This document shows, piece after piece, positions 1 to 49,183 of a DNA stretch of 49,183 bases (position 1 is the first letter of the stretch; every line of letters starts with the position of its first letter). Position numbers and translations under genes: made by a program. Source of the stretch: Sulfurospirillum sp. SCADC. Lineage in GTDB: Bacteria > Campylobacterota > Campylobacteria > Campylobacterales > Sulfurospirillaceae. Location: NCBI RefSeq assembly GCF_000743525.1, contig NZ_JQGK01000011.1:2963-52145 (forward strand), read 5' to 3'. The notes beneath the pieces are model-generated. The model made no database searches and had not been told where the DNA came from. It was given only the letters and a program-made list of their open reading frames with translations.

Positions 1-66
1 TAAGCTCTTCATCGCCGATAATACTCTCCCTTACTGGGATGGAAACGTAGGTCGCTGCCAGTTCCG
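1..66 (+). rRNA. rrf: 5S ribosomal RNA, 3' part only
   Basis: The first 66 bases match the 3' half of bacterial 5S rRNA: a CGCCGAT block followed by the conserved GTAGGTCGCTGCCAG end that pairs with the missing 5' strand. The 5' half lies outside the window, so an rRNA operon on the plus strand ends here. A T-rich stretch from about 71 to 90 follows and probably belongs to its terminator. The exact 3' end is uncertain by a few bases. Confidence 0.85.
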
Positions 67-118
67 TGATTCTTTTTTCTTTATTCTTTCATTTCGTCTT
101 ATACAAAGGCGGTCTTTC

Positions 119-1009
119 TTGGAAAAAAATCAATCAAAAGCTTATCTATTTGCTATTTCTGCTGTTTTACTTTGGTCAACCGTTGCGAGTGCTTTTAAAC
201 TGACATTAGCCCATTTTGATGCGTTACAACTTTTACTGTATGCTTCATTTTTTTCATTATGCGTCTTTTTTATGGCTATGGTGTATCAAAAAAAGTTTTA
301 TATGCTTTTGACCTATTCAAAAAAAACCTATCTCTACCTTGCTTTGTTGGGTTTAATCAACCCATTTATTTACTATTTAATCCTTTTTCGAGCCTATGAG
401 CTGTTGCCTGCCCAAGAGGCACAGCCTATTAATTACACCTGGGCGTTGACATTGACGTATCTGTCTGTATTTATCTTAAAGCAGAAATTGAGTCTCTATG
501 ATTTTCTAGCAGGGCTTATGTGTTACTGTGGTGTTTTAGTCATCTCGACGCATGGAGATTTTTGGAATTTCTCTTTCTCAAGTCTCACAGGTGTTTTTCT
601 AGCGCTTTTTTCGACCGTATTGTGGTCGCTTTATTGGATTTACAATACGAAATTACAGGTAGACCCTTTGGTTGGGCTTTTTATCAATTTTCTCTTTGGT
701 GTTCCTGCTATTTTACTCTATGCCTTTGTGACATCGCATCCTCTAACCTTGAACTTCTATGGTTTTTTAGGCTCACTGTATATTGGGTTTTTTGAGATGG
801 GTATTACGTTTATCCTGTGGCTGCAAGCGATGAAGTTAAGCACCAACACCGCAAAAATTGCCAATCTTATTTTTATCTCACCTTTTTTATCTTTAGTGTT
901 TATCGCCTTCTTTGTAGGTGAAACCATTCTTTTTTCTACCTTTATTGGGTTAATTTTTATTATAATGGGCTTAGTGATTCAACAAAAAAAGAGAGTAATT
1001 TGTCAATGA
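119..1009 (+). CDS. DMT-superfamily (EamA) membrane transporter
   Basis: A 296-aa, very hydrophobic protein with about ten membrane segments arranged as two halves of five, the EamA drug/metabolite exporter pattern. The EamA-like second half begins near residue 155 with a Trp/Tyr-rich segment. The substrate cannot be told from sequence. I accept the TTG start at 119 because AAAGGCGG (105-112) sits 6 bases upstream and the next residues lead straight into the first membrane segment. It begins only about 50 bases after the 5S gene and its stop overlaps the start of the next gene (ATGA at 1006), so the two are probably co-transcribed. Confidence 0.8.
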   Translation: MEKNQSKAYLFAISAVLLWSTVASAFKLTLAHFDALQLLLYASFFSLCVFFMAMVYQKKFYMLLTYSKKTYLYLALLGLINPFIYYLILFRAYELLPAQEAQPINYTWALTLTYLSVFILKQKLSLYDFLAGLMCYCGVLVISTHGDFWNFSFSSLTGVFLALFSTVLWSLYWIYNTKLQVDPLVGLFINFLFGVPAILLYAFVTSHPLTLNFYGFLGSLYIGFFEMGITFILWLQAMKLSTNTAKIANLIFISPFLSLVFIAFFVGETILFSTFIGLIFIIMGLVIQQKKRVICQ

Positions 1010-1398
1010 AAAAATGGTTTCAAATCGCAATGATGGTTATGCTAAGTGCGTTTTCTTTACAAGCTGGATTTTTAGAAATGGAGCGCCAAAAAGCGTTGAA
1101 AGAAAATAAACTGATTCTTTTAACGCTTGAAAAAGAGGGGTGTCCCTATTGTATCAAGATGCAAAAAGATGTTTTTGATGTCACAAAATTTAATCAACAT
1201 ATTGCTAAAAACTATTTACATGTAAGCATTAATGGAGAAGACCCAACATTGCCGCAAGCGTTACATGTAAAGTATTTTCCTACGAATTTGATTTTATCAC
1301 CACGTGATCTTAGTATTATAGATGAATTTGCAGGCTATAGTGATCCTCTAAATTTTATAGAGCTGTTAGATATTGTATACACGCAAGAGTTTAAGTAG
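1006..1398 (+). CDS. Periplasmic thioredoxin-fold protein (CPYC)
   Basis: About 130 aa. An N-terminal Sec signal (MKKWF, hydrophobic core to about residue 20) is followed by a thioredoxin fold with the redox motif CPYC in EKEGCPYCIKMQ and a cis-Pro region (KYFPTN). This resembles the thioredoxin_2/SoxW-like periplasmic family that reduces disulfides. A TTG six bases upstream is in frame, but the ATG at 1006 overlaps the exporter stop and starts a clean signal peptide, so I use it. Two ACATGT palindromes (1215 and 1260) lie within the gene. Its exact partner is unknown. Confidence 0.78.
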   Translation: MKKWFQIAMMVMLSAFSLQAGFLEMERQKALKENKLILLTLEKEGCPYCIKMQKDVFDVTKFNQHIAKNYLHVSINGEDPTLPQALHVKYFPTNLILSPRDLSIIDEFAGYSDPLNFIELLDIVYTQEFK

Positions 1399-2269
1399 CT
1401 TTAGAATACCGTATGACAAGAGTTGCAATCAAAGTTGCAAACAGTAAGCGTAGTCCTACGATAAGCCACGGATTAGCCCCAAAAATGACAAAAAGAAGCG
1501 TGTCTTCAATAATCGCATGCGCGATCATCAAATACGTCCCAATGAAAAGAATTTCCTTCTTTTTTAAAATACCTTTTTCATACTCGGAAATTAAAATACC
1601 AGCACCATAGGTAATGCCCAAAATGACACCCACGGTAATTGAAAAACCACTGTTCACCTTTTGTGAATGCTTTTCAATGATGGTGAGTGATTTGATAAAG
1701 TCAAGAAAAAAGATAAGCAGTGTGACGAGTACAATGACTTTGAGTGATAGCGAAAGGGATTCATACAGCGAGTTTTGCACGAGACTAAAGAGCGATTGAT
1801 ACACAGGATGCTCAGGCGTTACAGCTTCTTGGAGAATCTCGCTTGAAAACCAACTCTGAGGAAGCTTTGAAGTGAGTCCACCAACGAGCAAACCCACACT
1901 CAGTCGTAAAAGGATGGAGTAGATCCTTGAAAGTCCTAGACGTTTCATAATCTCAGTTTCAACAATAAGTGCATGGGCTATCCCTAAAAAGACGGCTAAA
2001 ATTGTCCACTCTTTAGCGTCCAGTCCCAGTGGTGCTGCAAATGCAATGGCCGCATAAAGATTGAGAAAGAGACCACTAACAATGGCAAGGGCTGCCTCTT
2101 GAGGGAGTCCCAAGAGTGAAACAAGTGGTTTAAAAATGAAAGTAATGTGTGAGAGAAGATTGTAATAAAAGAGAACATCCGCCAAAATGTAAATAGGAAC
2201 TATGAGTTTTAGAATCGTCCAAGAACTTTTTAACGATGTTCTAAGTGATTTTTGTACGCTAAATGACAT
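1391..2269 (-). CDS. Nucleoside-recognition (Gate) domain membrane protein
   Basis: A 292-aa integral membrane protein with about eight hydrophobic segments. It resembles the nucleoside_recognition/Gate family (relatives of SpmA/SpmB and the core of nucleoside transporters), including the small-residue-rich NLYAAIAFAAPLG segment. Its substrate is not established for this family. It converges on the thioredoxin-fold gene with an 8-bp overlap at the stop codons and is transcribed away from the tRNA-Arg gene. The ATG at 2269 is the natural start. Confidence 0.7.
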   Translation of the reverse strand: MSFSVQKSLRTSLKSSWTILKLIVPIYILADVLFYYNLLSHITFIFKPLVSLLGLPQEAALAIVSGLFLNLYAAIAFAAPLGLDAKEWTILAVFLGIAHALIVETEIMKRLGLSRIYSILLRLSVGLLVGGLTSKLPQSWFSSEILQEAVTPEHPVYQSLFSLVQNSLYESLSLSLKVIVLVTLLIFFLDFIKSLTIIEKHSQKVNSGFSITVGVILGITYGAGILISEYEKGILKKKEILFIGTYLMIAHAIIEDTLLFVIFGANPWLIVGLRLLFATLIATLVIRYSKAT

Positions 2270-2309
2270 TTTGACCCTTTTTTTAATACTTAATTTATAT
2301 TAGCTAAGC

Positions 2310-2315
2310 TATAAT
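2310..2315 (+). promoter_or_regulatory. -10 box of the tRNA-Arg promoter
   Basis: TATAAT lies 23 bases upstream of the mature tRNA 5' end, a usual position for a tRNA promoter. The region before it is AT-rich with no strong -35, as is typical of sigma-70 promoters in this phylum. Confidence 0.6.
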
Positions 2316-2337
2316 ACCGACCTCAAAAGAGAAATGT

Positions 2338-2414
2338 GCGCTCGTAGCTCAGCTGGATAGAGCATCGGTTTGCGGTACCGGAGGTCAGGGATTCGAATTC
2401 CTTCGGGCGCACCA
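2338..2414 (+). tRNA. tRNA-Arg (anticodon GCG), CCA encoded
   Basis: A 77-nt cloverleaf folds cleanly. The acceptor is GCGCTCG with CGGGCGC, the D stem GCTC/GAGC, the anticodon stem TCGGT/ACCGG with 7-nt loop TTGCGGT, the variable loop AGGTC, and the T stem AGGGA/TCCTT around TTCGAAT; then A73 and encoded CCA. The loop places GCG at positions 34-36, reading CGC (and CGU by wobble) as arginine. Most bacteria use an ACG anticodon (inosine) for this box, so GCG is notable. Confidence 0.93.
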
Positions 2415-2419
2415 CTTCG

Positions 2420-2878
2420 TTAAAATGTCTCTTCAAATAATCTGTATTTCGTTTTTTGTAACCCCAACTCTTCATACGATTTTTGCGTTGCTTTATCATC
2501 TTTATGCACATAAAGTCTGATGCCACATACATCGTAATGCTCTTTAGCCAATACTTTTGCTTTATCTAACAGTGCATCATGAACCTCTTTTTCATGCGCA
2601 TGATCGGTAACAAAAATACTTTGAATGCAGTAATAAGCACCGTTATTCCAATCACTCCACTCTCTCGTGATCATAGCCAATCCCACAATGACATTTTCAA
2701 TGGTAGCAATAATATAGAATCCATTATGGAATTTTGCAAAGACTTGATGAACACCTTCGGTGGTAAGGGCAAGTGGGACGTTTTTATTGACCGTTTCTTT
2801 GGCGAAGAGGACATTAAACGTTGCAATCTCTTTGGCATCATCTCTGGTTGCAATACGTACGATAAGATTTTCTAACAT
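2420..2878 (-). CDS. GNAT-family N-acetyltransferase
   Basis: A 152-aa single-domain GNAT. The beta4 segment (NGAYYCIQSIFVTDHAH) leads to the acetyl-CoA binding helix, and the end has the usual KSYEELGLQKT stretch preceding the last strand. The acceptor substrate is unknown. It is the last gene of a minus-strand run and overlaps the end of murG by 7 bases, so it is co-transcribed with ftsW-murG. It ends 5 bases from the tRNA-Arg gene on the opposite strand. Confidence 0.75.
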   Translation of the reverse strand: MLENLIVRIATRDDAKEIATFNVLFAKETVNKNVPLALTTEGVHQVFAKFHNGFYIIATIENVIVGLAMITREWSDWNNGAYYCIQSIFVTDHAHEKEVHDALLDKAKVLAKEHYDVCGIRLYVHKDDKATQKSYEELGLQKTKYRLFEETF

Positions 2879-3909
2879 GATTTCTCCTTTGTTTGGGTTT
2901 GTAACATGACATCAACGATCTCTGCTGCGCCACCTTTTTGAATCATCTGCATTAACCGCTTGGAAATGCTGAGCAGATCAAGCTGTTTGATCTGCTCTAA
3001 AAGCGCTTTAGGCTCAAACGCACTGCTTTGCTCAAGCATGAGCGCTACGTTTTGGTCGACGAGTGCTTTGGCGTTAAAATACTGATGATTGGCGGCTGCG
3101 TGAGGCAATGGAATAAACAAAGCAGGCACACCTGCGGCGCAAAGTTCCCAGAGGGTACTAGCCCCTGAGCGACTGATGGCAAAATCGGCAGATGCAAGCT
3201 TTGCAGGAATCTCTTTGGAAAAATCAAACACATCCGCTGGAATCCCATTCTGTTCGTAAAACGCTTTCATCGCTTCATACTCTTTTTGCCCAGTTTGGTG
3301 AATGATTGCAATACCTTCGTGGTGTAACAAGGGTGCCATTTTTTGCGCAAGTGTATTGATAAACGATGCACCTTGACTTCCCCCTAGAAAGATGATGGTT
3401 TTGAGCTCTTTGCGCTCTTTAGCGATGCCAAAGAAGGTTTCACTTACAGGGTAACTCGTTTTGAGCGCCGCTTGATCGTAGGAGCTAAACAAAGCTTTGC
3501 AAAACGGACGTAGCAGCGAATTGAGTTTACCTTGGACGGCATTTTGCTCATGAATGTACACAGGAATACCACACAGGAGTGCGCCAAACGATGCAGGCGC
3601 TGCTGAGTAGCCTCCGACAGAGAAGAGGGTATCGATGTGATGTTTTGTGAAAAGCGCTTTACATGTAAAGGCAGAACGCAGGATGGAGAAGAGCACAAGC
3701 AGTTTGCGAACTCCTTTTTTATTGACGACTCCTTGACTCTCGAGAAAGTAAGTTTTTGCAAAACCACCATCGTGTTCAAACCATGCTTTATCTTGTCCTG
3801 CGGTGGAACCAATGTAAATGGGTTGGATGCCTCGACGATTGAGCTCTTCTTTAATCGCACGTGCAATGACCAAGTGTCCGCCTGTGCCTCCGCCTGTAAT
3901 AGCGATCAT
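2872..3909 (-). CDS. murG: UDP-GlcNAc:undecaprenyl-PP-MurNAc-pentapeptide GlcNAc transferase
   Basis: 345 aa, normal length. The N-terminal glycine-rich loop GGTGGH (residues 6-11) and the C-terminal UDP-GlcNAc site (FAISRSGASTLWE, then PLPHAAANHQ) are MurG hallmarks. MurG makes lipid II from lipid I at the inner face of the membrane. Its start overlaps the ftsW stop (ATGA), so septal peptidoglycan export and lipid II synthesis are co-expressed. A TTTACATGTAAA palindrome lies inside at 3658-3669. Confidence 0.95.
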   Translation of the reverse strand: MIAITGGGTGGHLVIARAIKEELNRRGIQPIYIGSTAGQDKAWFEHDGGFAKTYFLESQGVVNKKGVRKLLVLFSILRSAFTCKALFTKHHIDTLFSVGGYSAAPASFGALLCGIPVYIHEQNAVQGKLNSLLRPFCKALFSSYDQAALKTSYPVSETFFGIAKERKELKTIIFLGGSQGASFINTLAQKMAPLLHHEGIAIIHQTGQKEYEAMKAFYEQNGIPADVFDFSKEIPAKLASADFAISRSGASTLWELCAAGVPALFIPLPHAAANHQYFNAKALVDQNVALMLEQSSAFEPKALLEQIKQLDLLSISKRLMQMIQKGGAAEIVDVMLQTQTKEKSC

Positions 3910-5066
3910 AATTTTGCCTTTTTGCTGATCATCAGCACCATTCCAATGCCAACAGAAAGCGCTAAAATGGAGCTTCCTCCGTAGCTGATGAAGGGAACGG
4001 AAATACCTTTGATCGGGGTAATGGAAGTAATGCCATACGCATTCATTAAAAAGGAGAAAACAATTAAAAGTCCGATGCCTAAGGAAAAGAGGTAGTAGAC
4101 CTTATTGGTGCTTCGACTCGCAATTTTAAAGATGCGGTAAATAATGGTGATGATCACAAGCGTGAGAAACGTGACACCCAGCGCTCCGAGCTCTTCCGCA
4201 ATGCCTGCAAGGGCAAAGTCGGTATGCACTTCACTGAGATAGCCTAGTTTAAACATACCATTTCCGATACCTTCACCAAAAAGACCACCGTGCTTAATCG
4301 CGTTGAGTGAGTGTGAGATCTGGTATGGCTCAGGGGCATCTTCCACACGAAGGACGGCTGCAATATTTTCAGGAAAAAGTGAGAGCACCATATTTTGAAT
4401 CGTTGCCCACCATGTTTTAATCCTAATAATACGGTGTGTGGAGCTAAAAATAGCAACGAGAAAGATAAAAATAGAGCCAAGAATGGCGAGCATAAACAGT
4501 TGCAGACTCGTACCTGCAAAAAACGCCATGACTGCAAGGGTGAGTGCTAGAACGACCACTTGTCCGAGGTCATTTTGCATAACCGCAATCAAATAAATAA
4601 CCAAGACAAAAACAGCCAAATAAGGCAAAATAAGCATCATCTCTTCTTTGAGTGTTTTTTTATTGTTATTGAGTTTTCGTGCAAAGCTCCATGCCAAAAA
4701 GTAGACAAAACCAATTTTGAAAAACTCAACGGGTGCGAGTGAAAATCCTGGAAGCCTGATCCATCGTTTAGCGCCACCTGCGGAGGTGACTAAGGACTCA
4801 GGAAGGTAGTGCATGAAGCCCATTAAAAGAAGACAACTGAAAAAAATGGTAAAGCCGATATGGATAAGAAATTTGTCAGGATCAATTTGTGAAAGAGCCC
4901 ACATAATACTGATGCAGATCATGCCAACGGCGAATTGACGAATAAAAAAATGGTATTCTGAATAGTCAAAAAAGAGTGTCGTGAACACCGGCAGCGACAG
5001 TGAAAAAACAATGCCTACAAAGATGGCAAAGCTGCAAAGTGAAAAAAGTATTTTATCTGTTTCCAT
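3906..5066 (-). CDS. ftsW: Septal peptidoglycan polymerase FtsW (SEDS family)
   Basis: A 386-aa SEDS protein with about ten membrane segments. The family signature lies near the end: GITSITPIKGISVPFISYGG, with the conserved IKG..P..SYGGSS block. The extracellular loop holds the expected KRWIRLPG and EELGALG segments. FtsW polymerises glycan strands with the transpeptidase FtsI, whose gene is in the same window at 6445. It is the first gene of the minus-strand ftsW-murG-GNAT unit and is divergent from flgB. Confidence 0.93.
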   Translation of the reverse strand: METDKILFSLCSFAIFVGIVFSLSLPVFTTLFFDYSEYHFFIRQFAVGMICISIMWALSQIDPDKFLIHIGFTIFFSCLLLMGFMHYLPESLVTSAGGAKRWIRLPGFSLAPVEFFKIGFVYFLAWSFARKLNNNKKTLKEEMMLILPYLAVFVLVIYLIAVMQNDLGQVVVLALTLAVMAFFAGTSLQLFMLAILGSIFIFLVAIFSSTHRIIRIKTWWATIQNMVLSLFPENIAAVLRVEDAPEPYQISHSLNAIKHGGLFGEGIGNGMFKLGYLSEVHTDFALAGIAEELGALGVTFLTLVIITIIYRIFKIASRSTNKVYYLFSLGIGLLIVFSFLMNAYGITSITPIKGISVPFISYGGSSILALSVGIGMVLMISKKAKL

Positions 5067-5139
5067 GGTTTCTTAGTGTATGATTTTGGGATTTTTGTGA
5101 TTGTACATTAAAATAGATTAAACCTCATTATGAAGTAAT

Positions 5140-5156
5140 TTGGAATACAATTTGCT
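5140..5156 (+). promoter_or_regulatory. Sigma-54 promoter of flgB-flgC-fliE
   Basis: TTGGAATACAATTTGCT has GG at 5142-5143 and GC at 5154-5155, exactly ten bases apart, the -24/-12 signature of RpoN. The predicted transcription start is about 5167, some 23 bases before the flgB ATG. Rod and hook genes are RpoN-dependent in Campylobacter and Helicobacter, which fits. Confidence 0.75.
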
Positions 5157-5189
5157 TACATAAAGTATCTCACCACGAAAGGCAAAAAA

Positions 5190-5624
5190 ATGGGTTTTGT
5201 GACCTCTAAATCAAATCCACTTTTAGAAGCAGGTCTTAGCGCCAGAGCTTTGAGACAAGATCTCGTCTCTAGCAATATCGCTAACATCGACACACCATTT
5301 TATAAAGCACGTGATGTTGACTTTGAAACCGCTTTGATTGAGAAGAAAAAAGCGATTTATGGTGAAAATAACGCTGCAACGAAGCTCGAAATGGCGCAAA
5401 CCGATGCGTCACACCTCAGTGCTACCAGCGGTTTTGATAGCTCGCAATCAACGGTGTATCTTAGAGACGGACATATGGCTCGAAATGATGGCAATACGGT
5501 CGATTTAGATGTAGAAACATCGGAATTGGGTAAAAATGCCATGATGTTTAACGCACTTGCATCAGGACTACAAAAAAATGGTCTCATTTTTAAAAGCGTT
5601 ATTGAATATTCGTCTAAAATATAA
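5190..5624 (+). CDS. flgB: Flagellar basal-body rod protein FlgB
   Basis: 144 aa. The N-terminal rod motif SSNIANIDTPFYKARDVDFE (about residues 29-48) and the C-terminal amphipathic helix (LGKNAMMFNALASGLQ) are typical of proximal rod proteins. It is first in flgB-flgC-fliE, preceded by a sigma-54 promoter, and precedes flgC by 9 bases. RBS GAAAGG is well placed. Confidence 0.93.
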   Translation: MGFVTSKSNPLLEAGLSARALRQDLVSSNIANIDTPFYKARDVDFETALIEKKKAIYGENNAATKLEMAQTDASHLSATSGFDSSQSTVYLRDGHMARNDGNTVDLDVETSELGKNAMMFNALASGLQKNGLIFKSVIEYSSKI

Positions 5625-5633
5625 GGAAATACA

Positions 5634-6128
5634 ATGGCATATTTAAGCAGTTTTGACATTAGCAGTTACGGACTCTCTGCACAACGTTTTCGTATGGATG
5701 TGATCAGTTCCAACATCGCCAATGCCAATACGACTCGTACGAGTGAAGGTGGACCGTATCAACGTAAAGATGTTGTCTTTAAAGCGGTTGATTTTAAAAA
5801 AACCTTGAATGCCAAAATTGCCAGTGATAACAACATGTTAGAGTACGAAAATCCGTTGGATGACCCATTCTTGCAAGAGGATGCCAATCCTGCTATAATG
5901 AGCGTTAAAGTGGATAAAGTCGTGCGCGATGAGAGCGAATTTAGGTACAAATATGAGCCTTCCCATCCGGATGCCAATGAAGAGGGTTATGTTGCGTATC
6001 CAAACATTAATCCTGTCATTGAGATGTCCAACCTCGTTGAAGCAACTCGCGCATACCAAGCAAACGTTTCCGCATTTCAAAGTGCAAAATCCATTGCACA
6101 AAGTGCGATTGATATTTTAAAAGGATAA
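5634..6128 (+). CDS. flgC: Flagellar basal-body rod protein FlgC
   Basis: 164 aa. It has the N-terminal SSNIANANTTRT rod motif (about residues 25-36) followed by GPYQRKDVVF, and the C-terminal motif NLVEATRAYQANVSAFQSAK characteristic of FlgC. It forms the proximal rod with FlgB and FliE. An RBS (AAGGAAAT) precedes it, and it ends 5 bases before fliE. Confidence 0.95.
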   Translation: MAYLSSFDISSYGLSAQRFRMDVISSNIANANTTRTSEGGPYQRKDVVFKAVDFKKTLNAKIASDNNMLEYENPLDDPFLQEDANPAIMSVKVDKVVRDESEFRYKYEPSHPDANEEGYVAYPNINPVIEMSNLVEATRAYQANVSAFQSAKSIAQSAIDILKG

Positions 6129-6133
6129 GGTAA

Positions 6134-6430
6134 ATGGCTAGTACAATTGATACGCTTACAGCATTAACCAATACATCCAATACAACGGTTGCAAAGACAG
6201 ATGCCAGTAGTAGTGATTTTTCAAAAATTTTACAAGATTCTCTTGAAGAGATTAACGACACCCAAGTTAAAGGTGACAAAGCGATGGCAGATCTTGCGAC
6301 GGGTGAAGTCAAAGATTTGCACCAAGCAGCGATTGCTATTAACAAAGCAGAAACGAGTATGAAAATGATGTTAGAAATTCGTAACAAAGCCCTGAGTGCT
6401 TATAAAGAGATTTCGAAGACACAGATTTAA
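6134..6430 (+). CDS. fliE: Flagellar hook-basal body complex protein FliE
   Basis: 98 aa, the normal FliE length. The C-terminal half carries the family pattern GEVKDLHQAAIAINKAE...MMLEIRNKALSAYKEI. FliE links the MS ring to the rod and is needed for type III export. It is the last flagellar gene of the operon; ftsI follows 14 bases later and may be read from the same transcript. Confidence 0.93.
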   Translation: MASTIDTLTALTNTSNTTVAKTDASSSDFSKILQDSLEEINDTQVKGDKAMADLATGEVKDLHQAAIAINKAETSMKMMLEIRNKALSAYKEISKTQI

Positions 6431-6444
6431 GTTTTGCCGTTTAC

Positions 6445-8226
6445 ATGGAACAATCTGACGCAAAAAAAATCAAAATCCTTTTTCTCTTTGTGGTTGTCCT
6501 TCTTGGATTTCTCATTTTTCTTGGAACCCTTTTTTATTGGGCAACACTTGATCGAAGACTTCCAAAATTAGAACACAGCGAAGTGAACCACGCCCTTCGT
6601 GGTAATATCATCAGTTCGGATGGCTTCAAAATCGCTACGAGTCAAAAACTTTATAAAGCCCTCGTCGATACACGCAACATTGATCCCAAAAAATTTGACC
6701 TTTTTGTCAAACTCTATTCCCTTTACAGTGGTGATGACCCCAAAGCCGTCGCAGCAACCTTAAATGCCAATGTTGGCAGTACGGTGCTGTCTTACCGCAT
6801 TGACTCCAAGAGTGCTAAGTACCTTCAAGAACTCTCACGAAAGCTTTACAAACTAGGGGTTTTTAAAAGCTATGAAGACCCTAAAACAGGTGTGGCATTT
6901 TTACATGGTCTAAGCGTCATTGAAAGCGGTGAAGACAGACTGTATCCATCCGTTGATTCGGTAACGCCTATTTTAGGCTATGTGAAGAAAATGGAGCAGA
7001 AAAATATTACAAAAACAACAGGGGTTAAAGGCATCGAACGCTTTTACGAAGATAAACTCTCCTCCGTGCAAGACTCTTTAGTCATAGGAGCGCGTGACAT
7101 CTCTAATGCCATTATTTTAGATGGTAATAGTATCTCTTCGCGTCGTTATGATGGCTATGATGTTCATTTGACGGTTTCTTTAAAAATGCAAAAAATCATT
7201 GAAAATGTCTTAGATAAATATCAAAAAAACCTTGAAGCCAAAGAGATCATTGCGGGAATCGTCAATAGCGAAACGGGTGAATTTATCACCCTAGCGTCAA
7301 GCAATCGTTTTAACCCTGATCTCATTGAGAAGAAAGATTATGGAGCGCTCAATATCTCAGCGATTGAGTACATTTACGAGCCAGGTTCTGTGATGAAAAG
7401 CATCACCTTTTCACTGCTGCTTAAAGCGAATAAAATCAATCCGTATGACATCGTCAATGTCTATGGTGGAAGCTACAAGCTGGGAACCAAAGTCATCAAA
7501 GATACCCATAAAGCGGATAAAATCAGTGCAGAAGACATCATCGTCTACTCCAGTAATGTTGGAACGGCACAGATCGCGCAGAAGCTTGACCCGATAGAGT
7601 TTTATCAAGGATTGAAAGATTTTGGATTTTCCGTTCGCAGTGGCATCGATCTTCCGTTTGAAAATCCGGGCGTCATTCCCGCACTCAACCGCTTTAATTC
7701 GCCGATTTATAAAGCAACCGTTGGGTATGGTTATGGTATGAATGCGACATTTATGCAAGTCATCAAGGCGTATAATGCCTTTAATAACAATGGAAGGCTC
7801 ATCAACCTCTCATTGGTGAAAAAACTGGTCTCTCCCACAGGGCAAGAGCTATTTCCTGAAAAAGTTCCTGAGGTACAAGTCATTCCCGTTTCGGTGGCAA
7901 AACGGATGCAGAAGATTTTGATTAAAGTCGTTCAACAAGGTACGGGTACGGGAACAAAAATGGAAGGATTGGAAATAGGGGGCAAAACAGGAACGGCGCA
8001 CATTGCCGAAGATGGCGAGTATGTACGCATCTACAATGGTTCCTTTTTTGGTTTTGTCAACGATAAAAAGAACAAATACACCATTGGCGTATTGGTGCGT
8101 GAAGCGAAGAAAAAACAGGCATATTTTGCGGCACAAAGTGCGGTGCCTGTTTTTAAAGAGATTATCGAAAAACTGGTTGATAACGGCTATTTAACCCCAT
8201 CTGCTGAGATTCAAAACACGCCTTAG
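6445..8226 (+). CDS. ftsI: Penicillin-binding protein 2 / FtsI-type septal transpeptidase
   Basis: 593 aa. A single N-terminal membrane anchor (about residues 8-31) is followed by the class B PBP dimerisation domain (LRGNIISSDG) and a transpeptidase domain with SVMK (catalytic Ser315), SSN (369-371) and KTG (514-516). It cross-links septal peptidoglycan together with FtsW. The position right after flgBC-fliE is a recurring Campylobacterota arrangement. Its stop overlaps that of hemH on the other strand by 4 bases. Confidence 0.92.
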   Translation: MEQSDAKKIKILFLFVVVLLGFLIFLGTLFYWATLDRRLPKLEHSEVNHALRGNIISSDGFKIATSQKLYKALVDTRNIDPKKFDLFVKLYSLYSGDDPKAVAATLNANVGSTVLSYRIDSKSAKYLQELSRKLYKLGVFKSYEDPKTGVAFLHGLSVIESGEDRLYPSVDSVTPILGYVKKMEQKNITKTTGVKGIERFYEDKLSSVQDSLVIGARDISNAIILDGNSISSRRYDGYDVHLTVSLKMQKIIENVLDKYQKNLEAKEIIAGIVNSETGEFITLASSNRFNPDLIEKKDYGALNISAIEYIYEPGSVMKSITFSLLLKANKINPYDIVNVYGGSYKLGTKVIKDTHKADKISAEDIIVYSSNVGTAQIAQKLDPIEFYQGLKDFGFSVRSGIDLPFENPGVIPALNRFNSPIYKATVGYGYGMNATFMQVIKAYNAFNNNGRLINLSLVKKLVSPTGQELFPEKVPEVQVIPVSVAKRMQKILIKVVQQGTGTGTKMEGLEIGGKTGTAHIAEDGEYVRIYNGSFFGFVNDKKNKYTIGVLVREAKKKQAYFAAQSAVPVFKEIIEKLVDNGYLTPSAEIQNTP

Positions 8227-9158
8227 GCAATGAAGCCTTTAATGCACTCCACAAACGCCTCATCATCATTGGGGCATTTTGCGACGATATAGCGCTCAAA
8301 GCCAAGTTTGTGTGCGAGTTCAGCATACTCTTGGCTTAGTTCAAACTCCGTTTCAGAATTGTCGATCGTAAATGAGATGGGAACAATGAGCGCGTTTTTA
8401 TTTTCAAGCGTTGAGAGTTTTTCCTCCATCGAAGGCTCAAGCCATTTAACGGGACCAAGCTTCGACTGATAGGCTAAATGCACCGCTTTAAAGTGTACAT
8501 TTTCCTTCTCTAAAAGTTGCTCAACCAGCTTTACATGTAAACTGATTTCTCTCTCATACGGATCGCCATTGGCGATGATCTTTTGAGGCAGAGAGTGCGC
8601 GGAGAAGATCAGCTCCATTTGCGTTGAATCATTTTCGCCTAATGCTTCTTTGATCTTTTTCACCAGAAGGCGGTTGTAGCTTTCGCTTTCAAAAAAACGA
8701 TCAATGACGCGAATATTTGCTTTAAACTCTAAGGCTTTCGCTACTTTCATAAAATCTTCCACTGAAGACTTCGTGGTCGTGGTTGAGTAGTGCGGATAAA
8801 GCGGTAGCAAGATTACTTCTTCGATTTTTTGAGCTTTAAGTTCCTCAATCAACGCATCGCAAAACGGTGGCGTGTAGCGCATCGCAAAGTTTACATGTAA
8901 AGAAGGAAGTGCCTTTTGCAGCTTCGCAACCAGTTGCTTGGTGTAGCCGACCAAAGGTGATTTTCCTCCGAGTTTTGCGTAGTTGGCTTGGGCTTTTTTG
9001 GTACGTGTTGAGGTAATCATAAACGCGATAAAACGGCGTAAAAGAGCACTTTTGACGGTGATGATATTGGCATCATTGAACATATTGGATAAAAAAACTT
9101 GGACTTCATCCAGGTTATTAGGTCCTCCCATATTGAGCAGGACAAGCGCTTTTTTCAT
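8223..9158 (-). CDS. hemH: Ferrochelatase
   Basis: 311 aa, normal length. Recognisable blocks are the N-terminal LLNMGGPNNLDEV, the RYTPPF segment, and the SAHSLPQKI motif holding the catalytic His (about residue 188), followed by E in the second metal-site region near DNSETEFELSQEY. It inserts iron into protoporphyrin IX, the last step of haem synthesis. Two TTTACATGTAAA palindromes lie inside (8530 and 8890). It is a single gene convergent with ftsI. Confidence 0.93.
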   Translation of the reverse strand: MKKALVLLNMGGPNNLDEVQVFLSNMFNDANIITVKSALLRRFIAFMITSTRTKKAQANYAKLGGKSPLVGYTKQLVAKLQKALPSLHVNFAMRYTPPFCDALIEELKAQKIEEVILLPLYPHYSTTTTKSSVEDFMKVAKALEFKANIRVIDRFFESESYNRLLVKKIKEALGENDSTQMELIFSAHSLPQKIIANGDPYEREISLHVKLVEQLLEKENVHFKAVHLAYQSKLGPVKWLEPSMEEKLSTLENKNALIVPISFTIDNSETEFELSQEYAELAHKLGFERYIVAKCPNDDEAFVECIKGFIA

Positions 9159-9214
9159 AATGAACCTTTTCCATAAAATAGTTTTTATTCTACTTTAGTG
9201 TTGCTAAAGAGCGC

Positions 9215-9226
9215 TTTACATGTAAA
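9215..9226. repeat. Intergenic TTTACATGTAAA palindrome
   Basis: One of 18 exact copies of this palindrome in the window, here between two minus-strand genes: upstream of the hemH start and downstream of the end of the 213-aa unknown gene. It is flanked by a weak inverted repeat (GAGCGC / GCTAGAGC). Confidence 0.85.
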
Positions 9227-9240
9227 AAGTGCTAGAGCGA

Positions 9241-9882
9241 TTAAGCGTTGTATGAAGATTGAAAATTCTCCCAAAATTTTGCAATCGTCTCTTTGATCTC
9301 AGGCGATGTATACGCCCCTTGTGTTGGATGAAGCATTGCATCGATGCGCGCAGCGAGTAGATCGTAGGTAAACGGTGTTGCTATTGTACTGGTTGATGTC
9401 TCCTCTACAGATGAAAGTGCTGAGGTAGCGTTCGTGAGTGTCACGGCAGTCATCGCGTCAAAACGTTCACGCTCATCTAGGGAGTTGAGCGCACTGACGT
9501 AAGACGCTTTCATCGCATCACTCATAGTGGTAGAAATCATTGAACTTTTATTGGCAATGCCATCTTGCACCATTCCATCGCCATTAAAGTCATATTTTTC
9601 AGCATCGTGCATGAGCAAATTGTAAGCACCTTCATCGCTGAGCGAACTAACGTTGATCTCATTAGCCAGCCCCGTGTAGTGTTGCAAGGTTGAGAGTTCA
9701 TCTTCGCTGAGATGACTCAAAAATGCTTTAGCCGTAGAGAGCTTGACATCACTCTGGACGGCTTCGTGGTATATGGCTTCAAAATCTTCACTGTAAGACG
9801 ATTGCATCGCTGTTCTATCGCTGTTTGGTTGCAGTTGCTTCATTAAACTCACATTGGTTTGATACCGTGTAGACGTTTCCAT
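9241..9882 (-). CDS. Unknown protein, predicted RpoN-dependent
   Basis: 213 aa, not recognised. It has no signal peptide or membrane segment. It is Ser/Thr/Ala-rich and mostly helical, with a DFNGDGMVQDG stretch (about residues 97-107) like a partial EF-hand/dockerin calcium loop; the last ligand position is Ile, so calcium binding is doubtful. The start at 9882 follows a strong AGAGGGG. A near-ideal sigma-54 promoter lies 40-55 bases upstream, which puts it by context in the flagellar regulon. It could be a flagellar or secreted accessory protein; this is inference. Confidence 0.7.
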   Translation of the reverse strand: METSTRYQTNVSLMKQLQPNSDRTAMQSSYSEDFEAIYHEAVQSDVKLSTAKAFLSHLSEDELSTLQHYTGLANEINVSSLSDEGAYNLLMHDAEKYDFNGDGMVQDGIANKSSMISTTMSDAMKASYVSALNSLDERERFDAMTAVTLTNATSALSSVEETSTSTIATPFTYDLLAARIDAMLHPTQGAYTSPEIKETIAKFWENFQSSYNA

Positions 9883-9919
9883 AAGATTGCCCCTCTTAGA
9901 AAATTTACATGCTCAATGC

Positions 9920-9937
9920 AAGCAAAAATTGTGCCGA
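9920..9937 (-). promoter_or_regulatory. Sigma-54 promoter of the 213-aa unknown gene
   Basis: Read on the minus strand this is TCGGCACAATTTTTGCTT: GG (9934-9935) and GC (9922-9923) are separated by exactly ten bases, and the GGCAC..TTGC bases agree well with the RpoN consensus. Transcription would start near 9910, leaving about a 28-nt leader with a good RBS. Confidence 0.75.
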
Positions 9938-9987
9938 TTAAGCCATCCTATGGTATGTTTTTGTACTGAAATTTGAAAGGAATAGGG

Positions 9988-10674
9988 ATGCAAAATGTCA
10001 TGATTACAGGTGCATCAAAGGGCATTGGCAAAGCAATAGCACAGGCACTTTATACGCGGTATAACCTCATTGTTATTGATCAAGAAACTCCCACGCACAC
10101 CTTTTTCAACCACTTTTACCGTTGCGATCTCAGTCAAAGTGAGGCGATTACTGAAACGATAAGACAGATAAAAAATGACGTAACATCACTTTACGGGCTT
10201 ATCAATAACGTAGGCATGTTTATTCATAAACCGCTTCATGAGCAGACTTTACGCGATTGGGAAAAAGTGATTGCACTCAATCTTACCGTACCGTATCTTC
10301 TTTCGCACGCCTTTGCGCCTCTGTTGACGCACGGACATATCATCAACATCGCTTCAACGCGTGCGTCTATGTCCGAAGCAGGCACGGAGCCTTATTCGGC
10401 GTCCAAAGGTGGTCTCGTTGCATTAACGCATGCACTTTCTATCTCGTTGGCAGGAAAAGTCAGTGTCAATTCTATCAGCCCTGGGTGGATCAACACCGAT
10501 GAAACCTATGAGCCAACCAAAGAAGAGCACGCATGGCATCCGAGCGGCAGAGTTGGCAAAACCAGTGACATTGCTGAGTTTGTGCGCTTTTTGTTGGAGA
10601 GAGAAGACGGGTTTATCACAGGCAGTGACTTCGTGGTTGATGGAGGCGTTTCTAAAAAGATGGTCTATCCATGA
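9988..10674 (+). CDS. Short-chain dehydrogenase/reductase
   Basis: About 228 aa. It has the Rossmann motif TGASKGIG near the N-terminus, NNVG (the NNAG-type motif), a catalytic Ser (IASTRAS) and the YSASK Tyr-x-x-x-Lys pair, then PGWINT, so it should be an active NAD(P)-dependent oxidoreductase. The substrate is unknown. A TTG at 9973 is in frame, but GAAAGGAAT sits correctly before the ATG at 9988. The stop overlaps the next gene (ATGA). Confidence 0.88.
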   Translation: MQNVMITGASKGIGKAIAQALYTRYNLIVIDQETPTHTFFNHFYRCDLSQSEAITETIRQIKNDVTSLYGLINNVGMFIHKPLHEQTLRDWEKVIALNLTVPYLLSHAFAPLLTHGHIINIASTRASMSEAGTEPYSASKGGLVALTHALSISLAGKVSVNSISPGWINTDETYEPTKEEHAWHPSGRVGKTSDIAEFVRFLLEREDGFITGSDFVVDGGVSKKMVYP

Positions 10675-11153
10675 AACGATATGTCATTATTTTTTTGATT
10701 TCAACCCTGAGTTTAATGGCGAAGTGTTCCTCTAACACGAGCAGTTTCACCGCAAAAGAGGGCGAAGTCATTGATACAAAATCGAAATTAATCTGGAAGC
10801 GTTGTTCCCTTGGTGAAGAGTGGCAAAAAGGCAAAGGATGTGTCGGTGAAATAAAACTTATAAGGCGCAAAGAAGCAGAAGCATACGCACGCTCCTTGGG
10901 CAATGGATGGAGAGTTCCGAGCGTTGATGAGCTTTTGAGCTTGGTGGATGAACGCTGTAAAACGCCCGTTATCAATAGCGCACTGTTTGGAAAACTACAC
11001 GACACAGGCGAGGGTGCGAATTATCTAACTTCGTCCGTTTACCTTGAGGGGGACGACGTGATTCCAACACTTTTTTATACGATTGATTTTATGAATGGTG
11101 TTGTAGATGCCCATACGAAAAGTTATATGGGCGCTGTGCGGTTGGTGCGTTAA
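10671..11153 (+). CDS. Exported DUF1566 (Lcl C-terminal-like) protein
   Basis: 160 aa with an N-terminal signal sequence (hydrophobic to about residue 17). The body has the DUF1566 pattern: LIWKRCSLGEEW, then GNGWRVPSVDELLSLVD, and a closing GAVRLVR. DUF1566 proteins are secreted or surface proteins of unknown role, related to C-type-lectin-like folds. The Cys residues (about 47, 57 and 96) could form disulfides. It is translationally coupled to the upstream SDR through a 4-bp overlap. No good lipobox is visible. Confidence 0.75.
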   Translation: MKRYVIIFLISTLSLMAKCSSNTSSFTAKEGEVIDTKSKLIWKRCSLGEEWQKGKGCVGEIKLIRRKEAEAYARSLGNGWRVPSVDELLSLVDERCKTPVINSALFGKLHDTGEGANYLTSSVYLEGDDVIPTLFYTIDFMNGVVDAHTKSYMGAVRLVR

Positions 11154-11314
11154 AGTTTTTTAAGCGACACAGCATGGCATAAATGTTTTTCATCTTTAGA
11201 GACTCTGGCACATTTTTCGCAGATAAATTTTGGTTTTGAGACGATCTTGATGATCTTTGTGGCATACGTTTTGACGTCATCTTTTTTAAGAGAACAGAGT
11301 TGTTTGATTTTCAT
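11150..11314 (-). CDS. Small Cys-rich protein (54 aa), putative zinc-binding
   Basis: A short reading frame begins at the ATG at 11314, preceded on its strand by AAAGGAG with good spacing. The 54-aa product is Lys-rich and holds CEKCARVSKDEKHLCH, a CxxC...CH cluster able to bind a metal, plus one Cys near residue 7. No domain is recognised. Its stop codon overlaps that of the convergent DUF1566 gene. The RBS, the Cys pattern and the filling of an otherwise empty gap support a real gene. Confidence 0.72.
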   Translation of the reverse strand: MKIKQLCSLKKDDVKTYATKIIKIVSKPKFICEKCARVSKDEKHLCHAVSLKKL

Positions 11315-11324
11315 GCTCACTCCT

Positions 11325-11336
11325 TTTACATGTAAG
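11325..11336. repeat. TTTACATGTAAG palindrome upstream of the 54-aa gene
   Basis: A one-mismatch copy of the iterated 12-bp palindrome. It lies directly next to the ribosome binding site of the 54-aa Cys-rich gene. Confidence 0.8.
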
Positions 11337-11378
11337 AGTGTAGCATGAAATCAAACAGAGTGCGCTTTAAAAGAGCAG

Positions 11379-11714
11379 TTACACAGCACCCATGATTTTT
11401 TTGGAACTCTCACCTTTGTGGCTGAGTATCTCTTCAAAACTCATCGCTTTTGCCGCACAATCGGTCTTCAAAAGTCCTTCATACAGCACGTCGATTTTTT
11501 TCTTATTGTCGAGTTTTTTAAGCTCACTTTTATCAAGTCCTGAGAGATCAAGCAGTTCATTCCACACAGAACTTTCCGATAAAGAGTAGGCATGAATGGT
11601 GACACCTTCATAAGAAAATGTGCCGTTTTTATCCAAATCGGTCACATACAGCACGACCAAGGTTGCAGGGGTAAAAAACGCTTTATAACGCTCAAAAAAG
11701 GCTTCAAAATGCAA
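11379..11714 (-). pseudogene. Unknown protein, 5' end probably removed by an IS
   Basis: 111 codons from a TTG with no clear RBS. The frame stays open upstream to about 11850, running into the transposase remnant without any ATG or GTG. No family is recognised; the product is soluble and acidic, with a Lys-rich C-terminal half. The lack of a proper start, together with the IS fragment at its 5' edge, suggests that the original N-terminus was lost. An intact gene starting at the TTG cannot be excluded. Confidence 0.5.
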
Positions 11715-11726
11715 GATGCTCTCTAA

Positions 11727-11952
11727 TTCAGCGGCAAAAAAAGTGACTGTCTCATGAAACGTAAAATCAGAAAAGGTGTCGAAACTGCTTTTTCTATGAT
11801 AACTGCCAAATTTGGTAAAGTTATTAAGGCTACAGCCATTGATGGCTTCTTAACCAAGCTTAGACTCTTCATCACTGCTTACGCCATCAATTGTTTTTTG
11901 AAGCTTGGTGATGACAAAAAAGCTCTACTGTTTAACTAGCAGTTTGGGTTAA
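11727..11952 (+). mobile_element. Insertion-sequence remnant (IS982-like 3' end)
   Basis: This stretch holds only the C-terminal end of a DDE transposase plus the few bases after it, ending near GCAGTTTGGGTT, which looks like an IS terminal repeat. The other end is missing, so the element is dead. The left boundary is set roughly by the frame-closing stop at 11724 and the 5' edge of the neighbouring gene. It sits directly upstream of the ATPase/DUF4276 cassette. Confidence 0.6.
11754..11939 (+). pseudogene. Transposase C-terminal fragment (IS982-like)
   Basis: 61 codons. The pattern KIRKGVETAFSMITAKFG, then GFLTKLRLFITAYAIN, matches the last part of IS982-type DDE transposases: the third acidic residue in the R-K-x-V-E-T helix, followed by a hydrophobic tail. 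A complete transposase would be about 290 aa, so roughly four fifths is missing. The family call is from memory of the C-terminal pattern. Confidence 0.65.
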
Positions 11953-11964
11953 TTAAACTAATGG

Positions 11965-11970
11965 TATAAT
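11965..11970 (+). promoter_or_regulatory. -10 box upstream of the ATPase gene
   Basis: TATAAT lies 28 bases before the ATG of the ATPase gene. The only -35-like hexamer is TTGGGT (11944-11949), with a 15-bp spacer, inside the probable IS end, so the promoter could be a hybrid created by the insertion. This is tentative. Confidence 0.5.
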
Positions 11971-11998
11971 CTAGTCAAATTGAAGGGTGATTAAATTC

Positions 11999-13393
11999 AT
12001 GATTACAAAACTTGAAATAAGTGGTTTTAAAACATTTGAAAATTTTGAAATGGAATTTTCTCCGTTTACGATTATTGCCGGACCCAATGCATCAGGTAAA
12101 AGTAATCTTTTTGATGCGTTAGCACTTTTAACGCGTTTAGCAGAAACAGATTTAAAAACTGCATTTAGCGAACAACGAGGCGAAGCTATAGAACTATTTA
12201 CAAAATATGATGATGATTTTGCAGATGAAATTTCTTTTGCTATTGAAATGCTTGTAGATAAAAAAGTTCGTGATAATTGGGGCGGTGAATCAGAACTAAA
12301 ATATACACGTTTAAGGTATGAATTAAAAATAAAAAGAACTATCAATGAACGTGGAATTCTTGATCTTGCCGTTGCCTATGAAGTATTAGTAAATTTAAAA
12401 CACAATGAAGATGTATGGCTTAGAAATCATTTAAAACCTGAAGTAAGAGAGATATGGAGACCAAAAGTTTCAACAGGTAAAAGAGGGAAACCTTATATTC
12501 TTACAGAAGATAGAGAAGGTACTGTAACTATATATTTAGCCCAAGATGGAAAATCAGGGAATAAAAAAGCAACACCTGCTAATGCTGTTTTACAAACAGT
12601 TTTAAGCAGTATAAATTCAGTGGATTTTCCTCATGTTTTTGCCGCAAAAGAGGAGATGCGAAAATGGCGTTTTTTACAACTGAGTCCAGATGCCCTGCGT
12701 AAGCCAAGTCCCTATATGGCGAAAGATACTATTTCGCATCATGGAGAGAATTTAGCGGCTGTTTTGTATCGCATCAAAAATGCAGATATTTCCGCCATTA
12801 AAGATATAGCGAGACGATTAAATAATCTTTTGCCGACAATAGTTGATGTAGATGTATATGATGACAGCGCAAATAAGCAGTTTATTGTAAAAGTGAAAAA
12901 TGATGATGGAAGAGAGTTCTCTTCACGAGTTTTATCTGAGGGAACTTTACGACTTTTGGCATTATGTGTGTTTCTTTATGATGAGACATTTGGAGGATTA
13001 CTCTGTTTTGAAGAACCGGAAAATGGGATACATCCATTTCGTTTAAAAGCCATGGTTGAGTTACTTAATGATTTAAGCATAGATTTTAATGATGTTGATA
13101 TGCCACTTCGTCAAGTTTTGGTTAATACACATTCTCCTGTTTTAGTCGGAGAAGTTTTTCAATTAAAAGAGAAGAAAAATATTTCAGTATGGTTTTCAAG
13201 GTTGATAACGAAGATTACAAAAAAATCTGGTGTCATGAAAAAACTTCATGTTACCAAGATTTTTTCAGTTGATCCAAGTTCACAAGGAACTTTATTCCAA
13301 AATAATGTTGCAGATAATAATGTTACAGAGAAAATTACGCAAGCGGATTTGAAAAACTACCTTCAAACAGCTTATTTCCCTGAAATGATGTAG
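11999..13393 (+). CDS. ABC-like AAA ATPase of a putative defence cassette
   Basis: 464 aa from the ATG at 11999; the in-frame GTG at 11987 leaves no room for the GAAGGG RBS. The N-terminus is like RecF/SMC/OLD ATPases (ITKLEISGFKTFENF), with Walker A GPNASGKS at 28-35. Further on are a signature-like LSEGTLRLLAL (about 312-322), Walker B LCFEEPE (335-341) and a switch NTHSPVL (about 375-381). This is the AAA_21/COG1106 class found in OLD, RloA, AbiLi and AriA. It is AT-rich, lies beside an IS remnant, and the downstream TOPRIM-like gene follows after 10 bases. Antiviral function is inferred from the pairing. Confidence 0.85.
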   Translation: MITKLEISGFKTFENFEMEFSPFTIIAGPNASGKSNLFDALALLTRLAETDLKTAFSEQRGEAIELFTKYDDDFADEISFAIEMLVDKKVRDNWGGESELKYTRLRYELKIKRTINERGILDLAVAYEVLVNLKHNEDVWLRNHLKPEVREIWRPKVSTGKRGKPYILTEDREGTVTIYLAQDGKSGNKKATPANAVLQTVLSSINSVDFPHVFAAKEEMRKWRFLQLSPDALRKPSPYMAKDTISHHGENLAAVLYRIKNADISAIKDIARRLNNLLPTIVDVDVYDDSANKQFIVKVKNDDGREFSSRVLSEGTLRLLALCVFLYDETFGGLLCFEEPENGIHPFRLKAMVELLNDLSIDFNDVDMPLRQVLVNTHSPVLVGEVFQLKEKKNISVWFSRLITKITKKSGVMKKLHVTKIFSVDPSSQGTLFQNNVADNNVTEKITQADLKNYLQTAYFPEMM

Positions 13394-13403
13394 GTCTTAT
13401 TGA

Positions 13404-14054
13404 ATGAGTCAAATTATAACTATTGGGTACATCGTAGAGGGTTCAACAGATGTTCGATTTTTAGAAAATATTATTCGTAGGACATTTGAAGATGTTGCTC
13501 TATCATGTGAGCGAGAGATAGAAATTTATTCAGTAACATGGATAAAAGCAAGTAGAGGGAAGCCATTTGTTGAACAAATTCAAGAGGCGATAAAAGATGC
13601 AGATAGTTTAGGAATAAAATTTTTTTGTGTTCATTGTGATGCAGATGATAACAATGATGAACATGTTCAGCAATATAAAATTATTCCTGCTTTTGAAGCA
13701 TGTGAAAGTTTTAGTGTAGAAAAAAATATAGAACTTGTATCATTAGTCCCAGTATATATGACTGAAGCATGGATGCTAGCAGATAAATCAGTTTTTAAAG
13801 ATGAAATTAGCACTCGATTGAGTGATCGTGAATTGGGAATTGATAAACCTGCAGAAACATACAAGAACCCAAAAGAAATAATAAAAGAAGCAATTAGAAT
13901 TGCACAGTCAGGCTTGTCTCGGAGACGTCAGAAGCTTAATATCTCTGATTTATACTCTCCTTTGGGACAAAAAATTTCTTTACACTCTTTAAAGCAATTA
14001 TCTTCATATCAAAAATTTTTTGAATCAATAAGTAATTTGTTGAACAATGATTAA
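13404..14054 (+). CDS. DUF4276-type TOPRIM-like protein, putative effector
   Basis: 216 aa. The N-terminal strand ends in YIVEGSTDVRFL, with Glu12 as the TOPRIM glutamate, and a DxD (CDADD, 79-82) follows the next hydrophobic strand. TEAWMLAD (120-127) is typical of DUF4276 proteins. TOPRIM-fold partners of OLD-like ATPases are nucleases, so this may be the effector of the upstream ATPase. It is separate from the ATPase rather than fused, as in PARIS-like or class 2 OLD arrangements, though AriB of PARIS is DUF4435. The gene is strongly AT-rich. Confidence 0.75.
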   Translation: MSQIITIGYIVEGSTDVRFLENIIRRTFEDVALSCEREIEIYSVTWIKASRGKPFVEQIQEAIKDADSLGIKFFCVHCDADDNNDEHVQQYKIIPAFEACESFSVEKNIELVSLVPVYMTEAWMLADKSVFKDEISTRLSDRELGIDKPAETYKNPKEIIKEAIRIAQSGLSRRRQKLNISDLYSPLGQKISLHSLKQLSSYQKFFESISNLLNND

Positions 14055-14164
14055 AGGAGAGGTATAGTAAAAGTGCTTTTAATTTTTGATATTTTTTATC
14101 ATGTTACTCAATAAAACCACGCTAAAAGCTTACTTCAAACCATCTTAATTTTTATCTTTCACTC

Positions 14165-14176
14165 TTTACATGTAAA
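14165..14176. repeat. Intergenic TTTACATGTAAA palindrome
   Basis: An exact copy of the iterated palindrome, located just before the promoter region of the GH17-like gene and after the AT-rich cassette. Confidence 0.85.
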
Positions 14177-14195
14177 CCCTTAAACCCATTTCTAG

Positions 14196-14201
14196 TATAA
14201 T
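14196..14201 (+). promoter_or_regulatory. -10 box of the GH17-like gene
   Basis: TATAAT lies 31 bases before the chosen ATG at 14233, giving a leader of about 25 nt. The -35 region is not obvious. Confidence 0.5.
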
Positions 14202-14232
14202 CGCGCAACTATTATAGATGGAGCTTGACTGT

Positions 14233-16185
14233 ATGAATCACACGTTTAAAATGATCCTTTTTTACCTTGCGATGTTTGCCACATTGGGGCTTTTTTGGTT
14301 TTGGATGGCTTTGCCTTCTTCTAGCCTCATAACGCTTGATCCCAATGTCAAACTGCAATGCCTCTCGTATGCGCCTTTTGGCAAAGATGAATCGCCACTT
14401 GATATTCCTAAAGGGTTTCGCCCCTCACCCGAGCAGATGGACAAAGACTTGACGCATTTGGCGACGATTACGAGTTGTATTCGCTCGTATTCTAGCGTTG
14501 GGTTGGAAGAATTACCTGAAATTGCGCGCAAACATGGGCTGAAACTGTGGTTGGGTGCGTGGGTGAGCAATGATGTCAAATTAACACAAAAAGAGATCGA
14601 CACGACGATTCGTTTGGCCAAAGAGAACAAAGACATCGTCGAAACCGTTGTGGTGGGGAATGAAGCGCTGTTGCGACGTGATGTAAGTGCAGGGCAGTTG
14701 GTCAGTTACATCAACGAAGTCAAACAAGCCTTGCCCGATATGATCGTGACGTATGCCGATGTGTGGGAGTTTTGGAACAAGCATCCTGAGGTTGCCCCTG
14801 CGGTCGATCGTGTGACGATTCACATTTTGCCGTACTGGGAAGACACGCCCATCAGTGTGGACAAAGCGCTTTTACATGTAAAAAATATTCGCGAGTTGAT
14901 GCAACAAAAAATCCCCGATAAAGAGATCGTCATCGGTGAGACAGGCTGGCCAAGTGAAGGGCGTATGCGTGAATCTGCCTACCCAAGTGCGGTCAATCAA
15001 GCGATTTTTACGCGTGGGTTTGTCAAAATGGCAGAAGATAATGGCTGGAAGTACAATTTTATCGAAGCGTTTGACCAACCGTGGAAGCGCATGAGCGAAG
15101 GTGCTGTGGGCGGTTTTTGGGGTCTGTTTGATGCCGATAGGGCGGATAAACACATCTTGCATGGTTTTGTCTCCAACTTTCCCAATGCGCTGTGGCTTTT
15201 TATCAGCAGTTGTGCGCTCAGTCTTGTAGGGCTGATTTGGCTTTGGGGCGTGCCGACATGTTCGTGTAAAAAAGCGCCGTACTGGTTCGCAACGCTTTTT
15301 GGTGGCTCGGTGGCACTTACGTGGCAAGCCAATGCCTATTGGATCGTTTCGCGCAATAACCTTGAAGAGGCGTGGGCGATTTTATGCCTGAGTGTCGCTT
15401 TTTTACTGTGGCTTAAACTGGTGCGGTTTCTCATCGCCGAAGAGATCACGATGCGAGGTTCGATGGCGCGTTTTATCAGTGTGATAACGCTCAGTGAACC
15501 CAAAGGTGAGACGTTTTGGGAGGATGTTTTGCATCTGCTCAGTGTGAGTATCGTGCTTGTGATGGCGCTCTCCTTAGCGTTTGATGGACGGTATCTGAAC
15601 TTTGAGCTCGGAACGCTGGGCATCATCGCTGTGGTGTATGCGGTCATTTATTTTTCAACTGAGCGAAAAGAGCTCAATGGTTTGATGGAAAAAGCGAGTG
15701 GATTGATCTTGTTTCTAAGTGCCTTAGCGGTCTTAGTTCAAGAGAGCGCACGCAATGATTTTGCGCTAAATTGGGTTATTTTGGTGATGGTTTTAGGCTC
15801 TACCCTGTGGCTTTCCACTTCAAAACTATGTGGTCTTTTTAGAACACTTCTGATTTTGCTTGTAGCGGCAGGTGCTATTGTCGCGATGAAAGAGGGTGTG
15901 TATGTTAAAGAGTCGTGGGTGGCGGTGTGCGCGGCTGAGCCGATGCTTCCTATCTGCCAATTTAGAACGCTTTTGGGCAAAGTGATTTACCTCAATTATG
16001 TAGGGCTTTCAGGTATCGTCGTTGCCATTTTTAGTGTGCTCTCTGGAAGCTATGTGTTGGGTATGTTAGCGATGATTATGGGACTGTTCTGCCTTCTGAC
16101 ATTCAATGGTTTTTTAGGTGCCATCATCGCGGTTCTAGGGTGGTGGATTGTCGGGTATCGTCTCAGTGAAAAGTGTGCGTTGTAA
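14233..16185 (+). CDS. Membrane-bound GH17-like beta-1,3-glucanase/transglycosylase
   Basis: 650 aa from the ATG at 14233, chosen because GGAG (14220-14223) precedes it; an in-frame ATG at 14218 is possible. One N-terminal membrane segment is followed by a GH17 domain (about 35-310) with VVGNE (acid/base Glu144) and the signature IGETGWPSEG (nucleophile Glu236). About nine membrane segments make up the second half. Related GH17-plus-membrane proteins act in bacterial beta-glucan or cyclic-glucan modification. No glucan synthase lies beside it. It seems richer in G+C than the preceding cassette. Confidence 0.82.
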   Translation: MNHTFKMILFYLAMFATLGLFWFWMALPSSSLITLDPNVKLQCLSYAPFGKDESPLDIPKGFRPSPEQMDKDLTHLATITSCIRSYSSVGLEELPEIARKHGLKLWLGAWVSNDVKLTQKEIDTTIRLAKENKDIVETVVVGNEALLRRDVSAGQLVSYINEVKQALPDMIVTYADVWEFWNKHPEVAPAVDRVTIHILPYWEDTPISVDKALLHVKNIRELMQQKIPDKEIVIGETGWPSEGRMRESAYPSAVNQAIFTRGFVKMAEDNGWKYNFIEAFDQPWKRMSEGAVGGFWGLFDADRADKHILHGFVSNFPNALWLFISSCALSLVGLIWLWGVPTCSCKKAPYWFATLFGGSVALTWQANAYWIVSRNNLEEAWAILCLSVAFLLWLKLVRFLIAEEITMRGSMARFISVITLSEPKGETFWEDVLHLLSVSIVLVMALSLAFDGRYLNFELGTLGIIAVVYAVIYFSTERKELNGLMEKASGLILFLSALAVLVQESARNDFALNWVILVMVLGSTLWLSTSKLCGLFRTLLILLVAAGAIVAMKEGVYVKESWVAVCAAEPMLPICQFRTLLGKVIYLNYVGLSGIVVAIFSVLSGSYVLGMLAMIMGLFCLLTFNGFLGAIIAVLGWWIVGYRLSEKCAL

Positions 16186-16187
16186 TC

Positions 16188-16213
16188 GCCCTTAGTGCTG
16201 TTTGAGGGCATTT
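16188..16213 (+). terminator. Weak terminator after the GH17-like gene
   Basis: GCCCT (16188-16192) pairs with AGGGC (16205-16209), followed by ATTTAAT. The stem is short and the T-run poor. Confidence 0.4.
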
Positions 16214-16255
16214 AATAATACCCTTTAGGTTTTTTCGTTAAAATAGATAAATTTT

Positions 16256-16261
16256 TATAAT
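16256..16261 (+). promoter_or_regulatory. -10 box of alaS
   Basis: TATAAT lies 17 bases before the alaS ATG, with AGGA as the RBS at about 16268-16271. The implied leader is short (about 11 nt). Confidence 0.5.
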
Positions 16262-16278
16262 AAAACTAGGACAATAGT

Positions 16279-18825
16279 ATGGATGTTAGAGCTGAGTTTT
16301 TAAAGTTTTTTGAACAAAAAGGTCACAAGATTATCGAGAGTTCTCCTCTTGTGCCCGATGACGCGACGCTTCTGTTTACCAACGCAGGCATGGTTCCTTT
16401 TAAGAGTGTTTTCACAGGCGAAGTGCCTCGTCCTAACCCTCCACGTGCGACAACCTGTCAGACATGTATCAGAGCTGGTGGTAAACACAATGACCTTGAT
16501 AACGTGGGCTACACAGCGCGCCATCATACTTTTTTTGAAATGCTTGGAAACTTCTCTTTTGGCGATTACTTTAAAGAAGATGCCATCTCTCATGCGTGGG
16601 AATTTGTGACCGAAGTGCTTAAACTTCCCAAAGAAAAACTTTGGGTAACCGTTCATGAGAGCGATGATGAGGCTGAGGGTATTTGGAAAAAGCACATTGA
16701 TGCGAGTCGCATTATGCGCTTTGGTGATAAAGACAACTTCTGGCAAATGGGCGATACGGGACCATGTGGCCCCTGCAGTGAAATCTTCATCGATCAAGGG
16801 GCTGAGAACTTTAACACGCCAGAAGATTATATGGGAGGAGACGGTGACCGTTTCTTAGAGATTTGGAATCTCGTGTTTATGCAGTATGAGCGTGACGCTT
16901 CTGGTGTGCTTCATCCGCTTCCCAAACCTTCCATCGACACGGGTATGGGCTTAGAGCGTGTGACTGCGGTGAAAGAGGGTGTTTTTAGTAACTATGACTC
17001 TTCACTCTTTATTCCTTTAACCGACAAAGTGGCAGAGTTGTGCGGTAAACCTTATGCGTATGCAACGGGAGCGAGTTACCGTGTTATTGCTGATCATATT
17101 CGTGCGGTTTCATTTTTGGTCGCGCAAGGAACCACTTTTGGTCGAGTGGGTCGTGGGTATGTGTTAAGACGCATCTTAAGACGTGCGGTCAGACATGGTT
17201 ATTTACTAGGACTTCGTGAGCCGTTTATGTACAAACTTCTTGATACCTTGTGCGATCTTATGGGCAAACAATATCCATACCTTGTCGCTAAAAAAGAGGT
17301 GATTGCAGAGCAGATCAAAAATGAAGAAGAGAGCTTCTTTACGACCATCGCTTCAGGACTTGAACTCTTTGAAAAAGAACTCCCCAATACCAAAACGATG
17401 TTTAGCGGCGAAGTAGCCTTTAAACTCTACGATACCTACGGTTTCCCTCTTGATCTTACAGCGGATATGCTTCGTGAAAAAGGCTTAAGTGTCAATGAAG
17501 CAGAGTTTGAAGCTTTGATGGCGGAGCAAAAAGCGCGTTCCAAAGCCTCATGGAAAGGTAGTGGCGATAAAGCAACGCAAGGTGAATTTAAACCGCTTCT
17601 TGAAAAATTTGGTCTCAACACCTTTGTAGGTTACACCCAAAAAGAGGCCAAAACCAAAGTGTTAGCACTCTTAGATGAGAACTTCAAAGAGGTTCAAAGC
17701 TTAGATGAAAATGGCTGGGTCATGTTTGAACAAACCCCTTTTTACGCGATGAGTGGTGGACAAAGTGGCGATGAGGGTGTGATCGAAGGCTATGGTAAAG
17801 TCCTTGACACCAAGAAATTTTTTGACTTGAATCTTTCCCTCGTAGAGCTCGAAAAGCCTTTACATGTAAACGATGAGGTGAACCTTAGCGTTGATGTCTC
17901 ACGCCTTGAGATCGAAAGACATCACAGTGCAACACACTTGCTGCACAGCGCGCTTCGTAAAGTTTTGGGTGAGCATGTTTCACAAGCTGGAAGTTTGGTC
18001 GAAAAAGACAGACTTCGTTTTGACTTCTCCCATCCAAAAGCATTGAGTTTTGAAGAGATCACTCAGGTTGAAGCGTTTGTGAACAGTGTCATCGCGAGTG
18101 GTGTTTCGGGAGAGACTAAACTAATGAATGTCGAAGAGGCTAAAAACAGTGGCGCGATGGCACTTTTTGGCGAGAAATACGGTTCTGAAGTTCGTGTGGT
18201 GAGCTTTGGCGATGCGAGTGTTGAGCTGTGTGGCGGAACGCACGTGAGCAATACGGCGAACATCGGAAGCTTTTTTATCCAAAAAGAGAGTGGCGTGAGT
18301 GCCGGTGTCAGACGTATCGAAGCGATTTGCGGTGGTGCGGCTCTTTCTTACGCACAAAGTTTGAGAAGCGAACTGGAAGCGATCAAAGAGAGTGTGAAAC
18401 ACAAAGAGCCACTCATCGGCATCAATCGTCTCAAAGAAGAGATCAAAACTCTAAAAACCGAAGTCGAATCGCTCAATGCAAACGCTGGAAAGTCAGTCGA
18501 ATCTTTACATGTAAACGGTGTGGAACTCATTGTAGACGTTTTGGGTGCAGGCGATATTAAAGTGCGCATCGATGATCTTAAAAATGAAAAAAGCTCCGTT
18601 GCCGTTCTTTTACTGCAAGTCAAAGAGGACAAAGTGATGATCGCAGCAGGTGTGAAAAATGCCGCGATTAAAGCTGGTGCATGGATCAAAGAGATCGCAC
18701 CGATCGTTGGCGGAGGCGGTGGCGGACGCGATGACTTTGCTCAAGCAGGCGGCAAAGATGCTTCTAAAATCGAAGAGGCAAAATCAGCAGCCCTTGCGTA
18801 TGCAAAATCAGTTCTTCAAGGCTAA
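16279..18825 (+). CDS. alaS: Alanine--tRNA ligase
   Basis: 848 aa, full length. It starts with the class II catalytic core ([51 protein letters not shown]). The editing domain has [13 protein letters not shown] and [13 protein letters not shown], the zinc-site His/Cys residues. The C-terminal C-Ala part has the Gly-rich [17 protein letters not shown]. It charges and proofreads tRNA-Ala. Two TTTACATGTAAA palindromes inside are read as LHVN. It is followed within 3 bases by a small membrane protein gene. Confidence 0.97.
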
Positions 18826-18828
18826 AGG

Positions 18829-19326
18829 ATGCGCGATTTTTTCATAGAGATCTTTGGGGACTTTAGCCGAATCATCGTTTTTTTACATGTAATCAGTTCA
18901 GCACTGCTGATTGGGAGTATGTTCGTGATGCGTTTTGTGATTCAGCCTGTGGAAGAAGATGTCGCTGATGAGAAGATAAAATTTAACAGCTGCATTAAAA
19001 TGATGCGTCGCTACATCCTCTTTTTGGTGCCTGTGTTGCTGATTATCATCATAACATCGGTGTTTATGCACATCGGGCTTGGCTTTAAAGCAGGCAATCC
19101 GACCACCTATGTGATGGTGCATACCAAAGAGGCTCTGTGGACATTCATCGCCTTTAATTTTATTTACATGTACTTCAAATACCTTAAAGCCAAAAAAGGG
19201 TTAGAGGAAGAGAATTACATCGAAGTCGAGGAAAATGTGATCTTGATGGTGAAGTATCTCATCCCTCTCAATCTGCTTTTAGCCGTTATCTCGGTCTATT
19301 TTGGCGTGATTTTACGAGGTTACTAA
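18829..19326 (+). CDS. Four-helix membrane protein, CopD/DUF2269-like
   Basis: 165 aa with four predicted membrane segments (about 13-35, 60-82, 97-115 and 143-163). HVISSALLIGSMFVMRF in the first helix and an HxGLG stretch in the second loop recall small CopD/DUF2269-like families that can bind haem or copper. I am not certain of the family. It lies 3 bases after alaS and 1 base before maf, so it is probably in one operon. Confidence 0.6.
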   Translation: MRDFFIEIFGDFSRIIVFLHVISSALLIGSMFVMRFVIQPVEEDVADEKIKFNSCIKMMRRYILFLVPVLLIIIITSVFMHIGLGFKAGNPTTYVMVHTKEALWTFIAFNFIYMYFKYLKAKKGLEEENYIEVEENVILMVKYLIPLNLLLAVISVYFGVILRGY

Positions 19327-19327
19327 G

Positions 19328-19882
19328 ATGCAAACGATTGTGCTTGGCTCCTCTTCAATCACGAGGGTGGAACTGCTGAGCAAGTTTGGCGTTCCGTTCA
19401 TTCAACGAGAGCCTGGGTTTGATGAGGAGAGCCTTCGCATCGCTGATCCCGCACATTTTGTCTACCATGCAACCAAAGGGAAGATGCAAAGCTATCTTGA
19501 AACGTACGACTTAGAAATGCCTGTCTTATGCGCTGATACCGTGGTCACGGCGAATGGACAGATTTTGCGTAAAGCCAAAGACAAAGACGATGCCAAACGC
19601 ATTTTAGAGGCGCAAAGTGGCAATACCGTGAGCATTCTTACGTGTATGATTTACAAATCCAAAACGATTGAACTGATCGATCTTTCTACCACGGATTATC
19701 TTTTTTTACCTTTTGAGCCCAAAGCACTGCAAGATTATTTGGAAAGTGATGAGTGGCGAGGCAAAGCAGGAGCGTGCATGGTGGAAGGCTTTTGCAAATC
19801 GTATATCAAAGAGGTGGTGGGGCTGGAAAGTACCGCCATGGGGCTCAGCGTTGAAAAACTCCTGCCTTTTTTATCCTTTTAG
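19328..19882 (+). CDS. maf: Maf-like nucleoside triphosphate pyrophosphatase
   Basis: 184 aa. It has the N-terminal LGSSSITRVELL motif, the ADTVV motif with the catalytic Asp (CADTVVTANG, about residues 70-79) and the C-terminal VVGLESTAMGLSVEKLLP block. Maf proteins hydrolyse non-canonical or pyrimidine dNTPs. It is tightly packed between the membrane protein gene and bioF. Confidence 0.92.
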   Translation: MQTIVLGSSSITRVELLSKFGVPFIQREPGFDEESLRIADPAHFVYHATKGKMQSYLETYDLEMPVLCADTVVTANGQILRKAKDKDDAKRILEAQSGNTVSILTCMIYKSKTIELIDLSTTDYLFLPFEPKALQDYLESDEWRGKAGACMVEGFCKSYIKEVVGLESTAMGLSVEKLLPFLSF

Positions 19883-19884
19883 CC

Positions 19885-20976
19885 ATGTATCAAAACGAAC
19901 TGCTAGCCATCACCAAAGCCAATCGCTACCGAAGCCGAAAGCTTTACGATGAATCTTTAGCCGATTTTAGCTCGAACGATTACCTTGGTTTTGCGCAAAA
20001 TAAAACGCTTTTTGAACGTGCGGTGGCGCAAGTCTCTTTGCATAAATTTCATGCACCTAAAGCCTCCATCTTGGTCAATGGGTATCATCCGATTCATCAA
20101 GAGTTTGAGGATTTTTTAATCCGTCATAACGGTTTTGAAGCTGCTCTTGTGTGTGGAAGTGGTTTTTTAGCCAATTTTTCACTCATTGAAGCGTTACCGC
20201 GCAAAAAAGATCTTTTGATCTTGGACGAAGCGTATCACGCGAGTGGCATGGTCGCTTCTAAAACCGTTGATGCGGAAGTGTTGCTTTTTAACCATAACGA
20301 TGCCAATCACTTGGAAAGTCTGATCAACACGCATCATCACAATCGCATTATCATCGCCGTTGAGGGGATTTACTCGATGAGTGGCGATCTTTTAAACCCC
20401 GATATTTTCGACATTGCCGATCGTTACAACGCGATTTTAATTGTCGATGAAGCGCACAGTGTGGGCGTTGTGGGTGAAAATCTTCGAGGCGTGTTTGATC
20501 TGTTTCACATTACCCCCAAAGCCAACCACATCAAAATGGGAACCCTTGGCAAAGCGCTCGGAAGTTATGGTGCGTATATTTTATGCTCCAATCACATTGC
20601 AGAATTTTTACAAAATCGTGCCAAAGCGATTATTTATACCACGGCACCTTCTTTGTTTGATATTGCCCTTGGGTACCAAAGTTTGCTCTATATTCTTAAA
20701 AACAGAGCCAAGCTTAAAGCGGAGATTGTTGCGCGCCAAAAGGTTGTGCATGAATGTTTAGGTCTTAAAATGGATGGACTGATTTACTCGTATCCTTTGT
20801 GCGAAGGAGCGGATGCTTTGAGCATTCAGCAACACTTGATAGATGAAGGATTTTTAGTTGGAGCGATTCGCCCACCGACCGTTTTAAAGCCCATTTTGCG
20901 CATTATTCCTCGATTAGGTGAAAGTATTGAACAGCTTCGTGCGTTGTGTTCGCTTATCCAAAAGGGGTCATTTTGA
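19885..20976 (+). CDS. bioF: 8-amino-7-oxononanoate synthase-like enzyme
   Basis: 363 aa, alpha-oxoamine synthase family. It has FSSNDYLGF, NGYHPIHQEFE, the pocket Asp in LIVDEAHSVGVVG, and the PLP lysine in MGTLGKALGSYGAY. These fit BioF, which joins pimeloyl-CoA/ACP and alanine in biotin synthesis; bioD is elsewhere in the window at 42258. The name rests on family similarity, and a related oxoamine synthase is possible. It starts 2 bases after the maf stop and overlaps the downstream ABC gene by 4 bases. Confidence 0.85.
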   Translation: MYQNELLAITKANRYRSRKLYDESLADFSSNDYLGFAQNKTLFERAVAQVSLHKFHAPKASILVNGYHPIHQEFEDFLIRHNGFEAALVCGSGFLANFSLIEALPRKKDLLILDEAYHASGMVASKTVDAEVLLFNHNDANHLESLINTHHHNRIIIAVEGIYSMSGDLLNPDIFDIADRYNAILIVDEAHSVGVVGENLRGVFDLFHITPKANHIKMGTLGKALGSYGAYILCSNHIAEFLQNRAKAIIYTTAPSLFDIALGYQSLLYILKNRAKLKAEIVARQKVVHECLGLKMDGLIYSYPLCEGADALSIQQHLIDEGFLVGAIRPPTVLKPILRIIPRLGESIEQLRALCSLIQKGSF

Positions 20977-21668
20977 GCTTTACATGTAAAGAGCTTGTGA
21001 TTCACAATAGAGCCAAAACTCTTTTACATGTAAGCTTTTCGTTTGAGCGATCGTTTGCGTTGATTGGGGAGAGTGGCAGTGGAAAAAGCTTGACACTCAA
21101 AGCCCTTTTAGGCATGTTACCGCAGGAGCTAGAGAGCACACTGTCGTACAATGCTAGTTATGCGCTCAAACGAGGTGAGAGCATCGCTTTTGTGCCTCAA
21201 AATCCTTTTACAGCGCTCTCGCCACTCACCAAAATCGAAAAGCAGTTTATGGCACCACGTGAGAGGGCGCAAAAGTACCTTAGCATGGTCCATTTGGATG
21301 TGGAGTTTTTAGACCGCTTTCCCTCAGAACTGAGCGGTGGGCAGTTGCAACGCCTCATCATCGCGATGGCGCTAAGCATTGAGCCACGGTTACTGCTTTT
21401 GGATGAGCCGACAACGGCACTCGATGAAGAGAGCAAAACCACGGTTTTAGAGTTGATCGCAACGCTTCAAAAAGAGTGCGGTTTTGATCTGCTTTTTGTC
21501 ACGCACGATATTGGAACGATTGAGCATTTATGCGAGGAAGTGGGTATTATTAAAAACGGACAAATCGTTGAGTCGGGTTTGACGAAAGATATTTTACATG
21601 ACCCAAAAGAGGCGTACACACAGCAGCTTTTGACGTCTGGATTTAGACAAAGGAGTTTTAGAGAGTGA
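20973..21668 (+). CDS. ABC transporter ATP-binding protein, oligopeptide/nickel type
   Basis: About 231 aa from TTG 20973, selected because AAAGGGG (20961-20967) is correctly spaced and the longer frame would run 27 bases into bioF. It has Walker A GESGSGKS, a Q-loop VPQNPFTALSP, signature LSGGQLQR, Walker B LLLLDEPTTALD and H-loop FVTHD. VPQNPFTALSP resembles DppD/OppD/NikD. No permease or binding protein is nearby, so it is an orphan subunit of unknown substrate. Two palindrome copies occur in its first 60 bases. Confidence 0.85.
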   Translation: MSFTCKELVIHNRAKTLLHVSFSFERSFALIGESGSGKSLTLKALLGMLPQELESTLSYNASYALKRGESIAFVPQNPFTALSPLTKIEKQFMAPRERAQKYLSMVHLDVEFLDRFPSELSGGQLQRLIIAMALSIEPRLLLLDEPTTALDEESKTTVLELIATLQKECGFDLLFVTHDIGTIEHLCEEVGIIKNGQIVESGLTKDILHDPKEAYTQQLLTSGFRQRSFRE

Positions 21669-23590
21669 AATACATTATAACAATTTTAACCATGCTTGGA
21701 TTTGCAGCGGTGATGGCAATTATCTTTTTATACGCACAGATTCGGTTTGATGCCGATAAAATTATTGACTACAATCCAAAATTAACCACACAAATTTACG
21801 ACCGAAACGGTGATCTGGTTGCCAACTTGTTTGATGATGAAAATAGGATTTATGTGGAGTATCACGATATTCCTGCACGCGTCATTGAAGCGCTCGTTGC
21901 CACGGAAGATACCTCATTTTTTGAACACAATGGGATTAATATCGAAGCGATTTTTAGAGCGCTTATTAAAGATATTCATGCGATGAAGCTGGTTGAAGGG
22001 GCGAGTACCATCACCCAACAGCTGATTAAAAATACCGTTTTAACACGCCAAAAAACCTTAACGCGCAAAGTCAATGAAGCGATTCTTGCCTACACGGTTG
22101 AAGCGGCATTGAGTAAAGAGCAGATTCTAGAACGCTACTTTAATCATGTCTATTTTGGACACGGTTATTACGGCATTAAAACGGCAGCACTTGGGTATTT
22201 TAAAAAACCACTTGATGGATTGAGTCTTAAAGAGATTGCGATGTTGGTAGGACTTCCAAAAGCGCCTAGTTCGTATGACCCTACGAAACACATGGATCTC
22301 TCTCTCAGCAGAGCCAATCAAGTCGTCAACCGCCTTTACACACTGGGTTGGATCAGTGAAGGCGAATACACGAAAGCCACCTTGGAGCATCCTATGGTGT
22401 ATGACGAGACCTTAACACGCAACCGCGCCCCTTATGTGGTTGATGAAGTGATTAAAAATTTAGCCTCTGAGTATGATGATCTTAAAAAAGGTGGGTATAA
22501 AATTTACCTTACGATTGATCTTAAGATGCAACAACTCGCTCATGAATCGCTCAATGTTGGGTACAAAGGTATGGTCTCTCGCATGGGAAAAGATGCCAAT
22601 ACCTCAGAGCTTAATGGTGCAATGGTGGTCATGGAAAATAACACGGGCAATGTGTTAGCACTTGTGGGAGGCATTGATTATGCTAAAAGCAGTTTTAACC
22701 GTGCAACACAAAGCAAACGCCAACCAGGATCAAGCTTTAAGCCTTTCTTGTACCAAAAAGCTTTGGATTGGGGGTATTCGCCACTGTCTGAAATTCCTGA
22801 TATTTCTCGAACCTACGTAAACAGTGAAACCGATGAAGAGTGGAAACCAAAAAACTATGAAAATGATTTTGAAGGTCTGATCACACTTAAAGAGGCATTG
22901 GTGCATTCGCGCAACCTTGCGACAATCAACCTTTTGTCGCTTTTAGGGATGGACAGTGTCTACAAAGAGCTCAAAAAAGATGGTTTTAAAAATATTGCGA
23001 TGGATTTGACGCTTGCCTTAGGCAGTTTTGGTATTTCGCCACTGGAATACAGCAGTTTTTACTCCATGTTTCCTAATTATGGTGTCAAAGTGGAACCTCT
23101 TCTTGTTAAGAAAGTGATCACACGTCAAGGGGTTGAAAAAGTGTATGAAACAGAGAGTCAGACCCTTACTTCTCCTAAGCAGAGCTACTTGATGATTGAT
23201 ATGCTCAAAGAGGTTGTCAAACGAGGAACGGGTCGAAACGCCCAAGTACCAGGTATTGAAATTGCTGGAAAAACAGGAACCACCAATAGCAGTGTGGATG
23301 TCTGGTTCTGTGGTTTTTCACCTGATATTGAAGTGATTACGTGGTATGGCAATGACAATAATACCCCACTTAAAAAAGGTGAAACGGGAGGTCGTTCAGC
23401 TGCACCTGCATTTAAATACTTTATGACAAAGTATGTGGAACTGCATCCTGAAACCACACGTGAATTTAAGATGCCAGAGGGTGTTAATGCTCGAAAAGTC
23501 GATGGTACAACAGAGTTCTTTACCGACGTCTCACCGTTTCCAAAAAGCAACACGAAAGAGTTAAAAGAAGAGGGTGGTTTGATCTTTTAA
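21665..23590 (+). CDS. mrcA: Penicillin-binding protein 1A (bifunctional)
   Basis: 641 aa. An N-terminal membrane anchor precedes the GT51 glycosyltransferase domain (EDTSFFEHNGIN, GASTITQQLIKN, then KEQILERYFNHVYFG). The transpeptidase domain has SSFK (catalytic Ser356) and KTG (536-538). It polymerises and cross-links peptidoglycan. Its start overlaps the ABC gene by 4 bases. A C-terminal tail beyond the KTG is short, as in other Campylobacterota class A PBPs. Confidence 0.93.
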   Translation: MKYIITILTMLGFAAVMAIIFLYAQIRFDADKIIDYNPKLTTQIYDRNGDLVANLFDDENRIYVEYHDIPARVIEALVATEDTSFFEHNGINIEAIFRALIKDIHAMKLVEGASTITQQLIKNTVLTRQKTLTRKVNEAILAYTVEAALSKEQILERYFNHVYFGHGYYGIKTAALGYFKKPLDGLSLKEIAMLVGLPKAPSSYDPTKHMDLSLSRANQVVNRLYTLGWISEGEYTKATLEHPMVYDETLTRNRAPYVVDEVIKNLASEYDDLKKGGYKIYLTIDLKMQQLAHESLNVGYKGMVSRMGKDANTSELNGAMVVMENNTGNVLALVGGIDYAKSSFNRATQSKRQPGSSFKPFLYQKALDWGYSPLSEIPDISRTYVNSETDEEWKPKNYENDFEGLITLKEALVHSRNLATINLLSLLGMDSVYKELKKDGFKNIAMDLTLALGSFGISPLEYSSFYSMFPNYGVKVEPLLVKKVITRQGVEKVYETESQTLTSPKQSYLMIDMLKEVVKRGTGRNAQVPGIEIAGKTGTTNSSVDVWFCGFSPDIEVITWYGNDNNTPLKKGETGGRSAAPAFKYFMTKYVELHPETTREFKMPEGVNARKVDGTTEFFTDVSPFPKSNTKELKEEGGLIF

Positions 23591-23603
23591 TATACTTTGG
23601 AAG

Positions 23604-23620
23604 CCACGGAAACGTGGTTT
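23604..23620 (+). terminator. Terminator of the PBP1A gene
   Basis: A hairpin CCACG-GAAA-CGTGG, with a stable GNRA-type loop, begins 13 bases after the stop codon and is followed by TTTTC. This is a compact rho-independent terminator. Confidence 0.65.
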
Positions 23621-23649
23621 TCAACCCTTCGATGTGTGTGCCAAACACA

Positions 23650-23661
23650 TTTACATGTAAA
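23650..23661. repeat. Intergenic TTTACATGTAAA palindrome
   Basis: An exact copy in the convergent gap between the PBP1A and glnA terminators, where it cannot act as a promoter operator for either gene. Confidence 0.85.
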
Positions 23662-23737
23662 ACAATGAAAAACCATTTTGAGTGTTAAGTGAAATAATGC
23701 GAACGAAGAAAGAGGCAAGCTTTAGTGCATAGCGCAG

Positions 23738-23770
23738 CGTAGCTTTTGGGGCTTAGCCCCAAAAGCGTGT
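23738..23770. repeat. Dispersed hairpin repeat, copy A (glnA terminator)
   Basis: A 33-bp unit, starting CGTAG and ending AGCGTGT, folds as an 11-bp hairpin (GCTTTTGGGGC, TTA loop, GCCCCAAAAGC). It lies 15 bases past the glnA stop on the minus strand and probably ends both glnA and any PBP1A read-through. Copies at 33603-33635 and 39463-39495 have the same edges but AAAGC/GCTTT in the stem, so the pairing is preserved. Confidence 0.75.
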
Positions 23771-23784
23771 TAAACTAAAAATGA

Positions 23785-25215
23785 TTAGCAAGAGAACATT
23801 GTTTTAAATTCAAACGCTGTTGGTCTAGCCTCATCTGGCCAAACTTGTGTTTCAAATTTGTAGTGTTGATACGTGTCCAAAAACTCTGGTGTCATAGCTG
23901 GTTTAAGATACTCATTGTCACGGATTAACGCTTCAAGTGAACCTCTTAGGGTATGAGGCATTTGGTTAATACCTTTTTCTCTAATTTCATCAAGTGTGAG
24001 TTCAAACAAATCTTCATCCATTGGTCCAACAGGCTCAGCTTTGGTTTTGATACCATCAATTCCTGCAAGAAGCATCGAAGCAAATGCAAGGTATGGGCAA
24101 GAGGTTGAATCTGGGAAACGCATCTCAACACGAACTGATTTCTCACCTGCACCGTAAGGGATACGGCAAGATGCAGAACGATTTTGCATAGAGTATGTAA
24201 GAATTGAAGGTGCTTCAAATCCTGGGATCAAACGTTTGTAAGAGTTGGTTGATGGGTTGGTAAACGCTGCAACACTGCGTGCATGTTTCAAGATACCACC
24301 GATGTACCAACGAGCCATGTCGCTAAGGTTTGCATATTCGCCAGCCTTGTAGAACATGTTTTTGCCATCTTTCCAGATCGATTGGTGAACGTGCATACCG
24401 CTACCATTGTCACCGTAAAGTGGTTTTGGCATAAAGGTTGCTGTTTTACCATTAAGGTGTGCGACCATTTTAACAACGTATTTGTATTTTTGAACGTTAT
24501 CGGCTGCTTCGATTAAGGTTCCAAATTTAACACCGATTTCACCTTGTGCTTGTGCCACTTCGTGGTGAACAACGAAAACTTCAAGACCAATTTGTTTGAG
24601 GGTTTGTACCATTTCAGCACGTAAATCTACCATAGAATCGATTGGTTGAACGGGGAAGTACCCACCTTTTGTACCGGGACGGTGACCTGTGTTGTAACCA
24701 TCGGTAAAGTTTTTAGCGCTATTCCAAGCACCCTCTTCGGAATCAACTTCATAGTAAGAGCAGTTGATTTCATCTCTGATTTTAACATCATCAAAGACGA
24801 AAAATTCATTTTCCGGTCCAAAGTACGCAACATCACCCAACCCTGTCTCTGCAAGGTATGCTAATGTTTTTTTCGCAATACTTCTTGGGCATTTCTCGTA
24901 GAGTTCGCCTTTGTAAATATCAAAAACATCACAGAAAACAACGACTGTAGAATCAGCCGTAAACGGATCTAAAAAGGCTGTTTCAGCTTCAGGTTTAAGG
25001 AGCATATCTGATTTGTTGATTGGTTGCCAAGCATCAATTGAAGAGCCATCAAATGGAATACCATTTGCGAAAGATTCAGCACTAATCGCTTCAATGGTAT
25101 AGGTAAGGTGGTGCCATGTTCCTTTCATGTCCGTGAAACGAAAATCGACAAATTCTACTTCATTGTCAGCACAGTATTTGAAAAATTCTTCAACACTGTT
25201 AACGAATTTACCCAT
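23785..25215 (-). CDS. glnA: Glutamine synthetase, type I, without the adenylylation Tyr
   Basis: 476 aa. It contains [10 protein letters not shown] (GS signature region), the [20 protein letters not shown]-site block and NRSASCRIP. It makes glutamine from glutamate, ammonia and ATP. Where enterobacterial GS has the adenylylated Tyr in NLYDLP, this protein reads DEDLFEL with Phe404 (codon 24004-24006), so AMP transfer there is impossible. H. pylori GS is known to lack this Tyr as well. It is a single-gene unit on the minus strand and ends with a strong hairpin. Confidence 0.95.
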
Positions 25216-25286
25216 GGTGTAACTCCTAGATTTTAAATTTCAGTAATTTTATCAGATTGAGCTGAAAATAAAGCCGAAAGGTGTGC

Positions 25287-26066
25287 TTAAAAATTAACCA
25301 ATATTCGATCTCGACTCTCGTATGTTGCACATTTTTTATACCCAAATGCTTTTGCGATCAAACGCAACTCGTCTTGACGCAATCCAATATGTTGAACCGT
25401 ATGCGCATCCGAACCAAAAGTAATAGGAATATCATGCTCTGCGATCAACTCCATCAAAAGATGGCTTGGGTAGGCTTCTCCCACAGGTTTACGAAAGCCA
25501 GCCGCGTTGAGTTCGATGGTCATGTTAGCTTTTTTAATCGCTTTGATTGCCTCTTTTGCGATCAGTCTGACATCTTTTTTAGGCAAATAATTAAAGACCT
25601 TAATCAAGTCCAAATGACCTACAATATCAAAGAGTCCGCTCTTTGCCATCGCTTCAATCGCTGCAAAATAGCGTTCCCACACTTCATCAATGTTTTTGGT
25701 GCGGTATTCTCCGATAAATTCGGGATTATCAAAGCCCCAAGTGCCTAAAAAATGGACTGAGCCTATAAAATAATCAACCGGACGCTTCAACACACGCTCA
25801 TCAATGTATCCGTCTAAAAAATCGACCTCGTAAGCGAGTAAAATTTGAATCCGATCACGGTAGGTTTCTTTTACATGTAAAACATCATTTTCATACGTTT
25901 CCATTTGGGAAAAATCCATACGATACGCTTCATCGTAATTCATGGGAGCATGATCCGAAAAGCCAAAAACATCGATTTTTTTCGCTATAGCGGCGTGTAC
26001 ATACGCTTCAATGCTCCCGTCTGCATGGTTGCATAAAGGGGTGTGGTTATGTAAATCAATCATCAT
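25287..26066 (-). CDS. PHP-domain histidinol-phosphatase
   Basis: 259 aa. It has the PHP metal motif DLHNHTPLCNHADG at the N-terminus, GFSDHAP (third His), a Glu in YEVDFLDGY, GSVHFL and the closing GSDAHT. These are the conserved metal ligands of HisK/HisJ-type histidinol phosphatases. It is the eighth step in histidine synthesis if the substrate is as in the family; other PHP phosphatases are possible. It lies between glnA and cheZ. It holds a TTTACATGTAAA copy at 25870. Confidence 0.88.
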   Translation of the reverse strand: MMIDLHNHTPLCNHADGSIEAYVHAAIAKKIDVFGFSDHAPMNYDEAYRMDFSQMETYENDVLHVKETYRDRIQILLAYEVDFLDGYIDERVLKRPVDYFIGSVHFLGTWGFDNPEFIGEYRTKNIDEVWERYFAAIEAMAKSGLFDIVGHLDLIKVFNYLPKKDVRLIAKEAIKAIKKANMTIELNAAGFRKPVGEAYPSHLLMELIAEHDIPITFGSDAHTVQHIGLRQDELRLIAKAFGYKKCATYESRDRILVNF

Positions 26067-26118
26067 GGCAGGCTTCCTTGTATCAGGGTCTTAAAGTTAA
26101 ATTATATAAAAAGTTCAC

Positions 26119-26124
26119 TATAAT
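26119..26124 (+). promoter_or_regulatory. -10 box of cheZ
   Basis: TATAAT lies 34 bases before the cheZ ATG, with a strong GAGGAG RBS (26145-26150). No GG-N10-GC element is present, so this chemotaxis gene looks sigma-70 driven. Confidence 0.5.
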
Positions 26125-26157
26125 AGACCATAATTTGTCAGTTTGAGGAGAAAGCTT

Positions 26158-26895
26158 ATGACGCAAGAAGAACTTGATGCTTTGATGGCGGGCGATTTGG
26201 ATGAAATGGACGATGCCGCACCTGCCCAAAGTGCCATTGAAGAGAGTCTAGAATCAGAAGAAGATGCAATGTCGGACAGTGAGGCTTTAGAAGTTGAAAA
26301 AGATAAGGCTGCTACCCAATTGATGCACGAATACAGACCATCCTCTACGATGTCTTGGCCACCACCACCCCCAACGGATGACCATAAAATGGTGCATCAA
26401 CTCGATGATGTGACCAAAGACTCTGAGATCAAAGCGACTCAAGTTTTTGACAAGCTTGAAACAGTCAATAACTTTATGATGAGTGCCGAAGCAAATGCTA
26501 AAGAGGTCATTAAACTGATTGAGACCAATATCACTCTGTTTGAAACGTTGGTGACAAAATTTCCTAAAATCGATCAGTTCCAAAAAGCATTGGATGATAA
26601 CAAAGGGATGAAAGAGCGTGTGGAAGATCTTTTGATGAATGCGCAAATGGCAGAAGATGAGATCATGATGACGATGGACATTATGCAGTACCAAGATATT
26701 CACCGCCAAAAAATCGAGCGGGTTATTAACGTTATGCGAGCCCTTTCAAAATACATGAGCGCTTTGTTTGAAGGCTCTAAGGATGATTCCAAACGTGTCA
26801 GTTCGGCTGTGCATATTCACGGCGATGAGACAACCGAAGATGTTGTGAGCAGTGAAGATATTGAAGCATTGATTGCTAGTTTAGGAAAGAAATAG
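26158..26895 (+). CDS. cheZ: Remote CheZ-type CheY-P phosphatase
   Basis: 245 aa from the ATG at 26158, since GAGGAG occupies the in-frame TTG region. The central long helices contain MQYQDIHRQKIERV, which aligns with CheZ FQDLTGQVIKR and so has the catalytic D-x-x-x-Q pair. The C-terminus SSEDIEALIASLGKK resembles the CheY-binding tail of CheZ. The N-terminus QEELDALMAGDLDE is like the FliM CheY-binding peptide. A Pro-rich linker (WPPPPPTDD) is at about 66-74. It should dephosphorylate CheY-P. Confidence 0.88.
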   Translation: MTQEELDALMAGDLDEMDDAAPAQSAIEESLESEEDAMSDSEALEVEKDKAATQLMHEYRPSSTMSWPPPPPTDDHKMVHQLDDVTKDSEIKATQVFDKLETVNNFMMSAEANAKEVIKLIETNITLFETLVTKFPKIDQFQKALDDNKGMKERVEDLLMNAQMAEDEIMMTMDIMQYQDIHRQKIERVINVMRALSKYMSALFEGSKDDSKRVSSAVHIHGDETTEDVVSSEDIEALIASLGKK

Positions 26896-28161
26896 GTGTC
26901 AAACGTCGAACTGCTTTCTCCTGCTGGAAATTTTGAAAAGTTAAAAATAGCACTGGCGTATGGCGCAGATGCTGTGTATGCAGGGGTGAGTCACTTCTCT
27001 CTTCGCATACGTTCAGGCAAAGAGTTTACCTATGAGAGTTTTGAAGAGGCGATTAACTATACGCACGCACAGGGTAAACACCTGCATGCAACCGTAAATG
27101 GTTTTCCGTTTAACGCACAGATTCCTTTACTTGAAAAACATATTGAACGTGTGGCGGCGATGAAACCCGATGCGTTTATTGTCGCGGCTCCTGGTGTGAT
27201 TAAACTCGCCCATAAAATTGCACCGCAGATTCCGATTCATCTCTCCACACAAGCGAATGTACTCAGTTACCTTGATGCGGAAGTCTATTCGGATATGGGT
27301 GTTAAGCGCATTATCGCAGCGCGCGAAGTGAGTTTGAAAGATTTGGAGCAGATCAAAAAGCATCTGCCGCATTTGGAACTGGAAGTCTTTGTGCATGGTT
27401 CGATGTGTTTTGCCTACAGTGGTCGCTGTTTGATCAGCTCCGTGCAAAGTGGGCGCGTTTCAAACCGTGGAAGCTGTGCCAATGACTGTCGTTTTCCTTA
27501 CACGCTTTATGCACACAACGAAGAGAGTGGAACGCTGTTTCGTATTGAAGAAAGCGAAGAGGGTACGCACATTATGAATGCGAAAGACCTTAATCTCAGT
27601 GCGCATGTCAAAGAGATACTGGATTCTGGTGTCATTGATTCACTGAAAATTGAAGGGCGAACGAAGAGTTCGTATTATGTTGGCATTACGACCAAAACGT
27701 ACCGTCAAGCGATTGAAGATTATTATGCTGGACAATTTGATGCCGCCAAATACACAGCAGAGCTCGATACAACGAAAAACCGTGGCTTTAGCGATGGCTA
27801 TTTGGTGAACCGTCCGTTTGAAAAAAATGACACGCAAAATTTAGCGCACTCGATCAGCGAAGGCACCCACCAAGTCGTTGCGCAAGTAGATGAAGATGGT
27901 ACAACCTGCCTTTGTAAGGATGTTTTATCTTTACATGTAAACTATGATTTGGTCATGCCAGCTCATCTAAAACTTGAAGCAATGGACAATGACATCGGCA
28001 CGATTTTTGAAGAGAATGGTTCTTGGAAAATTTCCTTTAAAAAACTTCAAACACCAAGTGGCAAACTGTTTGATGAGATTCATAGCGGCAATGTCAATGC
28101 GATTGTTATGCCAACACCCTTACCTGGATTTACATTTTTAAGAGCAAAAGTAAAAGGATAA
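26896..28161 (+). CDS. Peptidase U32 family protein (TrhP/YegQ-like)
   Basis: 421 aa starting at GTG 26896, right after the cheZ stop. It has the U32 signature EVFVHGSMCFAYSGRCLISS and NRGSCANDCRFPY; the Cys cluster (about 169-201) likely holds a metal or Fe-S centre. Members such as TrhP act in prephenate-dependent hydroxylation of tRNA wobble uridine; the older name is collagenase-like protease. The length and C-terminal domain agree with TrhP. A TTTACATGTAAA copy is at 27930. Confidence 0.88.
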   Translation: MSNVELLSPAGNFEKLKIALAYGADAVYAGVSHFSLRIRSGKEFTYESFEEAINYTHAQGKHLHATVNGFPFNAQIPLLEKHIERVAAMKPDAFIVAAPGVIKLAHKIAPQIPIHLSTQANVLSYLDAEVYSDMGVKRIIAAREVSLKDLEQIKKHLPHLELEVFVHGSMCFAYSGRCLISSVQSGRVSNRGSCANDCRFPYTLYAHNEESGTLFRIEESEEGTHIMNAKDLNLSAHVKEILDSGVIDSLKIEGRTKSSYYVGITTKTYRQAIEDYYAGQFDAAKYTAELDTTKNRGFSDGYLVNRPFEKNDTQNLAHSISEGTHQVVAQVDEDGTTCLCKDVLSLHVNYDLVMPAHLKLEAMDNDIGTIFEENGSWKISFKKLQTPSGKLFDEIHSGNVNAIVMPTPLPGFTFLRAKVKG

Positions 28162-28164
28162 AAC

Positions 28165-28659
28165 GTGAAGTTTGTTTCTATTATAATGGGAAGTAAAAGT
28201 GATTATACCGTGATGGAAGAGTGCGCAAAAACACTTGAGAAATTTGGCGTTTTGCATGAGATTATCGTCTCCTCAGCGCACCGAAGTCCAGAGCGAACAC
28301 ATGAATATGTGAAAAACGCGGAAGCTAAAGGGGCGAAAGTCTTTATCGCAGCAGCAGGTATGGCGGCACATTTAGCCGGTGTTGTGGCTTCGCTTACGAC
28401 TAAACCTGTTATCGGTGTTCCGATGAAAGGTGGCGTTATGGAGGGCATGGACGCGCTTTTAAGCACGGTTCAGATGCCTGGAGGCATGCCTGTAGGTACG
28501 GTGGCGATTGGCTCAGCAGGCGCTATTAACAGTGCCTATTTAGCGATGGAAATTCTTGCTCTTTCCGATGAAGAGTTGGCGGCAAAACTGAGAGAAGATC
28601 GCATTTTAAAAGCAAAAAAAGTTGAAACCGATTCTGCGGGAATTGAGATTATTCTATAA
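28165..28659 (+). CDS. purE: N5-carboxyaminoimidazole ribonucleotide mutase
   Basis: 164 aa. It has the class I PurE pattern: IIMGSKSDYTVM (10-19 loop), ISVVSSAHRSPERT-like SSAHRSPERTHEY, and the FIAAAGMAAHLAGVVASLTTKPVIGVP block, then DALLSTVQMPGGMPVGTVAIG. It shifts the carboxyl group to give CAIR in purine synthesis. No purK is in sight. It lies 3 bases after the U32 gene and 11 before the DUF3972 gene. Confidence 0.96.
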   Translation: MKFVSIIMGSKSDYTVMEECAKTLEKFGVLHEIIVSSAHRSPERTHEYVKNAEAKGAKVFIAAAGMAAHLAGVVASLTTKPVIGVPMKGGVMEGMDALLSTVQMPGGMPVGTVAIGSAGAINSAYLAMEILALSDEELAAKLREDRILKAKKVETDSAGIEIIL

Positions 28660-28670
28660 GGGGCACCACA

Positions 28671-29159
28671 ATGAGCAGTTGGATGGAAATTGAAGAGTTT
28701 AGCGGGTTGATGAATTTGGATATTTCTGCCATCAGGTCATTGATTGATGAGGGGAAACTGATCAGCAAAGAAGAAGAGGGGCAGTGCTTTGTAGAAATAA
28801 GCCGTAGTGCGCAAGCGCTCATTCCTGCGACCAAAGGCATTGTGCTTGATGATGCGTATGAAGGCTCTTCAGTAAGTCTAAGCTCTGAATTTGTGGAAAA
28901 AACGGTCGGGGCTATTTTAAGCCTGCATGAAAAAGTGTTGGATGCCAAAGAGGAGACACTCGATGCACTCAAAGGTGAAAACCGCTTTTTAAAAGAGGCA
29001 CTTTTTTCGATGCAAGAGCTTTTTGATGAAGATCGTAAAACGATTGATACCCTGACCAAACAGCTTGGAGTGCTACAAGACGAGCTTGAATTTACCAAAC
29101 GAAAATACAAAATGATGTGGAATAAAGCCGTTGATGGCTATACACCACCTTCACAATAA
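28671..29159 (+). CDS. DUF3972 protein with coiled coil
   Basis: 162 aa. The first part has a helix-turn-helix-like SWMEIEEFSGLMNLDISAIRSLIDEGKL (MerR/excisionase-like). The second, from about residue 78 to 148, is a long heptad helix predicted to coil. It matches the DUF3972 family known from Campylobacterota, of unknown role. It is placed between purE and glyQ in the same direction with 36 bases to glyQ, which contain a palindrome and the glyQ RBS. Confidence 0.72.
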   Translation: MSSWMEIEEFSGLMNLDISAIRSLIDEGKLISKEEEGQCFVEISRSAQALIPATKGIVLDDAYEGSSVSLSSEFVEKTVGAILSLHEKVLDAKEETLDALKGENRFLKEALFSMQELFDEDRKTIDTLTKQLGVLQDELEFTKRKYKMMWNKAVDGYTPPSQ

Positions 29160-29161
29160 TC

Positions 29162-29173
29162 TTTACATGTAAA
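29162..29173. repeat. Intergenic TTTACATGTAAA palindrome
   Basis: An exact copy in the short gap before glyQ, 23 bases upstream of its GTG start. Confidence 0.85.
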
Positions 29174-29195
29174 CAAATAAAGAAGGAAAGAAATA

Positions 29196-30053
29196 GTGCT
29201 TACATTCAGTCAAATGCTTTTAAACCTCCAAACTTTTTGGCAAGATCAAGGCTGTACGATTGTTCAACCTTACGATATGCCTGCAGGGGCTGGAACCTTT
29301 CATAATGCAACGTTTTTACGAAGCTTGAGTAACAAATCGTGGGCAACGGCGTATGTAGCTCCTAGCCGCAGACCCACCGATGGAAGGTACGGCGAAAATC
29401 CAAACCGTTTGGGAAGTTATTATCAGTTTCAAGTGCTCATCAAGCCAAGTCCTGACAACATTCAAGAGCTTTACCTTAAAAGCCTTGAAATGCTAGGACT
29501 GAACATCAAAAAACACGATATTCGTTTCGTCGAAGACAACTGGGAATCGCCAACGCTTGGTGCGTGGGGACTTGGTTGGGAAGTGTGGTTGGATGGTATG
29601 GAAGTCACGCAGTTTACCTATTTTCAACAAGTCGGAGGCATTCCTTGCAGTCCTGTTCCGGTTGAAATTACGTATGGTGTTGAGCGTTTGGCGATGTATT
29701 TGCAAGAGAAAGAGTCGGTCTTTGATTTGGTGTGGAACGAAAACCAATTTGGCGTGACAACGTACGGTGATGTGCACAAACAGAGCGAATATGAGTTTAG
29801 TAAATACAACTTTGAAATCGCTAATGTTTCCATGCTGTTTGATCAATTTGAAAACGCGCAAGTCGAGTGCAAACGCTGCCTTGAAGAGAATTTACCACTG
29901 CCTGCGTATGACTACTGTTTGATGGCGTCGCATACGTTTAACGTACTGGATGCGCGCAAAGCGATCTCGGTGACGCAACGTCAAAACTACATTTTAAAAA
30001 TTCGTGAACTTGCCAAAGGGTGCGCTGTTAAATATAAAGAGGTCGTGGGCTAA
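29196..30053 (+). CDS. glyQ: Glycine--tRNA ligase alpha subunit
   Basis: 285 aa, the normal alpha-subunit length. It has [35 protein letters not shown] and the [17 protein letters not shown] block. It is the catalytic half of the bacterial alpha2beta2 GlyRS. The beta-subunit gene glyS is not within this window. The start is GTG with AGAAGGA upstream. The stop overlaps the next start by 1 base (TAATG). Confidence 0.96.
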
Positions 30054-30772
30054 TGACATTAAGGGCACTGTACGATTATTTAGACACGCTAAGCCCTTTT
30101 GCTACGCAAGCAAGTTGGGACAACAGCGGTCTTCTCATCGGAAGACGTGAAGATGAGGTGGATCAAATCTACTTAAGCCTTGATGTAGACAGTGCGCTTT
30201 TGGAAGAGGTGCGCGAGCATTCGCTCATCATCACGCATCATCCATTGATTTTTAGCGGTCTTAAACAGCTTGATTTTGCGAAATATCCTTCCAATCTGAT
30301 TCAAATCATGGTGCAAAAAAAGATTAGCTTAATAGCGATGCACACGAACTTTGACCTTTCACACCTGAATGCGTTTGTAGCGTCTAAATTAGGCTTTGAA
30401 ATCACGCAAAGCAGAGAGTTTGTAGCCTACTGTGATGTGAACCAGAGTTTGGATGATTTGGCGTTACATGTAAAGCATGTTTTAGGCATTGAAAATCTGC
30501 GAATCGTGCGAGCGAAAGAGTGGATTGGGCGGTGTGCGATTACGACAGGATCAGGCGGAGATCTCATCTCCAAAATCGATGCGGATTGTTTCTTAAGTGG
30601 CGATCTAAAGTATCATCAAGCGATGGAAGCCAAAGAGAATAATCTCTCATTAATCGACATAGGGCACTTTGAGTCGGAGCGCTATTTCCCAGAGTGTTTA
30701 GCCCAATATTTGAAAAATTTGCCATTAAAGGCTATAATGTCAAATTCTAAAAATCCGTTTGAGTATAAATAG
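30053..30772 (+). CDS. NIF3-like dinuclear metal protein (GTP cyclohydrolase I type 2)
   Basis: 239 aa, single-domain. NIF3 family motifs: WDNSGLLIG near residue 22, LIITHHPLIFSG (metal-binding HH), AMHTNFDLSH, and the C-terminal GHFESE with the last ligands. YbgI/NIF3 proteins form hexameric toroids with a dimetal site; biochemical role is unclear despite the cyclohydrolase label. It is coupled to glyQ. Confidence 0.88.
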   Translation: MTLRALYDYLDTLSPFATQASWDNSGLLIGRREDEVDQIYLSLDVDSALLEEVREHSLIITHHPLIFSGLKQLDFAKYPSNLIQIMVQKKISLIAMHTNFDLSHLNAFVASKLGFEITQSREFVAYCDVNQSLDDLALHVKHVLGIENLRIVRAKEWIGRCAITTGSGGDLISKIDADCFLSGDLKYHQAMEAKENNLSLIDIGHFESERYFPECLAQYLKNLPLKAIMSNSKNPFEYK

Positions 30773-30786
30773 AGGACAAAACCAAT

Positions 30787-31509
30787 ATGAATAAGTATTT
30801 AGAGCAGTTAATTGAGCTTTCCAAGTTAGACAAAGAGATCGACGATTTTGGTCCACGTATCACCAAAGTTGAGAAAATGTTGAAGCTTTCTTTAGACAAA
30901 GAGAGAGATTTAAAACTCCAAGCAGAGTCTTTTCAAGCGGACATTGCAGACGCTAAACTCAAAAAAGCAAAAAATGAAGCACACCTTGCAGAATTGTCTG
31001 CAAAACTTAAAGATCTTACGAAAAAAAGTGCTTTGGTCAAAACGGCTAAAGAGATTAAAGCCCTTCAACTTGAAGAGGAAATTTCAAAAGAACAGTGTGA
31101 TTTTGCCAATGATGAAATCAACCGCTTAGAGAAAATGATTGATCTTAAACAGACTAATATTTCAGGATTACAAGAGAAAATTGCAGAGGCGGTTAAAGAA
31201 GCCGAAGAGATTAAAGCTTCCATTGATTCTCAGATCCAAGCAATTGAAGAAGAGCGCAGAAATGTGTATCAATCCAAAGATGAACTTGTTTTACAAATGA
31301 GTCAAAAAATCTTAACGTTTTACCAAAAAATTCGTAAATGGGCGGAGAACACAACCGTTGTTCCTGTGAAAAAACAGGCATGTTACGGTTGTTTTATGCG
31401 CATGAATGACAAAACATATGCGAGCGTTTTAAAACAAGATGACATTGTGACATGCCCACATTGTGGTCGTATTTTATACAAAGAGATCGAAGAGGAAGTA
31501 CAGGCGTAA
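30787..31509 (+). CDS. Zinc-ribbon coiled-coil protein, HP0958 (FlgZ)-like
   Basis: 240 aa. A long coiled coil spans about residues 10-175. A C-terminal C4 zinc ribbon follows, with CYGC and CPHC (about 198-226). This architecture matches H. pylori HP0958, which stabilises RpoN (sigma-54) and binds flaA mRNA. That would link it to the sigma-54 promoters seen in this window. The gene follows the NIF3 gene by 14 bases, in the order glyQ-NIF3-zinc ribbon-waaA. Confidence 0.85.
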   Translation: MNKYLEQLIELSKLDKEIDDFGPRITKVEKMLKLSLDKERDLKLQAESFQADIADAKLKKAKNEAHLAELSAKLKDLTKKSALVKTAKEIKALQLEEEISKEQCDFANDEINRLEKMIDLKQTNISGLQEKIAEAVKEAEEIKASIDSQIQAIEEERRNVYQSKDELVLQMSQKILTFYQKIRKWAENTTVVPVKKQACYGCFMRMNDKTYASVLKQDDIVTCPHCGRILYKEIEEEVQA

Positions 31510-31512
31510 GCT

Positions 31513-32664
31513 TTGAACTTTTTGTACTACGTTTTGGCAACGCTTCTTTATCTCTTAGCGTTGCCGTATTTACTGTTCCTTCGCTTTAAGCCTAAGTACA
31601 AAGATTCGATTTCCGCACGCTTTTTTTTGAAAAACACCCCCTCTTTTTCAGAAGATGGCATTTGGTTTCATGCGTGCTCTTTTGGTGAAGTTCGCTCCCT
31701 TAGCCCTTTGATAGAAAAAATCGATCCATCCTCCCTTCGCCTGAGCGTGATCACCCAAACAGGGTTTCATGAAGCATGCAAACATGCCAAGGCGGAGGTT
31801 CGCTATCTGCCTTTTGAGATTTTTTTACCGTTTTGGATACGCAAGCAGAAGGTATTGATCGTCATGGAAGCGGAGCTTTGGCCTTTGTTGTTTAGTGTTG
31901 CCAAAGCCAAAGGAATGCGAACGGTGTTATTGAACGCTCGAATATCCGATAATTCTTATGCTTCGTATCAGCGTTTTGCGTGGGTGTATCGTTGGATTTT
32001 GAGCCATATCGATCTTGTTTTGGCACAAAGTGAGCAAGATGCCCAAAGGCTTCAGTCTTTAGGTGCGAAGTCGGTTCACGTCAGTGGTAATATCAAAATG
32101 TTTGGTACCTATACGCTAAGTCATCTCTACCCCAAAGCTGAGGGTAAACGTGTCGTGGTTGTGGCAAGTACGCATGAGGGCGAAGAGGCTTTGATTTTAT
32201 CGCAGGTGACACTCTTCCCCAATGATCAGCTTATTGTGGTTCCAAGGCATCCTGAACGATTTTCAAACGTGAGTCTGTTTTTAAGTGAATATGCTCACCG
32301 TTTGGGCAAAACGTATGCGTGTTTATCGAAGCAGTCTACGTTGGATGCCGATGTTGTTTTGTGCGATAAAATGGGTGAACTCATTAATCTCTATGCGATT
32401 GCAGATATTGTGATTTTGGGAGGCTCTTTTGTGGAAGGCGTGGGCGGGCATAATCCGCTGGAACCTGCTTTTTTTGGCGTCAAACTCATTAGTGGAGCGT
32501 CTATTTTCAATCAGAAAGTGCTTTTTGAAGCGGTTGAAAATAGCATTACATGTAACATTGAAGATCTCAAAAACATTTTTGATAGTATCGAGGATTATCC
32601 CAAGAGTACTATCTCTCATCGCAGTGACATTGCGCCACTGTTAGAGCAAATATTAGGAAGTTAA
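31513..32664 (+). CDS. waaA: Kdo transferase (3-deoxy-D-manno-octulosonic acid transferase)
   Basis: 383 aa, starting at TTG 31513, 3 bases after the preceding stop. It begins with a membrane anchor (residues 1-22). The glycosyltransferase GT30 motifs follow: WFHACSFGEVRS, MEAELWP, LLNARIS and the donor site GGSFVEGVGGHNPLEPA. It attaches Kdo to lipid A precursor, confirming a Gram-negative LPS producer. Confidence 0.93.
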   Translation: MNFLYYVLATLLYLLALPYLLFLRFKPKYKDSISARFFLKNTPSFSEDGIWFHACSFGEVRSLSPLIEKIDPSSLRLSVITQTGFHEACKHAKAEVRYLPFEIFLPFWIRKQKVLIVMEAELWPLLFSVAKAKGMRTVLLNARISDNSYASYQRFAWVYRWILSHIDLVLAQSEQDAQRLQSLGAKSVHVSGNIKMFGTYTLSHLYPKAEGKRVVVVASTHEGEEALILSQVTLFPNDQLIVVPRHPERFSNVSLFLSEYAHRLGKTYACLSKQSTLDADVVLCDKMGELINLYAIADIVILGGSFVEGVGGHNPLEPAFFGVKLISGASIFNQKVLFEAVENSITCNIEDLKNIFDSIEDYPKSTISHRSDIAPLLEQILGS

Positions 32665-32665
32665 A

Positions 32666-33394
32666 ATGGAAAAAGCTTATAAATTATTAGCCTTACAAGA
32701 AGGCATCTCAAACCGTGCTGCCAAAGATTTGATCGATCGTGGCGTGGTGTACGCTGCGGGTAAAAAAGTCAGCGTTGCACGTGGTGAGCTCAGTTCAAGT
32801 ACAAAATTTAAAGTTGAAAAAATTGCACCGATCAAAGTCATTTTTGAAGATGAATTTATTATGGCAGTGGATAAGCCCGCGTTTATGACCTCTGAAGAGG
32901 TTGCAGAGATCAAAAAATTGCCTCTTTTGCACAGACTTGATCGTGAAACCAGTGGGGTTTTGCTCTTAACCAAAGACGATGAATTTCGCCAAAAAGCGGT
33001 TGCCGCGTTTAAAAAGCGTGAAGTGCACAAAGAGTATTTAGCCATTGTGGAAGCAAAAATCGTGGAAGCCGTGGAGATTAATGCCCCCATTATGACGATT
33101 AAAAAAGGCAATACTGCCTACAGTAAGATCAGTAGCGAAGGAAAAGAGGCGATCAGCCATGTTGAGCCTTTGATGTTTGAGGGAAAACGCTCCAAAATCA
33201 AAGTGCGCATCGAAACAGGCAGAACGCATCAAATCAGGGTGCATCTTAAAAGCATTGGAGCTTCTATCTTGGGTGATACCGAATACGGCGGACGCCCCTT
33301 TAAGCGTTTGATGCTCCATGCGTCTAAAATCATGCTTCTTGGGTATATTTTCCAAACGAAAGAACCTGAAGATTTTATTAAATTTAGTCAATGA
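32666..33394 (+). CDS. RluA-family pseudouridine synthase
   Basis: 242 aa. An S4-like N-terminal domain (about 1-50, AAKDLIDRGVVYAAGKKV) precedes the synthase domain with the catalytic Asp in LLHRLDRETSGVLLLTK, and later ETGRTHQIRVHLKS. It isomerises uridine in rRNA or tRNA; the exact site cannot be named. It starts 1 base after waaA and is the last gene before a 276-bp gap. Confidence 0.88.
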   Translation: MEKAYKLLALQEGISNRAAKDLIDRGVVYAAGKKVSVARGELSSSTKFKVEKIAPIKVIFEDEFIMAVDKPAFMTSEEVAEIKKLPLLHRLDRETSGVLLLTKDDEFRQKAVAAFKKREVHKEYLAIVEAKIVEAVEINAPIMTIKKGNTAYSKISSEGKEAISHVEPLMFEGKRSKIKVRIETGRTHQIRVHLKSIGASILGDTEYGGRPFKRLMLHASKIMLLGYIFQTKEPEDFIKFSQ

Positions 33395-33557
33395 TCTACA
33401 AAAAATATTAAAGCTTTTATTCCCATAAAATGGGCGATTGTAACTATTTTTACGTTTAAAAATGGTCTGTATAATTTAAGGTTTAATTTAGTTTAAAGTA
33501 TTTGTTTTGTAAAATTGCGTTTCTTTGTTAAACGTGGAAATGTGAATAGCGTTTTAA

Positions 33558-33635
33558 GCACCATGGGTGCGTGGGCTTGCGCCGAGCAAAACTCAGTGTT
33601 AACGTAGTTTTTAAAGCTTTGCTTTAAAAGCGTGT
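33558..33635 (+). repeat. Dispersed hairpin repeat, copy B
   Basis: 78 bp in the 276-bp gap between the pseudouridine synthase and ffh. The left end GCACC..GGGTGC...GGGCTT matches copy C in 19 of 20 bases. The right 40 bp (33596-33635) is identical to the complement of 39463-39502. The middle 18-19 bases differ. The right part folds as (T)TTTTAAAGC-TTT-GCTTTAAAAG. The rest of the gap holds only AT-rich sequence and a short CCCAT/ATGGG hairpin (33422-33434). Confidence 0.9.
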
Positions 33636-33670
33636 GAGGAATTCTAATAGAATAAAAAAAGGATAAGTTT

Positions 33671-35011
33671 GTGCTTGAGGTTTTAACCGATTCGTTTCGT
33701 TCAGCGATCAATAAAATACGTTTTAGTGATGATGAAAAATCTTTAAAAAGTGCTCTAGAGAACCTTAAAAAAGCGCTTCTCAAAGCCGATGTTCACCATA
33801 AAATCGTACGTGATTTACTGCGTAATGTTGAACTTGAGACAAAAGCAAAAGGCATTGGACAAGTCAATTTTTTACGTTCTTTAAAAACACATTTAACCAC
33901 AATTTTAACCGTTCCAGGACATCAAGGGTTCGTTTTTGCTTCCAAGCCTCCCACCACCGTGTTGATGGTCGGTTTGCAAGGAAGTGGTAAAACAACCACA
34001 ACGGTCAAATTAGCCAATTATCTTAAACTTAAACAAAAAAAAGTGTTAGTCGTTGCGTGTGACCTTCAGCGTTTAGCAGCCGTTGAGCAATTGCGCCAAC
34101 TCTGTTCTGCCAATGAGATCGATCTTTACTTTGAAGATGCAACCACAAATCCAGTCAATATCGCTAAAAATGCGATGAAAAAAGCGAAAGAGGGTTTGTA
34201 CGATGTCGTCTTAGTCGATACGGCAGGTCGTTTAGCGATTGATGCTGAGCTGATGGATCAGTTAGAGGCGATTAAAAAAGAGCTCTCTCCTGATGAGATC
34301 TTTTACGTAGCTGATTCTATGACGGGACAAGATGCTGTTAAGAGTGCGGTGACGTTTCATGAAAAAATCAGATTGAGTGGTGTCATTTTAAGTAAATTTG
34401 ATGGCGATGGTAAGGGTGGTGTTGCTCTTGGTATTGCAGAGCAAACAAGTGTCCCACTTCGATTTATCGGCGTGGGTGAAAAAGTTGCGGATTTAGAGCA
34501 TTTTATACCAGAACGAATTGTCAGTCGTTTGATGGGCGAGGGCGATCTTGAAACCTTGGCCGAAAAAACCAGTGGCATCATGAATGAAAAACAAGCCAAA
34601 GCAATGACCCAAAAGATCAAAAAAGGGCAGTTTAACTTTAATGACTTTTTAGAGCAGATGGAGCAGATGAAAAAGCTTGGAAGTATGAAATCACTCATTG
34701 GGATGATTCCAGGACTTTCACAAATGGCGGGACAACTCAAAGATGTCGATATGGAAAACTCGGTTGAGATGAAACGTATTAAAGCGATGATCGGTTCTAT
34801 GACCAAAAAAGAGCGAGAAGATCCAGAATTACTCAATAACAGTCGAAAAAGACGCATTGCCGAAGGCTCAGGTCTTTCGCAAGTCGAGGTTAATCGCTTC
34901 TTAAAGCAGTTTGGCAATGCGGCGAAGATGGCGAAGAAATTCTCAGGTAAAAAGGGAATGCAAGATCTTCAAAATATGCTCTCACAAAGCAAACACGCAC
35001 ACCTTCGTTAA
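33671..35011 (+). CDS. ffh: Signal recognition particle protein Ffh
   Basis: 446 aa from GTG 33671 (RBS AAAGGAT). The N domain (1-90) is followed by the G domain with GLQGSGKTTT (G1), VDTAGR (G3), SKFDGDGKGG and GVGEK, then an M domain rich in Met (IMNEKQAKAMTQKI...MEQMKKLGSM, and SRKRRIAEGSG binding 4.5S RNA). It targets inner-membrane proteins. It heads the ffh-rpsP-khpA-rimM-trmD-rplS run. Confidence 0.96.
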   Translation: MLEVLTDSFRSAINKIRFSDDEKSLKSALENLKKALLKADVHHKIVRDLLRNVELETKAKGIGQVNFLRSLKTHLTTILTVPGHQGFVFASKPPTTVLMVGLQGSGKTTTTVKLANYLKLKQKKVLVVACDLQRLAAVEQLRQLCSANEIDLYFEDATTNPVNIAKNAMKKAKEGLYDVVLVDTAGRLAIDAELMDQLEAIKKELSPDEIFYVADSMTGQDAVKSAVTFHEKIRLSGVILSKFDGDGKGGVALGIAEQTSVPLRFIGVGEKVADLEHFIPERIVSRLMGEGDLETLAEKTSGIMNEKQAKAMTQKIKKGQFNFNDFLEQMEQMKKLGSMKSLIGMIPGLSQMAGQLKDVDMENSVEMKRIKAMIGSMTKKEREDPELLNNSRKRRIAEGSGLSQVEVNRFLKQFGNAAKMAKKFSGKKGMQDLQNMLSQSKHAHLR

Positions 35012-35017
35012 GGTGTG
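34998..35017 (+). terminator. Hairpin at the ffh stop codon
   Basis: CACACCTT-CGTT-AAGGTGTG forms an 8-bp stem with a 4-nt loop that includes the ffh stop codon. No T-run follows; the 34-bp double palindrome comes next. It might attenuate transcription or stabilise the transcript end between ffh and rpsP. Confidence 0.5.
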
Positions 35018-35022
35018 ACGGT

Positions 35023-35056
35023 TTAGCTTTACATGTAAGCTTACATGTAAAGCTAA
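35023..35056. repeat. 34-bp perfect palindrome made of two iterated motifs
   Basis: TTTACATGTAAG (35028) and CTTACATGTAAA (35040) lie back to back, and the flanks TTAGC/GCTAA also match, so 34 bases read the same on both strands. As RNA it would form a 15-17-bp hairpin between ffh and rpsP. It is the only tandem pair of this motif in the window. Confidence 0.95.
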
Positions 35057-35096
35057 GTTGTAAAAAACTATAAACAAATTCAAGGAGACCATAAAA

Positions 35097-35327
35097 ATGG
35101 CAACAGTTGTAAGATTAACACGAATGGGTAGAAATAAAACTCCATTTTACAGAATCGTCGTAACAGACAGCAGAAAAAAACGTGACGGTGGATCAATCGA
35201 GACAATCGGTTATTACAATCCATTAACAGAACCACAAGTGATCAAATTTGATGCTGAGAGACTTGCTTACTGGAAAAGCGTTGGCGCAAAGATGAGTGAC
35301 AGGGTTGCTAAAATTACGAGCAAATAA
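35097..35327 (+). CDS. rpsP: 30S ribosomal protein S16
   Basis: 76 aa. [23 protein letters not shown] is the diagnostic N-terminus, followed by IETIGYYNP. It is an assembly protein of the small subunit. RBS AAGGAG sits at 35082-35087. The classical order rpsP-KH-rimM-trmD-rplS follows. Confidence 0.98.
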
Positions 35328-35329
35328 TC

Positions 35330-35575
35330 ATGATTGACAAATTTCTCGAAGAGTTTGCCAAACTTTTGGTAGACAATCCAGCCGGTGTCCGCGTTGAGCG
35401 AAGCGATGTTGATGGAACATTTTGCGAAGTTGTCATCTATGCCGATAAAATTGATACGGGTAAGTTGATTGGGAAAGATGGCAAAATGATCAATTCACTC
35501 AAGACGCTTATCTCTGGATGTAAAGCCAAAGATGGCATCTCGTATCGAGTGACTGTCAAAGCTAACGATGAATAA
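35330..35575 (+). CDS. khpA: KH-domain RNA-binding protein KhpA
   Basis: 81 aa with one KH domain: the GxxG loop is IGKDGKMINSLKTLI (about residues 44-58). Proteins of this type (KhpA/YlqC) bind RNA, often with KhpB/Jag. It is between rpsP (2 bases before) and rimM (8-bp overlap), its usual place. Confidence 0.93.
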   Translation: MIDKFLEEFAKLLVDNPAGVRVERSDVDGTFCEVVIYADKIDTGKLIGKDGKMINSLKTLISGCKAKDGISYRVTVKANDE

Positions 35576-36107
35576 CCCATCTTCTCTCATCGAAGTCGCT
35601 CAAATCGGGCGACTCGTGGGCTTAAAAGGTGAGCTTAAACTTCACCTTCAATGTGACTTTCCCGAACAGTTTAAAAAAGGCAAAACGTTTACGACCCAAA
35701 AGGGTGAGACGCTTGAAGTCTTTTCGTTTCATCAAACGCGTGGGCTTATCTCGTTTGTTGGGTATCAAAGCAGGGAAGCGGCCGCTAAATTGGTCAATAC
35801 TTTTTTGCTAACAACACAGGAAAATTCCATCAGTGAGTGTGCACTTCAAGAGGGCGAATTCTTTTGGTTTGATCTGATGGATGCCACTGTAATTGATGAG
35901 GATGGTACCGCTCTAGGCGTTGTGGATGAGATAGAGCGTATTGCTGCGACGGATTATCTGGTCATCAAAACCGATGAGGCATTGGTGAAAAAAGGGCTTG
36001 CTAAAACGTTTTATTTGCCCTACATTGAACGTTATATTATCACGTTTGACAAAGCCAAAAAAGAGGTTCTAAGCAAAGATGGTTTAGGAATTTTGGAGAA
36101 CTCTTAA
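35568..36107 (+). CDS. rimM: Ribosome maturation factor RimM
   Basis: 179 aa. It has the N-terminal [17 protein letters not shown] barrel and the C-terminal PRC-barrel ([19 protein letters not shown]...[10 protein letters not shown]). RimM helps 16S processing and binds S19. The start overlaps khpA by 8 bases and the stop overlaps the trmD start by 1 (TAATG). Confidence 0.95.
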
Positions 36108-36799
36108 TGCGATTTTCCTATGTGACGCTCTTTGAAGGGTTGATCGCTTCGTATTTTGAAGATTCCATTTTAAAACGTGCCATTGCCAAAGAGCTTTTGA
36201 GTGTTGAGTTTTTTAATCCACGTGATTATACGCTGAACAAACATGGTAAAGTCGATGACTATCAAGCCAGTGGCGGAGCAGGACTCGTGTTTTTTCCTCA
36301 ACCGCTGTTTGATCTTTTACGTTCCATCAAACACGCATCCCCTGAAGCGTATATTATTTTCCCGACGCCCTCAGGAAAACTGTTTACGCAAAACGATGCG
36401 AAACGACTCGCCAAGAAAAAACATCTGGTTTTTGTGAGTGGTCGTTATGAGGGAATTGATGAGCGTGTGATTGAAACATTTGCCGATGAGCTTTTTTGCA
36501 TAGGCGATTATGTGTTAACGGGAGGCGAACTTCCGAGTCTTGTGATGAGTGATGCGATCAGTCGCAACATCAAAGGCGTTCTTGGAAACGAAGATTCTTT
36601 AAGTATGGAGAGTTTTGAGAGCCCGCTACTAGAGGCACCGTGTTTCTCAAAACCGCCGATTTATGAAAATAAATCTGTGCCCTCAGAGTTTTTAAAGGGA
36701 AACCACGCTAAAATCACAAGCTTAAAAAATAAAATGTCTGAATCTAAGACAAAATATTTCAGACCCGATCTGTTTTCTCGCTTTAACGCGAAGCATTAG
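36107..36799 (+). CDS. trmD: tRNA (guanine37-N1)-methyltransferase
   Basis: 230 aa. Knot-type SPOUT methyltransferase with [30 protein letters not shown] and the SAM-binding [15 protein letters not shown] block. It methylates G37 in tRNAs with G36-G37; the tRNA-Arg in this window carries G36 G37 in its loop and may be a substrate. Confidence 0.96.
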
Positions 36800-36820
36800 A
36801 ATGAACAAAAAGGATACTAA

Positions 36821-37177
36821 ATGAGAAATAAATATATTGAAGCTTTTGAAGCAGCACAGATTTCTGAGAAAAATGTTCCCGCTTTTAGAGCAGGTGATAC
36901 CCTAAGAGTTGCTGTAAAAATTAAAGAAGGCGATAAACAACGTGTTCAAAATTTTGAAGGTATTTGTATTGCAAGACGAGGGTCTGGTACAGGCGAGACT
37001 TTCATGGTCAGAAAAATCGGTGCAAACAGTGTTGGTGTTGAGAGAATCTTCCCAATCTATTCTGATAGCATTGATGAGATCGTTGTTCTTAGACGTGGTG
37101 TTGTAAGACGTGCGAAACTCTTCTACCTTAGAGATAGACGCGGTAAAGCTGCAAAAATTAGAGAACTTAGAAAATAA
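36821..37177 (+). CDS. rplS: 50S ribosomal protein L19
   Basis: 118 aa. Typical L19: [31 protein letters not shown] and the C-terminal [20 protein letters not shown]. It lies at the subunit interface. It closes the ffh-rplS run, and a good terminator follows. Confidence 0.98.
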
Positions 37178-37186
37178 TACTTTTTT

Positions 37187-37223
37187 GGCAGTAACACGAA
37201 TGGTGGTACTGCCTTTTCTTCTT
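37187..37223 (+). terminator. Terminator of the rpsP-rplS operon
   Basis: GGCAGTA (37187-37193) pairs with TACTGCC (37207-37213), directly followed by TTTTCTTCTT. It is 10 bases past the rplS stop. Confidence 0.8.
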
Positions 37224-37255
37224 ATTCCTTCCTCAAATCTTTCTAAAAGAATCGT

Positions 37256-38116
37256 ATGAAAATTCAAGAGCGTTGTTTAACCTGTATTTATGACCAGACT
37301 AAACGCGTGTGTGAACTTTTACATGTAAACGATGAACAAACACTTTTGATTGATGCCCTTGCCCATCAGCAGATCAAAAACTTCGATATGAATCAAAATC
37401 CTCCCCTCAATGCAGCCCCTTTGTACGAAGCCATGGCAGCACTTTTAGCGGTCGATGATCTTTACGCGGATTTCAAAAAAGCTTCCTCCGAAAAAGCTAA
37501 AGCCTTTCTTCCTTTGTGTGAAGCAAAAATCAATGCGAGTGCGAATACCCTTTTTGAAGCGACCAAAACAGCGGTGGCAGGCAATGTGATCGACCTTGCG
37601 GCGGTGATGCTGTACGATCTTGAAGAGGAGCTGGAGAAGATTTACCATACTCCTTTTGCGATTGATGATTTTAAAGTGCTTGAAGTGCAACTTGCAAAGA
37701 CAAAAACCTTGGTCTACTTGGCCGATAATGCAGGCGAAGAGATCTTTGATAAACTCTATATTCAAACGATTAAAAAACGCTATCCAAACATTGAAGTTTA
37801 CTATTTTGTGCGTGGGCGACCGATCATCAATGATCTTACATGTAAAGACGCTTTGGCTTCAGCAATGGACGAAGTTGCGGTGATTGTTGATAGCGGTGTT
37901 CCGACTCCGGGGCTTGTGTTGGAGCTGATGAATGAAGAGGCTCGCGCTATTTTTGAAAAAGCGGAGTGTATTATCGCCAAGGGTATGGGTAATTATGAAT
38001 GTTTAGGCGAGATTCAAGGACTTCCGATTTTCTTTCTTTTTAAAGTGAAATGCGACGTTGTTGCTCAAGCGGTAGGTGCAAAACTAGGAAGCATCATCTG
38101 CAAACAAGGTATTTAG
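37256..38116 (+). CDS. DUF89 (ARMT1-like) damage-control phosphatase
   Basis: 286 aa. The N-terminal CLTCIYDQT is typical of the bacterial/archaeal DUF89 subgroup. The core has YLADNAGEEIFDKL (metal-binding Asp-Asn), VRGRPIINDLT, VDSGVPTPG and AKGMGNYECL. DUF89 proteins are metal-dependent phosphatases that remove damaged sugar phosphates. Two palindrome copies occur (37318 and 37835). It follows the rplS terminator, so it has its own promoter or is read through. Confidence 0.85.
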   Translation: MKIQERCLTCIYDQTKRVCELLHVNDEQTLLIDALAHQQIKNFDMNQNPPLNAAPLYEAMAALLAVDDLYADFKKASSEKAKAFLPLCEAKINASANTLFEATKTAVAGNVIDLAAVMLYDLEEELEKIYHTPFAIDDFKVLEVQLAKTKTLVYLADNAGEEIFDKLYIQTIKKRYPNIEVYYFVRGRPIINDLTCKDALASAMDEVAVIVDSGVPTPGLVLELMNEEARAIFEKAECIIAKGMGNYECLGEIQGLPIFFLFKVKCDVVAQAVGAKLGSIICKQGI

Positions 38117-38233
38117 TTTCTCGCACTCTTCTTTTTTCGTCATGTAAATCATCATTTTATCATCATCTTCTCTGCAAAAGAGCCTATCCCCACTTCTAGA
38201 TAATACTTATTTACATAATTTATTAAGCATCTC

Positions 38234-38258
38234 TATTATATGATTTTATTTAAATAAA
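38234..38258 (+). promoter_or_regulatory. Possible NikR-like operator over the -10 region
   Basis: TATTATA-N11-AAATAAA resembles the TATWATT-N11-AATWATA operators bound by NikR in Helicobacter; 6 of 7 and 5 of 7 positions agree. It overlaps a TATTAT -10 box about 65 bases before the NikK-like gene. The region is so AT-rich that chance similarity is a real risk. Confidence 0.25.
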
Positions 38259-38302
38259 TATTATTTATAAATACTTTTTTAAATTTCTTCTAAGGAGTAA
38301 AT

Positions 38303-38998
38303 GTGAAAGTTTTTTCGTTAGCCCTTGCGAGTCTATTGACCGCCAGTGTCTGTTTTGCCCATCAAATTGTGGCATCTAAAAAGGATAATAGCTACGAGGC
38401 AATGTATTGGAACCATGAAGCTTTTGAACCGTATGCCAAAGAGCAACTCAAAGGTGTTAAAGCGTTTGGCGTCAATGGCAAATCGATCTCGGCTGGAATT
38501 GATTACAGTGGGGCTGTACCTAAGATTTTAACCGATGGTGATGTGGGGATGATGAGTTTTTCCTTTGATGCGGGGCATTGGGTTAAAGGAACCAAAGGGT
38601 TTGAACATGTGAGTGCCAACCAAGTCAAAGGCGTCGTTTTTGGAACGCTTAAAAGCCATAAATTTAGCAAAACACTCTTTAATTGGAATGAAGCGTTTAG
38701 CAAGCCTGTCGGTCTTTATATGGAGATGGTTCCGCTTGTGAATCCTCTGGCGCTTAAAGTGGGCGATACTTTTCCAGTGCTTGTTCTTAAAGAGGGAATT
38801 CCTCTAGCGAACGCTGGTTTTGAGAGTAGTGATGAGGAAGAACCGAGTTATAAAACCGATGCGTATGGCATTGCGCAGATTCCTGTGAAGAAAAAAGGGC
38901 TCTTTATTGTGGCAGCAAAATATTATGCGCAACAATATGCAGATCCGTCTGTCGATGCTGTGACGATTCAAAGCAGTCTTTCGTTTACGGTGAAGTAG
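38303..38998 (+). CDS. DUF4198 periplasmic protein, NikK-like
   Basis: 231 aa. A signal peptide ends at VCFA, so the mature protein would begin with His-Gln, a possible metal-binding amino end. The rest is a beta-rich DUF4198 type protein, ending in a carboxypeptidase-regulatory-like domain (TDAYGIAQIPVKKKGLFIVAAKY). It resembles the NikK/CbiK component of ECF nickel transporters. AAGGAG precedes the GTG start. The next gene follows with no gap. No transporter core genes are seen. Confidence 0.65.
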   Translation: MKVFSLALASLLTASVCFAHQIVASKKDNSYEAMYWNHEAFEPYAKEQLKGVKAFGVNGKSISAGIDYSGAVPKILTDGDVGMMSFSFDAGHWVKGTKGFEHVSANQVKGVVFGTLKSHKFSKTLFNWNEAFSKPVGLYMEMVPLVNPLALKVGDTFPVLVLKEGIPLANAGFESSDEEEPSYKTDAYGIAQIPVKKKGLFIVAAKYYAQQYADPSVDAVTIQSSLSFTVK

Positions 38999-39439
38999 AT
39001 GCGACTTCTTTGGATACTTCTTTGTCTTTTGTCGACATCGCTCTTTGCACACAGTGTTGAACACTCTTTTAAAGAAGGTGTGATGGCTGTGCAACTGCTC
39101 TTAGGTTCTGAGCCTGCTTCATTTGCGCCGTACACACTTTATGCGCCCAATGCGAGTTTGCCGTTTCAAGAGGGGCAGAGTGATAAAAATGGGATTGTCG
39201 CTTTTGTACCTGATCGTGCAGGGATGTGGAAACTCGTTGCAACACCCGGAAGTAATCATGGTGGGCATCTCTTTAACATTAGCTTTGAAGTGGATGAAAA
39301 TCATGTGATGGTCTGGGAGTCTGCGCCACTGTTTACCAAGTACGCGCAAATTATCTCAGGGATCAGTTTAATTGTGGGATTTTTTGGATTGCTTTTGGCA
39401 TGGAAAGCACGTTTACATGTAAAGAAAGAGAGAGGCTAA
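38999..39439 (+). CDS. Signal-peptide plus C-terminal-anchor protein, NikL-like
   Basis: 146 aa. The signal peptide ends at LFA, and the predicted mature start is His-Ser with further His (HSVEH). A beta domain with NGIVAFVPDRAGMWKLVATPGSNHGGHLF follows, then one C-terminal membrane helix (about 113-137) and a basic tail. The layout matches NikL/CbiL of ECF nickel or cobalt uptake. It starts immediately after the NikK-like gene. A palindrome copy lies at 39412, near its end. Confidence 0.6.
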   Translation: MRLLWILLCLLSTSLFAHSVEHSFKEGVMAVQLLLGSEPASFAPYTLYAPNASLPFQEGQSDKNGIVAFVPDRAGMWKLVATPGSNHGGHLFNISFEVDENHVMVWESAPLFTKYAQIISGISLIVGFFGLLLAWKARLHVKKERG

Positions 39440-39462
39440 TACCTCTCTTCGCTTTACTCTTG

Positions 39463-39541
39463 ACACGCTTTTAAAGCAAAGCTTTAAAAACTACGTTAAC
39501 ACTAGGTAATCTTTGGCAGAAAGCCCACGCACCCTTGGTGC
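39463..39541 (-). repeat. Dispersed hairpin repeat, copy C
   Basis: 79 bp, the reverse complement of copy B at 33558-33635: a 40-bp block (39463-39502) is identical and the other 20-bp end has one mismatch. Here it fills the gap between two convergent genes, and its hairpin could terminate both. Its last bases almost touch the aminotransferase stop codon (39543-39545). Confidence 0.9.
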
Positions 39542-39542
39542 T

Positions 39543-40703
39543 CTAGACTTCTTGATACGCCGCGTACAGTTTTTTTACACCCTCTTCGATCTGTTCGAGG
39601 CTTGAGTTGGTGTAGTTGAGTCTTCCATAAGAGGTGATGCGTTTATCGGCAAAAAAGACGCTTCCCGGAACGAATGCGACCTCTTTTTTGATGGCGAGGT
39701 CAAAAAGCTTCATACTATCGGTACACTTTTTAAAGTTCACCCAGATAAACATACCGCCTTCTGGTACGACAAATTCGATGCTATCGCCAAAATATTTATG
39801 TAGTGCGTTTACCATCGCATCGCGTTTAGGGCGGTAGTATTCGATCAATATTTTGGTATGCTCTTGCAACTCACCGCTTTGCATCATTTTGGCGCAGATG
39901 TGTTGGAAAAACTTTGAGTTTTGAAGATCCGTACTCTCTTTGGAGAGCGTTAACGCGCTGATAATTTCTTGAGGAGCCTTCATCCAACCGATGCGAAAAT
40001 CAGGGGCGAGTGTTTTGGAAAACGTTCCAAGCGCAATGGTCAGTTCTGGGAGCAAATCTGCAAAGGCAGTGGTTTGAACCCCATCGTAACGAAGCGCTTC
40101 ATACGGACTGTCTTCAAGTAAAATGACGTTGTACTTTTGAGCCAAACGTGCCACTTCGTGACGATTCTCTAACGTATACGAGTAGCCTGTTGGGTTTTGA
40201 AAAATAGGAATCGTATAGAAAAATTTGGGTGAATGTTCTCTAAATAAAACTTCCAAGACTTCCGTATCAACGCCTTTTGAGCTCAGAGGTGCTGCTTTGA
40301 TGGTTGCATTGTACATATGAAACAGACCAAGGGCGGCTAGGTAGCTTGGGTCTTCGACGACGATGCAATCTTGCTCATCTAAAAAGGTTTTACAGACCAA
40401 ATCCAGCCCTTGTTGAGAGCCGTTGGTGAGCATAATTTGCGCGGAAGTGGTGTTGATGTATTTCTTCGCAATCTCCACTTTGAGGGCTTCAACGCCCGAA
40501 GCATTGCTGTATTGGAACAGACGGTTGTCTTCGGTTTCAAAGAGTTTTTTGGCATGTTTTTCAATGTTCTCTCGTGGGAAGAGCGCTGCATCAGGAAGTC
40601 CGCCTGCAAACGAGATGATGGAGCTTTGCGCCGTTAGGTCTAAAATGGTACGGGTAAATGAACGTGACGCCGTGGTGACACGTTTTGCAAATTTGGTTTG
40701 CAT
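39543..40703 (-). CDS. PLP-dependent aminotransferase, LysN/2-aminoadipate type
   Basis: 386 aa from the ATG at 40703; longer in-frame starts would run over the promoter. Fold-type I motifs: SFAGGLPDAALFP, NGSQQGLDL, PIFQNPTGYSY, LLEDSPYEALRYDG and the PLP lysine in LGTFSKTLAPDFRIGW. It resembles the MocR-related aminotransferases that act on 2-aminoadipate or aromatic and branched substrates. The exact substrate is open. It is divergent from an AraC-type regulator, which may control it. RBS is AAGG before the ATG. Confidence 0.85.
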   Translation of the reverse strand: MQTKFAKRVTTASRSFTRTILDLTAQSSIISFAGGLPDAALFPRENIEKHAKKLFETEDNRLFQYSNASGVEALKVEIAKKYINTTSAQIMLTNGSQQGLDLVCKTFLDEQDCIVVEDPSYLAALGLFHMYNATIKAAPLSSKGVDTEVLEVLFREHSPKFFYTIPIFQNPTGYSYTLENRHEVARLAQKYNVILLEDSPYEALRYDGVQTTAFADLLPELTIALGTFSKTLAPDFRIGWMKAPQEIISALTLSKESTDLQNSKFFQHICAKMMQSGELQEHTKILIEYYRPKRDAMVNALHKYFGDSIEFVVPEGGMFIWVNFKKCTDSMKLFDLAIKKEVAFVPGSVFFADKRITSYGRLNYTNSSLEQIEEGVKKLYAAYQEV

Positions 40704-40730
40704 CCTTAAGCCTTTGTTAAAATGTATCGT

Positions 40731-40737
40731 ATTATAG
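40731..40737 (-). promoter_or_regulatory. -10 box of the aminotransferase gene
   Basis: On the minus strand CTATAAT lies 27 bases upstream of the ATG at 40703 (gap 40704-40730), which is why the longer frame starting at 40760 is rejected. Confidence 0.55.
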
Positions 40738-40791
40738 CGCTTCTTTGAAGGCTCTGCCATCTAAAATGAGGGATTAGCTTTGTCCATTTGT

Positions 40792-40799
40792 GCTATAAT
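40792..40799 (+). promoter_or_regulatory. Extended -10 promoter of the AraC-type gene
   Basis: TGCTATAAT (40791-40799) is an extended -10 element. Its predicted start, about 7 bases downstream, coincides with the A of the ATG at 40806. No Shine-Dalgarno fits between, so the mRNA may be leaderless. Confidence 0.55.
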
Positions 40800-40805
40800 T
40801 GTGGC

Positions 40806-41669
40806 ATGAAACACAAAACCAATACGAAAAATGACCATATTGAGCGTGTCAATGAGGTGCTTTTTTACATTCATGGCGATATTGCTAAAAACTTTGCTGT
40901 TGAGGAGCTCTCCTCATTGGTCGCGATGTCGCCGTTTCATTTTAACCGCATTTTTAAGGAGCAGACCAAAGAGAGTGTGCATGCGTACATAAAACGTGTC
41001 AAGCTGGAACATGCTGCTAATTTGTTGCTGTTTAACCCCGATGCGACGATCACACACATTATGTACGAGGTGGGTTTTAGCTCCAATGCTTCGTTTTCGC
41101 AAGCCTTTAAAGAGAACTTTGGTGTGACCCCAACGAAGTGGCGTGAAGTCGATCGTGCCAATGAAAATAGGGACTATACATTTGCGAATACCCCTTTACA
41201 TGTAAAGATTGGCTCGATGCCCAGTTTTGATGTGGCATATGTGCGGCACAAAGGGTATGATCGTAGCATTAAGATGGCATGGTTGAAACTTCAAGCATGG
41301 GCGCTTCACGAAGGTATTGATTTTGCACAGCAAAAGATGATCGGTCTGCACCACAGCAATCCTCGTTTTGTGGAATCATCCCAGTGCCATTATGTCGCCT
41401 GTTTAGAGCTTCCATCGCACCAAAAATTTTACCGAAGCGGTGAAGTGGGTGTGATGCGCATTCCTCCTACGTTTTGTGCGGTTTTTTCACTGCAAGGCAA
41501 ATACGGTGATTTGAAAAAATATATGGATGTGATTTACCACGAGTGGTTGCCAAAAAGTGTGTATGAAAAAGCGGCACTTCCTTCGTTTGCCTTGTACCGC
41601 AAAAACCATTTTATCGAAGCTGATGAGCTGTTTGATCTGGACTTTTGTGTGCCCGTACGATTTAAATAG
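40806..41669 (+). CDS. AraC-family regulator with GyrI-like domain
   Basis: 287 aa from the ATG at 40806. The DNA-binding domain is N-terminal (about 8-110): two helix-turn-helix units, ending in SNASFSQAFKENFGVTPTKWR. The C-terminal half (about 130-287) is GyrI-like effector-binding (YVRHKGYD..., ending DFCVPVRFK), as in Rob and MarA-type multidrug sensors. It likely responds to a small hydrophobic ligand. It is divergent from the aminotransferase gene, a likely target. A TTTACATGTAAA lies at 41195. Confidence 0.88.
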   Translation: MKHKTNTKNDHIERVNEVLFYIHGDIAKNFAVEELSSLVAMSPFHFNRIFKEQTKESVHAYIKRVKLEHAANLLLFNPDATITHIMYEVGFSSNASFSQAFKENFGVTPTKWREVDRANENRDYTFANTPLHVKIGSMPSFDVAYVRHKGYDRSIKMAWLKLQAWALHEGIDFAQQKMIGLHHSNPRFVESSQCHYVACLELPSHQKFYRSGEVGVMRIPPTFCAVFSLQGKYGDLKKYMDVIYHEWLPKSVYEKAALPSFALYRKNHFIEADELFDLDFCVPVRFK

Positions 41670-41763
41670 TATAAATTATGATTAATGATTTCTTTTAAGC
41701 AACCCCCAAACAAACGAAAGTTACAATCTTCACATATCACGAAAATGAGACAAGGAGTTTGTT

Positions 41764-42186
41764 ATGGATGCACTGTTTTTAATCGTTCCGCTTGGCGTTG
41801 CCTTGAATTTATTCGCCTTCCTTTTCTTTGAAAAAAAGGCTATCGCGTCTAAGAAGCTTAAGGAATCGAAAGGGTTGCCACCTCCAAGTGTGGAAGATTT
41901 TTACGAGAAGTTTCAACGCTATGAGACACTCACGAATGTTATCGGGTATTTTATAACGGCGTATGTAATCTCCTTAGCCCTTGCGAGCATTAAGTACGAC
42001 CCTTCGTATGAGCTGACGCATGCACTCTCCTACATTTTTGCTACAACGTTTATTGGAACGCTGATTATCTTTGGAATGAAGCTTAAAAAAAGCATTCTTG
42101 TGCAAGTTTTTGCAACGTTTTTATTTGGAGCACCGCACATTGTCGCAGCTTCTCTTGGTTTTTTAACGCGTTATCTCATAGGCTAA
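41764..42186 (+). CDS. Small membrane protein of unknown function
   Basis: 140 aa with four likely membrane segments (about 4-20, 52-72, 83-101, 109-136) and a charged cytoplasmic stretch (25-50) between the first and second. I do not recognise the family. It has a clear AAGGAG RBS, its own terminator, and no operon partner. Confidence 0.65.
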   Translation: MDALFLIVPLGVALNLFAFLFFEKKAIASKKLKESKGLPPPSVEDFYEKFQRYETLTNVIGYFITAYVISLALASIKYDPSYELTHALSYIFATTFIGTLIIFGMKLKKSILVQVFATFLFGAPHIVAASLGFLTRYLIG

Positions 42187-42192
42187 GCCTTC

Positions 42193-42226
42193 ACTAGGAC
42201 ACTATACGTGTGTCCTAGTCCATTTT
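42193..42226 (+). terminator. Terminator after the 140-aa membrane protein
   Basis: ACTAGGACAC (42193-42202) and GTGTCCTAGT (42210-42219) form a 10-bp stem with a 7-nt loop, followed by CCATTTTT. It lies 7 bases after the stop codon and close to the bioD promoter. Confidence 0.8.
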
Positions 42227-42229
42227 TGC

Positions 42230-42235
42230 TATACT
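42230..42235 (+). promoter_or_regulatory. -10 box of bioD
   Basis: TATACT lies 22 bases before the bioD ATG, directly after the terminator of the preceding gene. Confidence 0.45.
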
Positions 42236-42257
42236 AACGCAAAAAAAGAAGTTTTCT

Positions 42258-42932
42258 ATGAAATATCCTCCCATTTTTATTACTGCTACCAATACCGATG
42301 TGGGTAAAACCTACACCACCCTCAAACTGCTTGAGGCACTCAGTGCCAAAGGGCTCAAAGTTGGTGTTATGAAGCCGATTGAAACGGGTGTGGTGACACA
42401 TCCTTTGGATGCCACACTGCTTTTTGAAACAGCCAAACGGTACCATCCTGCCCTAGAAGCGTTAAAACTTCGCGATATTGTTCCCTATCAATTTGAGCTC
42501 CCTGCGGCTCCTTATGTGGCAAAAGGGCGTAAAAAAGTGAGTTTAGAATTGTTGGAGAGTGCGTATGCCAAGATCGAAGCCTTGTGTGATATTGTCCTAA
42601 TTGAAGGGGCAGGTGGGCTGTTAGTGCCGATTGAGGAAGATCTTTACATGTACGATTTTATTCGCCTGTTTAATGCCAAAACACTGCTCGTTGGACACGA
42701 CCAACTCGGGTGTATCAACGATATTTTGCTCAATCTGCATCTGTTAGATGGCTTGGGTGTGGATGATTATGAGTGGTGTGTTAATTTTAAAGGGGATCGA
42801 AGTTCTTTTGATGAAACCACCCTGCCATTTTTTAAAAAAGTGTTTGGCAGAGTGCTTTCAGTCCAAGACGATATAGATGAAATTTTAAAAAGTTTAGTAA
42901 GTTACCATGACGTTCAAACGGATAAACTCTAA
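42258..42932 (+). CDS. bioD: Dethiobiotin synthetase
   Basis: 224 aa. It has FITATNTDVGKTYTT (P-loop), the KPIETG motif (lysine contacting diaminopelargonate and CO2) and the EGAGGLLVPI block. It closes the ureido ring of dethiobiotin. The related bioF is at 19885, so the biotin pathway genes are scattered. Its last 39 bases overlap the 3' end of the convergent glycine-zipper gene. Confidence 0.94.
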   Translation: MKYPPIFITATNTDVGKTYTTLKLLEALSAKGLKVGVMKPIETGVVTHPLDATLLFETAKRYHPALEALKLRDIVPYQFELPAAPYVAKGRKKVSLELLESAYAKIEALCDIVLIEGAGGLLVPIEEDLYMYDFIRLFNAKTLLVGHDQLGCINDILLNLHLLDGLGVDDYEWCVNFKGDRSSFDETTLPFFKKVFGRVLSVQDDIDEILKSLVSYHDVQTDKL

Positions 42933-43415
42933 GGGTTTGTCCGAATACTTAACAATCGTTTGACCTTTATAGTTCGCTGTGTTGCGATACCCCATAAATT
43001 GTTCCATACTTTTCTCTTCATAACGAGTCGCACAACGTCTCTCTATGCGATACCCAGGAGGTGGCGGTGTGCTCGTTGCATTTTCTGCGAGGTTTTTACC
43101 CACCAATGTTCCCACGATAGCTCCACCAACGGTTGCTGCCGTGTTGCCTCTGCCGCCACCGACTTGATGCCCTAAAACACCGCCTGCAACACCACCGATG
43201 AGCGCACCCGCTACGCCGCTGCCATCATTGGACGGTTGTGGAGCATAATGCACTTCAACTTGCTCATCCCAACACTCTTGGTAGGGGACCCGAGAGTTGA
43301 CCATACGGTACTCTGGTTTACTGGTTATAACGCGTACCTCTTCAGTTAGATTGAGCGTCTCCGCATAAAGGAGAGAACCCAAAAATAGAAGGGACGCATA
43401 AAAGATTTTTTTCAT
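42894..43415 (-). CDS. Glycine-zipper 2TM (SlyB/17-kDa-like) envelope protein
   Basis: 173 aa. A Sec signal peptide (ending near LLYA) precedes a glycine zipper (VAGALIGGVAGGVLGHQVGGGRGNTAATVGGAIVGTL, about 69-105), which places it in the 17-kDa/SlyB glycine-zipper family of the cell envelope. Cys residues at about 48 and 128 might form a disulfide. There is no lipobox. It overlaps bioD tail-to-tail by 39 bases; this end is rarely conserved, so the C-terminus is lineage-specific. Confidence 0.75.
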   Translation of the reverse strand: MKKIFYASLLFLGSLLYAETLNLTEEVRVITSKPEYRMVNSRVPYQECWDEQVEVHYAPQPSNDGSGVAGALIGGVAGGVLGHQVGGGRGNTAATVGGAIVGTLVGKNLAENATSTPPPPGYRIERRCATRYEEKSMEQFMGYRNTANYKGQTIVKYSDKPLEFIRLNVMVTY

Positions 43416-43522
43416 GTTGACTCCTTATTTGCGAATTGTAGCACATGCAATTGAACGAAGTGTTAACGAAACTTACAGTCAAAATTTGTTATTATTTTCG
43501 CAAAATCATCAAGGAGCGGTGC

Positions 43523-44395
43523 GTGAACCATTTGATAAATACACGGGATTTTTCGTTGGAAGAGATAGAGCAGTTGTTTGAGAGAGCAACCGAGTTTTTG
43601 GATGAAAAACCACGCGAAATTTTGAAAAATAAAACGGTCATCACCATCTTTTTTGAGAACTCAACGAGGACACGAAGCAGTTTTGAAATCGCAGCCAAAC
43701 GCCTTGGCGCAATAGTTGTCAGTCTTGATGTCTCACGCAGCTCTTCGAGTAAAGGTGAAACGTTGTTTGATACCGCAGCCAACCTTGATGCGATGGGACC
43801 AGATGCCATTGTCGTGCGCCATAAAAGCTCAGGCGTGCCTCACATCTTAGCCAATTATGTCAACTGTCCTATCGTCAATGGCGGCGATGGAAGCCATGCG
43901 CACCCGACCCAAGCGCTCTTAGATCTTTTTACGATGAAGCGTCATTTTGGCGATGTTAAAGGTAAAAAAGTGGCAATTGTGGGAGACATTAAAAACTCGC
44001 GTGTTGCGAACAGCAATATCGAGCTTTTAGGACGTGTGGGCGTTGAAGTCATTTTGGTGGGACCTCCGCATTTCTTGCCACAAACCGATCTTCGTGTGCA
44101 TCATAGCATCGAAGAGGTGATCGACGAGGTCGATGTGATTATGAGTTTGCGGGCACAAACCGAGCGCCATGCCAATCAGATTTACGCTTCACTCAAAGAT
44201 TATGGAACCGATTTTTGCATTACTGCAAAACTGATGGGAGCGCGCGACATCATCATTTTGCATCCAGGCCCTGTGCATCGCAATGTCGATGTCGATGATT
44301 TTATGATGAAAGATCCACGCTCTAAAATTTTAGAGCAAGTTAAAAACGGTGTGGCGGTGCGAATGGCGGTGTTGGAGAAGCTGATTGAACATTGA
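43523..44395 (+). CDS. pyrB: Aspartate carbamoyltransferase catalytic subunit
   Basis: 290 aa from GTG 43523 (RBS AAGGAG at 43514); the longer frame back to 43445 overlaps the promoter region. It has the carbamoyl-phosphate motif [20 protein letters not shown], the HPTQALLD motif and [13 protein letters not shown]. It makes carbamoyl-aspartate in pyrimidine synthesis. No pyrI regulatory subunit is next to it; pabB overlaps its end by 11 bases. Confidence 0.95.
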
Positions 44396-45347
44396 GTTTG
44401 CGACCAAGCTCAATGCGTTTGGCAAAGCGAGAAAGCCTTTTTTCTTTATGATTGATTATGCGGCAGAACAGTTTGAGATATTTCCTCTTGATGCCGTTCC
44501 AAGCGGCATTGTGTACCAGTTAGAGAGCCAAAGTAACGCTTCTAATGCGTTTACATGTAAAGATGTTTTGTGGGCAAAAACGCCTCCTTCTAAAGAGCAC
44601 TATTGTGCTCAATGCGACGCGGTGATCGAAGAAATCAAAGCAGGCAATACCTACCTGCTCAATTTGACCGCGCCCACCAAAGTCGAGCTTTCAAGTTCCC
44701 TTGAAACTCTTTTTTACACCGCCAATGCGCCGTTTAAACTCTGCTATCACGAACACTTTGTCTGCTTTTCACCGGAGCGTTTTGTGATGCTTAAAGAGAA
44801 TCAGATCAGCACCTATCCAATGAAAGGGACGATCGATGCGAGTATCCCTAACGCGCAAGAAATGATCTTAAACGATGAGAAAGAAAAAGCGGAGCATGTG
44901 ATGGTTGTGGATTTGTTGCGCAATGATCTTTCGATGGTTTCAAAGCAGGTACGCGTGGAGGAGTTTCGCTATGTCGAAACGATCCAAGCAGGCACCAAAG
45001 AGCTTTTACATGTAAGCTCCAAAATCACGGGAAAATTGGATGAACAGTGGCACGAAAACGTGGGCACCATCATAGCCAAACTGCTTCCAGCAGGCTCCAT
45101 TAGCGGTACACCCAAACGCAGCAGTGTGGAGATCATCGAGCGTCTTGAAGGGTATGATCGAGGCTATTTTACGGGTATTTTTGGGGTGTACGATGGGAAA
45201 AGTTTGGACAGTGCGGTGATGATCCGCTTTTTGGAAAAAACCAAAGAGGGTCATCTGTTTAAAAGCGGAGGAGGCATTACGCTTTTAAGCGATGCGCAAA
45301 AGGAGTACGATGAGCTGTGTGATAAAGTCTATATCCCCGTGTTTTGA
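44385..45347 (+). CDS. pabB: Aminodeoxychorismate synthase component I
   Basis: 320 aa from TTG 44385, 11 bases inside pyrB; GGAGA lies upstream. It is the chorismate-binding domain only, with no glutamine amidotransferase part: [10 protein letters not shown], the VDLLRNDL motif, [17 protein letters not shown] and [11 protein letters not shown]. It forms 4-amino-4-deoxychorismate for folate. About 320 aa is typical of the short PabB of this phylum. pabC overlaps its 3' end by 38 bases. Confidence 0.9.
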
Positions 45348-45912
45348 GACGCTCAAAGCGGTGGATGGTGAAGTACAGCACCTTTCGTTTCATCAAGCAC
45401 GCTTCGATAAAACGCGCAAAGAACTCTATGGATCAACGCAGACAATCGTCCTTTTAGAGCATTTAAATCCACCCAAAGCGGTTACATGTAAAGTGCGCGT
45501 CGAATATGCCGAAACGATTCAAACGATCGAGTATCTTCCTTACGCACCGCGTGACTTTCAAACCTTCGCACTCGTGGAAGCGGACATAGACTACACGTAT
45601 AAGTACTGTAATCGAGAGGCATTAAACGCCCATCTACGTGATGATGTTGATGATGTTTTGTTTACATGTAAAGGTGAGCTCAAAGACACGAGCATCGCCA
45701 ATATCGCTCTTTTCATCGATGGAGTGTGGAAAACGCCGCTTCATCCCCTTTTGGAGGGAACCACGCGCGCACGACTGCTTACATGTAAGGAACTGAAGGC
45801 TGAAGTTTTAGACATCGAAAGCCTTCAAAAAGCGCAGAAATTTGCTATAATGAATGCACTTATAGGGTTTAGAATCATTGATAATGTATTATGGAAAAGG
45901 ATTGAATTTTGA
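45310..45912 (+). CDS. pabC: PabC-like class IV aminotransferase (4-amino-4-deoxychorismate lyase)
   Basis: 200 aa from the ATG at 45310, which has AAAAGGAG in front; the ATG at 45292 does not. It is a short class IV PLP enzyme with a YTYKYCNREALNAH segment (probable PLP Lys) and the NIALFIDG and LEGTTRARLL blocks. Forming pABA with PabB is likely from position. It is shorter than the usual 270 aa because the N-terminal domain is compact. Three palindrome cores occur inside. Confidence 0.8.
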   Translation: MSCVIKSISPCFETLKAVDGEVQHLSFHQARFDKTRKELYGSTQTIVLLEHLNPPKAVTCKVRVEYAETIQTIEYLPYAPRDFQTFALVEADIDYTYKYCNREALNAHLRDDVDDVLFTCKGELKDTSIANIALFIDGVWKTPLHPLLEGTTRARLLTCKELKAEVLDIESLQKAQKFAIMNALIGFRIIDNVLWKRIEF

Positions 45913-47630
45913 ATTGGGATTTATCAGCACTGTATGAAAACGAAGCGTTGCTAGAAGCGGATTTAAAAGATGCGGCATCGCGTGCAAAAAGCTTGGAGTC
46001 GGTCTGCAAAGGCAAGCTCAAAGAGTTACATGTCAACGAATTTTTAGAGTCCATTCGCGAATACGAATCGATCAACGAGAAGCTAGGACGCATTATGACC
46101 TACGCCTTTTTAAAATTTGCCACCAACAGCGACAATGGCGGCTTTTATGCCAAGTACCAACAAGCCCACTCCAACATCGCTGAAAACCTTCTCTTTTTTG
46201 AACTTGAATTTAATAAACTCTCCAAACCCAAACAAGAAGAGTTGATCGCTTCGGCTCCGATGTACACCTACTATTTAGAATCATTGGTCGAAGAAAAACC
46301 GTATCAACTCAGCCAAAAAGAGGAGCGCATTCTCCTTAAAAAAGAGATGACCTCCGCTTCGGCGTTTAGCCGTCTTTTTGATGAGCATTTCAGTCGCCTC
46401 AAATTCTCCTATGAAGGGCAAAAGCTCTCGGAAGAGGAGATTTTGAGCAAGCTTCAAGACGGTGATCGTAGTGTGAGACAAAAAGCGGCGAGTGCCTTTA
46501 CCAAAGGGCTCAAACCGCATCAACCTCTGCTTGCGTACATTTTCAATATGATTAAAACCGATCTTGCGAGCGATTGCGAACTTCGAGGCTACAAAAATGC
46601 CGAACAACCACGCCACATGGACAATAAAATCACCCAAAAAAGTGTCGATGCGTTGATCAAAAGTGCGGAGAGCAGCTTTGCCTTGGTGCAAGAGTATTAC
46701 GTGCAAAAAGCAAAACTTTTGGGGTTGCCAGAGCTGTATGAGTACGATCGTTACGCGCCGTTAGAAGCTTCCAGTGCTTCGTTTGATTTTGAAACATCCA
46801 AAGCGATTGTTCTTGATGCCTTTGCGAAATTCAATCCAAAATTTCATGAAATTGCCACAATGGCATTTGAAAAAGGGTGGATCGACGTTTTCCCTAAAGA
46901 TAAAAAACGAGGGGGCGCTTTTTCGCATCCGGCAACGCCTTCGACCCATCCCTACGTGCTGCTGAACCACACGGACACCAGACGTGACCTTTTTACCTTG
47001 GCACATGAGCTAGGACACGCGATTCATCAGTACCTCTCACGCGGTGTGGGCTATCTTGGAAGTGACACGCCGTTGACGACCTCTGAAACAGCTTCAGTGT
47101 TTGCAGAGATGCTCATTTTTGATGCGATCAAAGATAACCTCAGTGCGAGTGAAAAACGCTCTTTGTACGCGAGTAAAATCGAAGATATTTTCTCAACCCT
47201 TTACCGCCAAATCAATTTTACGACTTTTGAGCGTAAAGTACACGCACACGAGGGCGAGTTAGACCTTGAAACGTTCAATGCCTACTGGATGCAAGAGAGC
47301 CAAAAGATGTTTGGTAAAAGCATTACACTGAGCAAAGATTATGCGTTATGGTGGAGTTATATTCCCCATTTTATTCATTCTCCTTTTTACTGCTACGCTT
47401 ACAGTTACGGGCAGTTGCTCGTTTTAGCGCTGTACGGTCTTTACAAAAAAAGCGATAAAGCCCTTTTTGTGCAAAACTACACCGCTTTTTTAAGCGCAGG
47501 GGGCAGTCAAAGTCCTAAAGAGCTGATTAAAAAGTTTGGATTTGATATTGAAGATGAAGGTTTTTGGCAACTGGGTATTGGGGAGATCGAATCTATTTTG
47601 GCAGAATTTAAAGGAATGTGCGATGCTTGA
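45909..47630 (+). CDS. pepF: Oligoendopeptidase F family metallopeptidase
   Basis: 573 aa from TTG 45909, overlapping the pabC stop. It has the zinc motif AHELGHAIHQ (HExxH, about 365-369), with the third ligand Glu in TSETASVFAEML. The N-terminal half is helical, as in PepF/M3B enzymes. It cleaves short peptides in the cytoplasm. The next gene overlaps its 3' end by 8 bases. Confidence 0.93.
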   Translation: MNWDLSALYENEALLEADLKDAASRAKSLESVCKGKLKELHVNEFLESIREYESINEKLGRIMTYAFLKFATNSDNGGFYAKYQQAHSNIAENLLFFELEFNKLSKPKQEELIASAPMYTYYLESLVEEKPYQLSQKEERILLKKEMTSASAFSRLFDEHFSRLKFSYEGQKLSEEEILSKLQDGDRSVRQKAASAFTKGLKPHQPLLAYIFNMIKTDLASDCELRGYKNAEQPRHMDNKITQKSVDALIKSAESSFALVQEYYVQKAKLLGLPELYEYDRYAPLEASSASFDFETSKAIVLDAFAKFNPKFHEIATMAFEKGWIDVFPKDKKRGGAFSHPATPSTHPYVLLNHTDTRRDLFTLAHELGHAIHQYLSRGVGYLGSDTPLTTSETASVFAEMLIFDAIKDNLSASEKRSLYASKIEDIFSTLYRQINFTTFERKVHAHEGELDLETFNAYWMQESQKMFGKSITLSKDYALWWSYIPHFIHSPFYCYAYSYGQLLVLALYGLYKKSDKALFVQNYTAFLSAGGSQSPKELIKKFGFDIEDEGFWQLGIGEIESILAEFKGMCDA

Positions 47631-48072
47631 AGGCTTACTAGGAAGTGAAGAGTTCCATGGCTTAATGAAAAAACACGCCAAAGAGGTGTTGGAGATGCTT
47701 CTTAAACGGGGTGTTAATTTTTCGATTTTGACCAACATCGCTGATGTGACGTTTGATCCTGCTTTACCTTCGCATATCAGTCAAAATTTCAAACCCATCA
47801 CGATGTTTTTTTTAGCCGGTTACACCTTTGAGAGTGCCCAAATTTATAACGGCAGAATCAGTTTTGAAGCAGGCTTTGGAAGCGATAATTTTGGATCCTT
47901 GGTCTCTTTGCCGATGGAGGCGATTTTGCAGATTATTATTGAAGAGATTCCAGTGTTTATCAACCTAAGTGCACCACCAAAAGTAGCTTCTGTGCCCAAA
48001 GAGAGAGGAATTAAGCGCTCCATGGAAGCGCTTATGTCCAATCCCAACAATCACAATTTAATCAAAAAGTAA
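47623..48072 (+). CDS. Unknown conserved-looking protein (149 aa)
   Basis: The start is the ATG at 47623, with AAAGGAATG upstream; the open frame goes further back but that part is inside pepF. No family is recognised. A mixed alpha/beta protein with no signal or membrane segment; its middle contains a LPSHISQNFKPITMFFLAGYTFES stretch, and a basic Asn-rich C-terminus. It is coupled to pepF by an 8-bp overlap and converges on the LysR gene 3 bases later. Confidence 0.65.
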   Translation: MLEGLLGSEEFHGLMKKHAKEVLEMLLKRGVNFSILTNIADVTFDPALPSHISQNFKPITMFFLAGYTFESAQIYNGRISFEAGFGSDNFGSLVSLPMEAILQIIIEEIPVFINLSAPPKVASVPKERGIKRSMEALMSNPNNHNLIKK

Positions 48073-48075
48073 TCG

Positions 48076-48981
48076 TTAGGCTTTAAGGTCTTGTTTGTTC
48101 ATAATGTAGTTGATGACGCTGTCGATGAGCGCATCATGCTTGCGGTCTTTGATGTAGCATAGATAGAGCATACGCGTAAGCTTCAGCCCTTTCATTTTTG
48201 TCGTAAACAAAAGACCTTGTTCGACTTCATCCGCCACAATATGTTTTGAGAGAATCGAAACAGTGGGAGTCTCTTCAATGTTCGCTTTCATCAGCGTGTG
48301 TTTGACCGCGGTTGAGCTGGTAACAATGCTCTTAACCTTAAAACTTTTGCAATCAATATCCATCTTTTCAAACGTTTCGTGAATGATTTTACGGGTATTA
48401 GACTCTTCTTCACGGCAAATCCAGTTGTAAGAGAGGAGATCCTCTTTTTTAACGAGTTTTGGAAGTGGTGAGCGGCTTGTGATGACGAGTTCATCTTCTA
48501 ACCATTCGCGGTAAATAATCCCTTCTTGAAAGATAGGTGCTTCAATCAGCGCCAAATCCACTTTTCGATCGATGAGTTTTTCCGTAATATCTACGGCATC
48601 CTCGACTTTGAGCATCACATTGTTTTTAATCGCTTCTTGGATGTCATTGAGAAAATCGGGCAAGATGTAATTGCCAATAACAGGCGAGGCACCTAGGACA
48701 AAAATAACCTCTTTATTGACCAAACGAAGCATCTCACGCTCAGCCGCTAAGAGGTGTTTTTCAAGCTTGAGGGCTACTTTGTAAAGCTCTTCACCTGCGG
48801 TCGTGAGTTTAATGCCATTTTTTTTACGATCGACAATTTGAATATCGAGGTATTCTTCTAAGAGTTTGATCTGTTGCGTGACAGCAGGTTGGCTAATGCC
48901 TAGTTTTTTAGAGGCTTTGGAGAAGCTCTTTTCGCGCACAACGGTTAAAAAGGTTTCTACTTTGGAGAAATCTTTAAGCAT
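48076..48981 (-). CDS. LysR-family transcriptional regulator
   Basis: 301 aa from the ATG at 48981 (AAGGATT upstream). The winged HTH is at residues 3-60 (FSKVETFLTVVREKSFSKASKKLG...QPAVTQQIKLLEE). The substrate-binding domain follows (about 85-295). A TTG at 49017 in the same frame would lengthen it by 12 residues. Its ligand and target are unknown; the divergent gene beyond 49183 may be its target. Confidence 0.85.
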   Translation of the reverse strand: MLKDFSKVETFLTVVREKSFSKASKKLGISQPAVTQQIKLLEEYLDIQIVDRKKNGIKLTTAGEELYKVALKLEKHLLAAEREMLRLVNKEVIFVLGASPVIGNYILPDFLNDIQEAIKNNVMLKVEDAVDITEKLIDRKVDLALIEAPIFQEGIIYREWLEDELVITSRSPLPKLVKKEDLLSYNWICREEESNTRKIIHETFEKMDIDCKSFKVKSIVTSSTAVKHTLMKANIEETPTVSILSKHIVADEVEQGLLFTTKMKGLKLTRMLYLCYIKDRKHDALIDSVINYIMNKQDLKA

Positions 48982-49017
48982 GGAATAATCCTTATAATTT
49001 TCTTTTATAACTTGCAA

Positions 49018-49183
49018 TGATTATAACAAAAAATAATAGCAAAAACAATGTACTTTTCAATTCATATTTTTCACTCAGTACGCTATGGATCTGATGGAAT
49101 GTGTGTGGCAAAAATGTACAGAGTTTTGCTTAAACTTTTTTCGCTATAATAAATATAATAGACTTCTTGCATAACCTAACACA
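49018..49183 (+). promoter_or_regulatory. Divergent promoter region at the window end
   Basis: 166 bp without a gene. CTATAATAAATATAATA (about 49145-49161) holds two TATAAT -10 boxes pointing right, for a gene outside the window. The 49018-49075 part is A/T-rich with TTATAAC...TGATTATAAC, where LysR regulators often bind. No -35 is clear. Confidence 0.45.

What the first reader, a model, noticed from the sequence alone, without database searches (positions are those of the whole stretch)
9241..9937. Unknown gene with a near-ideal sigma-54 promoter
GGCAC-N7-GC type -24/-12 boxes (exact N10 spacing) lie directly before a 213-aa protein with no recognised domain apart from a weak EF-hand-like loop. 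In Campylobacterota RpoN mainly drives flagellar middle genes. The window also holds sigma-54-driven flgB and an HP0958-like protein that stabilises RpoN. The gene is therefore a good candidate for an undescribed flagellar or secreted flagellum-related component.
Basis: partly seen in the sequence, partly recalled or inferred. Interest (0 to 1): 0.6.

Follow-up and report, generated by a model that had tools for sequence, protein, structure and literature searches.

The report
Flagellar-timed orphan protein, probably exported
A bacterial gene that no database recognises is switched on by the same sigma-54 switch as the flagellum's rod and hook genes, wherever that switch exists in its relatives, and its protein looks built for export, so it is probably an undescribed protein that the flagellum's own secretion channel sends out of the cell.

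Summary
GGCAC-N7-GC (window 9935-9922, minus strand, GG-N10-GC spacing) lies 53 nt before the ATG of a 213-aa ORF (9882-9241). It is not chance: all 22 homologues with readable upstream DNA in three lineages have such a site 34-75 nt before the start codon. All 12 homologues in a fourth lineage lack it; of four genomes tested there, three have no RpoN and one has only a nif-linked RpoN. None of 159 neighbouring control ORFs has one. In the window's genome the same motif marks flgB, flgE, flgG, flgH, flgI, flgL, flgP, fliK, pseB and maf. Neither Pfam, NCBIfam, PHROGs nor PDB has a convincing match. In relatives the protein is fused to a second module that is a free-standing protein in many of the 98 (of 394) genomes carrying it, almost always behind its own flagellar-type sigma-54 promoter. 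In several Campylobacter-like genomes that partner gene sits between ftsI and hemH, the neighbourhood of this gene. Across 52 sequences of both modules (12,549 aa) there is not one cysteine (about 1% in background), as in axial flagellar export substrates. Best reading: a flagellar middle-class protein, probably a flagellar type III export substrate. Regulation is near certain; export is inferred; the exact role is unknown.

The parts
9922..9935 (-). sigma-54 -24/-12 element, GGCACAATTTTTGC (GG at 9935-9934, GC at 9923-9922)
   Evidence: conserved in 22 of 22 homologues outside family f9
9909..9911 (-). predicted transcription start, about 9910 (12 nt after the GC)
   Evidence: inferred from promoter geometry; not measured
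9890..9896 (-). probable ribosome-binding site AGAGGGG
   Evidence: read from the sequence
9241..9882 (-). 213-aa cysteine-free orphan protein (N-module), 87% and 58% identical homologues in two sister species
   Evidence: no convincing Pfam, NCBIfam, PHROGs or PDB match
9556..9591 (-). codons 98-109, DFNGDGMVQDGI: conserved DxNxDG calcium-loop-like motif without the acidic position 12
5142..5157 (+). sigma-54 site of flgB, the only other strict match in the window
5190..6430 (+). flgB, flgC, fliE (flagellar rod genes), in the same neighbourhood
6445..8226 (+). ftsI-type penicillin-binding protein; in relatives the partner module gene lies between ftsI and hemH
8223..9158 (-). hemH (ferrochelatase), downstream neighbour
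9988..10674 (+). divergent short-chain dehydrogenase gene sharing the intergenic region

Best explanation
The gene is a single-gene transcription unit of the flagellar (middle-class) sigma-54 regulon. When the flagellar export apparatus is complete, the flagellar RpoN, activated by FlgS/FlgR, transcribes it together with rod and hook genes (binding site shown; use by RpoN/FlgR inferred from homology and co-occurrence). The product is a cysteine-free, mostly helical protein without a recognisable signal peptide, probably exported by the flagellar type III system rather than kept in the cytoplasm (inferred). It is the N-terminal module of a two-module family. In other lineages it is fused to a C-terminal 'KGA' module, and in this genome that module is a separate protein with its own flagellar-type sigma-54 promoter, so the two probably act together (fusion shown, interaction inferred). 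A conserved DxNxDG loop may bind calcium and help it fold once outside (speculative).
For: Promoter conserved in 22 of 22 homologues outside f9, 0 of 12 in f9, 0 of 159 control ORFs. Three f9 carriers lack any RpoN; the fourth tested, G328, has an RpoN next to nifH and its gene has no site, whereas single-RpoN genomes G316 and G418 have the lptB-linked RpoN, as at one RpoN locus of the window's genome, and keep the site. Literature: RpoN, FlgRS and FliA are conserved in F3-class Campylobacterota and lost in Arcobacter (PMC9321776; PMC2147049). In the window's genome 17 of 35 motif hits have promoter geometry; 11 of these precede flagellar or flagellin-modification genes. Fusion/fission: a profile of the KGA extensions hits the separate protein L106 at 55 bits, and L106 lies behind GGAACCCTTTTTGCTT. 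KGA module in 98 of 394 genomes, with GG-N10-GC sites (GGAA[CT] type) 39-53 nt upstream in 18 of 20 examined. Synteny: in seven f11 genomes inspected the KGA gene lies beside hemH, mostly with ftsI on the other side. No Cys in 9,407 residues of 32 N-module proteins nor in 3,142 residues of 20 KGA proteins, background 1.05%; within the same regulon FlgB, FlgC, FliE, FlgE, FlgG, FlgL and FliK have none, the enzymes and DnaJ-domain proteins have 1-10. All 33 carriers that are at least 90% complete encode FliF. Precedent: the C. jejuni RpoN regulon contains orphans, one described as secreted by the flagellum (PMC3353397).
Against: No expression, secretion or phenotype data. Only 3 of 24 genomes in the genus carry it, so it is not needed for a flagellum. 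The f9 lineage keeps the gene without sigma-54 control. FliF is present in 344 of 397 genomes anyway, so co-occurrence with flagella is weak evidence. Absence of cysteine is shared by some Sec-exported proteins (FlgI has none). The AlphaFold model (pLDDT 87) matches no known flagellar fold. The gene is an orphan outside flagellar operons. One clade (g50) has KGA genes without a sigma-54 site.
Confidence: 0.55

Rival explanations
1. It is a cytoplasmic helper of flagellar assembly: a sigma-54-driven export chaperone or regulator that binds a substrate, like FlgN or HP1076, and is not itself exported.
For: Small, helical, signal-less, sigma-54-driven; the C. jejuni RpoN regulon includes such a protein, Cj1650, called an orthologue of HP1076 (PMC3353397).
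Against: Not a single cysteine in 32 diverged members, and extensions up to 611 aa are unusual for a chaperone. No PDB sequence match to any chaperone.
Confidence: 0.25
2. The promoter belongs to a different sigma-54 circuit, for example the second, nif-linked RpoN or another enhancer-binding protein, and the protein has nothing to do with flagella.
For: The window genome has two RpoN genes, one in a nif-like cluster. The gene's -24 box GGCAC is nearer the general consensus than the GGAA[CT] of most flagellar sites here.
Against: Genomes with one RpoN of the lptB-linked type keep the site; the f9 genome whose RpoN is nif-linked does not have it. Homologues use GGAAC, GGAAT and GGTAT like flagellar genes.
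Confidence: 0.1
3. It is a self-contained accessory cassette of another function, for example one linked to RND efflux pumps, that happens to carry a sigma-54 promoter.
For: RND pump genes are adjacent in three distinct contexts (L018, L023 and its relatives, L025); the gene sits in many unrelated places.
Against: Most contexts have no pump; two of the three pump contexts are in f9, where the gene has no sigma-54 site; the promoter is the one constant feature elsewhere.
Confidence: 0.07
4. The -24/-12 match is accidental.
For: Loose TGG-N10-TGC patterns are at chance frequency in the window.
Against: 22 of 22 versus 0 of 12 and 0 of 159.
Confidence: 0.01

Closest known systems
Sigma-54-dependent flagellar middle-class genes of Campylobacterota (flgB, flgE, flgG, flgH, flgI, fliK, flgP ...)
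   Same: Same promoter motif and distance to the start codon, same genome; cysteine-free like the axial members
   Different: No sequence similarity to any rod, hook or filament protein; orphan location; present in few species
Orphan members of the C. jejuni RpoN regulon (Cj0243c, Cj1650, Cj0428, CiaC)
   Same: Hypothetical proteins under sigma-54 outside flagellar operons; CiaC is described as secreted by the flagellar type III system (PMC3353397; PMC4626219)
   Different: No homology shown here; the partner KGA module was not found in the 27 g29 genomes tested, a genus I take to be the C. jejuni group; Cj1650 is reported to be an HP1076 orthologue
Flagellar co-expressed determinants (Feds) and Cia proteins of C. 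jejuni
   Same: Works like: small proteins co-expressed with flagellar genes and partly secreted through the flagellum (from general knowledge)
   Different: Feds are mainly sigma-28-driven (general knowledge); homology not tested
EF-hand or dockerin-type calcium loops
   Same: Conserved D-x-[ND]-x-[DN]-G core
   Different: Acidic residue at position 12 missing in most members; followed in the model by a beta hairpin, not by a helix

Membership tests
Flagellar sigma-54 (RpoN/FlgR) regulon | -24/-12 promoter with GG-N10-GC close to the start codon | tested here: met
Flagellar sigma-54 (RpoN/FlgR) regulon | Promoter present only where the flagellar RpoN is present | tested here: met
   RpoN counted in 15 carrier genomes, RpoN type judged by its neighbours in four of them
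Flagellar sigma-54 (RpoN/FlgR) regulon | Transcription lost in rpoN or flgR mutants | not testable with these tools
   needs RNA data
Flagellar type III export substrate | No cleavable signal peptide or lipobox | tested here: met
   N-terminus METSTRYQTNVSLMKQLQ is polar and begins with a short helix; judged by eye, no predictor run
Flagellar type III export substrate | Cysteine exclusion as in axial proteins | tested here: met
   supportive, not diagnostic
Flagellar type III export substrate | Found outside the cell in an FlhA/FliP-dependent way | not testable with these tools
   needs a secretion assay
Known rod, hook, cap, junction or filament protein | Sequence or fold match | tested here: inconclusive
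   no sequence match; no Foldseek match at E<=0.001 and VIA Z at most 4.0, which does not exclude a distant fold
EF-hand protein | 12-residue loop with acidic position 12 and flanking helices | tested here: not met
   position 12 mostly I, A or L; beta hairpin after the loop in the model
Cj1650/HP1076 export co-chaperone | Sequence similarity to solved HP1076 chains | tested here: inconclusive
   profile searches of PDB sequences gave no such hit

The most novel reading that the evidence does not exclude
Free-living Campylobacterota have an undescribed set of flagellum-timed, flagellum-exported proteins. It is built from at least two interchangeable modules (this N-module and the widespread KGA module) that are fused in some lineages and split in others, plus further orphans such as L088 and L118, so that the flagellum serves these environmental bacteria as a general secretion channel or carries an unknown accessory structure.
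Probability: 0.35. Interest if true: 0.78.

Novelty: new member of a known kind. Interest (0 to 1): 0.58.

Why it matters
Sigma-54 control is one of the few sequence signals that reveal the function class of an otherwise anonymous gene in this phylum. Here it links an orphan, and a much more widespread partner module with no convincing family match, to flagellar assembly, and defines a concrete list of candidate exported proteins in non-pathogenic bacteria where flagellar secretion can be tested. The RpoN presence/absence comparison is also a general way to find such genes.

Tried and rejected
Loose consensus scans (TGG-N10-TGC and GG-N-A-N7-TTGC) in the window: chance level or weakly enriched, and neither picks this site. 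Pfam weak hits MgtE_N, TEX12, cwf21, GlutR_dimer: below cut-off, or confined to helical C-terminal extensions. Foldseek and VIA on the N-module model: no clear fold, best VIA Z 4.0 to MltF, treated as noise. The KGA module model is of low confidence (pLDDT 67), so no fold search was made. Homologues outside the phylum: none found in viral contigs or plasmids, and only the sister Sulfurospirillum among GTDB contigs with the short-pattern search; other phyla could not be searched by profile. RND-pump association: seen, judged too scattered. KGA in genus g29: absent in 27 genomes.

Full report
WHAT IS THERE. The minus strand between the divergent dehydrogenase gene (9988 onward) and hemH reads ATCGGCACAATTTTTGCTTGC...AAGAGGGGCAATCTTATG. 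GG at 9935-9934 and GC at 9923-9922 are separated by exactly 10 nt; the ATG is at 9882 and the ORF runs to 9241, 213 aa. The window lies in a genome of the genus that includes Sulfurospirillum sp. UBA4058, from the record title of the sister locus. Family and genus labels such as f9, f11, f17 and g29 are the tool's anonymous labels; that f9 is Arcobacteraceae, f11 Campylobacteraceae, f17 Sulfurimonadaceae-like and g29 the C. jejuni group are my inferences.

IS IT MORE THAN CHANCE. Loose patterns are not informative. The stricter form GGHAH-N5-TTGCTT occurs twice in the window (0.39 expected), at flgB and here. The strong evidence is comparative. Homologues were found in 3 of 60 close relatives, 15 of 397 genomes across the phylum (one of them spurious), 27 of 228 genomes of f17 (some of them truncated or weak matches) and 13 of 104 of f9. 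For those with a readable start, 22 of 22 outside f9 have GG[ACT]A-N6-TTGC 34-75 nt upstream, 0 of 12 in f9 do, and among 170 ORFs of at least 150 aa in the same neighbourhoods the only 11 with such a site are the family members themselves, i.e. 0 of 159 others. The homologues lie in many unrelated gene contexts, and in L003 the flanking DNA is unalignable while the site and its distance persist. The sequences are related, so these are not independent trials, but most of the flanks are.

WHICH SIGMA-54. RpoN was counted in 15 carriers. Three f9 carriers have none. G328, an f9 carrier with a full RpoN, has it beside nifH- and nifD/nifK-like genes, and its gene has no -24/-12 site; a second, weak RpoN-like match in G328 was not examined. 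G316 and G418 have one RpoN each, next to an lptB-type ABC gene as at one of the two RpoN loci of the window's genome, and keep the site. The promoter therefore follows the lptB-linked RpoN, not RpoN in general. Published work states that RpoN, FlgRS and FliA are conserved in Campylobacterota with the F3 class and lost in Arcobacter (PMC9321776; PMC2147049).

THE REGULON IN THIS GENOME. The strict motif has 35 places, 17 for the reversed control. Seventeen lie 41-73 nt before a start codon, nearly all with a ribosome-binding site: flgB, flgE, flgG, flgH, flgI, flgL, flgP, fliK, pseB, maf behind a flagellin gene, an AMP-ligase beside what look like flagellin-glycosylation genes, two DnaJ-domain genes, and four orphans: this gene, L088 (120 aa), L118 (243 aa) and L106 (160 aa). 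Some of these names (flgE, flgP, the glycosylation genes) rest on reading the sequence, others on BLAST to E. coli or on Pfam.

A TWO-MODULE FAMILY. Many f17 homologues are 266-359 aa, with a C-terminal extension containing LxxKGAxxFLxxLNxEKIE. L106, in the window's own genome, is that extension as a separate protein (55 bits with a profile of the extensions) and has its own GGAACCCTTTTTGCTT promoter. The KGA module occurs in 98 of 394 genomes, including all 15 members of the genus in that sample. Of 20 KGA genes examined, 18 have GGAA[CT]-type sites 39-53 nt before the start; the two without are from genus g50. In several f11 genomes the KGA gene lies between ftsI and hemH, next to where the window's gene lies, beside flgB-flgC-fliE. 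Fusion in some lineages and separate co-regulated genes in others is the classical sign of proteins acting together (inference). Neither module has a convincing match in Pfam, NCBIfam or PDB sequences; the N-module was also negative in PHROGs.

WHAT THE PROTEIN LOOKS LIKE. AlphaFold gives a confident, mostly helical single fold with a small beta hairpin after the DxNxDG loop (pLDDT 87, pTM 0.81); no solved structure resembles it clearly. The loop's metal-type positions are almost invariant, but position 12 is not acidic. Thirty-two N-module proteins (9,407 residues) and 20 KGA proteins (3,142 residues) contain no cysteine, against 1.05% in 118 ORFs of this genus. Within the sigma-54 set of this genome, the axial or export-system substrates FlgB, FlgC, FliE, FlgE, FlgG, FlgL and FliK have none, cytoplasmic members have 1-10, and all four orphans have none; FlgI, which is exported by Sec, also has none. 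Together with the lack of a signal peptide, this favours export by the flagellar type III system. All 33 carriers of at least 90% completeness encode FliF, against 344 of 397 in the phylum sample, which is weak support.

MECHANISM, STEP BY STEP. Shown: the promoter, its conservation, its match to flagellar promoters, the fusion and fission, the cysteine exclusion. Inferred: activation by FlgS/FlgR and the flagellar RpoN; timing with rod and hook; export by the flagellar gate; partnership with the KGA protein; calcium binding. My probabilities: flagellar sigma-54 control about 0.93, flagellum-related function about 0.75, exported by the flagellar system about 0.5.

COMPARISON WITH WHAT IS KNOWN. 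C. jejuni rpoN-mutant RNA-seq found 12 flagellar genes, two cluster neighbours and three orphans down, one orphan being a protein described as secreted by the flagellum (PMC3353397); cj0428 and cj1650 mutants had no motility defect (PMC4626219). The present gene works like such orphans, but no homology to any of them was shown. It is a new family within a known kind of regulon.

Noticed in passing
window 8890, 9215, 29162 and 15 more places: The palindrome TTTACATGTAAA occurs 18 times in 49 kb (0 expected by shuffling) in and between genes, 657 times in the whole genome and up to 792 times in sister species, but 0-1 times in the sampled genomes outside the family: a HIP1-like highly iterated palindrome whose number varies from 14 to 792 within one genus.
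   Followed up: partly
L106 (G000:C18:38870-39390) and 98 of 394 phylum genomes: KGA-module protein family: about 145-185 aa when free-standing, cysteine-free, no convincing Pfam or NCBIfam match, almost always behind a flagellar-type sigma-54 promoter; in several f11 genomes between ftsI and hemH.
   Followed up: yes
L088:1545-1904 and L118:1372-2100 (own genome, C4 and C23): Two more orphan, cysteine-free, Ser/Thr-rich proteins behind strict sigma-54 sites, candidates for the same class.
   Followed up: partly
L079:1551-2378 and L105:960-1475 (own genome): Two DnaJ-domain proteins with flagellar-type sigma-54 promoters, possible flagellum-dedicated co-chaperones.
   Followed up: no
L018, L023, L025: RND efflux pump genes adjoin the gene in three separate contexts, directly upstream on the same strand in two of them.
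   Followed up: partly
window 28671-30053: The order purE, small ORF, glyQ has no insert here, while in G205 and G161 the homologue and one or two further genes sit between that small ORF and glyQ, which suggests the gene moves as a single-gene unit with its promoter.
   Followed up: no
window 11987-14054: AAA ATPase (AAA_21/AbiEii-like) plus DUF4276-like gene pair, with no match in the otherwise collinear region of G019 fetched here; looks like a defence or toxin-type pair.
   Followed up: no
L113 and L114: The genome has two RpoN genes, one lptB-linked and one in a nif-like cluster.
   Followed up: partly
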